DNA of 64,000 nucleotides, taken from contig JAVXUO010002835.1 in NCBI GenBank assembly GCA_033065855.1, positions 62,001-126,000 of the forward strand. Direction: 5' to 3'. This document shows, in pieces, positions 1 through 64,000 of this stretch (position 1 is the stretch's first letter; each line of letters begins with the position of its first letter). A program made the translations under genes and the position numbers. The notes beneath the pieces were generated by a model that was not told the DNA's origin, did not search any database, and worked only from the letters and a program-made list of their open reading frames with translations. The DNA is from Escallonia rubra. Taxonomy: Eukaryota; Streptophyta; Magnoliopsida; Escalloniales; Escalloniaceae.

Positions 1-325
1 TATCTGGCGAACCACGTGAAAAATAGCTTCGAGTGTTCTTGTGATTGTGCTTGTTTATGATTTTTGTTTGTTAATTTAAATTTTAATTGCTATCTTTTAG
101 TCCCTAATCAAAGAAGGCAGTACCTTGGAAATTTATTTTTTTCCTTCTTTTCTTTCGTGTGTTTTTTAGCTAAAGTAATTAGAGAAGTGAAACAAATTTA
201 AGAAGGAGGACCCTTGCATGGTGGTTGGTTTGTCCCTTTCTTTGTCCCTGTCCGTTTTAATGAAAATTCAAACAGAGAAACAGACAGCCCAAACGAAAGA
301 ACTGTTGCTTCCCTCTCAAAAACTC

Positions 326-332
326 TTTATAA
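326..332 (+). promoter_or_regulatory. TATA-like box of F-box gene 1
   Basis: TTTATAA lies 150 bases before the ATG at 482. F-box gene 2 has a comparable TATATAA about 130 bases before its ATG. A transcript started from this box would exclude the in-frame ATG at 218, which supports 482 as the start. This is a motif-only call. Confidence 0.5.
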
Positions 333-481
333 CTCGAAAGATAAGACGCAACCTCCCCATATCGGTTACAGCAGGGATCCAAATCCTTCCATCATTCACC
401 CTACACATTCCAAAGCAATCCCAAACTCGCCGCCATCTCTGCCTTCGCCGCTCCGGCCAAACAAACCGCCAAAAACCAGCC

Positions 482-1606
482 ATGGTACTCAACGACCTTC
501 CCACCGAAATCTTCATCAACATCCTCACCAGGTTGCCGGTCAAAACCCTCATCCAGTTCACCGCCGTTTGCAAGTCATGGTATTTCGTCATCAACGACCC
601 TCATTTCATCACCACCCACCTCAACCGCTTCACTTTGAACCGCGACTGTCAGTTGGTCCACCTGCCCTCCGTTTCCTCCGGTGAAAGATGGTGCTCTGTT
701 TTGTCTGTCAACTCGTTCGATCAACTCGCGGACCACAAAATCCCGTTTAGTCCGGAATTCGACACCTTTCGAATCGCCGGTTCGGTTAACGGGTTGCTGT
801 GTTTAACCGACTACCGCTTCCAGTACTACGGTAAAAATCTCTATCTCTGGAACCCGTCTGTTCATAAGTTTAGAATCGTTAGGGATTCGTGTTTTGCGCG
901 AAAACCGGATACTTTTGTTGTTCTTGGATTCGGGTTTGATAGTAGGACGAGTGATTATAAGGTCGTTAGGATCTTTTATGATTTTAATCTGTATTTTAGC
1001 GGTGGGAAAGTTCCTGATGTCGAGGTTTACTCGATAAATACGGGTGTCTGGAGGAAGATTGGAGGTGGTTGGATTGATTTTCCTGATGAGCAGTCGTTGA
1101 ATGTGTTTGTGAATGGAGCTGTTCATGGGAGGTGTTCAAAAAGGCAGCCTGAGAGAATAATGTCCTTTGATTTTCAGGAGGAGAGGTTTGGGGAGATTAT
1201 GCTGCCGGAGAGGGAACTTGATGGCGAGAGATCGAATTTGAAGGATTCAATTGGGGGGTTTAAGGAGGCGCTTGGGGAGATGAAGGGATCGCTTGCTCTG
1301 TTCCGGTGGTACACGCAGAGCAGGAATTGTCAGGTGTGGGTGATGGAGGAGTATGGTGCTGCGGAGTCTTGGAGTAAGCTATTCACTATTGTGGTGAAGG
1401 ATAGGATCTTTCAGCCTATTTGTTTTACTAAGGATGGTGAAGTTGTCATGCAAGAAACTGAGGATGGGAGAAGGCTGGCTTTACGTGATGTTAAAAGCCA
1501 AGAGTTAAATTCTGTAAGACTGGATAATCGATACGGGGGTGTGATCACTTTTGTGGAGAGCTTAGTTTCGCCCGGCGGAGGAAGAAGTGCCATACTGGGG
1601 CAGTGA
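482..1606 (+). CDS. F-box protein with F-box-associated (FBA) domain, copy 1
   Basis: Single-exon gene of 374 residues. The N-terminal F-box covers about residues 4-45 (LPTEIFINILTRLPVKTLIQ, then VCKSWYFVIND). An F-box-associated region follows at about 90-340, with family-typical pieces such as GLLCLTDYRFQ, LYLWNPS and DYKVVRIFYDFNLYF. Proteins of this family bind SKP1 through the F-box and present substrates to SCF-type E3 ubiquitin ligases; the substrate here is unknown. The frame is open back to an ATG at 218, but those 88 extra residues are low-complexity, lie upstream of the TATA-like box, and have no match in the paralogue, which also begins just before its F-box. By eye the two paralogues share roughly two thirds of their residues. 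No introns are needed. The specific end is GGRSAILGQ, longer than in copy 2. Which Arabidopsis F-box clade it belongs to is not resolved. Confidence 0.88.
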   Translation: MVLNDLPTEIFINILTRLPVKTLIQFTAVCKSWYFVINDPHFITTHLNRFTLNRDCQLVHLPSVSSGERWCSVLSVNSFDQLADHKIPFSPEFDTFRIAGSVNGLLCLTDYRFQYYGKNLYLWNPSVHKFRIVRDSCFARKPDTFVVLGFGFDSRTSDYKVVRIFYDFNLYFSGGKVPDVEVYSINTGVWRKIGGGWIDFPDEQSLNVFVNGAVHGRCSKRQPERIMSFDFQEERFGEIMLPERELDGERSNLKDSIGGFKEALGEMKGSLALFRWYTQSRNCQVWVMEEYGAAESWSKLFTIVVKDRIFQPICFTKDGEVVMQETEDGRRLALRDVKSQELNSVRLDNRYGGVITFVESLVSPGGGRSAILGQ

Positions 1607-3029
1607 AAGGCAGGGCAGGAAAATGAATGAAGTGACTTGTATGCAAGTAGAAGCATAAAACAAGAATAAGGTAACTCACTCTCGTATTGGTTCTGATCTG
1701 AGCAATTAGTACTACTTTGTTTTCTTGTATTTGGTGAATCTATGTTAGTGACTAAGGAAGCTGGAAATTGTGGCACATGAAAAGTATGATGATGTTATAT
1801 TTATGTACATTTGAAGTGTATTTTGTTGTCCTGTCAGTGTCATTTTGGCTGGCTCTTGTTTATGGGCTCACGGTTGAGTTATCAGCAATTGAAAATTTGT
1901 ACTGCATTATGCAAAAGTGAAATGCATGTGATCCCTAGTCCAACCCCAAACTTGTTTTCCATTTAAGATGTACTTTGTTTTCCTTTCCTTCTGGGTATGG
2001 ATTGTGAAAGTTGCAAATTTGAACTGCATTATGCAAAAGTGAAATGCATGTGATCCCTAGTCCCAAGTGCAAACTTGTTTGCCATTTAAGATGTACTTTG
2101 TTTTCTTTTCCTTCCGGGTATGGACTGTGAAAGTTGCATATTTGTCGCGTCTAGGAAGGATAGTAATGGTAGTTTTGGGTGAAATTTTCATATCTTAAGT
2201 GTACCTAAAAGTGTCGGTGTCATGTGACTTTTGGTGCGCCTGAATCGTCATGTGGTTAAGTACTTTGTTCATACATTTCCCTTGGAAGTGTACTTAAGAT
2301 GCATTTTCAGGGCCGACTCTTGTTTATTAGGCTTGTGATCAGAGTTAACCGGTCACGGTTACAGTCATTATCATAGTTCACATGGTTCTAACATTAAAAA
2401 AGGCTTCCTGCTTGTCGATGTTTGTAGTCTGGTGTGATCATTGAGCGCTACATGCATAATATTAGGGTCAATTAAGTTGGTTCCATGGTAAGGAGAGGAG
2501 CGATGTTTATGGTGGAACTATTGTGGACCACTAGGAATATAAGCTCAAGAATGGTTGATGAGCAATTGCAAGACCAGTGATTGACATTGAGGGTTGCATG
2601 TGGGCATGTGGTTTCTTTACTGGCTTTCTAGTGGTTGCCTTTAGTTGTTCCGAGATAGCTATTGTACCTGGAGATGTTCAAGACAGCCGAAACTCATCTA
2701 CTTATTTGGAATACCTTGTTAGAAACTTGGTTGCACTAGCTAAAACAATACATTGGAACTAGCTTTTGATCCTCGGGTTCTTTGCTGCATATTCCTTGGA
2801 TACAACAATAAGGGTCCTGCTTAGTTTGATGCAACATGCAGAGGAAGTAAATCATATGTGCTGTTTGAATATCATGTTGCATTCGCGTATGCTTCCACTG
2901 AACTTCCTTTCCCCATTGATTTGCTCAATTACTCTGGTGAAGTGGTAGCTCCTGTCACTGATGCCGTGTCGGGAAATTTCCCTGGTGTAAAGAGTGCAAG
3001 CACAATAATATGCAAAGCATTCCACATTG
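1607..3029. other. 3' flank of F-box gene 1, no gene recognised
   Basis: AT-rich sequence that should contain the 3' UTR of F-box gene 1 at its left end. It holds the 122-bp tandem duplication listed separately. Short open frames at 2577-2948 have no recognisable domain. The repeated piece around 1893-2150 resembles the right ends of the downstream units near 4610-4740 and 9940-10065, so part of this flank seems to have been copied downstream. Confidence 0.5.
1893..2136. repeat. Tandem duplication, 2 x 122 bp
   Basis: The stretch from 1893 to 2014 is repeated at 2015-2136 with few differences. Both contain GCATTATGCAAAAGTGAAAT and GATGTACTTTGTTTTC. It lies in the likely 3' UTR or downstream region of F-box gene 1. 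Confidence 0.85.
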
Positions 3030-4386
3030 AGGGGCCAAAGCAACCATTTTCGTGTGAGTTTGTGTTTGTGTTCGGGAAAAAAAAACATAAACGTGCTTGA
3101 CCCTTAAGGGACCTGGAGACAACTTAAGGGAGGCCTTCGCCCCTGCGAGCCCCCTAAAGTTTCACTTGTCGCACATTTTCCGTCCCCGATGACGACAACG
3201 ACAACGACGACCTTATTTAGTTAAGTTGCATATTCGCCTTAGAAAATCTAACACAAAAATGGAAGGGGAGAAAGGACAAAGGAAACTGAGAAAGCTGCTA
3301 ACTGTCAAAGCTGCCATAGGCCTGCCAGCTGATTTTCTCGAATTAGTTTATCAAACACATTTATGCTCCTGTAATGAAAGTCCATACTTCTACCACACAT
3401 GAGAGAATAACTAATTCATCTAGGTGATGAAGGTTGTGAAAGGGCCTATTTAAGGCTAGCTTTACTGCATCTTTTTGCACAACATCTTTTGCCGAAACAC
3501 AAGCGTAACAAACCTCCTGCTTCTCTCAACTTTTAAAACTCATTGCCAAGGAATCAAGAAAATGTAGTGAAGATGTACCAAAGGATGCTCGAGGATCAAC
3601 AGCTTTACTTTCTTCTCATCAGATCTAATAAGCCTTCTAGCAATCACTTGCTTTGATTTTGACACAAATAAACATGAAAAATTCATTCGGTTTCGCATAC
3701 TCCACCCGCCAATTTCGACCAGATTAAATTCTGCCATGGGCATTTGTGCTCCAAAAAAGAAGAAATGCATCGCTCTCACATTTTTTACATGTATGTTCAT
3801 GTTGTATACGTATAGCCTCTTTAGAGTGGAAATGCCACACTTTCATAGCTCCCTGTTGATTGGAAATGCCACACATTTTTTTACATGTATGTTCATGTTG
3901 TTTACGTATAGCCTGTCTTTATAGTGGAAATGCCACACTTTCATACCTTTTTCTGACGTGACAATGTTATGTAGTTAATTGCTTGCTTCCACCCAATTTA
4001 CCTAACACCAAATAAAGGAAAAGATGAAGGTATGGGTGTGCTTTCATCTAATTTCATACTAAATAATGGATGCATTACATTAAAGTGGAAAGCATTACAC
4101 TTTGCTTCCATGGCATCGGATGCACTAAATACTAAATTAAGGAATTGATTGAGGCAAGGGTGGATGTGCTTTCATTTCAGCAAGAGAAAAAAAACAAGAA
4201 AAGGACAATGAAAAAATACTAAATTAAGGAATAGATCGAGAGGTAAGGGTGGATGCGCTTTCATTTCAGCAAGATAAAAAAACAAGAAAAGGACAATGAA
4301 AAAGTAATAATGTTGGAAACTGATAATTGCAAGATTGTACACTCTTTATCAGTCGCTCTCTGATGATATGGAGTGGTTGTGAATTC

Positions 4387-4399
4387 TTCTTTTGGTACA
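4387..4399 (-). mobile_element. Tail-only retroposon insertion, 13 nt, with 14-bp target duplication
   Basis: GTGGTTGTGAATTC occurs at 4373-4386 and again at 4400-4413, separated by 13 bases that read TGTACCAAAAGAA on the minus strand. The homologous site in unit C (about 9764-9777) has one copy and no insert. The inserted bases match the 3' end of the SINE at 8276-8542, which ends TTTGTACC plus A-tail. A retroposition event carrying only the tail is the simplest reading. Confidence 0.55.
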
Positions 4400-4444
4400 G
4401 TGGTTGTGAATTCACCAACTAACTATAGTACAACGTTTTCTTTT

Positions 4445-4454
4445 TTTTTTGGTC
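4445..4454 (-). mobile_element. Tail-only retroposon insertion, about 10 nt, with a duplication of up to 22 bp
   Basis: A block beginning CTATAGTACAACGTTTTC (4423-4444) recurs at 4455-4476 with one mismatch. Between the copies the minus strand reads GACC followed by A residues. Unit C at about 9783-9804 carries a single uninterrupted block. The exact borders are ambiguous because of the T run. Confidence 0.45.
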
Positions 4455-4989
4455 CTATAGTATAACGTTTTCTTTTGGTAGCGACTGCGGAAGATGCAAA
4501 GATGTGACATCTGACAAGTTTGATTACTCATGGTATCGCTAAGTGTACTGCTGCTAGTCTGTCATGTTGGGTACCAGTTGTTTTTGCGCTTGTGATCGGA
4601 ATTGTGAATTATTTTTATGCATTAGGCGGAAATGAAAATGCATCTGATCCCATCTGCAATCTTGATTGATGGTTCGAGATGTTCTTTGTTTCCTTTTTCT
4701 TACGTAAAACTATGTTATCGTCTCTAGAAGTTGCTCGCGTAGATACTAAAAAATTATTTATCGCTCAATGGTAGATAATTTTTGTGACTAATCATATATT
4801 CAACCTTACGAAAAATGTCGACCAAGATGCTGATATGGATTCAAACAAGATGATAAATCCGATCCAAAATTAAGCTAGAAGAATTAGCTCAAATAAAAAT
4901 TATATAGTTTAGCTCAAGTGTGGTCTTGCTACCATAAAACTCGAATAAGTCAACTTTGACTTAAGAAAATAATTTCTTTATAAAATGAA

Positions 4990-6560
4990 AATAAGGATCC
5001 AAAATTAGTTTATCAAACACATACATGCTCCTGTAATGAAAGTCCTCAACTTCAGAAGTTGGAGAATATTTCCACATCCTCCACACAATCCGCCCCACCG
5101 AATACTTCTAACACATATGAGAGAAAACTAATTCATCTACGTGATGAAGATTGTGAGAGGGCCTATTTAATCCAAGGCTAGCTTAACTGCATCTTTTTGC
5201 ACAACATCTTTAGCCGAAACACAAGCGTAGCAAACCTCCTGCTTCTCTCAACTTTTAAAACTCATTGCCAAGGAATCAAGAAAATCTAGTGAAGATCCGT
5301 ACCGGAGGATGCTCGAGGATTAGAGATTCAATGGGCCGGGCTTGGGCCGGGGCTGGGGCCGGGGCCGGGCCTGAAATCTGGGATATATGGGTCTAGTCCA
5401 AGCCCTGGCCCTAGGCTCAATATTTAGGGTCGGACTTGGGCCGGGCCCAAATTTTTTTTTTTGTTCACAACTATTTGTTATTTACCTGCGTCGATGGCCA
5501 ACAATAATATATCAAATTAAGGTTGAGATTGATACACGTTAATTTGGTATAATATTGATAAGCCTTTTTTGGCCTACTAACATTATAATTTATAAGTAGC
5601 ATTTTTCGAAAGTTTGGTAAATAGAAAATGACAATTACATCTATCAAATTGCTTAATACAGTAGCTCTTTAAATTTTCACAAATGTTTGCATGGTATTTG
5701 GCTTTTCTTTCCTTTTTTTAATACAGTAACATCTTTTTCTCTCTTTTCTTTCCTTTTTTTTTGTAATAAACATCTGTTGAAGTCATATGTACAAACTTTT
5801 TACCTTATGTGTATGCAAGCAAGTAGCTGTTGGGAAGGGTAAAAGTGTAAAAACCCTTAAAAGATTTGAAAAAATTAATTTCGACCAAAATACCCCACAA
5901 ACTAGCCGTTATATTGTTGTTAGAGGGGAGGGGGGGTAAAAGTGGAATTTTTAAAATTATTGGGGAATATGGCCGTTGGGGGGAAAAGGGGAGGGAAAAC
6001 AAAATTTGAAAATAAGTGGGGCCTGCCAGAAAAAGGGCCTGATTTCGGCCTAATTTCGGGCTTTTTTTGGGCCGGGCGAAAACCCGGGCTTTTTCGGGCC
6101 GGGCCAGCCAGCGGGCCGCCCGACCCTTTTGACATCTAAGAGGATCAATGGCGTTACTTTTTTCTCATCAGATCTAAGCCTTCTAGCAATCACTTGCTTT
6201 GATTTTGACACAAATAAACATGAAAAATTCATGCGGTTTCGCATGCTCCACCGGTCAATTTCGACGAGATTAAATTCTGCTTTGAGCATGTGTGCTCCAA
6301 AAAAAGAAGTGCATCCCTCACATTTTTTACATGAATATATGTTCATGTTGTATACATATAGCCTGTCTTTAGAGTTGAAATGCCACACTCTCGTACCTAC
6401 CCTGATGATTGGATACCTTTTTCTGACGTAACAATATTATGTAGTTAATTGATTGCTTCCACCCTGTTTACCTAATACCAAATAAAGGAAAAGATGGAGG
6501 TATAGGTATGCTTTCATTTAATTTCATTCTAAATAAAGGGTGCATTACATTAAAGTGGAA
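4990..6560. repeat. Noncoding segmental-repeat unit B, split by a hAT-type element
   Basis: Second diverged copy. It starts at the position equivalent to about 3340 of unit A (TTTATCAAACACAT, then ATGCTCCTGTAATGAAAGTC) and ends at the equivalent of about 4100 (GTGGAAAGCATTACACTTTG). It is interrupted by the element at 5321-6138. Units A and C preserve the uninterrupted site. No gene was recognised. Confidence 0.65.
5321..6138. mobile_element. Non-autonomous hAT element, deletion derivative of the family at 34386-38593
   Basis: It is 818 bp long. The left end reads TAGAGATTCAATGGGCCGGG and the right end reads TAGATGTCAAAAGGGTCGGG on the minus strand. Both are followed inward by GGCCGGGC-rich subterminal sequence, as in the complete hAT element at 34386. 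The inner right part also matches that element (ACCAAAATACCCC, AACTAGCCGTTATAT, GGGGTAAAAGTGGAA). There is no transposase. The flanking target duplication is imperfect (TCGAGGAT and AGAGGAT). Units A (about 3588) and C (about 9287) show the empty target, GATGCTCgAGGATCAA. Confidence 0.85.
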
Positions 6561-6644
6561 AGCATTACACTTTGAGGGCCAAAGCAACCTTTTTCGTTTG
6601 AGTTTGTGATCGGAAAAAAATCATACAAGTGTCTGGCCCTCAAA

Positions 6645-8730
6645 TAGGGATGACAATGGGGCGGGTCGAATGTGAATCTTATAAACTCTAAACCTGCCCC
6701 GCTAGTCCTAGATAGCCGCCCCGACTCGCCACCGGGTCATTTATGTACAATACCATATCCAATCCTAAAGATATTTGGAAAACCCGCCCCCGCCCCGATC
6801 CGCCCCGCCCTTCCCTTCCCTTCCCTTACCTGAAGCACTCAAAACTATTCTGCTTGGTTTGGCATAATTCTTTTTTCACTTTTTGAACATGCATTACAAA
6901 AGTTATACAAAACTGTATCACAAAAATCCTAAATGAGAGATTAATATATTACAATATCGTTCAAATAAATTATACCACATTTATGAAATAGTTTAATTGC
7001 AATACAAATACAACAAAACAATCAACAAAAAATTTCCAAAGCAAACAGTCCAGCTAGTTCGCAATCCCAATACAAGCGCAGTCAATGTTCACTGAAAAAA
7101 GTCAAAGCAAAAAAATGACATTAAAATAAATAGATACACAAAAAAGGTAAAGAGTAAAATCAAACTGAAATACAATTTACATAAGGAATTAAACACCCGT
7201 AACACACGAATTGTCAACATCTTTGTCATCATATACTAGTAACTAAGCAATAGAAACCCAATTCCAGGATAATGCGAGCAATAAGCAATTACACGAAAAA
7301 ACCAATTACCTTAATTCACATAAAGAAACAGAGAAACACAACTCATACCAGTTCATGCCTATCATTCAAAATCAATTTAGAAACAAAATCTAAAAAAAAT
7401 AATAGTTCATGCCCATCATCAACCTTTCACATAATGAATCCATGGTCCCATCATTCACTACAGCAACCTAAAGTGTTGTCTCGTGAGGCTTTCCCTTGTC
7501 ATTTTCATGGCTTCTTTAATTCAATGAGGTTAAATCCATGGTTCATCATCAAGCTTTGACTACAATTAGTTAAAGATATCTCTAATTTGTCGTAAGATTA
7601 GGATAACAGAACTTTCAATCACATGATAAGTGGTCTTTCAAACCAAGAGTCTTGTAAAAGGTTTCATGCCCATCATCCACTCCAGCAACCTTTCGACCAT
7701 TTTAAGAAAAACAGAGAAGTACAACTATGAAATTCAATTTCCTTCATGCACAGGAAAAAAAAAACAGAGAAGTACAACTATGAAATTACATACCCACATC
7801 ATTCAAAAATCAATTATGAACAAGATTAATCACATAAATGATAAGAAGAATGCCATTAATCTGGACGGATGCTCGACAGAAATGATAAGAAAAAAATAGA
7901 GAACCCAATTCCTTTATTCAACAGAAAAATACCCCATCTTGGACGGATGATCAGCAGAAATGATAAGAAGAATATAGGCAAGAATCACGTTACAGAAATG
8001 ATAAGAAGAATAAGGCTAACCTTCGATGCGGGATGAGAAGGAGAGAAGAAGAAGGAGGCAGCGGTGGGGGGCGACGGTGGAGCCGTCGGCAGAGTCGCAG
8101 AGAGGGAGAGACGAGGCGGCGGTGGCCGGCGTGATAATGGGAAAGTCGGCAGAGGCATTAAGGCAGAGAGTGAGAGAGAAGAACTGAGAAGAGAAGATAG
8201 AATGATTAGAATCTATATATACTATGGGATGGACGGCTTAGATTACATTATACATATGGTAAGTATACAGAGGCGCCAACAAGGGTTGGTTCAGCGGTCT
8301 ACAGGATCCCAATCCAGGTTTCTCACTTGCGTTCGAATCCTGCCGCCGCACTTGTTGGTGGCAAACTTACGTCATTGCCCTGCTTGTGCTCCACACACGA
8401 GTCCTTGTGTGCTTCGGCCCCGACATAGGTGTGGGAATCGGGGGCTCAGATGTATATGGCGGCCTTGTAGGTCCAGAGGCCTAACACTCTCTGCCGATTA
8501 GATTAGAGTCTTACGGTCCAGCCTTTTTTGTACCAAAAAAAAAAGTATACAGAGGCGGGCACGGGGCGGGGTGGATTGCACCCAATACCATACCCGACCT
8601 TAACCCGCTACGGATTTTAAAAAAAAATACCATACCCGTCCCGTGATCCGGTCAAAATCAAAATAACCCGCTTTTATAAGATCGGAGCGGGTCGGAAGTC
8701 CGCCGGTTGCGGATCTTTTTGCCATGCCTA
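6645..8730. mobile_element. Non-autonomous hAT-type element with perfect 8-bp duplication
   Basis: It is 2086 bp long. The left end is TAGGGATGACAATGGGGCGG and the right end read from the minus strand is TAGGCATGGCAAAAAGATCC. The exact 8-bp duplication CCCTCAAA flanks it at 6637-6644 and 8731-8738. Subterminal regions are rich in CCCGCCCCG and GGGCGGG strings, as in the elements at 22838 and 48477. No transposase frame is visible. The right third (8040-8210) is a GC-rich purine-rich stretch that could be captured host sequence, but I recognise no protein. A SINE is nested at 8276-8542. Confidence 0.88.
8276..8542 (+). mobile_element. tRNA-derived SINE with 15-bp target duplication
   Basis: About 267 bp. 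The head has a box-A-like GGTTGGTTCAGCGG, then a box-B-like GTTCGAATCC near 8332, the two RNA polymerase III promoter elements of tRNA-derived SINEs. The tail ends TTTTTTGTACC followed by about ten A residues. The flanking duplication AAGTATACAGAGGCG lies at 8261-8275 and 8543-8557. It is inserted inside the hAT-type element, so it is younger than that insertion. The 145-residue open frame crossing it (8064-8501) is coincidental. Confidence 0.88.
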
Positions 8731-10070
8731 CCCTCAAAGGACCTCGAGACAACTTGAGGAAGGCCATGGCCTCAGCGTGCTCCCCAAAGTTTCACTTGTG
8801 GTGTATTTTGCGTCCCCGACGACGACGGCTTATGTAATTAAGTTGCATATTCGACCTTAGAATATCTAACTCAAAGATGGAAGGGAAGAGAGGACAAAGG
8901 AAACTGACAAAGCTGCTAACTGTAAAAGCAGCCATACGGCCGCCGGAATCCGCCGTACTGAATACTTCATGCTCCTCTGGAATCCGAAAGACTTTATCAA
9001 ACACATTCATGCTCCTGCACGAAAGACTTTAATCTTAGAAGCTGAGATTTCCATATCCTCTGGAATCCGCCCTACTGAATACTTCAACCATATAAGAGAG
9101 AAACCTAATTCATGTACTTGATGAAGGTTATGAAAGGGCCTATTTAATCTAAGGCTAGCTTCACTGTTCTTTTTGCATAACATCGTTTGTCGAGATACAA
9201 GCGTAAAACCTCCTGCCTCTCTCAACTTTAAGAACTCATTGTCGGGGGCATGAGAGAATTATCTAGTGAAGATCTGTAACAAAGGATGCTCAAGGATCAA
9301 GAGCTTTACATTCTTCTCATCAGATTTAAGCCTTCTGGTAATGACTTGCTTTGATTTTGACATCAAATAAACATGAAAATTTATGCGGTTTTGCATACGC
9401 TACCCACCAATTTTGACCAGATTAAATTCTGCTTTGGGCATTTGTGCTCCAAAAAAGAAAAAGTGCCTCCCTCACACTTGTAACATGTATGTTTATGTTG
9501 TATATGTATAGCTTGTCTCTAGAATGGAAATGTCACACTTGCCTGATAATTGGATTCCTATTCCTGACGTGATATTATCAAGTTGCTTGCTTCCATCCGA
9601 TGTACTAATTACCAAATTAAGGAAAAGATCGAGGTAAGGGTGGGTGTGCTTTCATTTCAGCAAGAGAAAAAACAAGAAAAGGACAATTAAAAAATAATAA
9701 TGTTGGAAGCTAATAATTGAAAGATTGTACACTCTTTGTCACTCGCTCTCTGATGATATGCCGTGGTTGTGAATTCACCAACTATAGTACAACGTTTTCT
9801 TTTGGTAGCGATTGCGGAAGATGCAAAGGTGTGGCATCTAACAAGTTTGATTACTTATGGTATTGCTAAAAGTGTACTGCTGCTAGCCTGTCATGTTGGG
9901 TACCAGTTGTTTTTGCGCCTGTGATTGGAATTCTGAATTATTTTTATGCATTACGAGGAAATGAAAATGCATTTGGTCCCATCTGCAATCTTGATTGATG
10001 GTTTCAGACGTTCTCTGTTTCCTTTTTCTTAGGTAAAACTATGTTATCGTCTCTGGAAGTTGCATGTTTG

Positions 10071-11870
10071 TGGCATCTGAGCAGGAAAGCAACACTGCGT
10101 TTTACATGTAATCGTTTTTGGCACCTAAAGCCCACTTGAAAAGTGCGGTATCATGTTGGGTACACCTCAGTTTTCGAATAGTTATATACACGACTGTCAT
10201 GATATGCGACTTCCTCCTGAAAAATGTAACCCAGCTCTTGCCTTAAGGCTTGCGAATGCTGTCATCAAATGCTGTATTTGTAGAGCAGGAGCGCATTTGA
10301 TTCACTTTAGAGATGCTTTTGACATCGAAAGGTCTCATGCAGATGCAGTATGGACTATTCAGAGGAGTAAGAGCTGATCGAATAGTGTTTTTATTTAGCT
10401 ATACATGCTAATCCAGTATCAAGTGGTCAAGTGTGATGGTTTAACATCCACGGCTTGAAGAAGAGCACTAACTGTATGATATGATTGCTTCGAGTAGCAT
10501 TCCGAAGACCCATTATGGAAGTTGATGGTTGCGTATGGTTACTTTTCCCGAATTCATGGTGCTTGTCTTTTAGTTATTTACGAGTAGTAAAGTGTACTTT
10601 TGATGTTCAAGACTATCCAAATGCATCTCTCTTTTTGGATCAGTAAACTTCAATTGTGACATGATCCAGAACTTGTTTCTAGGCCAGCCAAAATCAGCTT
10701 TTGGTCACCGGGTTCGCTTCTTGTTTAATCCTCGGGATCGCAACTAACATTCCTCGACACGTGCAAACACAAAAAGAAATTGACCTCGCTGCATACGTAG
10801 TACATAGCATCCCCCTCGGGAGAAAAAACCCATGGACTTTTATGTCTTCTGTTAATGTGCTTGTGTCTGGTCTACATTTGCTTACGCTGTAGCGCATTTT
10901 ACTTTCTCCTGTGTTGATTCAGTAGTTTGGTGCGCTGTGAAGTTGGAATTTTTATCACCAGCGCGGACTTGGGGGTTCTCTTATTAAGAAAGTAAGAGAC
11001 TCGTGCAGCAGAAATATCATTCTGCCAGGGGCCAAAGCATAAATTCATGTGAGGTTATGTAGGAAAAAGCGTGAATATGCTTTGAGGGTGATTTGCAGAC
11101 ACAAAAATCTTCCCTGATAGTGATTCGCATACCTCCAACAGATTTGACAATAAGATAGTCGCTGCTTGCTTTAACTTTATCCATTGAGCCAATGACGAAG
11201 TAGACGAAAAAGTTGAGGCAAAGGGTGGTTGTGCTTTCTCCTCATCAATAGAAATATAAACAAAGACAAACAAAAATGATACAGGTATGTTGGAGGGAGC
11301 TGATAAGGCCGGGTTGTTTCTGTCCACCTAATGGATAAGGAGTAATTAATAAGCTAAAAGGTGGACAAAGTGTTTTATATGTTCGACTACAAAAAAAAAA
11401 AAGTGTTTTATATGTATTCATTCTTAAAATTTGATTAGGTTTTATGTCAAAAATACTCTATTTTTACAAGTAAATTTCAGCGAAGCAGGTGCTTTCACGA
11501 AGGAATCTTGGTAGAAAATTCAAAGAAGACGTAGGAAGAGAAAGTGACAAGGTTAGCTGCAGCTTGTTGAAGGTAGTTGCTTTGCTTGTGACCCATTAAC
11601 AAGAAAACATGGGAGAAGAAAGAGACGGAGGTGGTTATTGGTAGTTGAGAAAGGAAAAGTTAAAAAAGTGTCTTTGCTCTTAGAGGAAATGAAATCATCT
11701 TACTGTGGTTGCTTCCAATCATATGAATACCGTCTAAGCATATCGACCCTCAGCCCTTGCTTTTGCAATCCACGCACTTTCAGTGATGATTAGCTACTGT
11801 GACCGATCCATATCGGTCACACCATTGACCACCCATGAGATCCGTTTTTCGCGACACGTCAATATTTTCA
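10071..11870. other. Intergenic stretch, no gene recognised
   Basis: AT-rich sequence with small frames (10153-10377, 10701-10892) that show no domain and no duplication signature. Around 11214-11240 there is GGGTGGTTGTGCTTTC, resembling motifs in the repeat units and upstream of F-box gene 2. A tail-only insertion is listed at 11383-11400. Nothing else could be supported. Confidence 0.4.
11383..11400 (+). mobile_element. Tail-only retroposon insertion, 18 nt, with 15-bp target duplication
   Basis: AAGTGTTTTATATGT is present at 11368-11382 and repeated exactly at 11401-11415. Between them is TCGACTAC followed by ten A residues. A poly(A)-ended insert flanked by a long exact duplication is the hallmark of target-primed retroposition, but the body is essentially missing. 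Confidence 0.5.
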
Positions 11871-12657
11871 ACTGTTAATGTTCAACGCCCGGTAAACTGG
11901 TTAAAAAAGCGAAGCGCATGCTCAAGTCATAGGCGTTCCACCTTTTCTCCCTTTTTCTCCATTTCTTGCCCAAGTATGGGCTTTGGCGAACCCTCTTAAA
12001 GAGGTCGGTCTTGGCCTTCCCCATGAGGGTCGGGCTCGGCCTCCCTCCTTGGGTGTCGGCCTTGGCTTTCCCCGCGTACATTGGCCTCGACCTCACTTTT
12101 CAGCCCTTGGGAACTCCTCTCCTCACCCCTTGGAGGGTTCTCTTGCTTCAGCTCTTAAAGACTGATTTCCCTTTCCTCACCTCTTGGGGCTTCGTTTCCA
12201 CACTTCTTGGGGCTGGCCATCCTTGCTTCACCCCTTTAGGACTCCTCTCCTCACCCCTTGGGAGCTCACTTGCCGCACCCGTTGTTCTCTCCTCCCCTTA
12301 AGAATATGATTCTCCACGAACCTGTCAAGGCCCGAGCATCGTCTCCACATCACATGCCCCCAGCACGACGCCCCTCTCCACGACACCAGCCATCGCCCCT
12401 GAGGCCGTCTCCCAGTCACATGCCCTTGACATGACGCTCATCTCCCCGACACACGTCTCTGCACCCGAGTGCCGCCTTCTGTCGTACATGCCCCTAGCAC
12501 TCCTTCCCTCCTCCACGGCCATGCACCGGGTTGCTTATACAGTCGAGCTCCCTGGCTCTCTGTCACACTATCACGCCCTCGACATCGGTTCAACTTTTCA
12601 CCACACCATGCAAACCTTGCCTTGGTCGCGAAACATTCTTCGAACCACTCTCTCTAA
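11871..12657. other. C/T-rich degenerate repeat stretch, no gene recognised
   Basis: Loosely repeated pieces such as CTCCTCTCCTCACCCCTTG (near 12115 and 12243) and GGCCTTGGC or GGTCTTGGCC strings. Open frames exist on both strands but overlap each other in several frames and show no domain, so base composition is the likely cause. It may belong to the same old element as the segments that follow. Confidence 0.35.
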
Positions 12658-13260
12658 TGTTGTATTTGGTAAAAAAATTACAAAGTATTTCAAAGCCAAA
12701 TTTTTTTATTTAAATCTTCTCTGGGATTCATTGACCAAAATTGAAGTGATTTATTAGCAGACAAAATCGAAATTGATTTTTTGTCTGTCTAAATCAAGTA
12801 GTCGTTTTATGTCTTGGGACACGTCTCAAAATTAACTCCTCATTTGTCCAAATTAATTAGCCGTTACAAAGTCATTTACCTTATTTAAGCAGTTGACTTT
12901 TGCTAATTACCATATTTACCAGATTTGCCTTATTTACACAGTTGACTTTTGTTGTTTACCATTTTTACGCTGTCGTTTTCTCACTATAAAAGGACGAGCT
13001 CTTCTCTCATTTTAGACACACTGAAAGCAATCAAATATCTCTTTTTTTTCTCTATTCATGTTTCTGTTCTCTTGTAATTTCGGTAATAAAAGCAAGCAAA
13101 GAGCTGTTCATGTTAGCCTTCGCTATTCGAGTGCTCGTTAGCGAAGAAGATACTGTTGAATCTTGGAAGTTAGCCATCCGAGACCTTGAGCACCGAGATA
13201 TAATCTCTGAGGGGTCGAAACTATATTTAAGGACAGTACAACACACGCCTCAGTCTGCTA
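12658..13260 (+). mobile_element. Possible LTR-like promoter segment (fossil)
   Basis: It begins TGTTGTATTTGG and contains a TATA-type box in CACTATAAAAGGACGAGCTC near 12983, then a short leader with AATAAAAGCAAGC near 13085 that could act as a polyadenylation region. The order promoter, short transcribed leader and poly(A) signal fits a long terminal repeat or a viral-type promoter fossil. No partner repeat and no coding parts were found, so the family and even the class are uncertain. Confidence 0.25.
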
Positions 13261-13336
13261 CGCTATTTTCAGTTTTTTTTTTTAACTTAGTAGTTTCCTC
13301 TTTTTTATCTTATATCGAATTGCAATATCCCACAAA

Positions 13337-13935
13337 GATAGGCGACTCTTCCGGGACATTATCCCCGTCAGGGAGTCCAAGTTCTCTGGCACAAGGACTC
13401 ACCTATGGGATAGACGACTCTTTCAGGGCACTATCTCTGTCAGGAAGCTCCAAGTGCTCCACATAAGACTCCCCTACCGCTAGGTAGATGACTCTTTTGA
13501 AACACTACCCCAGCCCGTGGGGTAGTTGACTCTTTCAGAACACTACCTTTACGCGCTCTAAGTACTCCGGCAGAAGAACTCGCCGCTGAGATAGGCGACT
13601 CTTCCATCTACGTCAAGGAGCTCTAAGTGCTCCAACATGAAGACTTCCCTTCTACCAAGTAGACATCTCCTTCAGGACACTCCCCCGGCCCACCAAGTAG
13701 GCGACTTCTCCATGACACTACCTCAGTGTGTCTGGCAGGTGACTCTTTCCAGACACTAACTCTGCCCGTCGGGTAGGCGACTCTTCGGGAATACTACTTT
13801 GGTATGCTCCAAATGCTTGGGTACAAGGACTCACCTACAGGATAGACGAATCCTCTGCGACACTACTCTTGGTGCGTTCCAAGTGGTCTGACACAAGGAC
13901 TTACCCGCAAGACATGCGACTCATCCAAGACACTA
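13337..13935. repeat. Degenerate tandem array with spacings near 38 and 70 bp
   Basis: A motif like GGTAGGCGACTCTTcc recurs at about 13344, 13416, 13490, 13528, 13597, 13662, 13703, 13741, 13779, 13848 and 13918. Gaps are about 72, 74, 38, 69, 65, 41, 38, 38, 69 and 70 bases, that is one or two steps of a basic unit. Companion words are CACTACC and CAAGTGCTCC with ACAAGGACTCACC. No long frame crosses it. It is probably the internal repeat of an old transposable element. Confidence 0.65.
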
Positions 13936-14992
13936 TCTTTGCCAGAGTGTCTGCGTGACTAGTCTACATGCGCTAGTACTAGAGGCTCTTCATCGGCACT
14001 CCTAAGGACCATGATCCTAGGTCATCCCGAGACGATAGTAGGTCTTTGGAGGGCATTGCCTAGTCTGCTTGACAGTCGGCGTAGGGACCCCCCATCACCA
14101 CTATCAAGTTCTCTATGTCTCTCAACGCCCCTATGGGAATATTTGCAAGGAATTTTAGACTGGTGACTAGATCAAGGGGTTCTCTGTCCACATCGGCGTT
14201 GTGTGGGCCAGTCTTTTCAGACAAACAGAGCAAAGTTGTGTGGGAAAGGTCGAGTGATTATGCAATCCAACAGTCAGTAGAACACTAGAATTTGTGGCCC
14301 TCTCGGTGAGGTGTCACTCCCAGGGAGCGCTACATGTTGTTTGATGACATCACATATCAACCCTATGAATAGTGAACTTGAGAATTTATTTCCAGGACTG
14401 GAGGACTTCAGAACTTCAGGTTTCATTCTACTTTCTCACTCTAGAATTCCGAAGCTAAAGAATTGTAGAAGGAGAAACATACATGACCCTAACGCAGAAC
14501 CCTAACCCTAGACCTTAACTCTGAACCTAAGCATTGGACTCTGACTATTGTCATGCATTCACTCCACGCCTTCGCCCTTGCACGGTCACTCCTCGGGCTT
14601 TGTCTGGGAAGCCTTGGCGTTTGCCCTTACTCCATACGTGCTCTGCCTCACATTAGTATACTTGACATCTGACCCGAACTATATTCTTTGTGCCACCTCC
14701 ACGTCTGCTGTGAATCCACCTCCATAACATCAGCTACAAAGAGTTGCCAAAGTGCACCGTCACACAATGCAAATGCAGTCATGTTGGGATCAACATTCAT
14801 TTGTTAAATGATGGTGCTGAATCGTAAAATTAATGGAGAATTAGTAGGAACCAGTTGAAGGGAGCATTTGGTTTGCTAAAGGAGTCACTTGCTCTGCATT
14901 TGTTACAATTAACAAGAAGACTACTTTAGATAACCTTGGATGCTACGAATTGGACTGTGTAAGTCACTTTCTGTGCAAAACTTAGTACCACC

Positions 14993-15088
14993 GCAAGTGG
15001 AGGAAATATCATGGCAGTGGACACTGCGTTTGTCGGCAGGGCAAGTGGAGGAAATATCATGGCAGTGGACACTGCGTTTGTCGGCAGG
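14993..15088. repeat. Perfect tandem duplication, 2 x 48 bp
   Basis: The unit at 14993-15040 (beginning GCAAGTGGAGGAAATATC) is repeated without any difference at 15041-15088. Because 48 is a multiple of three, open frames of 84 and 85 residues pass through it on both strands; neither resembles a known protein. Perfect identity implies a recent event. Confidence 0.92.
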
Positions 15089-15089
15089 G

Positions 15090-15206
15090 AAAGGAATAAG
15101 AGACTTGAATGCAATTCCCAGCAAAAGGTGCTTTAAGATTATAAAGCGTGGGAATAAGAGACTTGCATACAACTCCAACCAAACGGAGCTTTAAGAACAT
15201 AAAGCA
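15090..15206. repeat. Imperfect tandem duplication, about 58 bp unit
   Basis: GGAATAAGAGACTTG followed by a GCTTTAAGA..ATAAAGC block occurs at about 15092-15146 and again at about 15150-15207, with roughly ten differences. It adjoins the perfect 48-bp duplication. Confidence 0.7.
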
Positions 15207-17540
15207 TAGGTAATATACCCTTTCACTCTCTTCTCTGTATGTCACTAATTCTGGCTTCAGGGATTACAGCTATTATTATTATTATTTTCCAATACTATGT
15301 TAGTGACTGTGGGAGGTGAGTTTTTTGTTCCAACAAAAATGGAGAATTGTGCCAATTCTCCATTTCGGAGAGACGTAAGTGCTGATGTCATCTGAGGCTT
15401 GTGCTTGGAGTTATCAATTATTGTGCATTTGGTTCCAATTCTAGATTAGTTTGACATTGTAAGATGCTTATAACATCAAAGAATTGTGGTGCTTATGGAA
15501 TATTCAAAAGGATTGATTGTTTAATGGTAGAATGATTGAGCTATACTTTTGGGGTATGATGGGGTCAATAGGTGGTGGTTGAAATTTAACGCAAGAAGAG
15601 ATGATGAAAAGCTATAATGAAGCGCTGAAATTAAGAGATCAGGTGATAAGTCTGCTTAGTATTCGAAATAATGATGCTTTATAGATTTTTCTATATATAT
15701 GTGTGGCTCCATTTGCCATTTGAAAGTGAAGATGATTATTGTTGTTAGCATTTGTATTTTGAAGTAATGATGTTGAATGGATGTAGATGTTTTCTTATTT
15801 GTTTTTTCTCTGCTGTCAACTTTACTGTGGTTATTCGTAATTTCTCAAGGAACAATTTTTTTACTTTTAGACAGTTGTGACAACCCAAGAATATCTAATT
15901 TGTACGTAGTACGAAACTTATAGTGTGTTTGATAACGTCATTCAACACTTAAAATTGAAAATTTTCAGTGATTTCAAATTACGTCGTTTGGTAACGCATT
16001 TTTTTTACCACTTAAAATAATAAGTGATTGGTTAATTGAAGACTAATATTTCAAGTCACCCGTAGTGACTTATCACTTATCACTGAACAAGGTCAATGAT
16101 TTGGGATTAAAACATTTTGCCAATAAAGGACCAATTTGCCCAAGCCGCATCCTCTTCTTCCCGATCGTCTTCACCTGCTTGCTGCAGCGCTTCTTCTTCT
16201 TCTTCTTCCTGGCTGATTCGCTGCCTCTTCTTCTCTTCTCATGGTACTGCAGGTGCGTGATTTCATGGTGCTTCATTACATGGGTGTCGCTTGATCTGTG
16301 AACGTAATTAGGGCTTTTTTCTCAATATGTTCGTTCTGATATTGGATTGATTTTCCTGCTTCTTGAATGTATTATCAATTTAGTTTGCTTCACTGAATAC
16401 GAGAGAGGACAATTTACAGATCTACTGTTACTAAAAAAAATATAATGCAATCTAAAACCTAGGTACCACAGAATCGTATGAGCAAACAGGCTTTGCTTCA
16501 GTTCGGACATCTACCAAATCAACTTTGGGGGTGAAGTTCACACCCTTTGGTCCAAATAAGACCTCGCATTTAGCTACAAAATTCAGTTTCTGCCATGCAA
16601 TGCATATATTCGATCAAGTACTCGCCATGGGTACCTTGTATACAGTTGATGGCTACTTGGGATATATGCTGATCCAAAGGACCTTTAGGTAGAGGAAACT
16701 TGCTCATGACTCTTATTAATGCAAGGTTTAAGCAAGTTGTTATAACAATACGGATGTTTTTGGGAGCTTATAGGTGCGCGCAGTATGAAACCACCTATCT
16801 TCGTTTTGCATCTTATGTATGCAGGTGCCACACTACTTTTCTGTGCGGCGAAGGCTAAGTAGCTAAAATTCTTCGGTGCGGCTGTTGCAATTCTAAAGGT
16901 CAATTTTGGAAGGGTGAAGGTTGGATGTCTCTCATTTTCTGCTTGCAGCTTGGGTAATGGTTGCGGCCTTGTTCTTCCATTGAAGCGAGAACAAACTAAA
17001 CTTGGAAAGATAGAGAGGATTGGCAGGGTGGAAGAGCAATTTCTTCCCGAAGTGTCGCATAGTAATTATATTTGCTTATTCTCATCCTCGCATAGTGTTG
17101 TGATAGACTAGTTGCCAAAGTTGAACGGGGCCTTTCGCAACGTAATTCAAAGATTAGACAATAAAGGTGATTAATCAGGCTTTACTTGAGTAGTATTTGT
17201 GGAGATATTCAGTGAAGATGCATCCTTTTGACTAAGGCTGGTGGAAGCAAAGTCAAGGAGAAATATGGTGACCTAGTTATATTAGAAGTTGATGCTCATA
17301 TGAAGCAGTGCTCTGGAAATGGATGTCTGGAGTTTACTATGCAACAGCTTCTCAGTGGGAGAGGGGTGACGGGTGACGGCTTTAAGGAAAGCTAGATGGT
17401 TGATGAAACAGACTGGACACCATATTTATTGTATGATAAGTGTATAAAGAACAGCGATATCATTTTTTTATTATTGTTTCCCCTTTGAAAAATGTATAAG
17501 CAATATTTCATGTAAATCATACTACTACTGCTACTACTAC

Positions 17541-19624
17541 CAGGGGCGGAACTAGGCTTGTACGAGAGGGAGCTATAGCCCCCCCTGAGATTTTGAATTT
17601 TAAAAAATATATATATATAGTGTTTTATTTCATTTTCCACTTTTCCTTTCTCTCTCTTTCTCTCTCTCTCTCTCTCCTCCTCTCTCGGCCGGCTCTCACA
17701 ATCTCACTCTCACAGTCAGTCATCGACTCACCGGACAGGCGGACACCGGCTCACCGCCGACACCGCGGCACGCTGGCAGACGGCAGCTCTCCTCCTCTCT
17801 CGGGCTCTCGGCTCTCTCAGGCGTGGCGACGGTGGCGTCAATCAAGCTCTCACACTCACAGTTTCACGAGTCACCGGTCACGCCGGCTGCCGGCATCTCT
17901 CCTCCTCTCTCGCCAGTCGGCTCTCTCAGCCACTGAGCCACCGAGGCTCGCCGCACTCCGGCACCACCCACCGACCCGCGGTCACCGGTCGCCGTCCCCC
18001 GATTCCGAACTCCGAAGCGTGAAGCCAGTGATTGGTGAAGGCCTCCCCAGTCCGGCGGTCCCCACCCCAACTCCGACCAGTCCCCACCCAACTCCGGCGA
18101 CTCCGGCCAGATCAGATCTGGCAGATCTAAGTTCACCTCTAAGTTGGCCAGTCCCCACCCAACTCCGACGACGCCGTTCTGATTTATAAGGACTGAGGTC
18201 AGTGTGCATTTTGAACAATTTCTTTTGCTATTGAGAATTGATTAATAATTTTAGGTTGTTAGTTGTGTATTTGATAATTTAGATTATTAATTGATGCTTT
18301 ATGGATGTTAATCGTGCATTGAGCACTTAGATTTGAGATTGTTGATGGAGAATGGGACCCAATTGGATTTTATGCTGATTATATGTTGAGATTATTTTCA
18401 TGCTGATTATATGTTGTTAATTGTGCATTGAGCGTTTGAGAATTAAGATGATTGATGGAGGATGAGATCCAATTGGATTGAGATGTCGGATATGTGATTT
18501 AATTTGTCTTCGCTTTGGGGCCAAAAACCAACCTCGTCTCGTTTTCTTTTTTTCGAGGAAGAACTTACGTCCGATAAATCATTTTGTAATGCTGTGACCA
18601 ACTTCTCAAAGTGGTTCCGAGTCACAGAAGTCAGATGGACTAGTTTCCTCTGAAAATTAGCATAACCGACTATGTCAGTAGCTGAAATTTTCTCCATGAG
18701 ATTAGCTTGTACTTCCCCCTCTGCGCATTCATGAAGCTTTTCTAAAGCAGCAGCCTGACATTGCAAGAACTCAAACAGTTCTTTCTTGGCAGGTTCGTCT
18801 GCGGGTAGGTAGTATCCATAAGCATATGTCCACGTGAGAACCTGCCTACATTCAACTATCTGCAGCCACGCTTCTACAAGATATTCCAACTCTATCTCAA
18901 GTTTTCCCAAATTTTCGCTAATTTCCTTGATTTTGGTAGTTCGCATCTGATGCAAATCCGCTGCTGCTTTTTTTGTTGATGTTAGGTTGGCCTCCCAACG
19001 TTAAAAATAATGCGTGTATCTGTCCAAAGACTCCTTGGCTTTTTCTCTCCTCATCGTGGTTTCGTCCTTGTACACTCCCTCCTCGTAACCATTGCACCAA
19101 AAAGAGCTATTATGGTTTTGCCAAGAACCAAGACATATCTAGCAAAACTGATGCAAGCACGGAGGCCCGCACTTCATGTGATTGCAACCCTTATTTTTCT
19201 CGATGTTTCGCTTGCACTTGGGACAAGGCTTCGAATTTGCAAGAATCCAGTTCATGTTCTCAGACTCGTCGCTGTTTTTCCTTATCCACTTGGCCCTGGT
19301 ATCGCAGTCCACAGGACGATGGACTTCCTCAGTACAATTCCAACAAAAGCTATGTAAGCACAAGCAATTTATGTCATAAACTTCACTGCCAACTTCGTAT
19401 TCAACAGCAAAGTCGCAGCCTGGTGCAGGACACCATTTCACATTTTTGCTGTCTTCGACGTAAGACCTAACAATGTTATTAACATTGTTAGATGCTTTTT
19501 AGTATGTTTTGTGTATTATCGAAAAGTGCACTTTGTTTTTGTGTGCTATTTTACTTATAAAAATATTTATCTCTTTCGATATATTTTTAGCCCCCCCTGG
19601 GATGAAATCCTGGTTCCGCCACTG
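17541..19624 (-). mobile_element. CAGGGGCGGA-type DNA element carrying an ARIADNE gene fragment
   Basis: 2084 bp. The left end is CAGGGGCGGAACTAGGCTTG and the right end read from the minus strand is CAGTGGCGGAACCAGGATTT. A perfect 8-bp duplication ACTACTAC sits at 17533-17540 and 19625-19632. The 8-bp duplication suggests the hAT superfamily, but the family was not confirmed because no transposase is present. Inside are a CT-rich, then GC-rich, leader-like part (17640-18190) and a host E3-ligase fragment on the minus strand (18443-19472). Related ends occur at 31310-32647, 44029-44561 and about 39703. Confidence 0.85.
18443..19472 (-). pseudogene. Captured intronless ARIADNE-type RBR E3 ubiquitin ligase fragment
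   Basis: One continuous minus-strand reading frame covers the middle and C-terminal part of an ARIADNE protein. It holds the end of RING1 region ([18 protein letters not shown]), the IBR zinc residues ([18 protein letters not shown]), the RING2 core ([20 protein letters not shown]), and the ARIADNE helical domain (AWLQIVECRQVLTWTYAYGY, LTSVTRNHFEKLVTALQNDL). Two in-frame stops interrupt it: TAG at 19139-19141 where the family has a tryptophan after the RING2 FC, and TAA at 19001-19003. Otherwise the frame stays open for about 1 kb with no intron. The N-terminal RING1 half is absent. It lies inside a transposon, so it is a captured or retrocopied gene piece and not a working ligase. Confidence 0.88.
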
Positions 19625-19699
19625 ACTACTACTAATGCTATAGTATTTGTATAGGAATGGCTTGTGGTGACGGTTCTAGGAGAAACTAGAAGGATCCAT

Positions 19700-20475
19700 A
19701 ACTATATAAAATTTTCATAGATACATGCCTGGTAGAAGCATCGGAAGGTGGAAAATCTGGAGGTAGTTTGAAGAAGGTGTTATGGGATACTCTAATTAAA
19801 AAAATGAAGGAGAAAAAAGGTATTGTCCTTAATAAAAACAACTAAAAAAACCAGTGGAATTATTTGAAACAAAATAATGGTGTATGGTCTAAACTAATTG
19901 AAAAGACTGGAAATAGTTACGATCCCGTGACAAACACCGTGAACTCTGGAGCTCAGATGGATGGGATGACTACATAAAGGTACAATTTCGTTAACCCTAA
20001 ATGCATTTATAGGAATATGAAAAATTATTTGTGTAACTAAATTTTAAACACAATGTACGACAGAAAAATTCAGATGCGAAACGACTACAGTATGCAAATG
20101 AGATGAAATCATTATGTGACGGTATTGGAGCAATTGTGAAGGAAGCTTGGGGTCCATCAAAGGATGGGTTGCCTACCGATGGTGGGCATCTTCTCAAATA
20201 CTTGTCGACGACGACTCTGATGTGCCTCCTACACTTGATTCGCCAATGGATGTACCGAAATCAAAAGTCAAACGCCATAAGAAGGACAAATCTGATAAGC
20301 TTGATGACCAACTAGTTGCGGTTCTTAAAACTTTGGAGAAATCAGACGGGCCAGGCATGGAGGAGTGCTACCGTATTTTAAATGAGATGCAAACGTTACA
20401 AATGACTGACAACTTATACATTGTTGCATGTAGCATTTTTTGTGAAAGTAAAGCATATAGGAATAGTGGATGATG
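19700..20475 (+). pseudogene. Harbinger accessory protein, SANT/Myb-like (decayed)
   Basis: Pieces of the trihelix/SANT-like DNA-binding accessory protein of PIF/Harbinger elements can be read in order. First comes FIDTCLVEASEGGKSGGSLK with an ..WDTLIKKMKEK segment, then NQWNYLKQNNGVWSKLIEKT and NSYDPVTNTVN, and later the C-terminal part MEECYRILNEMQTLQMTDNL. The family protein partners the transposase for DNA binding and nuclear import. The reading is interrupted by an in-frame stop near 19845 (LNKNN, stop, KNQWNY) and by frame changes around 19950 and 20175, so it is not functional. It lies just upstream of the transposase on the same strand. Confidence 0.7.
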
Positions 20476-20970
20476 CTCAGTCAAACACCATAAGAAGTTA
20501 GAAAAAATTGGATACAAATGAATGGAAAAAAGTTAGGACTTTTACGAAGTGTCGTTGGTTAGTTTAGCGTTTCGATTAGGAATGCGTTCTTCCATTGATT
20601 TTTGGACTAGTAGGAAGTTAACAAACTGCCTTTTTTTCTTGTCTTCTAGTAGGAAGTTAACAAACTTTGGAGAAATCAGCGTGATTCTTGACATTTATAT
20701 GTCTTTTAGTAATTACAATGGCCATTTCTTTACGATATTGGATAATGTTGCTTTATGACGTGTGAGTGTTATAGTCATGTATGTCTTTTACTGTGCTAAT
20801 TATCGACTATACATTATTGTCCGCTTATATTGTCCTTAAACACATAGAACATAATGGTGACTACAAATCAAAAGGATGCCCTAAGTGTTATTGCAACCAT
20901 TCTGATAATGAAAATTTTGAAACAAGACGTTTTAAGAGAAGACCGGTACAAATTCTTCACTTAGTGGAGG

Positions 20971-22241
20971 GGGATATTTGGACGAGATAATAAATGGAAA
21001 TCCTGCTCATTCTCAAGAGATTTTCCAGATGCCCAAACAAGCGTTTTTGAATATTTGTAACCACTTTCGCACTCAAGGGTGACTAAAGGATAGTCGTTAT
21101 GTTTCCATACGAGAGAAGATGACAATGTTCTTGGTAATTTTGAGCCATAACACAAGAACCTGTTTTGTCAAAAGAACATTCAACCATTCAACACATACCG
21201 TGCATAGATATTTTCACGAGGTGTTATCGGCGATGCTAAAATTTTCAAAGGAAATGATTGTTCCTACCATATATAATCTTAATGCCAATCAGATTCAGCA
21301 CCATCGTCGACTCAGACACGTGTTTCAGGTACAAATACAAAGTTAGATTTTGTTATAGTTTTCAATGTTATATTTTCTTATGTGAGCACGTAAATACTTA
21401 TAGATGTAATTTAGTATCCACTTGTAACTTATGTGGTTATATTTTTTTTTTTTATTAAGGTGCAGTGGGTGCATTAGACGGTACACTTATTCATGATGTC
21501 GTACCTCCTGATCAGCAAGTACTATATAGAGGAAGAGGAAGGGGTGAATCTTACCAAAATGTTCTAGCCGTATGCGACTTTAATATGGTTTTCACTTTTA
21601 TATGGGCTGGTTGGGAAGGAGTGGCACACGACTCAAGGGTGTTAACAGAAACTATGCGGGAACCTACTAATCATTTTCCATTTCCGCCCCCAAGTATTGA
21701 AATATGGTGCCTTATATGGTATTGAGATTCATTTTAAAACAATTACTAAATTGTTGAAATAAATAAATTTATTGCAGATAAGTACTATTTATGTGACGTT
21801 GCATATACACATACTCGTAGATTTATGGCACCTTATCGCAATGTGCGTTATTGGTTGACAGACTTTGCACATGGTCATCGTGCAAGAACAAAGGAGGAAT
21901 GATTTAACCATGCACGTGCTAGATTGAGAAATGTCATTGAGCGTTCATTTGGAGTCCTTAAGGCTTGTTTCCCAATATTGAAGAAGATGCCACCGTATCC
22001 TTTTCAAGTACAAAGGAATATTGTTATTACTTGTGCAACGGTACATAATTTTCTTCGAAAGACGATTATCCAAATTCTCTTTTTGAGCGATTTGACAATG
22101 GGGATATTCTTAAAAATATATACGGCTTAGCACGACGAAAATGCAGTAGATATGGGAGCGGAAGCACGACGAGCTGATCAAAACTTTATGGTGAACTTAC
22201 GGGAGCAGATCGCAACTCAATTGTTTAATTTGAGGTTGTAG
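20971..22241 (+). pseudogene. PIF/Harbinger DDE transposase (decayed)
   Basis: Three exons can be inferred, 20971-21328, 21460-21693 and 21778-about 22241, joined by GT..AG introns of about 131 and 84 bases. The N-terminal helical part reads NPAHSQEIFQMPKQAFLNIC. The nuclease core keeps the three expected acidic residues: D in GALDGTLIHD, D in GWEGVAHDSRVL, and E in RNVIERSFGVLK. The C-terminus reads MVNLREQIATQLFNLRL. Two in-frame TGA stops lie at 21080-21082 and 21900-21902, and the 5' part seems to sit in another frame before 20971. The catalytic triad survives although the gene is broken. A second reading frame near the C-terminus (22080-22180) suggests at least one further frameshift. 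Confidence 0.8.
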
Positions 22242-22837
22242 TTCATATATGTGATAATGTGACTTTTGACTATCTACATTATTGTTAATTCTTATCGTGT
22301 GACTGATTTGAATATTCTTTTATGTTTTAATGTTATGCACACAAAATTGGATTTGAAGTATCCATTATTGATATAATAATACATGAGATTTGTAATAATA
22401 TAACGAGGTTGATAAAGTTTCAAAAAGCATAGCAAAAGGGTATTAGTGTCAAAATAAACCGCTTTAAGATTTTTGTTGTTGTTTTTTTTTTTTGTCAAAC
22501 AGAATAAACTACTTCAGCACTTAAACTTCAGTCAAGACCAATTTGTTTTCAGTGCTTAAAATTTAGTAGCTTAAAATTTTCAGTTCTACAAATTCAGCAC
22601 TTAAGTTTTCGGTACTTAAATTTCAATTTTATCAAACACACCCTTACTTCAAACATGATCATTTAAGCATGATAAAATTATTTGGCACATTCTTTAACAG
22701 CTTAACATAGTAATTTAACAAGGTGTCCGAGCTCTAGTTATGTCAAGATCTTGAGTTCGATTCTTCCCGCTTGCATCTTTGGTTCCTCTTTTTCATAGTT
22801 CAATTTAGACTCTGTATATTTGTGCACATGGTGGTAG

Positions 22838-23697
22838 TATGGATGGCAATGGGGCGGGTCGGATGCGGGTTTCATTATATCCGCACCTGCCCCGCTACAC
22901 CAAACATATGACTTCGCCCCGCCATCAGGTTTGGAAATGATGATACCATCCCCGATCCTATGGGCTTTCAGGTAATCCGACCCCGACCCGATGCCTTCTG
23001 GGCATCTACAAGGCCATGAAAGTATGCCCTACGCATCCTATTGCAACTGCACGCAGAAGAAGAAAGCTCAATCGCGTTATGCCCAATCCAAAGGAAAGGA
23101 GAAGAGGTAATGGAATTTACAGAAAGGAAAGAAAGAATTAAACATTAGACTATACTGGGGCATGTCAACCAGTCCAAAGTAACTAACCATTCTTATCTAT
23201 ATAATCATAATTTACATGAAATATAGGGTTTTGGACCTTTTGTTGGAAGAACATGAAAACGACGCCTTGTGTGCACAACATCTCTAGTGGACGTAAGTTA
23301 GGTGGATGCATGTACCAGAGCAAAACAATGGATCTTTTGTTAAATTGCACACAGAAATGGGAGAGAGAAAGATAATACAGTAGCCAAGGACGTGGATGGG
23401 GTTGCGGCGGCTAATGGAGAAAAAGAGAAAATAGGGAGAAAGAAGAAAGGATAGGGTTTGAGTTTATATACAAGAAGAGATGGATGGTGGAGATTAAATC
23501 TTGACTAGGAGTTAATGTGCAGCTGGTCGGGTCGGGTCGCGGATACACTTGAAACCATACCCGCCTCGTATTCGCTGCGGGTTATGAAAAACAAAACCAA
23601 ACCCGCCCCATGACCCGGTCGTAGTAAGAAAAATCCGCTCCTAAAGGACCGGGGCCGGGCGGATATCCACCGGGTGTGAGTTCAATTGCCATCTCTA
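22838..23697. mobile_element. Non-autonomous hAT-type element
   Basis: 860 bp. The left end is TATGGATGGCAATGGGGCGG and the right end read from the minus strand is TAGAGATGGCAATTGAACTC. The flanking duplication is GGTGGTAG (22830-22837) and GGTGATAG (23698-23705), one mismatch in 8. It has CCCGCCCC/GGGCGGG subterminal strings like the elements at 6645 and 48477. No coding frame of note. Confidence 0.82.
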
Positions 23698-23705
23698 GGT
23701 GATAG

Positions 23706-25143
23706 CGCACCTTGATATTTTTTCTTCACGTGCAATCATGAGTTTATACGTAAATGATAGTTTAACATTGTTGGGTTCATTCTCTCACAGTTTAAACTTC
23801 TAGAGCAAATAATAACTTAACGAGAACCTGTTTCTTTCTTTATTTTTATTTTTTCTTTTTTACAAAAATTGAGAGCTTGTTGAGGAACACCTAACCGAAA
23901 CATTGCAACAGTCAAGATTAAAGTACATAGAAACCAGCTTCTAGTCCTTTGACTTGATAGCCTTTCTTCGGAGGGAGCGGAGTAAGACTATGACAATTAA
24001 GATATTAGGGATCCAGTTTCAACGGGGCTAAATTATAAATAATGAAAAGTAAAATGTTTAATTAGACCTCAAGACAGCCTTATTAGGAGAAGTATTCTGC
24101 TCCTTAGCCCACCGACACACACCCTCAAAGCAGTCACAAATAAAGCGGAGACAGATGAGAAAAAATATATCCAACTTTCTTTTTTTTAATAAAGAGTAGC
24201 AAGCAAAACAGTTTGGACATAGTACACGACTCAAAGCAATGACACGCGTCTCACTAATAACATGTCTAATACTCGTTTGTCAACTTTTCATATCTTTTTT
24301 TTTATATATTTTGCCAGCTAGTACGTAGTTGCACGAAAGTACAAAAACTTGTTTAAAATGATTATTTTTCTTGCAACTAAATTAAAGGCTGTACAATTAG
24401 CGGCAATATACGGCGTGAGTGGCCTGGTCTATCACAGGCTGATCTAGCTTATAGTGCTGATTAATTGTTTCGGCCAAAAAGCATATAAAGGAGATGCTAT
24501 TAGGAGATACTTGATGTAAATTCTTGGGTGCGCAATTTTTTAAGTAGACATGTATAACTGACTTTTTAGTTACTGACGACGGACTTGTGGTCCACACATG
24601 GCAGTGATTAGTGTAAGTAATTAATAAGAAAACACAGCGTTGATCAAGTTTTTGATAGAAACATAGATTAATTCTGGCTAATGTAACGTGAAGCACTCGA
24701 AAGTCCTGTTCCTTGAATATAAGGCAAGGGTGGTTGCTTTTTCTTGCTAATTAGTTTATGGAAAGAAAGGGACGCAGCACGAATAATCCCGTCCGTGTCG
24801 TAGATAAGGACGGTGCTGTCTCTCTCGCTAGTCAATAAACTAAAAGTTGCTTACCGTCGTTTAAGGAAGTGTTTCTTATAAGCTAAGCAGTGTTTAGGTA
24901 TCCATGTGGGGGAGGCTTAAGTGTTCTAAAAACAAGGGTTCCCCTCGCTATGATGTACCTGGCCGTCTATGAGTGTCTTTTTATTTCTTGGGAAAAAGAA
25001 ATGAAAATAAATGGATGAGAAAAGGGATAAGGTTGGTTGCTTTGTCCTGTCTCAGTTAATTGAGTTGGACGGCTGCATTGTTTTTGTTAAATCTGTAAAG
25101 AAAGACAGGAAAAGAGAGAGAGAGATGGGTGGGGGTGTGGACA
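23706..25143. other. Upstream region of F-box gene 2, no gene recognised
   Basis: AT-rich sequence with short frames only. From about 24720 it shows repeated GGTTGCTTT or GGGTGGTTGC words that also occur in repeat units A-C and near 11220, which suggests the upstream regions share ancestry. Nothing else was supported. Confidence 0.4.
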
Positions 25144-25273
25144 GTTGCTTTGTTTGTCGTAGTTAGAAGTAGTAAAAAAGGTTGGACTTGGGTGTGGGGG
25201 TCTGGAGGGTTGCTTTGTTTATCATAGTTAGAAGTAGTAAAAAAAAGGTTGGACTTGGTGTACTGTTGAAGGG
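25144..25273. repeat. Tandem duplication, 2 x about 65 bp, upstream of F-box gene 2
   Basis: GTTGCTTTGTTTGTCGTAG followed by TTAGAAGTAGTAAAAAAGG starts at 25144, and GTTGCTTTGTTTATCATAG with the same continuation starts at 25209. The pair ends about 20 bases before the TATA-like box, so it may duplicate promoter elements. Confidence 0.8.
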
Positions 25274-25294
25274 TGGTTACTTTTGCATCATTCC

Positions 25295-25301
25295 TATATA
25301 A
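25295..25301 (+). promoter_or_regulatory. TATA-like box of F-box gene 2
   Basis: TATATAA in the context TTCCTATATAACTAGC lies about 130 bases before the ATG at 25428. The expected 5' UTR would be about 100 bases with no upstream ATG in a strong context. Confidence 0.55.
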
Positions 25302-25427
25302 CTAGCACACTTCCGCCACTTGAAATGAATCATCCCTACACTTCTTGAGTAAACTTTGCAGTTTTAGAGTGTTATTTCAGTGCGTTTCCTTCTCAATTTG
25401 CTTGATTTCCAGTGAGTTTCAAACGCC

Positions 25428-26567
25428 ATGACGACCCAAATTGTTGAGAGTTGCAAAAGAGCAGTGTCTAGTGATACAATCTTATCATTCAAGCACCTCC
25501 CGGTAGAACTCTTGATTGAGATTCTGCTCAAGTTACCGGTGAAATCCCTGATCAAACTCACCTGTGTCTGTAAAACGTGGTATTCTGTTGTCAATGACTC
25601 CCATTTCATCACCACCCACCTCAACCAATCCACTTTGAACGGCGATAATCATCTTGTTCATCTGCCAACAAGTCCCTCAGGGAAGAGATGGTGCTCCATG
25701 CTCTCCATGGACACATTGGATGGGCTCTCGATCCATGAGATCCCATTCAACCCCGAGTTTGATACTTTTAGAATTGCTGGTTCTCGTAATGGTTTGTTAT
25801 GTTTGACTGATTACAGGTTCCAGCACTATGGCCACACCCTGTACCTGTGGAACCCTTCCACTCAGAAAGTCAACATCCTTCGCGATTCCTGTTTTTCTCG
25901 AAAACCCGACACGTTTGTTGTTCTTGGATTCGGGTTTCATCACCAGGCAAATGATTACAAGGTTGTTAGAATTTTGTACGATTTTAATCTCTACTTCAAC
26001 GGTGGGAAAGGGCCCGAGGCTGAGGTTTTCACGCTTAGTACTAATTCTTGGAGAAAAATTGAAGCTGATGGCATCGATTTCCCCGATGAACAATCAATGA
26101 GTGTGTTTGTTAATGGAGCTGTTCACGGGAAAGCTTCGAGGGGAAGTCCCGAACGAATCATGTCATTCAACTTTGCCGACGAGAAATTCGGAGAGATTAT
26201 GCTGCCACGTCGAGAAAGTGACATGGAAAGAGCGACTGTTAAGGAATCAATTGGGGTGTTTAAGGAGTTACTTGCTCTGTTCCGTTGGTACGGGGAGAGC
26301 AAGAATTGTCAGGTCTGGGTGATGAGAGAGTACGGCGTGGCGGATTCTTGGACTAAACAGTTCTCGATCGACGTGCGTGAAAGGATTTTCCAACCTTTGT
26401 GCTTCAACAGGAATGATGAAGTTTTAGTACAAGAGGGGGATGATGGAAGAAGGCTGGCTTTGTATGATCTCAAAAGCCAAGAACTGAAAACTGTATGCTT
26501 GGAGAATCGGTACACGAACATGGTCACTCATGTGGAAAGCTTGGTTTCACCCCTTGGGTGGAAGTAA
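25428..26567 (+). CDS. F-box protein with F-box-associated (FBA) domain, copy 2
   Basis: Single-exon gene of 379 residues, paralogue of the gene at 482. The F-box is at about residues 23-65 (HLPVELLIEILLKLPVKSLI, then VCKTWYSVVND). The FBA region (about 110-350) has FRIAGSRNGLLCLTDYRFQH, DTFVVLGFGF and DYKVVRILYDFNLYFNGG, nearly the same as copy 1. Family knowledge says such proteins are substrate receptors of SCF E3 ubiquitin ligases; the target is unknown. Compared with copy 1 it has about 20 additional residues before the F-box and ends at SLVSPLGWK. The reading frame is undamaged, with a TATA-like box upstream, so it is probably expressed. Its last codons and downstream flank are duplicated at 43988-46990. 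Confidence 0.9.
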   Translation: MTTQIVESCKRAVSSDTILSFKHLPVELLIEILLKLPVKSLIKLTCVCKTWYSVVNDSHFITTHLNQSTLNGDNHLVHLPTSPSGKRWCSMLSMDTLDGLSIHEIPFNPEFDTFRIAGSRNGLLCLTDYRFQHYGHTLYLWNPSTQKVNILRDSCFSRKPDTFVVLGFGFHHQANDYKVVRILYDFNLYFNGGKGPEAEVFTLSTNSWRKIEADGIDFPDEQSMSVFVNGAVHGKASRGSPERIMSFNFADEKFGEIMLPRRESDMERATVKESIGVFKELLALFRWYGESKNCQVWVMREYGVADSWTKQFSIDVRERIFQPLCFNRNDEVLVQEGDDGRRLALYDLKSQELKTVCLENRYTNMVTHVESLVSPLGWK

Positions 26568-28089
26568 CCATTTTGGGCGGTGAGTGGCATACTGGCTCAA
26601 AACTTAAAAGAACAGAGAAAGCGGTAAAACCAACTTTTTTAGTTTCCCTTCTCAGATGTCTGTTTTGTCTCTTGCCTATAATGAACAAGTTCTTTTATCC
26701 TTTACCAGAAGAAAAGGCTTTAGAAGATGCATATTTTGTGGCATCTGGATGTAACATTCCTTTCTTGTAAATAGGTGCTAATGTGTTGGCAAATCTGGAG
26801 TGTTACTTTGATAATATCAAGATATCGCAGTTGAAGATTATGAGTTTGCTCCTTTGATTACTTCTAATGAACAAGTTCTCAAATTGTGAAGGACAAAAGG
26901 AAGAGAGGTTTCACGGAATACTTTAAGATAGTGTATTGTATGTGTATGGTCCTGGTTGAGCTACTTCTGGATAACTGACATTCTTATACATGACTAATGA
27001 TTGAGGTATAAATTCAACAAATAGTTGCTGTGAATGAATGGCTGAAGATAGGGTCAACAAATAGTTGCTGTGATCAAGTTGTTGGTTGTGCTTATCATAG
27101 TGCTGCTTGTTTGTACCAAGATTGTTGCCAGCTACTTAGTAGGATCAGTTCTTATCTTCCCCTTTCACTTTCGGAATGACGTACTGTAGAGAGTATATTG
27201 GTACAAGTAGGGCTGGTATGCTTATTGCTTCCAAGCATATGATATGGATAGTTTGAAGACTCGGCTGATAAACACATTACGACCTCCTAGGCTAATTTGG
27301 AGAATCTTATGACTAGTGGGATGTGCATGGTTTCAGATAATTAGTCATGATTATTTAAGACCGTTAATTTAGAGAAGGTCAAGGTGACCGGAGAAGCATG
27401 GAGAAATGATATTTCAATATATGTTAAACGGTTCCAGATGATCAGGATTAATAAAAGTACCAGACCACCCAATACTTTTTAATTGAGCATGACTCTTTTT
27501 AAAGTATTTGCCTAGCAAATTGCTTGCCGATCTAGTTTATGGTTAAAGTTGGATGGACTAGAGGGAGCTCGTGAATGGATCTGTAATGGGAGACAACCGG
27601 TGATTAGTCTGAGAGGAGAGCTATGGATAAGGAATGATCCCTGAGAGTAGGTGTATCGGATCAGAGGTCCGATCCGAATAGAAGTAGTAATAGCTATAGT
27701 ATAGTCCCCATGTAACAAGTGTCACGCTAAGAGAGAAGGCGTATTTCTTCTCATATTGAATGAAACATATCAAACCTCTCCCTCTTTGGAAATCTAGTAA
27801 TGGAGTAAATATCCACCCTTTTAATCTTCCCTAAGTAATGGTAAATTGCGAAAAAAACCCATAAGGTTTACTACTTTTGACAATTAAAGCCTGACATTTT
27901 ATTTTGAGCATTTAAAACTATGACATCATAGTCATTTGTAATTGAATCCAAAATTGAACTGACCTTGAAATATTTGAACGTAAATTAACTTGCGCAATGT
28001 ACATGATACAATTGATGCCGTAATAAAGTAAAACAATATCAAAATCGAAGCCCAACAACATGTCACTGTTTTATTGGCTCTTTAAAATC
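26568..28089. other. 3' flank of F-box gene 2; left part of a segmental duplication
   Basis: Downstream sequence that aligns by eye with 44570-45895. Examples are AACCATTTTGGGC, TTTCACGGAATACTT, CCCTGGTTGAGCTACTTCTGG and CTCCCTCTTTGGAAATCTA at matching order. It includes the likely 3' UTR. The short frame overlapping the gene end (26495-26770) is not conserved. Confidence 0.6.
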
Positions 28090-28092
28090 TTA

Positions 28093-29475
28093 GGGTCTGT
28101 TTGGTATGGCTTTCAGTTTTCAGTTTTTTTTCTAAAAAAAAGAGAAGAGTTCTGGTTTTTTTTTTTACCAGTTTAAAAAACTGGTGGCTGTTTGACAGAG
28201 TTTTTTTTTTCAAAAAACAGAAAAGAGCAAGCGTTTGACAGGACAACTCTTTGGGTTTATTTTTTTTAATATACATTTTTATATAATTGAACATTATTAA
28301 AGGTAATTAAGCAACCATATTACAATGTCTTACAAATAATCAATGAATAACAACCAACATTATTAAACATAATTAAACCAACATTAGCTCATTTTAATCC
28401 TAAGCAAGTGTAGATTGACCACCGGCGTCAAGACACACCACCGCACAACAACCATTTGCCGATGTAATTAAACATAATTAATATATGTCCATCACCGCCG
28501 GCAACTCGCAACACCCACCACCGCACAACAACCTACGGCAACCCACAAATTTGTCCGCCACCTAGAGCACCACAGCACGAATCAAATCTGTCCATCACGC
28601 CAACCCACCACCGCCGGCCACGAAGGCAACCATTTGCCGATGTAAATCCATCACAACCACAACAACCTACACCCACGAGACCCATCCCCAACCTACGGCA
28701 ACCCATGAGACCCATCCCCAACCTACGGCAACCCATTTGTCGATTCCCATGTATTGGGCGCAACCATCTCCAACGGTTATGTTCATCTTGGGACCGAAGA
28801 GTGGCCGGTGGAGGCGATGGAGGCGGTGGGCTGCTGGGTCAGTTGGTGAACGGTGCGGCGCTGCAAGATTGTGACGGCGGCGGCACAAATAAAGGAGATG
28901 GCGACGGCGGCGCTGCAAGATGGATGCGCTACAAGATCGTGGCGGTGACCGGTGGCCGGTGGAGGCGATGGAGGCGTTGGCCGTTGGAGGCGATGGAGGC
29001 ATTGTGGCCGGTCGAGCAAGGTGAAAGAGATGGAAATGAACAAGCAGTTTTTTTGGGTTTAATACCAGCAAGTAATAACAAGCATTTTCTGTTGCTGCCT
29101 TGGCTTGAACCCTCAACCTCATTAAATGGGTTCCTCAGGCCCGGTGAAATCTGAAAAAAAAAGGAAGAGGAAAGAGCTTTTTGCTCTTTTTAGAAACAGC
29201 CCCTCTTTTAAAAGAGCTGGGCCTTTTTTGAAAAGGCAAAGCCATACCAAACACCCCAGTTTCTTGCTCTTTTCCAAAAAACAAAAAAACAGGCCTAAAA
29301 AGAGCTAAAAAAAAAGAGTGTCAAACGGCCCCTTAGAAACGGCCCCTCTTTTAAAAGAGCTGGGTCTTTTTTGAAAAGGCAAAGCCATACCAAACACCCC
29401 AGTTTCTTGCTCTTTTCCAAAAAACAAAAAAACAGGCCTAAAAAGAGCTAAAAAAAAAGAGTGTCAAACGGCCCC
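28093..29475. mobile_element. Non-autonomous PIF/Harbinger-type element
   Basis: 1383 bp. The left end is GGGTCTGTTTGGTATGGCTT and the right end read from the minus strand is GGGGCCGTTTGACACTC. TTA flanks both sides (28090-28092 and 29476-29478). The paralogous flank at 45893-45915 lacks the insert. A GC-rich centre (28640-29000) gives overlapping open frames on both strands, with no recognised protein. The last 286 bases are a tandem duplication of the element end, listed separately. Confidence 0.82.
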
Positions 29476-29476
29476 T
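29191..29476. repeat. Tandem duplication of a Harbinger-type element end, 2 x 143 bp
   Basis: 29191-29333 and 29334-29476 are nearly identical (a few differences, for example AAACAGCCCC and AAACGGCCCC). Each contains one complete terminal repeat ending CAAACGGCCCCTTA. The element thus has two consecutive right ends. Confidence 0.88.
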
Positions 29477-29919
29477 TAGTCGCTTTATTATTATTTTTCT
29501 TCTTCATTTTTCACCAAATTCCAACCATCCCACTAAACCACTGCCTCCAACCACAAACCACTGCAGCGCCGCCTCCAACTCTCATAATCAATTGAACATC
29601 GGTTGCTTCTCCTTTTTGTCCCGACAATCTCCAAGTATCAAGCCCACCACCAAGACCATACTCATCACCACCGTGTTACTTAGCACAAATATCACCACTG
29701 CCACAACCATACTCACCATTGCCCTCATGAATTATTGAACCCAAAACGTTTTGGCTAAAATACATGTTGTTGTAGCAAAACGGTTAAATATATCAATAAT
29801 GCTTATTTCAGTCACAAAGTGAGATAAAAAAAATTGCGAATTTCACTCCAAAAGGAGTGGATACAAAGTTGTCCCTTGAAGTTTACTAAATCACTAAATT
29901 TACACTGTTCAGAATCTTA

Positions 29920-31083
29920 GGATCTGTTTGGTATGACTTTCAGTTTTCAGTTTTTTTTCTAAAAAAAAAGATAAGAGTTCTGGTTTTTTTTTTTACCAGT
30001 TTAAAAAACTGGTGGCTGTTTGACAGAGATTATTTTTTCAAAAAACAGAAAAGAGCAAGCGTTTGACAGGACAACTCTTTGAGTTTTTTTTTAATATTCA
30101 TTTTTACATAATTAAACATTATTAAAGGTAATTATGCAATTGTATTACAATGTCTTTCAAATAATTAAACATAATTTTCCAACATTACAATGAATAACAA
30201 CCAACATTATTAAACATAATTAAACCAACGCTCATTTTAATCCTAAACAAGTGTAGATTAACCACCGGCGGACCACCACCAGATCGGCACTGCCACACTA
30301 CCACCAAAGCTGCTGTACCCACGGATTCGTCCCATCACCATTGGTCTGATCGCCACACCGCCGGCACCCAGATCGGGCCACCGTTGTTCGTCTTCAACGG
30401 ACATCACAGCCGGCGATACAAACCCACGGCAATTACTCCCTACCGGCAATACCCGTCGGCATCACCCATCAGCAACACCGCCGGCAACCCGCAACAACTA
30501 CCACCGCACAACAACCTACGGCAACCCACAGATCTGTCCATCACCGCCGGCAACTCGCAACACCCACCACAACCACATGAACCTACGGTAACCCACGAGA
30601 CCCATCTCCAATGGCAGATCGGTAGAGGCCGCCAGTTTCGGATGGTACCGATTCCCAGGAATTGGGCGCAACCATCTCCAATGGTTGTGTTCATCTTGGA
30701 CTGAAGAGTGGCCGGTGGAGGCGGTGACCGCTGGCCGGTGGAGGCGGTGACGGCCACAGGCTGTGGAGTCAGGCGACGGGCTGTGGAGTCTGTGGTGATG
30801 AAAGAAGTGAAGAAGGGTTTTATACCCAGAGCAAAAAAAATGGAAAGATGCTGCTAGTGAGGCTCGAAGCCTTAACCTCATTTAACCAACCCCTCAGCCC
30901 GCGTGAAAAAGAGCAAAAAAAAAAAGAGCTCTGAGCTCTTTTCAGAAATGGGCAAGCATTTAAAAACTCTTGGGCTTTTTTTAAAAAGAGAACCCAACCA
31001 AACACCCCACTTTTATGAACTTTTGCAAAAAAAAGAGAAGTGGGCCAAAAAAAGAGCAAAAAAAATCTGAGTCAAACGGCCCC
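29920..31083. mobile_element. Second non-autonomous PIF/Harbinger-type element of the same family
   Basis: 1164 bp. The left end is GGATCTGTTTGGTATGACTT and the right end from the minus strand is GGGGCCGTTTGACTCAG. TTA flanks it (29917-29919 and 31084-31086). The first 150 bases closely match the element at 28093, including the shared words TTCAGTTTTCAG and AAGCGTTTGACAGGACAACTC. The duplicated flank near 46500 lacks it. The GC-rich interior (30270-30760) has shadow frames only. Confidence 0.82.
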
Positions 31084-31309
31084 TTAGTGTCGTGGAACAA
31101 TTTTGAAAAAAAAAAAAATTAGAACACATTTACATCCTCGCATGGAAATATACCTTGCGTGAAACTACAGAGTGTAATAGTTGCTCAAAGTAAAGCAACA
31201 AACACTTTGAGATATTATTTTCAGTATTTATTCAAAAAGGACAGGAAAATAGTGCCTTACTTGCTACTCCGTATTAAGTAACAAGTAAAGCCAAAAATAC
31301 TTCTGTAGC

Positions 31310-32647
31310 CAGGGGCGGAGGGAATGGAGGGCACAGGTGGGTCGGTGCCCACGTGCTTCTTGATAAATTTTTTACTCTATATGGTATATTTTATTCTTAA
31401 TAAGAAAAATGTCCACCTAAAATTTTTAAAAATGTTTAAAAGAGATATATTTTTAGTCACTTTATATGTTAAACTATATGAAAATTCTATAAATAGTTAA
31501 AAACAAAAGTCTTTTTAGCCATTAGAAATGCTAAATTTACTAAATAAAAAAAGTTCTACGCTTAAAGTCAACACAAAAAAATCCCTTATTTTCTATTGTT
31601 TTCAAAGTCTCCCTATTTCCAAAGCCTGAAAGCCACATAATGGAGAGAAAAAACAAAGCACACTGTCTTCTTAGTCCCTACACTGGCCTTTCGCCCTCAA
31701 CGCCACGGCCCACTACCTCCACCCGTAGGTCCACCTCCGACGACTGAGACATAGTTGCATAGACGGTAGATTCAATCACGCAGAGTGGTTGAAGTTGTGA
31801 TATATTACTCAAATCATCGATTCATATATTCATCTAGCTTTGTTGATTCATCGTGGTGTATTTGCAGTGACGCTCTTCTCATATTTTCTTTCCCAAATTA
31901 TCAGTCTCTCGCCTAATTTTCTCCACGACAATTCCTTTAGCTTAAAAATCATGAAGAACCCTTTTTTTTCTCCAAATATAAAGCAACCATTCTTCCATTG
32001 ATTATTGGATTTGCTCCACCGCCTCCATGCAAAGTCGCAAACGCTAATCTTCCACTTTAAAAAACAAGGTAAGATCTAGACTTCCGGTGTTTATTCTTAG
32101 AATTTCTAATTCCTTAAACTTGAACCGTTTTCTTTTTGTTTCAAATTAGAATTTGATAATTGAATTTTGGAACTTACAAGTTCCAATTGGGAATTGAGGC
32201 TGCTAGTGGGATTCTTACTGTCAGATTGAGATTTTGGATTTTCATTTTCAGATTGCAATTGCTACTCGTGGGTGGTAAGTGTATAGGTTTCAGATTGAGG
32301 TTTGTTTGGATTTTTTTTTTTATTTTGGATTGAAAAATTGACAATTGCTGCTTGTGATTACAATTAGGAAGTATGAATTCGACATTTGGGAGAATTTAGT
32401 ACTGAATTTGGCAATTGGAGTTTAAGAATTTGGAGCTTTCATGAACAAGTTGAATATACTATCCATCTGACGAATTAGGAAGTTTGAATTGTCGAATTGG
32501 AGTTCTTGTTTCTTGCCCCTTTGGCTCACGTTCATAAGTTTGTTAGGTTTAATTCATTGATGAAGATATTTTAAGCAAAAAAAATATATATATATGTATT
32601 TGGCTATTAAGTACCCACCTTGAACTAAGTTTCTGACTTCGCCACTA
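31310..32647. mobile_element. CAGGGGCGGA-type non-autonomous element
   Basis: 1338 bp. The left end is CAGGGGCGGAGGGAATGG and the right end from the minus strand is TAGTGGCGAAGTCAGAAAC. The flanks TCTGTAGC (31302-31309) and TGTGTAGC (32648-32655) form an 8-bp duplication with one mismatch. The paralogous region shows the empty site CTTCTGCAGCTAAGTAGTC near 46760. No coding sequence was recognised. Confidence 0.8.
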
Positions 32648-32655
32648 TGTGTAGC

Positions 32656-33169
32656 TAAGTAGTCAACATAAAGCAACTACATAAATAAAACAAACTAATA
32701 GAGATTGCTTTCCAGGAAGAACATTTGATTGTGTGGTGTTTCATATCTTGTTTCATTGGGTATTGGTATTTATTTATCTTGGTACCAAAAGTTGGATGGT
32801 TGATGAACAAAAGGGATGCAATTTTATTGGGTAGATCTACCAAAAAAATACTAAAAAAAGGTTATGGTGTACAACATATATCCGTAAAAATTTCAGTAAT
32901 AATTTTTATCACTATAATATTTTGTTTTTATTGTTTATCTTAATGTAATAATTTTTTGTTACTAAAATATATTTAACAACGTCTATGTCAAAGAGAGCGC
33001 ATTCTGGCGGGATGCATTTTTGGTAAACCAGGGTTGAGCTTGGAAAAGAAAATGGTTTGTGACACCTAAACAGCTAAGCTTGGTGGCGTGTACTTGTAGC
33101 TCGTGTCCTGTTGCTGAAACTGAAACACTAACGTGGAGAATGCGGCATGCATCACGGTGGTTCCTCTCT
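32656..33169. other. Right part of the duplicated F-box downstream block, no gene
   Basis: It aligns by eye with 46760-46990: GCTAAGTAGTCAA, ATAAAACAAACTAATAG and GCATCACGGTG appear in the same order. Short frames are not conserved. Confidence 0.5.
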
Positions 33170-33174
33170 CCCCC

Positions 33175-33205
<31 letters not shown>

Positions 33206-33230
33206 ACATCTCTCTCTCTCTCTCTCTTCT
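33170..33230. repeat. Compound microsatellite (C)n (CA)n (TC)n
   Basis: About 22 C residues are followed by about nine CA repeats and about nine TC repeats. The long open frames on both strands here come from this composition. Confidence 0.95.
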
Positions 33231-34377
33231 CTTAATCCACGAGCTATACTTTTTGGACAACCAACAAAATGGGCTACAACCCTCAAGGCAAAAGACAATG
33301 GTGCAGGAGTTCACATTAGTTTTATATCCGCGAAGTCATTGTAAATACAATTTATGTGTCGGCGAGCTTTGTCAGGTCGTTCTATCATGTCATAGAGTGT
33401 CCGGATTTAGGGAATAAATTTCAAAAATATAACATCAACTTTATATTTAGTACAACTTTAATACCCAAATTTGAAGGTACGCTAAATAAGTACTAAACTT
33501 TAAAAAAGTATGAAATCAGTAACCCGACCAACGGACGACGGATGCCGTTAAAAAGTCTGAGGGGCAAGATTGTCATTATGAAAATAATGATATAAACATG
33601 TTCATGTGGCCATGTGGACCGTCCTTTTGATAGAATTACTCTCTCTCTCTCTCTTCTTTAATTCACACAAACACAACCCCCCTAAACACACAGAGTCACG
33701 CACGCACACACACAACCCACACACACACACTGGCGCAGACGGACGGGAGGGGGGAAGGGGTGAGGGGGGGGGGGGAGATCGGCGGACATACAGTGTCAGA
33801 GATGAAGAACAAAAGACTATGGACAAAAAAAAAATTAAACGGCCGGAGAAGACGATCGTCATTGCCGTCGCCCAGCAAATCACCACGGTGAGGCAGATAG
33901 GGTGTGCCACTATTTTAGGCAGAGCTCTAGTGGTATTTCGATGCCAGAGTCTCGGCCATCGCGACATCGAGAACTGGCATTATTGCTGCTGATCATGGTT
34001 TGACGGCACGATATCAACAGAGACGGGGGCGGTGATGGAGGCGACAGGCGTTGGTGATTGTCGCGGTCATGCGCATCTTGACATGACGGTGGTGGTTATG
34101 CTGTCGCTTTCAGCTTGTGCCCCGAGGGCACAATTATGCCATGCCGCTGTTCGGTTGCAACAGTGCCCATTGCCATGGTGATGCAAATCTGGAGGAAGGG
34201 TCGTAATGTCGCTCCTTGTCAACGGTGTGACAGTGAGGCGGCGGGGACACCGTCTGTCGTGGGAATAAGGGCGCCGATTAGCACGACAGTGATGACACGC
34301 GATGGTAGGCGACGGTGTTAGGCAGCGACAGTGGTGGTGGTGGTCTGGTGGTTTTGGTGGGTGATGGTGGTAATGTG
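33231..34377. other. Low-complexity and GC-rich stretch left of the hAT element; probable older element
   Basis: It contains a CT microsatellite (33641-33656), CACA-rich and G-run tracts (33660-33775), and a GC-rich part to 34377. Frames on both strands are not convincing. Together with 38602-39703 it looks like the body of one older element of the CAGGGGCGGA type into which the hAT element was inserted; only the right end of that element (39703) is recognisable. Confidence 0.4.
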
Positions 34378-34385
34378 GATGATGG

Positions 34386-37300
34386 TAGAGGTGTCAAAGG
34401 GCCGGGCTTGGGCCGGCCCAGCCCAAGCCCATCGGGCCTGCTAACGGGCCGGGCCGGGGCCGGGCCAAGTGAGGGGGAAAACGGGCCGGGCCGGGCCTGG
34501 CGAAGGAAATCCTAGGCCTGGTCCAGGCCCAGGCCCTAAGCCCAATATTTAGGGCCGGGCTTGGGCCGGGCCCGGGCCTTTTTGTTTTTTTGTCATGTTA
34601 TTCAATTTTAAAGATAGGGAGTTTTAGATGCATATTACTTAAATGACCGGTCTGAACTGTTGAAACTTTGATTAAATCTTATTTAACATACGCAACTTTC
34701 ACAAAATGTTTTAATAGTAAACCAACTTCAAATTAATCAACCTAATGTTCTCAAAAATGAGAAAGTGATGAGGGCAAGCTTTGCTGATGTTTCTTGTTAG
34801 CAAATACTCAGTTTCTAGGGTTCTTTAAGTGGAAGAAACTTACAAAGGCACAATGGAATGGCCAAGATCAGCAAGTTAGGAATATCTTACCTAACAAACT
34901 TCTTGATAAAGCCTAATAACCCTGCAATTTCTTTATTCCAAATGTACAGTTTCTGAGCCCAAGGGCTAATGTAAGAATGTTTGCGAGAATATCGTTGATG
35001 ATGATCTCTCATCGTGAACATGTATATTTCGCAGATTTGTTATCTCTAAACACATATTTTCTAAAAGTTATTTCAACAACATTTGAGATTGCCACCATTA
35101 AATCTTAGAAGTCTCTGGCTAAAGGTGTTCATTATAATAAATGTGTTCATAGGCCCTCCTCCTTTTATCCGGGCTTGGGACCGGCTGCTTGTAAACAAAC
35201 AGGCGAAGTTACCTATTTTTTTATATATACAAAAAAATATATATCTTGCGTGTAAAAAATTATTTTATATATATGGAAAAAAGTATATTTTGTGAAAAAA
35301 TTTATTCTTAAAACTCTAACAATCAAAATAATAATGCATGTCTATCCAAAATATCAGCAATCAAAGATCAAGAAATCTGCAACGTCAACCAAAAGGATCA
35401 AAAGAGGAAAATAAAAACAAATTACCTAATCATCCGGAAGTACTTCAATATCCGAGTCACTGCTCTTCCTATCATCAATCGGTTTATCTTGCTCGCGGTA
35501 TTTCGCATCAAGATAATCCTTCCAACATACACATAGCTCGAGCGACTCGGGGTTAAGACGACTCCTCCTGTCATCCAAAACCCTCCCGCTTGCTGAAAAT
35601 GCCGACTCTGAAGCAATCGTGGAGGCTTGCACTGGCAGTACATCCCGTGCAATTTGGGATAAAGTTTTATACATGTTTTGATTTTGTTTCCAAAAATTTA
35701 ACAAATTAAAATTAATCTGTTCTTGCCTTGATAAATCAGAATAATGATCAGTATTTGCATATACACCAATCTCATTAAAAGAGGAAAAATTATACGAACC
35801 TCCCGAATTAGAAGTACCTTCACCTGGTAGTTGTCTTGCTACTAGATGTTCAAAGCCTTGAAGGTATGGCGCATAATACCTCTCAGCAGTGGATGATGAT
35901 GTAGCTCGCCCGCGCACGTCAGCAGAATTACGATAGAGGTTGAACAAGTCCTCAAACCTCTTGCTCACTTTTGCTGTGAGCAAGGTTGTGTCCTCTGCTG
36001 TGTAGCGCATTAATTTCGATATCTCTTGTATCGAGCCGTTCACGCCATGCAACTTTAACCTAGGATCTAAACAAGTAGCCACAGTAAAAATAGCAGGCAG
36101 TTTCCTCCAATATTTATTAAATTTTTGATCCATCACTTGTACTATTTCCCTAAAGGGTCCTATATATCTCCATTTTGTTAACATTGTAGCCATCTTCAGA
36201 ATTTCTATTACAGCGAGAGGAGAGGTGGGATAGTACGTACCAGACAATAAATTGGTAGACGTGTAGAATACCTCCAAAAATTCAGCTAGGTATGTGGCCA
36301 TCTGCCATTCCTCTTGAGTTGGCAAGCCGGCTGGGAACTGGGTTAGTAGAAAATGCGTGTAGACTTCTCGGTATGCCAGAATGTGTAAAAGCATGTGGTA
36401 TGTAGAGTTCCACCTGTGGACCACATCTGTAACTGCTCTCCTGCGAGGCATATTATATTGAACACACAACGTTTTAAATTGTTGTGTTCTCAAACTCGAG
36501 CCATTAACATACGCTGTCATACCCCTCATTTTGAGCAGAATATCTCCTGCAGCAGCTAAACCATCTTGAACAATTAAGTTAATAATGTGACAAACACAAC
36601 GAACATGAAATAATTCACCATCAAGTACAGGTTGAAGCGTCTCCTTTAAAGCTGCAACAGCAGCTTTATTATTAGAAGCATTATCAAAACTAACACTCAT
36701 AATCTTATCCTTAATTTTAAATGTGTTGCATGCTTTTAATATAAGAGTAGCAATGTTCATTCCATCGTGCGGATAAGGGAAGTGCTCGAAAGCGATGATT
36801 CTCTTGTGCATAACCCAATCTGCATCAATCCAATGAGCGGTCACACAAGAATAACTAACAAAAGTATAAGGAGATTGCCAAATATCAGAAGTAAGACTAA
36901 CTTTACCGTCAAATTTATCGAAATAATCGATAAGGCGTGCTTTGGCAGCCTTGTACTGTCGGAGTGCATCGGACCTCGTTGTGTTTCTATGAACCTTTTT
37001 GTACAAAGGTTGAACGTAGGTGTTCATATATCTAGAGTGCTTAGGATTATCGGCAAAAGAAAAGGCTTGTTCATCGTGAATAACAAATTCAGCGAGACCG
37101 TCTCTTTGCTCTCGCTGATTATAAACAAATAACTTACCGTCAAAAGATAACTGCGTTTGGGTAGGTTCGACGTGGCCTTGTCGAGGTGCACACCCAGGGT
37201 AATGCCTGTTAAGATGTCCATTACCACTACCGGTCGAAAATAATTTAAGACAGTACTTACATCGAGCTTTTCGGGTGTCGTCCACCGTAATTACGTCGAA

Positions 37301-38593
37301 ATGATTCCAACACTCGGCTTTCTTCTTTTTCCCCTTCTGGACTTCTGGCACGTTATCGGAGGCATTGCTCGGCCCTTCTTCATCATGACCAGGCATAGGG
37401 TTGAGATTATGCCACTGAGTAGTAGCTTCGCCAACCGAGCTGCGTCCTTGACTATAATGCGGGGGGTCTTCATCAGGCGTGTATTCAAAATCTGGAATGT
37501 TTTGATTGAACTCCCAATTGGCTTGGGTATCTATCATAGAGCCTGTACTCATTCGTCCACGAACGAATGGTTGTGTTGGTGCTTGGATTGGTGTTTCTGA
37601 TGGCCGTGGCGCTGGCGCTTGTGCTGGTGGTGGTGCTTGCGATGATGATGATTTCTTTCGTGATGACGTTGCACGCCTCATTTTGTTCAATAATCCAGAC
37701 ATATTTCACGCTAAACTTTGTAAGAGTAACTAAATACACAAGTATAAGAGTAGTAATAAGAAATAACAATTAAAAGAATGAACGAGTAACAAATATTAGA
37801 GAGTTAGTAATTAAAAAGAATTTAACAAGACTAGTAATTAATAAACAAGAGTACTAATTAGTAAATACTAGTAGTAATTAAAAGAATGAACGAGTAACAA
37901 ATATTAGAGAGTAAGAGTAATTAAAAAGAATTTAGCAAGACTAGTAATTAATAAACAAGAGTATTAATTACTAAATACTAGTAGTAATTAGCAAGACTAG
38001 TAATTGGAGAGGAAACTAGTAGCAAAGCTTGTTGTGAGAGTAAGAAGAGAGTAAGAAGATTGGTGTGAAAAATTGGAGAGAAATGGTGTGAATTTATAGA
38101 TTTTAGAAACTTCACAAAAGACCAAAATACCCCTACAAACTATCCGTTTATAGTTGTTGGGGAGAGTAAGAGTGTAAAGGAGTTGGAAAATATAGGTTAG
38201 ACTAAAATACCCCCCAAACTAGCCGTTATATAGCTGTTGGGGGGGTAAAAGTGGAAGTTTGGAAAAGGGGGAGAAGAAAGGGGGGGAAAAGCAAAAGATT
38301 CAAAAAATGGTGGGGCCAAAACCGGGCCAAAAACCGGGCCGCAGACCGGGCCAGGTAACCGGGCCAAGCCCGGGCCGAAACCGGGCCGAAACCGGGCCGG
38401 GCCAAACCCGGGCCAAAACCGGGCCGGGCCGGGCCGGGCCGTTTTCCAGAATTTTCAGGCCTGGTCCAGGCCCAGGCCCCAGGCCCTATGTGTGCGGGCC
38501 GTTACTGTTCATCCACGGGGCCGGGCCAGCCCGGGCCGAAACCGGGCCGGGTCGGGCCAGCCCGCGGGCCGCCCGGCCCGTTTGACAACTCTA
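34386..38593 (-). mobile_element. Complete hAT transposon with intact-looking transposase
   Basis: 4208 bp. The left end is TAGAGGTGTCAAAGGGCCGG and the right end from the minus strand is TAGAGTTGTCAAACGGGCCG. A perfect 8-bp duplication GATGATGG flanks it at 34378-34385 and 38594-38601. About 180 bases inside the left end and 280 inside the right end are filled with GGCCGGGC-type strings, likely transposase binding sites. One uninterrupted transposase gene lies between them on the minus strand. A shorter relative is at 5321-6138. Confidence 0.95.
35426..37702 (-). CDS. hAT transposase with BED zinc finger
   Basis: One exon of 758 residues. A proline- and serine-rich N-terminus (1-120) is followed by a BED-type zinc finger at about 125-175 (CWNHFDVIT, CKYCLKLF, HLNRHYPGC). 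The RNase H-like catalytic region (about 250-640) shows LTSDIW, then SVSFDNASNN, the conserved FHVRCVCHIINLIVQDGL and the RWNSTYHMLLH tryptophan segment. The C-terminal hAT dimerisation domain (about 655-731) reads ARDVLPVQASTIASESAFSA and NPESLELCVCWKDYL. All main family landmarks are present, the length is typical, and no stop or frameshift is seen. This protein should recognise the element ends and catalyse cut-and-paste transposition. Similarity to domesticated plant hAT genes is expected, but its position between perfect ends says transposon. Activity is inference. Confidence 0.93.
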   Translation of the reverse strand: MSGLLNKMRRATSSRKKSSSSQAPPPAQAPAPRPSETPIQAPTQPFVRGRMSTGSMIDTQANWEFNQNIPDFEYTPDEDPPHYSQGRSSVGEATTQWHNLNPMPGHDEEGPSNASDNVPEVQKGKKKKAECWNHFDVITVDDTRKARCKYCLKLFSTGSGNGHLNRHYPGCAPRQGHVEPTQTQLSFDGKLFVYNQREQRDGLAEFVIHDEQAFSFADNPKHSRYMNTYVQPLYKKVHRNTTRSDALRQYKAAKARLIDYFDKFDGKVSLTSDIWQSPYTFVSYSCVTAHWIDADWVMHKRIIAFEHFPYPHDGMNIATLILKACNTFKIKDKIMSVSFDNASNNKAAVAALKETLQPVLDGELFHVRCVCHIINLIVQDGLAAAGDILLKMRGMTAYVNGSSLRTQQFKTLCVQYNMPRRRAVTDVVHRWNSTYHMLLHILAYREVYTHFLLTQFPAGLPTQEEWQMATYLAEFLEVFYTSTNLLSGTYYPTSPLAVIEILKMATMLTKWRYIGPFREIVQVMDQKFNKYWRKLPAIFTVATCLDPRLKLHGVNGSIQEISKLMRYTAEDTTLLTAKVSKRFEDLFNLYRNSADVRGRATSSSTAERYYAPYLQGFEHLVARQLPGEGTSNSGGSYNFSSFNEIGVYANTDHYSDLSRQEQINFNLLNFWKQNQNMYKTLSQIARDVLPVQASTIASESAFSASGRVLDDRRSRLNPESLELCVCWKDYLDAKYREQDKPIDDRKSSDSDIEVLPDD

Positions 38594-38601
38594 GATGATG
38601 G

Positions 38602-39703
38602 TAACAAGTATTAGGTTTGTGACGGCGGCGTTGAGTTTGTGACGGCAGTGGTGACATGCGGTGGTCAGTGGTGACATCGAGACACTGACGACAACGGGCG
38701 AGGGCCGGATGAAGGAACGGTGACCGGAAGATTCAAAACTGGAATACACCGACCTCACGGAGAAAACGACGGCAACACTGACCGACAAATCCATTCAGAT
38801 ATGGAATATTTCTTGAACTGTGCGCCTATGCAGCCTCTGCTCAAAAAGCACTGAAGCAGACTATCAGTAAGCAGTGACTGGTGACTTGGTGAGGCGGCAA
38901 CGGGGAGGACTCTGCCAGCGTTTTGTAACTGCTCTGCCAGGAGCCAGCGAGGACTGCCGGCGAACAAATCAATAGTGAACAACCTGTCTTCATTTTCTTG
39001 AATTTGAGGTAAGCATTTTTTACTTGGCTAATTTGCTCTCCTATTTGATTTGCTCAGTAATTGATTTGCTTATTTTCTTTCCTAATTATTTTGTTAATTT
39101 GCTTTGCTAATTCTTAATTGACTAATTGATTTTCTAATTTCTAATTTGGTGCATAAATAATTTCTAATTGTATTGAAATGTGACGTTGAACTTGACTTGT
39201 TTGACTATTTGATTTTAAAATTGGGAGTTTGAAAGGTATTGTTGCGTTGGAATTTGATGTTGTATTGAGATGTTAGGTGGAGCTTGAGCTCGGGAGGTTG
39301 ATCTTAGAATGAATGTGATTTAGTTTAAAACTTGGGAGGTTGATCTTGAACTTGAAATGTAGAGTTATTTAGCTATGTGAATTTGTGTTGAGAACTTAAG
39401 AAATTGAGATTTTATTCTAGCGTTCTTTTTTTTAGAACGGAAAAGTTTTTTAAAAAGAAAGAAAAATTAGAAGAATCCTCGCAGTCTAATTAGAATGAAT
39501 GTAGAAATCAAGACAGTATTCAATAGTCTCCAATTCTAACTGTAACGGACAAGACTTCTATTGTGTTTCGCAATGTTAATAATACATTTTGTATGCTTTT
39601 TAAATGCACTCAGTTTTTGTGTATTCTCTTACTTATAAAAAAAATTTAGTGCATTCGATATATTTTTTGTACCCCCTAAAGAATTTTTTTGCTTCCGCCA
39701 TTG
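38602..39703. mobile_element. Right portion of an older CAGGGGCGGA-type element
   Basis: The end at 39703 reads CAATGGCGGAAGCAAAAAAA on the minus strand. The segment 39090-39190 (GTTAATTTGCTTTGCTAATT, then CTTAATTGACTAATT) matches 44214-44310 in the 533-bp element at 44029. The left end could not be found. The nested hAT element separates it from likely sister sequence at 33600-34377. Confidence 0.5.
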
Positions 39704-41005
39704 TCTACAAGTGTCATTTAACGGTCACCATGAAGAGGTAGAACTTTGAACTAAAGACACCACGTACAAGTGCCACTTTAATTTAAACAAAACATAAAAT
39801 TCTGTTTAATTCTCTAGCAGTCACACTATTTCAGTTCCAAAGTTACGCATGTTAAAGTTCACAGGCTAACTTTATTGCAAAAAGTTAATGCTGGGCTCTG
39901 GGAAGGCTTCTAGTGACGATGCGAACGTGCACCTAAAAGCGTCAATAAAGCCTTTACGCCGACGCCACGGCTGCAGGCGCGCTTGTGTGGTGCACCGCAC
40001 ATGTGCAAGTGCATGGCCATGAATACTTTGTGTTTCTGAAACAATAAAGTATTTCATATGGCCATTTAAGTATCCTTAACCTTTCCATTTTCCAAGCAAT
40101 GTGGGAAGCCATATTATGACCATTTTTAACTTTATTAAATGTGCAACTTTAAAAGTTTATAACTCTTGATTGATTCTTTTTGGACATTAAATCTTGTAGT
40201 GTAAGGTTCAAAGGTCAAGGGTCTAATTTATGAAAAATTTCAACATATATTGATAAATAAGTTATTTAAATATACAATATAGGTATTAGTAAGTGTTTGT
40301 TTTAAACCAGGTTAAGAGAAACATATTTACATATTGGCACTCATAAGTTGTGGCATCCTGCTATTAAGGACAATGACGTAATCTTAAGAGTTACCCTAAT
40401 ATTTAGTTATGGCAAACTTAATGGTAAACGAACTCTCATATCACGGATTATTCTTATGACATGCATCAACATAGAAATGAAGCGGGATACTACCGGTTTA
40501 ATGTTGACTCTCTCTTTTTACCTATCTTTATAAGCGCTACAATAACGTCTTCTTCTAAAGAGAGTTGAAAATTGCCTTGACGAAAAAAATTTATCTTGTA
40601 TAGTTTCCAACATGAAGATGGTTAATTACCATTTTAGACAAATGAGATCGATTCACTATTTTTGTTATGGTCCTTATCATTTTACAGAGTGGTTCTTAGT
40701 TAAGCTTTACTTATCCATTTTCGGGGCAAAAAGAAGACAAAAAAGATAAATCTATACTTTCTAGTTCTTTAATTAAGATAAAACATAAATACTTAAAAGG
40801 TATAAGTATTACAATAAATTAGTATGTGATTTTTTAGATGAAGCTACAACTTTTTTACATGAGAATGCATTCAATCCCTTTAGTTGGTTGTTATTATAGT
40901 CTAATAGTAATAAAGGATAACCAATTAACGTGATTATGAGTATGGTAATAATCAATTATAAAACAATCTATATGAAAAAGTTAAATAAAAAAATCCGATA
41001 TAGTT
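39704..41005. other. Intergenic stretch, no gene recognised
   Basis: AT-rich, only short frames, no repeats or element ends that I can support. Confidence 0.4.
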
Positions 41006-42285
41006 CAATTAACTACGTGGTTGGCCAATGTACTATAACACAAATTTCACTTTGGTCACTGAACTTTGATTTGTGTCTAAGTGACCATTGGACTCTTTAA
41101 TTTGTTCAATTAAGTTATTCAGTTAAGTTCTGTCAAGCTTAAGTTCATTAAATCCTTTAATTCATGGGCAAATCCGTCAGTCTATATTCTTCTTTTTCTC
41201 CCTCTTTCTCTTCCCCATCCTCGTCTTCTTCTTCTTCTTCATTCTTCTTTCTCGTTCGATGTCTTCGACCTCAACCAAGCATCATCACCACCGAGCACAG
41301 CCACGGCTCCACCGCCAACCACCACGCGCAACCGCGATACCTACCGAACACCACTACCAACCACCAAGCACAACTGCCGCCATACCCACGATGACCTTCT
41401 GTCCTCCACCATTAAAGTCAAAACCGCTGCCAGTACAGTCCATCACTACTACCAAAAAACTAACAATTAACACCACAAATCTGGAACTTCACCACCGTAA
41501 AAAAAAATATTTGACAAGGAAACAATCCATCGGCGCAATCGGACGCCACAAACCACCATAACAGCTCTCAATCGGCGCAACCTCTTCCGATCAGGGTGCC
41601 CAAACGCATCGGTCAAAGAGAATCCTCTTCCGATCTCCATCAGGATCACCGGGGCATGGTTCTGGCAATTTCCCCTCCCTTCTCCTCTTTGCAAGCGAGA
41701 TTTCACATTTTGGGTCTATAGTCGCATAGAAGGGATTCTTTTGCCTTGAAGATTGAGGATGCAAGCATTTAAAGAGGTTGGAAGGGGAGATCACTGGTCT
41801 ATTCGGTTTCTTATCTTGCTTAGGCATTTGGTGCCCTCTCTGCCGGCCTGCTTAGTGACAGAGCCACCTTCTTTGGGGTTGGTGAAGAGGACAGGACAAT
41901 CTCCCACTCCGGCGGTTTCTTTCTTTCTTTCTTTACAACCGGAATATACCCGGCCCGGTCATATTTCGAAGATAACGAACGTGGTGGTGGGTAGGTGAGC
42001 AATGGAGGAAGAAGAATAGGAGAAGAAAAAGAAGAATAGGATAAGAAAGAGAAAAGAAGAAAAAAAAGAAGTGATATAAAAAAAATTGAGTTTCTATGTT
42101 TTGACAATTTTGCCCCCACATGTGCCCGCACATGGGCACTTAATAGACCTTTTGTTAACTAAACCTAACGGAATGACTTAATTGAACAAATTAAAGAGTT
42201 CAATGGTCACTTCGACACAAATCAAAGTTCAGTGACCAAAATGAAATTTATTTTATAGTATAGTGGTCAACCACGTAGTTAACTC
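41006..42285. mobile_element. Mutator-like non-autonomous element with long inverted repeats
   Basis: 1280 bp. About 125 bases at each end are inverted copies: left TAACTACGTGGTTGGCCAAT, right read from the minus strand TAACTACGTGGTTGACCACT, continuing through CACTGAACTTTGATTTGTGT. It is closely related to the element at 42645. No exact 9-bp duplication was found, so the borders are inferred from its sister. The interior (41250-41960) has C-rich frames and a CT microsatellite but no recognised protein. Confidence 0.72.
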
Positions 42286-42635
42286 TATGTTATAGTATAA
42301 TGTACCTAGAAAGATTTAATAAGACAATTAAATAGAGTTCAGTTTAACATTTCCAATTCAAGTAAGATTTTATAGAAGAGTTCGGAATGAATAAATAATA
42401 CTAGTTCTGATCCCGTGCGTTGCACACGGGGGTAAAAACTATCAAAGTATTTATTGAGAGATCTTGTACTTGTATATAATAACAATAATAAAATTCGTGG
42501 TGACAAAAATATAATTCAAAATTTATTTCCACTTTTTTATATGAGTTCCCCTACCAATTTTTTAAAGTTACAAATAAACTTGAGTAATAATTATTAGCTT
42601 TTAGCAACAAATGATGATATAAATAATATATAAAA
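42286..42635. other. AT-rich spacer between two Mutator-like elements
   Basis: No gene, no repeat recognised. Confidence 0.4.
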
Positions 42636-42644
42636 TTATAGAAA

Positions 42645-43803
42645 GAGTTAACTACGTCGTTGACCACTGTACTATTGGGCAAATTCCACTTTGGTCACTG
42701 GACTTTGATTTGTGTCAAAGTAACCACTGAATTTGTTAATTTGTTCAATTAAGTCACTCTGTTAGGCTCCGTTAGCCCTAAGTCCGTTAAGTGACTTTAT
42801 CCAGGGGGTAAATATGTCATTTGAGATTCTTCTTCTTTACTTATCTTCTGGTTTCTCTTCAAGGCCAGCATCACCATACGACGCCGCCACCAACCACTAA
42901 GCACAACCACACCACCAGCCTAACACCACCACAAACCACCCAGAACAGCCACGCTTAGACCACCAACCACCAAACACACTATGGCAACACCCTACCCCTC
43001 GTCGTCACACTCACAGATCCATTTCACCACACAACTACAGGCACTCTCGTTGATCCAATTCATCCCACCCCCAGCCCTCACCCGACACACCAAACACACA
43101 AAGACTCTCTTATGATCCAATTCACCCCACCCCACACCACACACATAGAACACACGCACACACATAAACACCCAATCCCGCACAAATACTATCTCATACA
43201 CATAAGCAAAAAATCAAACACCCCTGCCATAATCTGCTGATTCAATTATGTGTACTGCCGACTTCACGATCATGATTAACAACGAGTCGATTGCACTCGA
43301 ATTACTCCCCGTATCTCTCGAATTACTGTTTGAGGACTGGGTTAGGGATTGCCTGAGGTTCCTCGAGGTGGTCGTGGATGGAGGAGCACAAGAAGGTTGT
43401 GTCACACACACATACCGAATCCCGCACATTATCACACACTAGATCGAGGCTTGGATGGGGTGTCGAGAGGTGTTGGGGTGTGAGACGAGGCTTGGGTGGG
43501 GTGTCATGGGTGTGGTGGTCGGCTGCTAGTGGGCTAGGTCGATCGTGGAGGGAGGAAGAGAAGATGAAAAGAGAAGAAAAAGGAAATAAGTTTAAAAAAT
43601 GAAACAAAAACCTTAAATATTTTGAAAGTGACAGATTTACCCCTGACTTAATGAAATTAACGGGCCTGTGGATGTCTAAAATTGACATAATGACCCGATT
43701 AGGCTCAATTGAAGAATTCAATGGTCACTTTGACACAAATTGAAGTCCAGTGACCAAAGTGGAATTTGCCTAATAGTACAGTGGTCAACGGCATAGTTAA
43801 CTC
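42645..43803. mobile_element. Mutator-like non-autonomous element with perfect 9-bp duplication
   Basis: 1159 bp. The left end is GAGTTAACTACGTCGTTGAC and the right end from the minus strand is GAGTTAACTATGCCGTTGAC, with inverted repeats extending well over 100 bases. The exact 9-bp duplication TTATAGAAA lies at 42636-42644 and 43804-43812, as expected for Mutator-like elements. The interior has CACA-rich and GC-rich stretches (42860-43600) with frames on both strands and no recognised protein, so gene capture is possible but unproven. Confidence 0.88.
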
Positions 43804-43831
43804 TTATAGAAATAATATATGCTAACTAGTA

Positions 43832-43987
43832 CTCCCTTCGTCCTACATATATTGATCACATTTTATTTGCACGTAGATTAAGAATTTAAGTCATATATTA
43901 TGTGTTTTTTATTCTACTGAAAGAGATGAGAGAAAGAAAGTGAATCAATATAGATAAAATGAATCAGCGAAAAAAGTTGCAGAAATA
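43832..43987. mobile_element. Possible Stowaway-type fragment
   Basis: CTCCCTTCGTCCTACATATA next to TA resembles the left end of Tc1/mariner-related Stowaway elements (compare 50132-50430). The right end is not recognisable. The fragment abuts the F-box relic. Confidence 0.35.
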
Positions 43988-44028
43988 TACTCATGTGGAA
44001 AGCTTGGTTTCACCCACTTGATGGCAGT
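43988..44028 (+). pseudogene. Relic of the 3' end of a third F-box gene
   Basis: ACTCATGTGGAAAGCTTGGT followed by TTCACCCACTTGATGGCAG matches the last codons of F-box gene 2 (26525-26567, residues THVESLVSPLG). The rest of the coding region is missing; the left boundary touches a Stowaway-like fragment. The 3' flank continues after the element at 44029-44561. Confidence 0.75.
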
Positions 44029-44561
44029 CATAGGCGGAACTACATGGGAACTAGGGGGGGCTAGTGCACCCCTTGACTTTTTTTTTTGGAGAATGTTTAA
44101 TTTCAGTGATTATAAAGAGATTTAAATGCCTTGATTATATTGAGTATGCCTTGTTTGGTTATTGGAAGAGTATGCCTTAATTCTTAATTGAAGTTGGAAC
44201 ACCTTAATTATTTGGTTAATTTGCTTTGCTAATTCTTAATTGACTAATTCCTTTTCTAATTCATAATTTGGTGGATATATAGTTTATAATTGTGTAGGAA
44301 TGTGACGTCAAGCGCTACCAATCTTCGGAATCTCATCGAGTAGTAATTTTGTTTGTAAACACTTAAATATCTAATTTGTATTCGTTTTTTTTTTTTGGTG
44401 TAGTTGTAAAGAGTCTTTAATGACTCTCGTGAAACTTAATAATACATTTTGTATGTTTTTTTAATGCATTATGTTTTTGTCTATTATTTTACTGATAAAT
44501 TTTTTTGTGAATTCGATATACTCTTTGCATCCCCTGAAAAAAAATCCTAGTTCCGCCTCCG
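44029..44561. mobile_element. CAGGGGCGGA-type short element inserted in the F-box relic
   Basis: 533 bp. The ends are CATAGGCGGAACTACATGGG and, from the minus strand, CGGAGGCGGAACTAGGATTT. The flanks ATGGCAGT (44021-44028) and GTGGCAGT (44562-44569) are an 8-bp duplication with one mismatch. F-box gene 2 shows the uninterrupted sequence at 26560-26575. The internal sequence matches 39090-39190. Confidence 0.82.
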
Positions 44562-44569
44562 GTGGCAGT

Positions 44570-46824
44570 AACCATTTTGGGCAGTGAGTGGAATACTGGC
44601 GTTAAAGAACAGAGAAAGTGGTTAAACGTCTTCATTTTCCTTCTTATAAGATGTCTGTTTTATCTCTTGCCCAGGTGTTCTTTAATCCTTTACAAGAAAA
44701 AAAAAAAGGCTGGCGAAGATGCCTATTTTGTTGTATATATAGGTGTTGTAATTTGTTGGCAAGTCTGGAGTGTTACTTTGATAATAATAATATCAAGATA
44801 CTCCAGTTGAAGTCTGGAAGATAATGAGTTTGTTCCTTTAATTACTTCTAGAGTTCTAGTTTACAGGTTCCCAAGTTCTAGCGTGAAAAAAGAAGAGAAG
44901 TTTCACGGAATACTTCAAGATAGTGTATTGTATGTGTATGGCCCTGGTTGAGCTACTTCTGGATATTTGACATTCTTATACACATGACCAATGATTGAGC
45001 TATAAATGGTTGAAGATAGGGTCAACAAACAGTTGCTGTGAGTAGATGGATCAAGTGGATGGTTGTGCTTATCAGAATGCTTCGTGTATGTACCAAGATT
45101 GTTGCCAGCTACTTACTAGGATCAGTTCTTGTATCTTCCCCTTTCACTTTCGGAATGACGTATCATAGAGAGTATTTTGATACAAGTAGGGACGGTCTGC
45201 TTATTGCTGCTTAGCATATGATACGAATACTTTGAAGATGTCGGCTGATAAATACAATTATGACCTATGGTGATTTGATTTTCCTATACCCAAGTATTCG
45301 ACCAGATGCTTGCGGTTTCGGATAATTTATCCTGAGACCGCCAGAAAAGAAGCGAGATGAGAAAAAATCAAAGATAAATTAATAGTATGTTTAACGGTCT
45401 TAAATTGTCAGACCTGTTATTTCTAGACAACCCAATAGTTTTTATTGAACATGACTTTGTGTAAAGTATTCAACTAACAATATTGTTCTCGCGGGTCTAG
45501 TTTATGGTTACAGTACCCACAATCAAAAGTTTTCAATATGATATTGGTATGTGAATCAAATACAACAAACTTCTCCCTCTTTGGAAATCTACTAATGGAG
45601 TAAATATCCACCCTTCTTTTTTATCTCACTTGAGTAATGGTAAATTGCAAATAACCCACAAGTTTTATGCCTTTCGACGAGATAAAATCCTGACATTTGA
45701 GTTTCAGCATTTAAAATTCCTACGTTATGAAAATATTGCAATGCAATCCAAAATTGAATTGACGTTAAAATATTTGGACGGAAAATAGCATGCGCAATGC
45801 TCATGTACCAATTCAAACGGTATCAAACTAAAACAATATTAAAATCAAAATCAAAATAAAAGCCCAACCATATGTCAAATGTTTTATTGGCTATTTAAAG
45901 TCGCAATCATTTTTTTCCCTTTCTCCTGCTACACCAAATTTCAACCATCCTACTGAACCACTGCCTCCACCACAACCAGTTGTACGCCGCCTACAACTCT
46001 CATCATCAAGGATCAACCCACCATCACTTTCTTCTACCTTTGTCCCGATAATCTACCAAACCCACCACTAAGACTATACTCACCATCCCATCACTTAGCA
46101 CCAAAATCACCGTGCCACAACCATACTTACCATAGCCCTCATCAACTATCGAACCCAAAATTGCCATCTCCATACTAAACTCACCACAACCACCATATTC
46201 ATTTGCTTCACCTTAACCACCAAATCCGATAGTACCATCGCTGCCACCAATCGGGGACATTGATTAGAAAAGTTTTCAGAACAAGACATAATGAATTTGC
46301 AGATCCAAAACCACTCGATAAAGAGAAAAGTTATATCACTACATTGGAAAGTGGTTTGTGAGGGTGACAGTGAGTATGGTGGTGGTGGTCGGTTTGGCAA
46401 TTTGATTCAGATGGTGGGCTAAACGGGTTATATGGGCAACGGTGATTGTGGTGGTGGTCGGTTTTGTAGTTTGAGTCGCTACCATTTTGAATTGTTACAA
46501 TTTTTATAAAAAAAAAAAATTTAGCCAATGTGAAAAGATAGAACACATTTATATCCTCCTATGAGAATATATCCTTGCTTGAAATCATACAATATATTTT
46601 ATTGCTCAAGGTAAAGCAAGAAGCATTTTGAGATACTATTTTCATTAGTTATTCAAAAAGAAAAGGAAAATGGTACCTTACTTGCTATTAAATATCAAGT
46701 ACACATCGATTACAATATTAGGTATAAATTCATGTTCTGTAATCAGCGTGTAACACGCTTCTGCAGCTAAGTAGTCAATGAATAAAACAAACTAATGGGG
46801 AATTTTTTATTACTTTCAAGACAG

Positions 46825-46859
<35 letters not shown>

Positions 46860-46990
46860 CACGTAATCAAGAAAGAAATTTGGTGGGACGGCGACTTGCT
46901 GATGGAGGAAACGTGTAAATTGGAGCTCGCCCCTGTTGCTTAAAGTGGAACACGAATGTGGAGCATCGCATCACGGTGATGTCGCTGTCA
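44570..46990. repeat. Second copy of the F-box downstream block
   Basis: It matches, in order, pieces of 26575-33165 with the transposons at 28093, 29920 and 31310 missing. Shared landmarks include AACCATTTTGGGC, TTTCACGGAATACTTCAAGA, AATCTACTAATGGAGTAAAT, CCAACCATCCTACTGAACC (original ACCATCCCACTAAACC), AGAACACATTTA and GCATCACGGTG. It shows how the locus looked before those insertions. No coding gene survives. Confidence 0.82.
46829..46855. repeat. AT microsatellite
   Basis: Uninterrupted (AT)n of about 27 bases. Confidence 0.95.
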
Positions 46991-47040
46991 ATACAAGATG
47001 GGCTTTACGTGAAGCCCATCTTTCTTTAAGCAACAGGGGC
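46929..47040. repeat. Nested inverted repeat (two perfect arms)
   Basis: The outer arms are GCCCCTGTTGCTTAAAG at 46929-46945 and its exact reverse complement at 47024-47040 (17 bp). The inner arms are AAGATGGGCTT at 46995-47005 and its reverse complement at 47012-47022 (11 bp, 6-base loop). The left outer arm has a counterpart in the paralogous block near 33100, the right arm does not, so the right side seems newly copied in inverted form. Confidence 0.85.
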
Positions 47041-48468
47041 TTTAGAAGATGGGCTACCAATCCAATTATTTATTTGAGTACGTATATGTATCTCTCTCTT
47101 CTCCCTTTCTCTGCCCCTTCATTTTCGTATACTTTTCTTTCAGTTTTCCAATTATTTCATTTAAAACTCCAATGAAATCAAAAGAGAATTTGAGACTTAA
47201 GCCTAAAAGCAAAACATCGAAATTCTTTCATTTGAAACTCCAATGAAATCAAAGATGGAATCTGCAAATAAAACCTAAAAGCAAAAGCAAGAAAGAAAGG
47301 CATGTATATAAAATCCAAGTTTGCACCATTTTCACCAAAGGGCAAAGGCGACACCGGCGGGGTGTGTTAGTGGTTGGTGGTGTTGGGGTGGTACACTGGT
47401 TGTGGTTGGTGGTGTTGGCGTGATACATTGTTGGTAAAGGGGGTGGTTGGAATTGAAGGGGGCAAAGAGAGATGGTGGTGATCCGAGTATGTGAGAAAAA
47501 TGAGAGAAAATAGCTGGAGGGCAATCATGCCTTCTCACAAAAATTTATCAAAACCATTATTTCTTCTGGTCAACAGACACAAAGCGATATTGTGACGTAA
47601 TTGTAAATTACTCCAAAAAGGTGAGGAATTCATTGATATTATCTTTAAGTTAAAACATACTTTAGTCGAAAGAGAAGTGTTTCTGAGCTTTATGTCACAT
47701 TAAAGTTTAAAGTAAAAAAGTTAATATTATATCTATATTTAAAGTAAACCGTGAGTGGGGGCCCTCTCGGGCCACTTATTTTGTCCAAAGAATCATTTAT
47801 CCCGCAAACAATCTTTCTTTTTCACGCTAAAAACTGGTGCTTTTGTAGGTAAAAGGAGAAAAACGTGCAACTTTGTCCTAATATTCCAATAATTTAAAAT
47901 TTTATTCCGTCTGCTTTTTGTCACGCAAGGAGTTGGCGTCTTTGCTGGCAAAGGGCCAAAAGCACACAATAATTTTGTTCAAAGTATTCCACTTTCTCCA
48001 AATTTTGCTTTACCACACCAAGGAAATTGTGTGCTTCTATGAGGAAAGGGACAAAAGCACACAACTGCTCAAAAGCACACAACTTTGCCCACAATATTCC
48101 ACTCCCCCATCAACTCATCCTTATTTCAACTTTGTAATAAGTATATGAAGAACCAAATAAGAAAAATTAGGTGGAAGATAACTTAGATTAAATTGAAATG
48201 TCGCTTTGACAACGAACGTCGACTGATTTCATTCTTCATAACACATTTTAATACTGAATTATCCAATAATAAAGATAAATCTTTTTTTACGAATAATGAT
48301 CTTCTACTGTACAACATATCAACTTTAACAAATTTGGTGAAAAAAGATTTTTACTAAAATTATTTTATTGTTGTTCATAAAATTAATATTGACATTCTTT
48401 TACCACTGAAATGGACTTAAAGAGTAGTTTTTTAAAACTACGCAAACGAATGCAACTCCACTTGTGCT
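47041..48468. other. Intergenic stretch, no gene recognised
   Basis: AT-rich with small frames. AAAAGCACACAA words recur loosely at 47950-48090. There is a G-rich stretch at 47340-47480. No element ends or domains. Confidence 0.4.
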
Positions 48469-48753
48469 GTTGTACATAGGGGTGGCAATGGGCGGGTTGG
48501 GTCGGGTTGGGTCGAGAAAATAAGGGTCAAAAACGGGCTGGGTCAGAAATGGGTCCAACCCAAATCTGACCCAACAAAGCTTGGGTTGGCACGGGTTGGG
48601 TCAAAAACGGGTCAGACAACAAGCCCGACCCGACCCGAAACAATTCAAAGTCAACTCTAGCGAATTATTAAGATAACATTGACACGCACACACACACGGA
48701 GAGCAATTCAAAGTCAACTCTAGCGAAGAAGAAAATTAGGAAAAGTGGATTAC

Positions 48754-48993
48754 CTTCCAGAGACCGGCTTCAAGGCCAAACTTCTTTGTAATCTCGTCAG
48801 CTGAAGAAGAAGAAGAAGAAGATGAACCGGAAGATTGGGCCTTAATTTCCTCTGTTTTCTCTTTGATAGCTCTCACGGTGAGCCGACTGGAACTGGGTCT
48901 GGAGGTACTACCATAAGAAGCGTAGTTGCAGAATCTGTTGTACTTTCCATTGATCAGTAGGCAGGAAAGAGGAGCTACCAGAGGGGTGGCCAT
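48754..48993 (-). pseudogene. Captured first exon of a plastid-targeted protein gene
   Basis: 80 codons from ATG at 48993. The N-terminus MATPLVAPLSCLLINGKYNR is rich in serine, threonine and arginine like a chloroplast transit peptide. It continues SRLTVRAIKEKTEEIKAQ, a serine run, then ADEITKKFGLEAGLWK. The exon ends at a good splice donor (AAG, then GTAATC, 48753-48752 on the minus strand), after which the sequence turns into element repeats. The end resembles plant plastid DUF1279/FAM210-type proteins, recognised from memory and not certain. With only one exon and no downstream exons it cannot make the parent protein. Confidence 0.6.
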
Positions 48994-49189
48994 GGCTTTA
49001 CTCTTTGTCTATCCAAACATGCTTCTTTACTGGTTGCTCGAACGAGAAATAAATATCTGACGAGTGCTGAAACGCGGTAGTATCAGCAATTTATGAACCA
49101 AGTACAGATAATTGATTGGAAGTACTTTAATCTAAACAGGCCATACCCAAGTCAGAAAAAACAGAAGAAGAAGCAAAATGGACTGACCA

Positions 49190-49305
49190 GCTGGATTCTC
49201 CTCAGAACCGGAGCTTGGAGAAGATCCACCGGTTGTCGCCGACCTTGAAGCGCTCCTCGAACCAGGCCTTGACCTCTTTGGCGGCTGTGAACCACTCGCA
49301 AGGCA
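49190..49305 (-). pseudogene. Second captured gene-like piece, unrecognised
   Basis: A GC-rich minus-strand frame ends in a stop at about 49191. It contains [20 protein letters not shown], then [15 protein letters not shown]. It looks like the C-terminal end of a real protein (codon-like composition, different from the flanking repeats), but I do not recognise the family. A longer frame in another phase (49152-49523) covers the same DNA. Confidence 0.35.
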
Positions 49306-49743
49306 AGCTCGATGTAAGATTTCAGGCCTGTCACGTGACTGGGATGTAGGAGTGAAGGAAATCGGAAAGGAGGCTGCCGGCGACGGAGAAAGGGACTGCT
49401 GGCGGTGGGAACACTCGGGTGATGGAGAGAGGCTCCACCGGCGATGGTGATGGCTGTCACGGTCGCAAGAAAGCGTCGCGAGAGAGAACCAACGGGCGAC
49501 GGCAGAGTATGTTCTCTTCTCATCTAGGGTTTTCTACGTCTTGTAATTATAGGACCCGTTTGGACCCGCGGGTCGAGTGACCCAACCCGTTATAACCCTT
49601 ATTAATTTGAACAACCCAATTCTGACCCGCGGGTCGAGTGACCATCCCACGGATTTGATTGGGTTGACCCGCGGTGAATAAAAATGAACGGATTGGGTTG
49701 GGTTCAATGGGTTGGGTCATATTTTGCCAGGCCTAGTTGTACA

Positions 49744-50129
49744 TCATTACTTTGTGGTCTGCTGATATGGATAAATCGTGGGCTCAAACAAAGGTGGGCT
49801 GAAGAAGCTCATGACTCATGAGTTTATGAATTGGGCCGAGCTAGAATTGAAACGAAAGCTAGATTGGGCCATAATAAAATTAGGCTATGTTTTAGACTGG
49901 GCCATAATAAATTTAGGCTAAAATGCAAATAATCCCCTAAAGTTTAGAAGTTTGAGCAATTCAAACTATGACCTTCCATTTTGGCGTTTACAACATTGAG
50001 GTTTCCACTTTTCAATTTGAAGCAACTGGACCCAAATTCCAATTGTGTGCCTCTTATCTGAGTTTGTTCAAGGGCAACGACAATGACAAAGTAATACTAA
50101 TGATAGAAATCGTGTCTGAACAAATAGAA
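49744..50129. other. Intergenic spacer, nothing recognised
   Basis: AT-rich spacer between the Pack-type element and the Stowaway-type element. No frames or repeats. Confidence 0.4.
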
Positions 50130-50131
50130 TA

Positions 50132-50430
50132 CTCTCTTCGTCCCTAGTTAACTGATTATATATATATTTTGGATTGTCTCAAAAAAGTTGATCATTTTTT
50201 GAATTAAGAAAGATTCTTTAGGTATTTTTTCATTTTTATCCTTTTTACACTTTTTTAATTCTATTTCTCTCTTCACATTTAATGCTCCACCCACCCATTT
50301 TCTAACCCACTTTTTCCCCTTCATCTCTATTTATGTCTTTTGGGATAGAATGAGATACTCATACAACATGACTGATATCCTAAATAAGTGTACAAGTCAA
50401 ACACGATCAATTAATTAGGGATGGAAGGAG
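50132..50430. mobile_element. Stowaway-type (Tc1/mariner-related) miniature element
   Basis: 299 bp flanked by TA (50130-50131 and 50431-50432). The left end is CTCTCTTCGTCCCTAGTTAA and the right end from the minus strand is CTCCTTCCATCCCTAATTAA, close to the Stowaway consensus beginning CTCCCTCCGTCCC. No coding capacity. Confidence 0.8.
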
Positions 50431-51922
50431 TATTTTAGTTATTCCAATCCATTTTTTTTATTACATACCCTACTTTACTTTAAAAATAAGCAACCACAAT
50501 CTGATTTTTTTTTATTTCTAATTCTTCTATTTGCCCTAGAACAACCAACACACCTCTGCCCCGAAAACCACCTACCTTCTTTTGCACAACCACCACAACA
50601 TTACTAACGTCACTGACTCTCCCACGGCTTGCCACCCACATCTCCCACCATTATTATAACCCGCCGCTAAAACATACCCACCATCATCGCCACCCCTTAA
50701 TTCCAAACCAACCACAAGGCACAAACAGCCCGCTACCCACCTCCACTGGCACACCTGTAATAGGGCTAAGGGGGATGGTCACCCCCCATACTTGTCACTA
50801 TTTTTTTTTTCTGGGTTATATTATACTTGTTTACATCATTAAAGTTAAAAAGTTAGAAATCAATAGTATATATTCTTGGATTTAAGCTCTTCAACTTCTT
50901 TTTTATCTTTAAAAGTTAAAATTGTATTGTTAAGAAGTGTCACTAAAAACTATTTGGAATTTAAGAGTTTAAGTTTGAGGTGAATTTGTTTGTTTCCTAT
51001 ATTTTGTTGTTTTAGCTCCAATTCACAAGAAAAGTGTACTTATTAGTTTTGTATAAGATTGATGCTTTTTGGCACTACTCGATTTCTAATATACATTTTT
51101 CATATATGCATAACTGACATACTCATGAGTGTAGGTGAATAGCATTTAGTCGAACTATTTCTAAACTATTATGCATGTTTATAAATAACAAGTCAATAAG
51201 AGTATAATGTATAAATGCACGCAATTTATGTAATCTCAATATAAACGAGCTGCCTTACACACGTGGTGCATGTGTGATCTGTGGTTGTATAACTCCTGAT
51301 CACTTTTAAAGTGATACGTGATAAAAATTAGGAAAAAAAAAATGCAAAAATGCAAAGCCAAAGAGGCCACCATAGTTGGAGTGTTGAAAAAAGAATTATA
51401 CGATGAATCTAAGGTCATCGATTGCCAATTTCAATCTGCAATGGAGATGGATAAAGAAAGAAGGGAAAGAAGATACACTGATAAGGGAGAAGGACAGTTT
51501 TGTGAAGTATAGGGAGTGAAGGATTCTATGAGGTAACTGAAGGTTTGAGGATAGTGAGTAATAATATTTTATATTTTTGTCTTCATAATGGCCACATGTC
51601 GGGACCTGAATGAGTTTCAGTGTAACACCAAAATGTTATTATATCAAAAATAAAAATATTATTCTCATTATAAATAGTATAGATGTGATACTAGTACTAA
51701 TGCAAGTATATTTCTTTTTGCTCATCACATAAAATTGAAGACTAGAAATGCTTCAGATTTATTTGTTGTGGCCGGCTAAACCAAATGGGGAGATGAGTTC
51801 TAGTATACTAGAGACTAAAGTTTTTACATGCCATTTTTTTGTCTCCCTCGATGTGACATCCTGAATCAACTTGCATGCGCAACTCGCCATTACAGACAAC
51901 ACCAACCATCATCACCACTCCT
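50431..51922. other. Intergenic stretch with an isolated satellite-like unit
   Basis: The part 50560-50760 resembles the repeat unit of the array at 51923 (TTGCCACCCACATCTCCCAC, CCACCCCTTAATTCCAAACC). The rest is AT-rich without frames of interest. Confidence 0.5.
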
Positions 51923-52570
51923 AATGTCAAACCCATTAGAAACAGGCCACCACCACCTTTCCCACCATCATTGCAACTCGCAGCTACAATCACACCCACA
52001 ATCACCCCCTACCTAAACTCTTTCTACAATAATCGCCACCCCTTAATGCCAAACCCAACACAAACAGCTTGCCACCCACATCTCTCACCATCATTGCAAC
52101 CTGCTGCAACAAGCACACCCACCATTACCCCCCTCCCCCCAACGCCTTCCCACCATCATTGTCATCCCTTAATGCCAAACCCAACACAAACAGCCTACCA
52201 CGCACCTTTTCAACAATTATTGCAACTTGCTGTTACGAACACACCCACAATAACCAACCCCTCGCCCCAAGTTTGGCACCATCATTGCCACCCTTTAATG
52301 CCAAACCAAACACAAAAATAGCCTGCCAACCACCTCTCCCACCATCACTGCAAATTGCAACATGCCTCTATAAACACACCCACCATCACCCCTCCAACCA
52401 CCGCCACGCCTGCCACCATCATCGCCACCCCTTAATGCCAAACCCAACACAAACAACCACCTCTCCCAATATCATTGCAACCTGTCGTAATAGACACACT
52501 CACCGTCATACCCCGCCTGTCAGCCCACCATGACCACCACCCTTAATGCCAAATCCACCACACACAACTT
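51923..52570. repeat. Tandem array of about 126-bp units
   Basis: The word AATGCCAAACCCAACACAAA, or close forms, begins at about 51923, 52045, 52171, 52297, 52434 and 52545. Gaps are 122, 126, 126, 137 and 111 bases. Each unit also has CACCATCATTGCAACCTG and ACACACCCACCATNACC. Because 126 is a multiple of three, open frames of 148 and 154 residues run through it in two phases; they have no domain and are not credible proteins. Confidence 0.85.
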
Positions 52571-52781
52571 GCCACATGGGTGAAGGTGGTGGAATTGTGG
52601 TGGTCATTCAACGGGACAAAGAAAATATAGATCAACCTCACGACAACGGAGAATTGGTTGGCTGGATGGATGTTGGAGGGTGGCGATGATGATGACGGTG
52701 GTGAGGCTCGAGCATTTTGGATGTGGAACTAAAATTCAATCAAAAAGTAAGGAGGTTAAGTGGAATTTCCTTAACAGTTTC
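52571..52781. other. Flank of the Copia element, nothing recognised
   Basis: Short GC- and AT-mixed flank with no frames of interest. Confidence 0.4.
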
Positions 52782-53604
52782 TGTTGGAGTATTTTAACAA
52801 AAAATTCTCTTTGTTTTCAAGATTGGTTTTGAGAAAACATTGAAGTTTTGAGTAAAATTATAAAGTGCTTTAGTCCCACATTGCTTGAAAATGGCAAGTG
52901 GAAAATTTTCTTACATACTTAAACTTTTGGAAAGTTCTTGTCCCACATTGATTATTGTAAAGAACTTTAAGGAGTATATAAAGTGACACTCCTTGGCCTT
53001 TAAGCAAGATGCGCTTGAGTTTAAGACTCGCACGCGCAAGGGGGGAAGGACAAGTGGGGGAGATACGAATTTTCTGTGGCAGCATTCTGGCCTCCCCAGA
53101 ATTCTTATGGGACTATAGTGAGACCATATATATACTGCAAAATATAGCTGTTGGGCAACAGTCATATTATTCATTACCCTCCAACAGTCATATTTTTTAT
53201 TGCAGCACTTTATTTCTGAAATAAATTTCGGATTTATTTTTTGTAACATATTTTCAACAGCTATTTTTCTTCACCTATAAAAGGAGACATCTTCCTCACT
53301 TTTCAATACACAACTCTCAAACTCTCTTTTCTGATTTCTAAACACTTAGACTTGTGGGCATTTTGGTAAGGTATCGAGTGAAGCTTCTGCTTCATTCGTT
53401 TGTGCAGAATTACGAGTGAAGCAACAGTGAAAGCTGGGCTGTTGTATCCCGGACGCGACGCGTTAATAACCTTGCTGCACCGGTGGTAATTCTCCGAAGG
53501 GGCGCGAATCGTCTTAAGAGAGCGACCTAGTCCGCGCCTCAGCCAGCTGTTTTATACTAAATATGTGGAGTTGTTCTTGCCTGTTTCTAGCAACATTTCC
53601 AACA
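52782..53604 (+). repeat. Left LTR of the Copia element
   Basis: It starts TGTTGGAG. A TATA-type promoter lies in CACCTATAAAAGGAGACATC near 53274. The end is inferred as CCAACA shortly before the coding region and is uncertain by tens of bases because the right LTR is incomplete. Confidence 0.75.
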
Positions 53605-53622
53605 ATTTAAGACGATTCCTCG

Positions 53623-56600
53623 ATGGCGGATTCCACCATGACTTCTGCTGCTCCTGTTGCCAACTCGAATGACTTGAATAAGCCATTCCGTTTTGGTGGT
53701 CAAAACTTCAAAAGATGGGCTAGCAAGGTATTGTTCTATCTTAAGTTGATGAAGGTAGTGTGGATTTTAACTGCCAAAAATCCAAAGAAGGTAGATACAA
53801 AAAATATGAGTGAGGAGGAGTTGGCGGAGCATGAAAAGTATGCAGCGAAGTGGGAAAATGATGAAGAAGATTGTCGTAATTATTTGCTCAATTGTCTTTT
53901 CGATGAGCTTTATGATTATTATTCTCACACTTACAATTCTGCCAAGAGAATGTGGAAAGAGTTGCAGCAAAAATACGACACCGAAGAAGCCGGAAAAAAG
54001 AAGTACGCGTGTAGCCGTTTTTTCAATTACAAGATGTCGGAGAACGTATCGGTTGTAGCTCAGACGCATGACCTCCAGATGATTGTACACGAAATCATCT
54101 CCGAAGGAATCAAAGTGGACGAACAAATGCAAGTGGCGACCATCATAGACAAGTTGCCGAATTCGTGGAAGGAGTTCCAAAAAGGCCTCCGTCACAAGCA
54201 ATCGGAACTGTCAATAGTCAACCTCATGGCGCGGCTTCAAATTGAGGAGGAAGCTAGAAAGCAAGACAAGAAGAATGAATCTCTTACAAACACACATGCC
54301 AACTATTCCAACAGCCACCAAGGTAATGGTAATGCTAGCGGTAATGGTGCTAAGGTAAACTTCCTAACGTCGAGTGATAGCGCTCCTAAAGGTCAAAATA
54401 ATTTTCAAAGACAAAATAATTTTTTGAATGCTAGAGGCAAGCATATGAAAAACAAAGGTTTTAAAAATCAACATTCTTCCTTTGCCTCGAAGAAATGGAA
54501 TCAAGGCCAATCTTCCAACCGTGGAAATAGCAACAAGAAAAATAAAAATTCAAATAACAATTCTAGCAACAACAATTTTGCAAATGAAGGTTTTGTAAAT
54601 GGTGCATGTTTTAGTTGTGGAAAACAGGGGCACCAAGCTAGAAATTTTCGTTATAGGAAATTCGGTTCAACGCCACAAGCTAATGTTACCGAAGAACCAC
54701 TTGTTGCTATGATTTCGGAAATAAATTTGGTTGGAAGTGAAGAAGGATGGTGGGCCGACTCCGGGGCATCAAGACATGTTTGTCATGACAAAAATTTGTT
54801 TCAAAACTATGTCCCGGTAGAAAAAGACAAAAAGGTTTTACTTGGTGATTCTCATTCCATAAAAGTCTTAGGCATGGGGAATGTTGTTCTTAAGTTTACC
54901 TCGGGCAGAATTTTGACCCTTAAGGATGTGCTACACACTCCGGATATTAGGAAGAACGTGGTGTCCGGTTATCTCCTCAACAAGGCAGGATTCAAGCAGA
55001 CTTTCGAGTCCGATCAATTTATTCTGTCAAAGAACGGTATGTTTGTTGGTAAAGGCTATGCATGTGATGGTATGTTTAAACTCAATGTTGAAATGAATAA
55101 GACCTCTACTTCCGTTTATATTGTGTCTTGTGTGAATATTTGGCATGCTCGTCTTTGTCACATAAATGGCAAATACCTTAAAGATATGAGTCATGTAGGG
55201 CTTTTGCCTAAGTTGCATAATGAACTTGAGAAATGTGAATTTTGTAGCATGACCAAAATCACTAAACAACCTCACCACAAAGTCGAAAGAAATTCTGAAT
55301 TACTAGAGTTAGTTCATTCAGATATATGTGAATTTGAAGGCATTTTGACACGTGGTGAAAAAAGGTATTTTATCACTTTTATTGATGATTTTTCTAGATA
55401 TTGTTATGTTTATCTCATGAAAAATAAAAGTGATGCCTTTGAAATGCTTACTGTGTTTATCAAGGAAGTAGAAAATCGTTTTGATAGGAAGATAAAAAGA
55501 TTGAGAAGTGATAGAGGCATGGAATATGACTCCTTAGGCCTTATCAAGTATATCCAATCTTTAGGGATAGTTCATGAAACTACCCCTCCTTATTCGCCAG
55601 CCTCAAATGGTGTGGCTGAAAGAAAAAATAGAACTTGGATCAATTTAACTAATGCCATGCTTGCTAGCTCTGGTGCACCTAAGAATCTTTGGGGCGAAGC
55701 TCTCTTGACTGCAAACTATGCTCTTAATAGAACACCTAGAAAGAAAATCCTCAAAACTCCTTATGAGTTGTGGAGAAATAGAAAACCAAATTTAGAACAC
55801 CTTAGAGTTTGGGGTTGCTTAGCCTTTATGAGGATTTCTGACCCTAAAATTCCCAAATTGGGAATTAGAGCATCACGTTGTGTTTTTGTGGGTTATACTC
55901 TAAATAGTAAAGCTTATAGGTGTCTTGATCTTGAGAACAATGTTGTGGTTGAATCTATGGATGTGATATTTCATGAAGATAAGTTTCCTTATAATTCTAA
56001 AGATAGTGGGGGTGAAGAAACCAAAACCATAGAATCATCCCAACCTAGTCAAGAGGCAAGTTCTTCGCAACCTCTTAGCGTAAGAAACGAAGAACATAGA
56101 AGGAGCAAACGTGCAAGGGTAGAGAAAGACTTTGGCCCTGACTACCTTGTATATAATGTTGAGGGAAGTCCTATTACCCTAGAAGAAGCTTTATCCTCAC
56201 CAGATTCTGACCTTTGGAGAGAAGCTATAAATGATGAAATAGAGTCTCAGATGACCAATAGAACATGTAAGTTAGTTGACTTACCTCCAGGTTGTAAATC
56301 CATAGGTTGTAAATGGATTCTAAGGAAGAAGCTTAAACCTGATGGTACAGTTGATAAGTTTAAAGCAAGGTTGGTTGCAAAGGGGTTTAAACAACGAAAG
56401 GATATTGACTTTTTTGATACTTTCTCGCCGGTCACTAGAATAACATCCATTAGGCTTTTAATTGCTATAGCAGCAATCCATAACTTAGAGATTCACCAAA
56501 TGGATGTTAAAACAGCCTTCCTAAATGGGGAATTAGAAGAAGAGATTTATATGGACTAACCAGAAGGTTATGTCCAACCAGGGCATGAGAGCAAAGTGTG

Positions 56601-57717
56601 CAAGTTAACTAAATCCCTATATGGGTTAAAACAGGCTCCCAAGCAATGGCATGATAAATTCGATCAATGTGTTCTAGCTAGTGGTTTTAAAGCAAATGAA
56701 AGTGACAAATGCATCTACTATAAATCTGAAAATAGTGAGCATGTTATCATTTGCTTGTATGTGGATGATCTTTTAATTTTCGGCACTAGCATGAAAATTA
56801 TTGAATTCACCAAATCTTTGTTAAAAAAGAATTTTGAAATGAAAGATTTGGGTGAAGCTGATGTGATTCTAGGTATGAAAATTACTAGAACTCGTGATGG
56901 CATATTTCTTGATCAAGCTCATTATGTTGAGAAAATTTTGAGGAAATACAAATATTTTGATTGCAAAACTGCATGCACTCCTTTTGATCCTCAAAATCAT
57001 TTATATCCTACTAAGCTTGATGTTGATGTTATGAATCAAAAAGAATATGCAAGTATAATTGGCAGTCTTAGATATGCTACTGATTGCACAAGGCCTGATA
57101 TTGCATACGTTGTTGGTGTTCTTAGTAGATTTACAAGTAAACCTAGTCTTGAACATTGGAATGCCATGTATCGTGTTATGGGTTATCTTAAAAGAACTAT
57201 TAACCATGGGTTGATGTATCAAAGGCAACCAGCTGTTCTTGAAGGTTTTAGTGATGCAGATTGGAATTCTCAATCTGGAGATTCCATGTCAACAACAGGC
57301 TATGTGTTTACATTAGGTGGTGGAGCTGTATGTTGGAGATCCAAGAAGCAACAGATAATTGCCAAATCCACCATGGAAGCCGAACTAATTGCCTTGGCTT
57401 CGGCAAGTGAAGAAGCAGGTTGGCTACGAGATCTATTGTTCGAGATGCCTATGTGGGAAAAACCAGTGCCACCTGTCTTGATTCACTGTGATAGCACTGC
57501 AGCCATTGGCAGAGTGCAAAGTAAGTATTATAATGGAAAATCCAGATCAGTTAGAAGAAAACACAGTACTGTGAGATCATACCTTAGCAAAGGTGCGATC
57601 AATATTGATTATGTGAGATCAGGCGATAATCTCGCTGATCCACTTACAAAAGCTCTAGCTAGAGAAAAGATCTGGTATACATCGAGGGGGATGGGACTTA
57701 AGCCCAATAATGTATAA
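53623..57717 (+). pseudogene. Copia Gag-Pol coding region (fossil)
   Basis: Parts in order: a Gag domain with a UBN2/DUF4219-type start (LNKPFRFGGQNFKRWASKVL), an asparagine-rich linker, a zinc-knuckle region (CFSCGKQGHQ), protease (WWADSGASRHVCHD), a GAG-pre-integrase segment (WHARLCHINGKYLKDMS), an integrase core ending near PPYSPASNGVAERKNRTW, reverse transcriptase (VKTAFLNGELEEEIYMD and CLYVDDLLIFG), and RNase H (FSDADWNSQSGDSMSTTGYV, ADPLTKALAREK). The parts are all present and closely similar to active plant Copia proteins. It carries about one break, so it is listed as a pseudogene. It is not host function. Confidence 0.9.
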
Positions 57718-58276
57718 GTCACCTATAAGGATACAACCTCCTAGGGACTGGAGATCCCAAGAACTAGGTAAGGAGACCAACGAATTATAGAGTGACTAGT
57801 GTTATACATGTACCACCTTTGTCTTATGACAATGTCCCTCCCTATGGTGTAAGTACATGTTTCTCGTAACGATATTGGAGGTTGAGATTCATTGTAATCT
57901 CTTAATGAGTTATATAGCCCATACGGGTGGGATGTAATAGTTACGAGAGCATCCTTGATAGACTCACCTATATGAGTGTGGAAGTGAGGCCGCTTCCTAT
58001 GAGAATCGGGCTAATTCTCTAGAGCACTCATGAAAACTGGGATAAAGCACATGGCCGTAACGTGCTGGCTTATGAAGCTTGGTATAGGATACCTTGAGTT
58101 TCATGTGTGTGACGTCTTCTACGTATCCTTAAGTAGCCATCGTTTCAAGGCTGAGTCCACTTTGGCTCTAATACGGGAAGACTGAAACACTAAGTGAAGG
58201 TTTCAAGGCAGAGCCACTTTCACAATGCATGAGACTCTCACCTTTTGCCCACTGTCTAAGTTGTGAATTTTTTATT

Positions 58277-58292
58277 AAAATAAGTGGGGGAT
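58277..58292 (+). promoter_or_regulatory. Polypurine tract of the Copia element
   Basis: AAAATAAGTGGGGGAT lies immediately before the right LTR start TGTTGGAG, the position where plus-strand synthesis is primed in this family. Confidence 0.75.
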
Positions 58293-58924
58293 TGTTGGAG
58301 TATTTTAACAAAAAATTCTCTTTGTTTTCAAGATTGGTTTTGAGAAAACATTGAAGTTTTGAGTAAAATCATAAAGTGCTTTAGTCCCACATTGCTTGAA
58401 AATGGCAAGTGGAAAATTTTCTTACATACTTAAACTTTTGAAAAGTTCTTGTCCCACATTGATTATTGTAAAGAACTTTAAGGAGTATATAAAGTGACAC
58501 TCATTGGCCTTTAAGCAAGATGCGCTTGAGTTTAAGACTCGCACGCGCAAGGGGGGAAGGACAAGTGGGGGAGATATAATACTGCAAAATATAGCTGTTG
58601 GGCAACAGTCATATTATTCATTACCCTCCAACAGTCACATTTTCTTTTATTACACAACAGTCATATTTTTTATTGCAGCACTTTATTTCTGAAATAAATT
58701 TCGGATTTATTTTTTTTAACAGATTTCCAACAGCTATTTTTCTTCACCTATAAAAGGAGACATCTTCCTCACTTTTCAATACACAACTCTCAAACTCTCT
58801 TTTCTGATTTCTAAACACTTAGACTTGTGGGCATTTTGGTAAGGTATCGAGTGAAGCTTTTGCTTCATTCGTTTGTGCAGAATTACGAGTGAAGCAACAG
58901 TGAAAGCTGGGCTGTTGTATCCCG
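58293..58924 (+). repeat. Right LTR of the Copia element, interrupted by a CACTA element
   Basis: It aligns with the left LTR from its first base up to GTTGTATCCCG, where CACTACAAG begins. The rest of the LTR presumably lies beyond the CACTA element, outside the window. Confidence 0.88.
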
Positions 58925-58946
58925 CACTACAAGAAAAATGCTCTTT

Positions 58947-59150
58947 AGCGACGGAATTTAGCGATGGAACTGTTTCCGTCGCTAAAAGTCACCTTTGCCG
59001 ACGGAATTAGGCGACGGAATTAGGTTCCGTCACTAAAAACGATGGAGGGAAAAAATGCGCGGGAAAGAAAAATAGGCGACGGAATTTTCCGTCGCAAATG
59101 ATTTAGCGACGGAATTTAGTGACGGATTTTACCGACGGAAATATTTTCAT
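58947..59150. promoter_or_regulatory. CACTA subterminal repeats
   Basis: TAGCGACGGAATT-type words and their complements occur about ten times in both orientations. Such subterminal arrays bind the TNPA-like protein of CACTA elements. Confidence 0.85.
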
Positions 59151-60633
59151 CGATAAAGGTATTATTTTAATTTTTTATAAGAGGAAAATATTTTTGCTAA
59201 TTATTAAAAATAAAAAAATAACATATAATAAACATAAAAAACAAAACAAAACAAAGCTTTCTCTGGCTCTCTCTCTCTTTTCCTTGAATCAAGGGTTTCG
59301 GCTCTCTCTCTCTTCCTTCAGTTCCAGATTCGAGAGAGGACCGGCGACGGCGTGTGACCGGCGAGTTGGCAACGGCGGCGAGTGACCGACGAAGACTCCA
59401 CAGCACCGGCCGACATCCCTCTGCCAGAGACGTCGACGAGGGAATCGACCGCGGGCAAACCCTGCCTTTTGTCAATTCGCCATTTCGGTAACTATTTGCC
59501 CTCCGTCTTCTATCTTCCTACTCTGTCTTCTGTCTTCTATCTTCCTACTCTGTCTTCTGTCTTTATAGTGTGACCTGGAGACTCAGATCTCACTTCGTTA
59601 CTGCCTGCTCTTTCTTATTTATTGCTGATTTTTCCCCTTCTGTATTCTGTTTTTCCATCAGGGGCTTTGGCATGTTTAGTGAGTTTATTATGATCATATG
59701 TACTTCAGTGGCGCTTGGTATTTATACAGGACTTGTTTATTGTTTTCATTAGTAGGCTTTGTGACAAGTGTTTTACCTATAATTTACATTACTTGCTAGT
59801 GGTTGTGAAATCACTAGGAACAAGCTGGCCAATGTCATCTACTAATTTTAGGATCTCTGAGGCTCGTTGAAAATGTCACCGGGCTGTAAGCAACTTGCTG
59901 TGGTTCTCACAAGTAGTTAAATTACTTCCTCTGAGCCAGCAAAAACCCAACTTGGTGAAAAAGAGGACTAGCAAGTGGAATTTCTCTTTAGAGTTTCAAA
60001 TGAGCGATCCTTAAGATTGATAATAGGCCTTTTATTTTAGACATGTGAATCTGTATATGTGTTTTAGTGCGTCGATTGGTTGTAGTTACATTCATTTGCC
60101 ATCATTGCTATAATAATCCATACTGTTGGAGTGTACTCGCTGGAGGATGTAAGGCTTTTGGTTTTGGCTTTCCAAACAATTAAAGCAGGGCTCTTTTTCT
60201 CTATCCCTATCTTGAGTTTCATCTCACTCTCTTAGCTAAATAGATCCAGATTGATCTCTACTGATATATGTCCTGAATTTATGGCTAAAGGTAAGGGCAT
60301 AACTATATATACCATGTATTCTCCCGCTTTAGTTCACACTGTCATTATAAATCTGACTTGTGCATATGGGTGCGACGTTCTCTCAGATTGTGTCTCTGTG
60401 TTTGATTGCTTGTTCTTAATGTGTCTATCGCGAGATTGTGTTCCTAACAATCTGCTTACCCACTCTGTTCCTGAAATAAAGGTCAGTAAGAGTAATAGAG
60501 CATGCCTTCAGCTTTATCTGCAATTCATAGTTGCAACCAAGTAGCTTGGACAGCAGCTACTAAAGTAGACTAGTCTGCAGGGTTTAAGGTGTTGAAGCTC
60601 TTTTCACTTTTCTGTCTTTTGTTGCAGTGGTAA

Positions 60634-60800
60634 CAAGTCCTCAAGACCCACCATGACACCTCAAGCATAGATTTGTTGTTTAAAAGAGGTACTGTGCCCT
60701 TCAGGTTCTGATTTGTTGTTTAAAAGAGGTAACAAGTCCTCAAGACCTACCGGTGAGTATGACACCTCAGGTTCTGATTTGTTGCGGTGGTAACAAGAGG
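60634..60800. repeat. Local shuffled tandem duplication in the CACTA leader
   Basis: GGTAACAAGTCCTCAAGACC, GACACCTCA and GATTTGTTGTTTAAAAGAGG each occur twice within 170 bases, in changed order. It probably arose by slippage or template switching. Confidence 0.65.
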
Positions 60801-61306
60801 TACTGCTCTTAATTGGTTCTAACACAGAATGTTGTCTTTTAGGGTGGTCTTAAATTAGTCAGCAAAGTTCTTTTGCATCATTGTCTTCATTTCACTGGAA
60901 TTACACTTTCTTTCTTCCAGTTCAAGTGACTTTTACGGCATAACCTGATATGCAATCACAGTTGCCTACCCCTTTGGATTCCTCTACGCAAGTACAGTTG
61001 GTTCAATTGTTTTCTTCTTCCTTATAGGTGCAGTAGCACAGGTATTTTATTCTTTAGTGAGAATGCTTAGCTCAACCGAACTGTCCAAAAATGTGTTTAT
61101 GTAATCTCACGATCTTGGACAGCATAAACCAGTTATGCTGACTTTACTTGTAAGTTAATTGAAAAGAGAAAACTGCCATGATTTCAGCCATTTCTTAGTA
61201 ATGTTTTGCACATTTTCACTTCGCACTCTGGATTTAGCAGCTGATTTGCACCTCTTCTGCAGGAAAAGCAGAGAGCAAAAGTAAAGGAGAAGCTTGACAA
61301 ATGCCC

Positions 61307-61408
61307 AAGTCCTTAGTATTTGTTATACTAAGGACTTAGTATAACAAGTGAACATTCAAGTTAACAGGGCCAACATAAAGAAGGCAAGTCCTTAGTATTT
61401 GTTATACT
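61307..61408. repeat. Direct and inverted copies of a 23-bp word
   Basis: AAGTCCTTAGTAT (61307-61319) faces its exact reverse complement ATACTAAGGACTT (61325-61337) across a 5-base loop. The full word AAGTCCTTAGTATTTGTTATACT at 61307-61329 recurs directly at 61386-61408. AGTATAACAA at 61338-61347 is a further inverted copy. Confidence 0.85.
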
Positions 61409-61570
61409 TTCATTTTCGTCTCAGTCCCCTCAAATTGTTCTGAATTTGTCAATATCTGATTGAAATTCGTATATATCATGCTGGATGTGGAACTGTACCC
61501 TTTGCATTGTTTTTTTTTTTTTTTCTAATCTCTAATTTGCACTCTAGGACCAACCCCAGGACTTTTGAGA

Positions 61571-61987
61571 ATGTCGCTTGATCGTAGTTGGATGGAAAAA
61601 AGATTGGATGATCATAGGGGGCTAAGTGATGAGTTTCGAGACGGGGTGAGAGTATTTATTGAATATGCTTTTAAGAACGAAGCATTTGTAGATAATCAAA
61701 GGATAAAGTGTCCATGTAGAGACTGTAATTTATTGCGCTGGGGAGAGGCTGATGAGGTGAAATTGCATCTTTTTCGTAAAGGATTTATGCGTAACTACAC
61801 AATATGGACTCAACATGGGAAGTCGATTGATTTGTCATCCTCCGTGATTGGGCAAGATAATGCTTCAGAATACCGTAACATAGTAATAGATGCTGGGCGT
61901 GTAGAGTTTGACATAGATGATTACCTTGACGATGAAGTAATGGTTGAGGACGAGGACGAGGACGAGGAAGAGGAAGAGGAAGAGGAA

Positions 61988-62025
<38 letters not shown>

Positions 62026-62095
62026 TGCTGATGATAATGAAGAAGAAGAAGAAGATGATGATGAAGTAGACATGTCCAGTAGTGATAATGATTAA
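61571..62095 (+). CDS. CACTA protein with transposase-associated domain and acidic tail
   Basis: 174 residues from ATG at 61571. Residues 1-80 match the plant transposase-associated domain of CACTA elements: DRSWMEKRLDDHRGLSDEFR, then the cysteine pair IKCPCRDCNLL and the YTIWTQHGK ending. A run of aspartate and glutamate follows (about 125-170) with a DMSSSDND end. In autonomous elements this domain is followed by a large TNPD catalytic region; here the frame ends after the acidic tail, so it is either a short derivative or one exon of a longer product. The acidic stretch is coded by GAGGAC/GAAGAG repeats and may have expanded by slippage. Confidence 0.75.
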
Positions 62096-62297
62096 TAACT
62101 CCTAATTCTTTCTTTTAGTTTAATTTAGCTTAGAGTTTATTTAACATGATTTGGTGTTTGGATTTGGCATTAACTTGTTGAGTGAAAGGTTTTTTTTTTA
62201 ACTTGTGTTTAGTAACTATTGTGGTAAAATATTATGTGTTTCCATATTTAGTTTTCGTTACATAAACAATTTTTGCTATATAGTATCTTTTGCAGTT

Positions 62298-63808
62298 ATG
62301 CAACGTTCTCAGGCCACTCGAGGTCGTCGTCGTGTTGTATCTGCTCCCGTCGGTGGAGGTCACAGTGGAAGTAACTCATCTTCGGAGCGGTCTGTGCAAG
62401 TGGAATCGTCAATAGCTTCAACTAGTGGTACTTTAAGGAATAATGGGTGATAGTTGTTTTTTGTTTGAATAATTATAGTACTTTGCAATGTCGGATGTTA
62501 TTCCTAATATGCTTTTTTGCAGCTTCTCTTCGTACCAGAGGTGCGACACAGGGAATCATAAGAAAGCTTCCACCAGGCTCCAAAAAGAGAATCCATGTTC
62601 ATAAGAAAGTGTAAGTTGTAGTGATTACTTTCCAGTTGTATAATATCATTTTTTTTCATTCTACTTTAGTGTAAAACTTAATTTTTATGCACTAGCTTCA
62701 TTGAGGACGAGGCACGGAGTACAATAGGAGCTATCTTTAGGGCGAATATGGATTTTCCTTTCGTGGTGTGGTCAAGCTGGAAGAAGTACCCTGAAAGGAA
62801 AGAAATGCTTTGGCAAAAATTTTTGGTAAGCTTAAGTATTATATCTTGTACCTGAAAAACAGAGTTGTCGGCATAGCTAAATTCTCCGTCGCCGGCATTC
62901 ATGTGCAGAACGTTTTCGAGCGCCATCACTTCCTTTTTCTTTCTTTTTGGCTAACTTTGCTTGCCGATGATTCAACAGATAAGAGGTCAACAACTTCAGC
63001 TTTGAAATTGACCTAGACAGGGGTTAATTCTAAGGCAGGGATTAGTTATAATTGACCTAGACAGTTTTGCCCCTTAACGGAGTGATCGAAGCTAATAATG
63101 AAAATTCTTTTGCGCAATGGTTTTGAACGACTACAGCCATAGTCGCCAATAAATTTAGTTTAGTGAGACATTGCAGCAAAAGGTTAGAAGTGACAAAAAT
63201 GCCGCAAGAAATTACAAAAGTAACCAATAGGGGGCCTGATGAATTCAGTCCAAGGTTATAAATTTAGTCCAGATTACTCTATTCACGTGAGACAGGATAT
63301 TGAATTGGTGAGAACATCAATCATCTATTCATCTTGGTATTAGTATAAGGATTGCATGTATAGATTTATGTGTTGGACTAATTTAGTGGAGCCAACATAG
63401 AAGGTTTGGTTTACATAAAGGTAATTGGTTAATTTCACTACAAGTTTTTAGTAACCACTGTGTACAAAGTTACCAGGGACTTGAATTGTTGTAACGTTGT
63501 AATGCCAAATAATCAGAAAGGTGTTATACTTGGTTTGGGAAATTAACATTTTACTTGTTTGCATTTGTTTGGGAAATTGGTGAGAACATCAATCATCTAT
63601 TCATCTTGTTGTGTCTGTTTGCTGATAGATAGTGTATTTATATGGTGGTGGAACAGTTTTTCTAGTACGAGACAGTTAATTTTTCATTAATACTACACGA
63701 AATACATCATTTAACATGCCTTTACTTGCTTTGATACAGGCCGAAGTTAGTGCGACTGATGCTAATGAGAATGACAATGATGAAACATTCGACGAGCTAG
63801 GTGGATGA
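62298..63808 (+). CDS. Short spliced CACTA second gene (En/Spm plant transposase-like)
   Basis: Four exons inferred by frame: 62298-62427, 62523-62610, 62696-62825 and 63740-63808. The introns have GT..AG borders (about 95, 85 and 914 bases). The product is about 138 residues. It begins MQRSQATRGRRRVVSAPVGG and continues GIIRKLPPGSKKRIHVHKKV, then FIEDEARSTIGAIFRANMDF and SSWKKYPERKEMLWQKF, ending DETFDELGG. The middle resembles the plant Ptta/En/Spm transposase family (the FxxIGxIxRxxxPFxxxSWKxxPxxxKxxLWxxF pattern). The donor of exon 1 is the least certain point. Full-length relatives are much longer, so this is a short version. Confidence 0.55.
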
Positions 63809-64000
63809 TTGTCTTATGTGACCAGATTTGACGTTACGTTTGTTGGGATTTTTGTTCATTTTGGTAACCAAGCAACTGATTGATTTAGATGTATTATTGT
63901 TCACTTTTGGTGATATTTAACAAATGTTGAATATTTGTTATCTTTAGTTCATTATCGGATGTTGACGTTGGATTATTTAATGATGGATTATTATTGTCAA

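Follow-up and report, generated by a model that had tools for sequence, protein, structure and literature searches.

A probable Pack-hAT element with a captured ARIADNE gene fragment in Escallonia rubra

The element, its family, and its surroundings

The window, i.e., the whole stretch of 64,000 nucleotides analyzed here (C2146:62001-126000), was compared with a genome of 566 Mb in 3,222 contigs. It contains an entire non-autonomous hAT element of 2,084 bp (17541-19624), whose terminal bases are CAGGGGCGGA (at 17541) and TCCGCCACTG (at 19624). The ends form the short terminal inverted repeats expected of hAT elements: the left one (17541-17553, plus strand, CAGGGGCGGAACT) agrees at 11 of 13 bases with the right one read inward from the opposite side (CAGTGGCGGAACC). 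Both flanks carry ACTACTAC as a perfect 8-bp target-site duplication (17533-17540 and 19625-19632), another hAT property, delimited by alignment and by empty sites in related repeats. Alone, this duplication would be weak evidence, because the sequence to the left is rich in CTA. The family to which the element belongs was taken from the best 40 of 3,055 genome candidates, which comprise one donor locus and 39 element loci (5 with ARIADNE (ARI) sequence and 34 without); both ends lie in the fetched stretch for 33 of the 39. Among these two-ended loci of the best 40 candidates, the 8-bp duplication is perfect in 27, while the others have 7/8 bases (four loci), 6/8 (one), or 1/8 (one, L061). The clean ends and perfect duplication of the original prediction are thus confirmed at 17541 and 19624, and recur in most relatives. 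The left arm (17541-18496, plus strand) is common to relatives devoid of ARI, and the right arm (19488-19624, plus strand) to these and to an autonomous-like copy. Between its ends, the window element has no transposase and carries a host gene fragment, as do Pack-TYPE elements.

Transposase-like sequence was found in relatives. Six loci have one end only, and in five of them (L049, L050, L051, L059, and L062), the left arm leads into long transposase-like frames; L059, the one of the five run against Pfam, matched DUF4371. One copy on C1870 (L051 together with L081) has the same two ends, 3,834 bp apart, and a duplication of AGTAACGG. It matches DUF4371 with 280.8 bits (cut-off 32.1) and Dimer_Tnp_hAT with 20.9 bits, just below the Pfam cut-off of 21.4. 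This hAT transposase frame is interrupted, hence the label autonomous-like. In such relatives, the left arm precedes the transposase frame and would correspond to a leader plus an intron. Judged from its sequence, a relative of the C1870 type points to the mobilizer of the family.

The captured ARI fragment lies on the minus strand and comprises IBR, RING2, and the beginning of the Ariadne domain; its true homology to the donor (C1201:104899-105881) spans 18497-19476. From 19504 to 18443, the minus strand reads as a single ARI frame with two internal stops (TAG at 19139-19141 and TAA at 19001-19003) and an additional stop at its extreme start, located in element sequence. About 1 kb of intronless ARIADNE coding DNA, in one frame but for two stops, had been announced, and this description holds for a coding stretch of about 980 bp. 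The first open piece (19139-19498, minus strand), which covers IBR and part of RING2 and ends with the TAG, matches Pfam IBR (1.1e-18) and IBR_1 (5e-12) and PDB chains of ARIH1 and ARIH2 (2.3e-24 for ARIH1). The second (18443-19000, minus strand) takes its final 17 codons and stop from the left arm and had no hit in Pfam at 0.01; the equivalent donor region falls within the Ariadne domain. The fragment starts at the IBR, with UBA and RING1 outside it, and the element holds no open frame combining UBA-like, RING1, IBR, RING2, and Ariadne domains, as an active ARIADNE E3 ligase would have. Devoid of UBA and RING1 and broken in all five of its copies, the ARI piece is most likely a decaying passenger. 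An RNA initiated in the left arm would run antisense to it.

When the flanks were joined without the element, 24 of the 40 matches listed ran across the site in related repeats, 14 had their start there or immediately before (query 252-261), and two were the window's own flanks. Two of the spanning repeats were aligned base by base as empty sites. The 14 matches that start at window 17533-17541 look as if a host repeat limit or a frequent break were located there. Farther to the left, 15000-15208 contains two short tandem duplications with units of 46 and 58 nt (98% and 81% alike). In the right flank, outside the element, pieces of a Harbinger-type transposase (Pfam DDE_Tnp_4, plus strand) occupy 21459-22130, with 21.8 and 25.1 bits for a Pfam cut-off of 24.8, i.e., one below and one just above it. 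The Harbinger genes said to surround the element were thus met as these pieces on its right, the side that the search covered. The suggestion of antisense RNA against Harbinger genes was dropped on geometry, because the minus-strand ARI frame is directed away from the DDE pieces.

The donor locus and the route of capture

Outside the elements, the closest match to the ARI fragment is C1201:104899-105881, with 96.6% identity. This donor segment lies in a single open frame of 640 codons (C1201:104205-106124, ATG at 104343) and is intronless, as far as the open frame shows. Three more single-frame ARI genes (552, 562, and 521 codons) stand in tandem with it, with 66.8-72.9% identity in DNA over the segment and 48-68% in protein, so that the array of four spans C1201:86937-106124. 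A one-base length difference from the copy on C898, near the C-terminal end, makes the donor frame the longer one. On C312 and C2551, the ARI segment is matched in separate short pieces, which suggests that intron-containing ARI genes are present as well. Neither the DNA search (best 40 of 3,055 candidates) nor the protein searches (all 89 and 33 candidates) revealed another close ARI gene in the assembly. In the accessible part of PMC3904995, AtARI3/4 and AtARI6 are described as intronless by retroposition. By analogy with these plant genes, the C1201 genes may have an old RNA-based origin, which the present capture does not need.

ARI sequence is found in five elements, and the protein searches, in which every candidate was scored (89/89 and 33/33), returned the identical five places. 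Each has its own perfect (8/8) duplication: ACTACTAC for the window copy on C2146, ACAACAAT for L002 on C2332, CTAATGGC for L003 on C2447, ATTCCATC for L004 on C2849, and GTCTTAAT for L046 on C898. The search for other elements with the same ends and contents, proposed along with the prediction, thus yielded four further copies; a donor elsewhere in the genome and five different duplications are again what Pack-TYPE elements show. The right junction is identical in all five. A 12-bp perfect inverted repeat (CTAACAATGTTA / TAACATTGTTAG, 19467-19491) spans it, with a filler at 19477-19487, which we take to resemble fold-back synthesis during end joining. Since all five copies have this junction with the same filler, a single capture event is likely. 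On the left, the four short copies (all but that of C898) join arm to ARI at the 5-bp microhomology ATTTA (18497-18501), whose bases are identical between ARI-less relatives and donor.

The C898 copy is a long form of 4,077 bp, collinear with C1201:104899-107177 apart from a nested insert of 750 bp and some small gaps. Its block extends about 1 kb beyond the end of the donor open frame (106124), the frame and not the transcript end being the reference point. The captured block therefore includes flanking donor DNA, which favors capture from DNA. The nested insert (L046:2024-2773) lies in this captured flank, has the ends CAGTGTTATAAAA...AACAACACTG with CACCCAAC on both sides, and is in part repeated at numerous genomic positions.

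The lack of an intron over some 980 bp had raised the question of whether the parent was an intronless ARI gene or RNA was involved, i.e., whether a reverse-transcribed ARI transcript was joined into the element. The split matches on C312 and C2551, where introns are presumed, would agree with the latter route. However, the closest gene has the whole segment in one open frame, so that there would have been no donor intron to remove; as far as such a frame shows, this is the single-exon parent that had been named as refuting the RNA explanation. The C898 copy also continues for about 1 kb past this frame into flank shared with C1201. A transcript tail would moreover be expected as a T-run at the left junction; such a trace of poly(A) 3' of the captured block was seen neither in the short copies nor where the C898 block begins on the left. 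As a variant of this route, a long read-through transcript that had escaped splicing might, with low probability, have been the template. We consider RNA-mediated capture highly improbable and rejected it on the single-frame gene and the donor flank within C898; an intronless parent, the other possibility offered, fits the 640-codon frame.

We thus read the window element, with a probability of about 0.93, as a Pack-hAT belonging to a hAT family in which fuller members contain a DUF4371/hAT-dimerization transposase frame, its interior being host DNA from the intronless ARI locus of C1201. The prediction of a DNA transposon with a captured ARI fragment is sustained by the ends, the 8-bp duplications, and the donor match. 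Such an element could have arisen from a DNA break in or near a hAT-family member, followed by repair. Repair synthesis would have copied genomic DNA of the C1201 locus, and the right side would have been sealed by the fold-back filler. The element then moved, as the five distinct duplications show, presumably in trans through the transposase of its relatives. In the four short copies, the donor 3' flank would have been lost at the 5-bp microhomology, or the ARI part re-copied.

Divergence and left arms of the ARI copies

The donor differs from the copies by about 3% (29 to 36 differences per 980-983 sites). Along the C898 block, divergence is uneven, with 1/150 in three bins and 20/150 and 26/149 at the far end. 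The ARI parts of the window copy and L004 differ at 8 of 980 sites. Stops or frameshifts affect all five copies. The four short ones have in common a TAA at codon 157, to which are added one further stop and a 3-bp deletion (window copy), one further stop (L002), two further stops plus an 8-bp and a 1-bp insertion (L003), or an 8-bp insertion (L004); the C898 copy is free of stops and carries a 1-bp insertion.

In the tree, the four short copies are grouped (support 97), and the five copies do not come together, that of C898 joining the donor (support 59). The sites readable with the outgroup are divided: four unite C898 with the donor, three the five copies, and three the donor with the short copies. 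The branches differ in the nature of their changes, counted without gapped sites and sites variable among the short copies. That of the short copies has 16 (10 synonymous, 5 non-synonymous, and 1 stop), that of C898 has 22 (3 synonymous and 19 non-synonymous), and that of the donor has 7, of which 3 are synonymous. The contrast in synonymous changes between short-copy and C898 branches gives a Fisher p of 0.0045, and the chance of at least 10/16 synonymous is 0.0002-0.004 depending on transition bias, both calculations being post hoc and based on few sites. Likewise, dN/dS of the donor is 0.15 against three short copies and 0.21 against the fourth, versus 0.73 against the C898 copy. These values suggest, for the ARI block of the short copies, descent from a version of ARI on which selection acted during part of that time.

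The ARI block common to the five copies sits beside three different left arms. The window copy, L002, and L003 have one type (95.8-96.8% identity, with noise over the initial 200 bases). L004 departs strongly from it in its first ~500 bases, and agrees in its left arm at 98.4% with L077, which has no ARI. The C898 arm is a third type: compared along its full length with the other arms aligned, it does not exceed 67% identity; it reaches 87% with the window copy over element 628-831, and 73-92% with another set of loci, in some over the full 818 bases and in others over parts. Exchange between family members during repair would be the likeliest origin of these differences. L004 thus appears as a mosaic element, with an L077-like arm and an ARI part nearly identical to that of the window element.

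One capture with plain copying thereafter would not account for the ~3% divergence, the uneven C898 block, and the differing left arms together. It is possible, though less likely than not, that the ARI part of the short copies was overwritten by, or separately copied from, a second functional version (a lost paralogue or allele), while C898 took the C1201 version and the common right junction was retained. The richness of the short-copy branch in synonymous changes compared with that of C898, the lower dN/dS of the donor against the short copies, and the exchange of left arms speak for these two sources. On the other hand, the test was post hoc on few sites, with gapped and short-copy-variable sites set aside; the above searches of the assembly yielded no other close ARI gene; and the common right junction favors one capture. 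The stop common to the four short copies also weighs against it, and implies that the final part of their branch was not under selection. It is possible, but doubtful, that the family re-samples host DNA, a second functional ARI version having been copied by repair after the first capture and the left arm exchanged with other family members to leave one block with three ends. To explain the many synonymous changes of the short-copy branch, selection within the transposon was set aside in favor of a second donor version, on 16 sites only. The fragment itself could have been kept by selection as a truncated ARI protein or a regulator, to which the dN/dS of 0.15 and 0.21 would lend some color. 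Such a function is very unlikely: the TAA is present in all four short copies, each with a further stop or frameshift, RING1 and UBA are missing, and the C898 copy combines a frameshift with a dN/dS of 0.73. We rejected it on the common stop and the C898 frameshift.

Comparable systems and other captured blocks

The transposase of the maize Ds2/Ds-l4 system is that of Ac, whereas the relatives described here carry a DUF4371 transposase. In the accessible text of Du et al. (2011; PMC3260210), maize Ds2 and Ds-l4 are non-autonomous hAT elements with gene fragments or intergenic DNA between their ends, as here; donors were located elsewhere for some of them, and gene capture by hAT elements is called rare. 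Capture from DNA was argued there through retained introns, while here the donor segment is intronless and the downstream flank provides the argument. The available part of Gisby and Catoni (2022; PMC8903248) counts Pack-hAT of maize and rice among Pack-TYPE elements, i.e., likewise multi-copy non-autonomous hAT elements with coding DNA (transduplication). Ours concerns another genome and gene, and its donor, long form, and family relatives were traced. For animals, the portions consulted of Tan et al. (2021; PMC8277862) report Pack-TIRs, such as the frog Pack-hAT-N8_XT, with microhomology at many breakpoints and spread to many copies through later transposition. Breakpoint microhomology and multi-copy spread after capture are found here too, in a plant and with a right junction that contains an inverted filler. 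A literature search on ARIADNE together with transposon capture gave no such report among its best matches.

Captures of genes by hAT elements are uncommon but already known, and the window element adds a well-traced case. A suspected RNA-mediated oddity becomes a capture explicable by DNA, for which a single genome shows the donor locus and the long form, the junctions, the copies that spread, and a relative coding for transposase. It teaches nothing new on ARIADNE function. The family, in which two or more different gene fragments occur and one block stands beside different left arms, could be used for testing how Pack-hATs are built by repair.

Other internal blocks were observed in the family. 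L070, L071, and L080 contain a different one of 0.8 kb, present at 18 distinct places (19 rows) with 90-100% identity, among which its source was not found. L061 (C1387:150936-153188), whose flanking 8-mers are the ones alike at 1/8, has the left arm and right terminus in common with the window element. It carries an 82-codon piece that gave no Pfam match above cut-off and that may be LEA/NHL-like. Over 80 residues, this piece shows 96% identity to a frame on C2367; clustered frames encode it on that contig, which accounts for 31 of its 38 matches.
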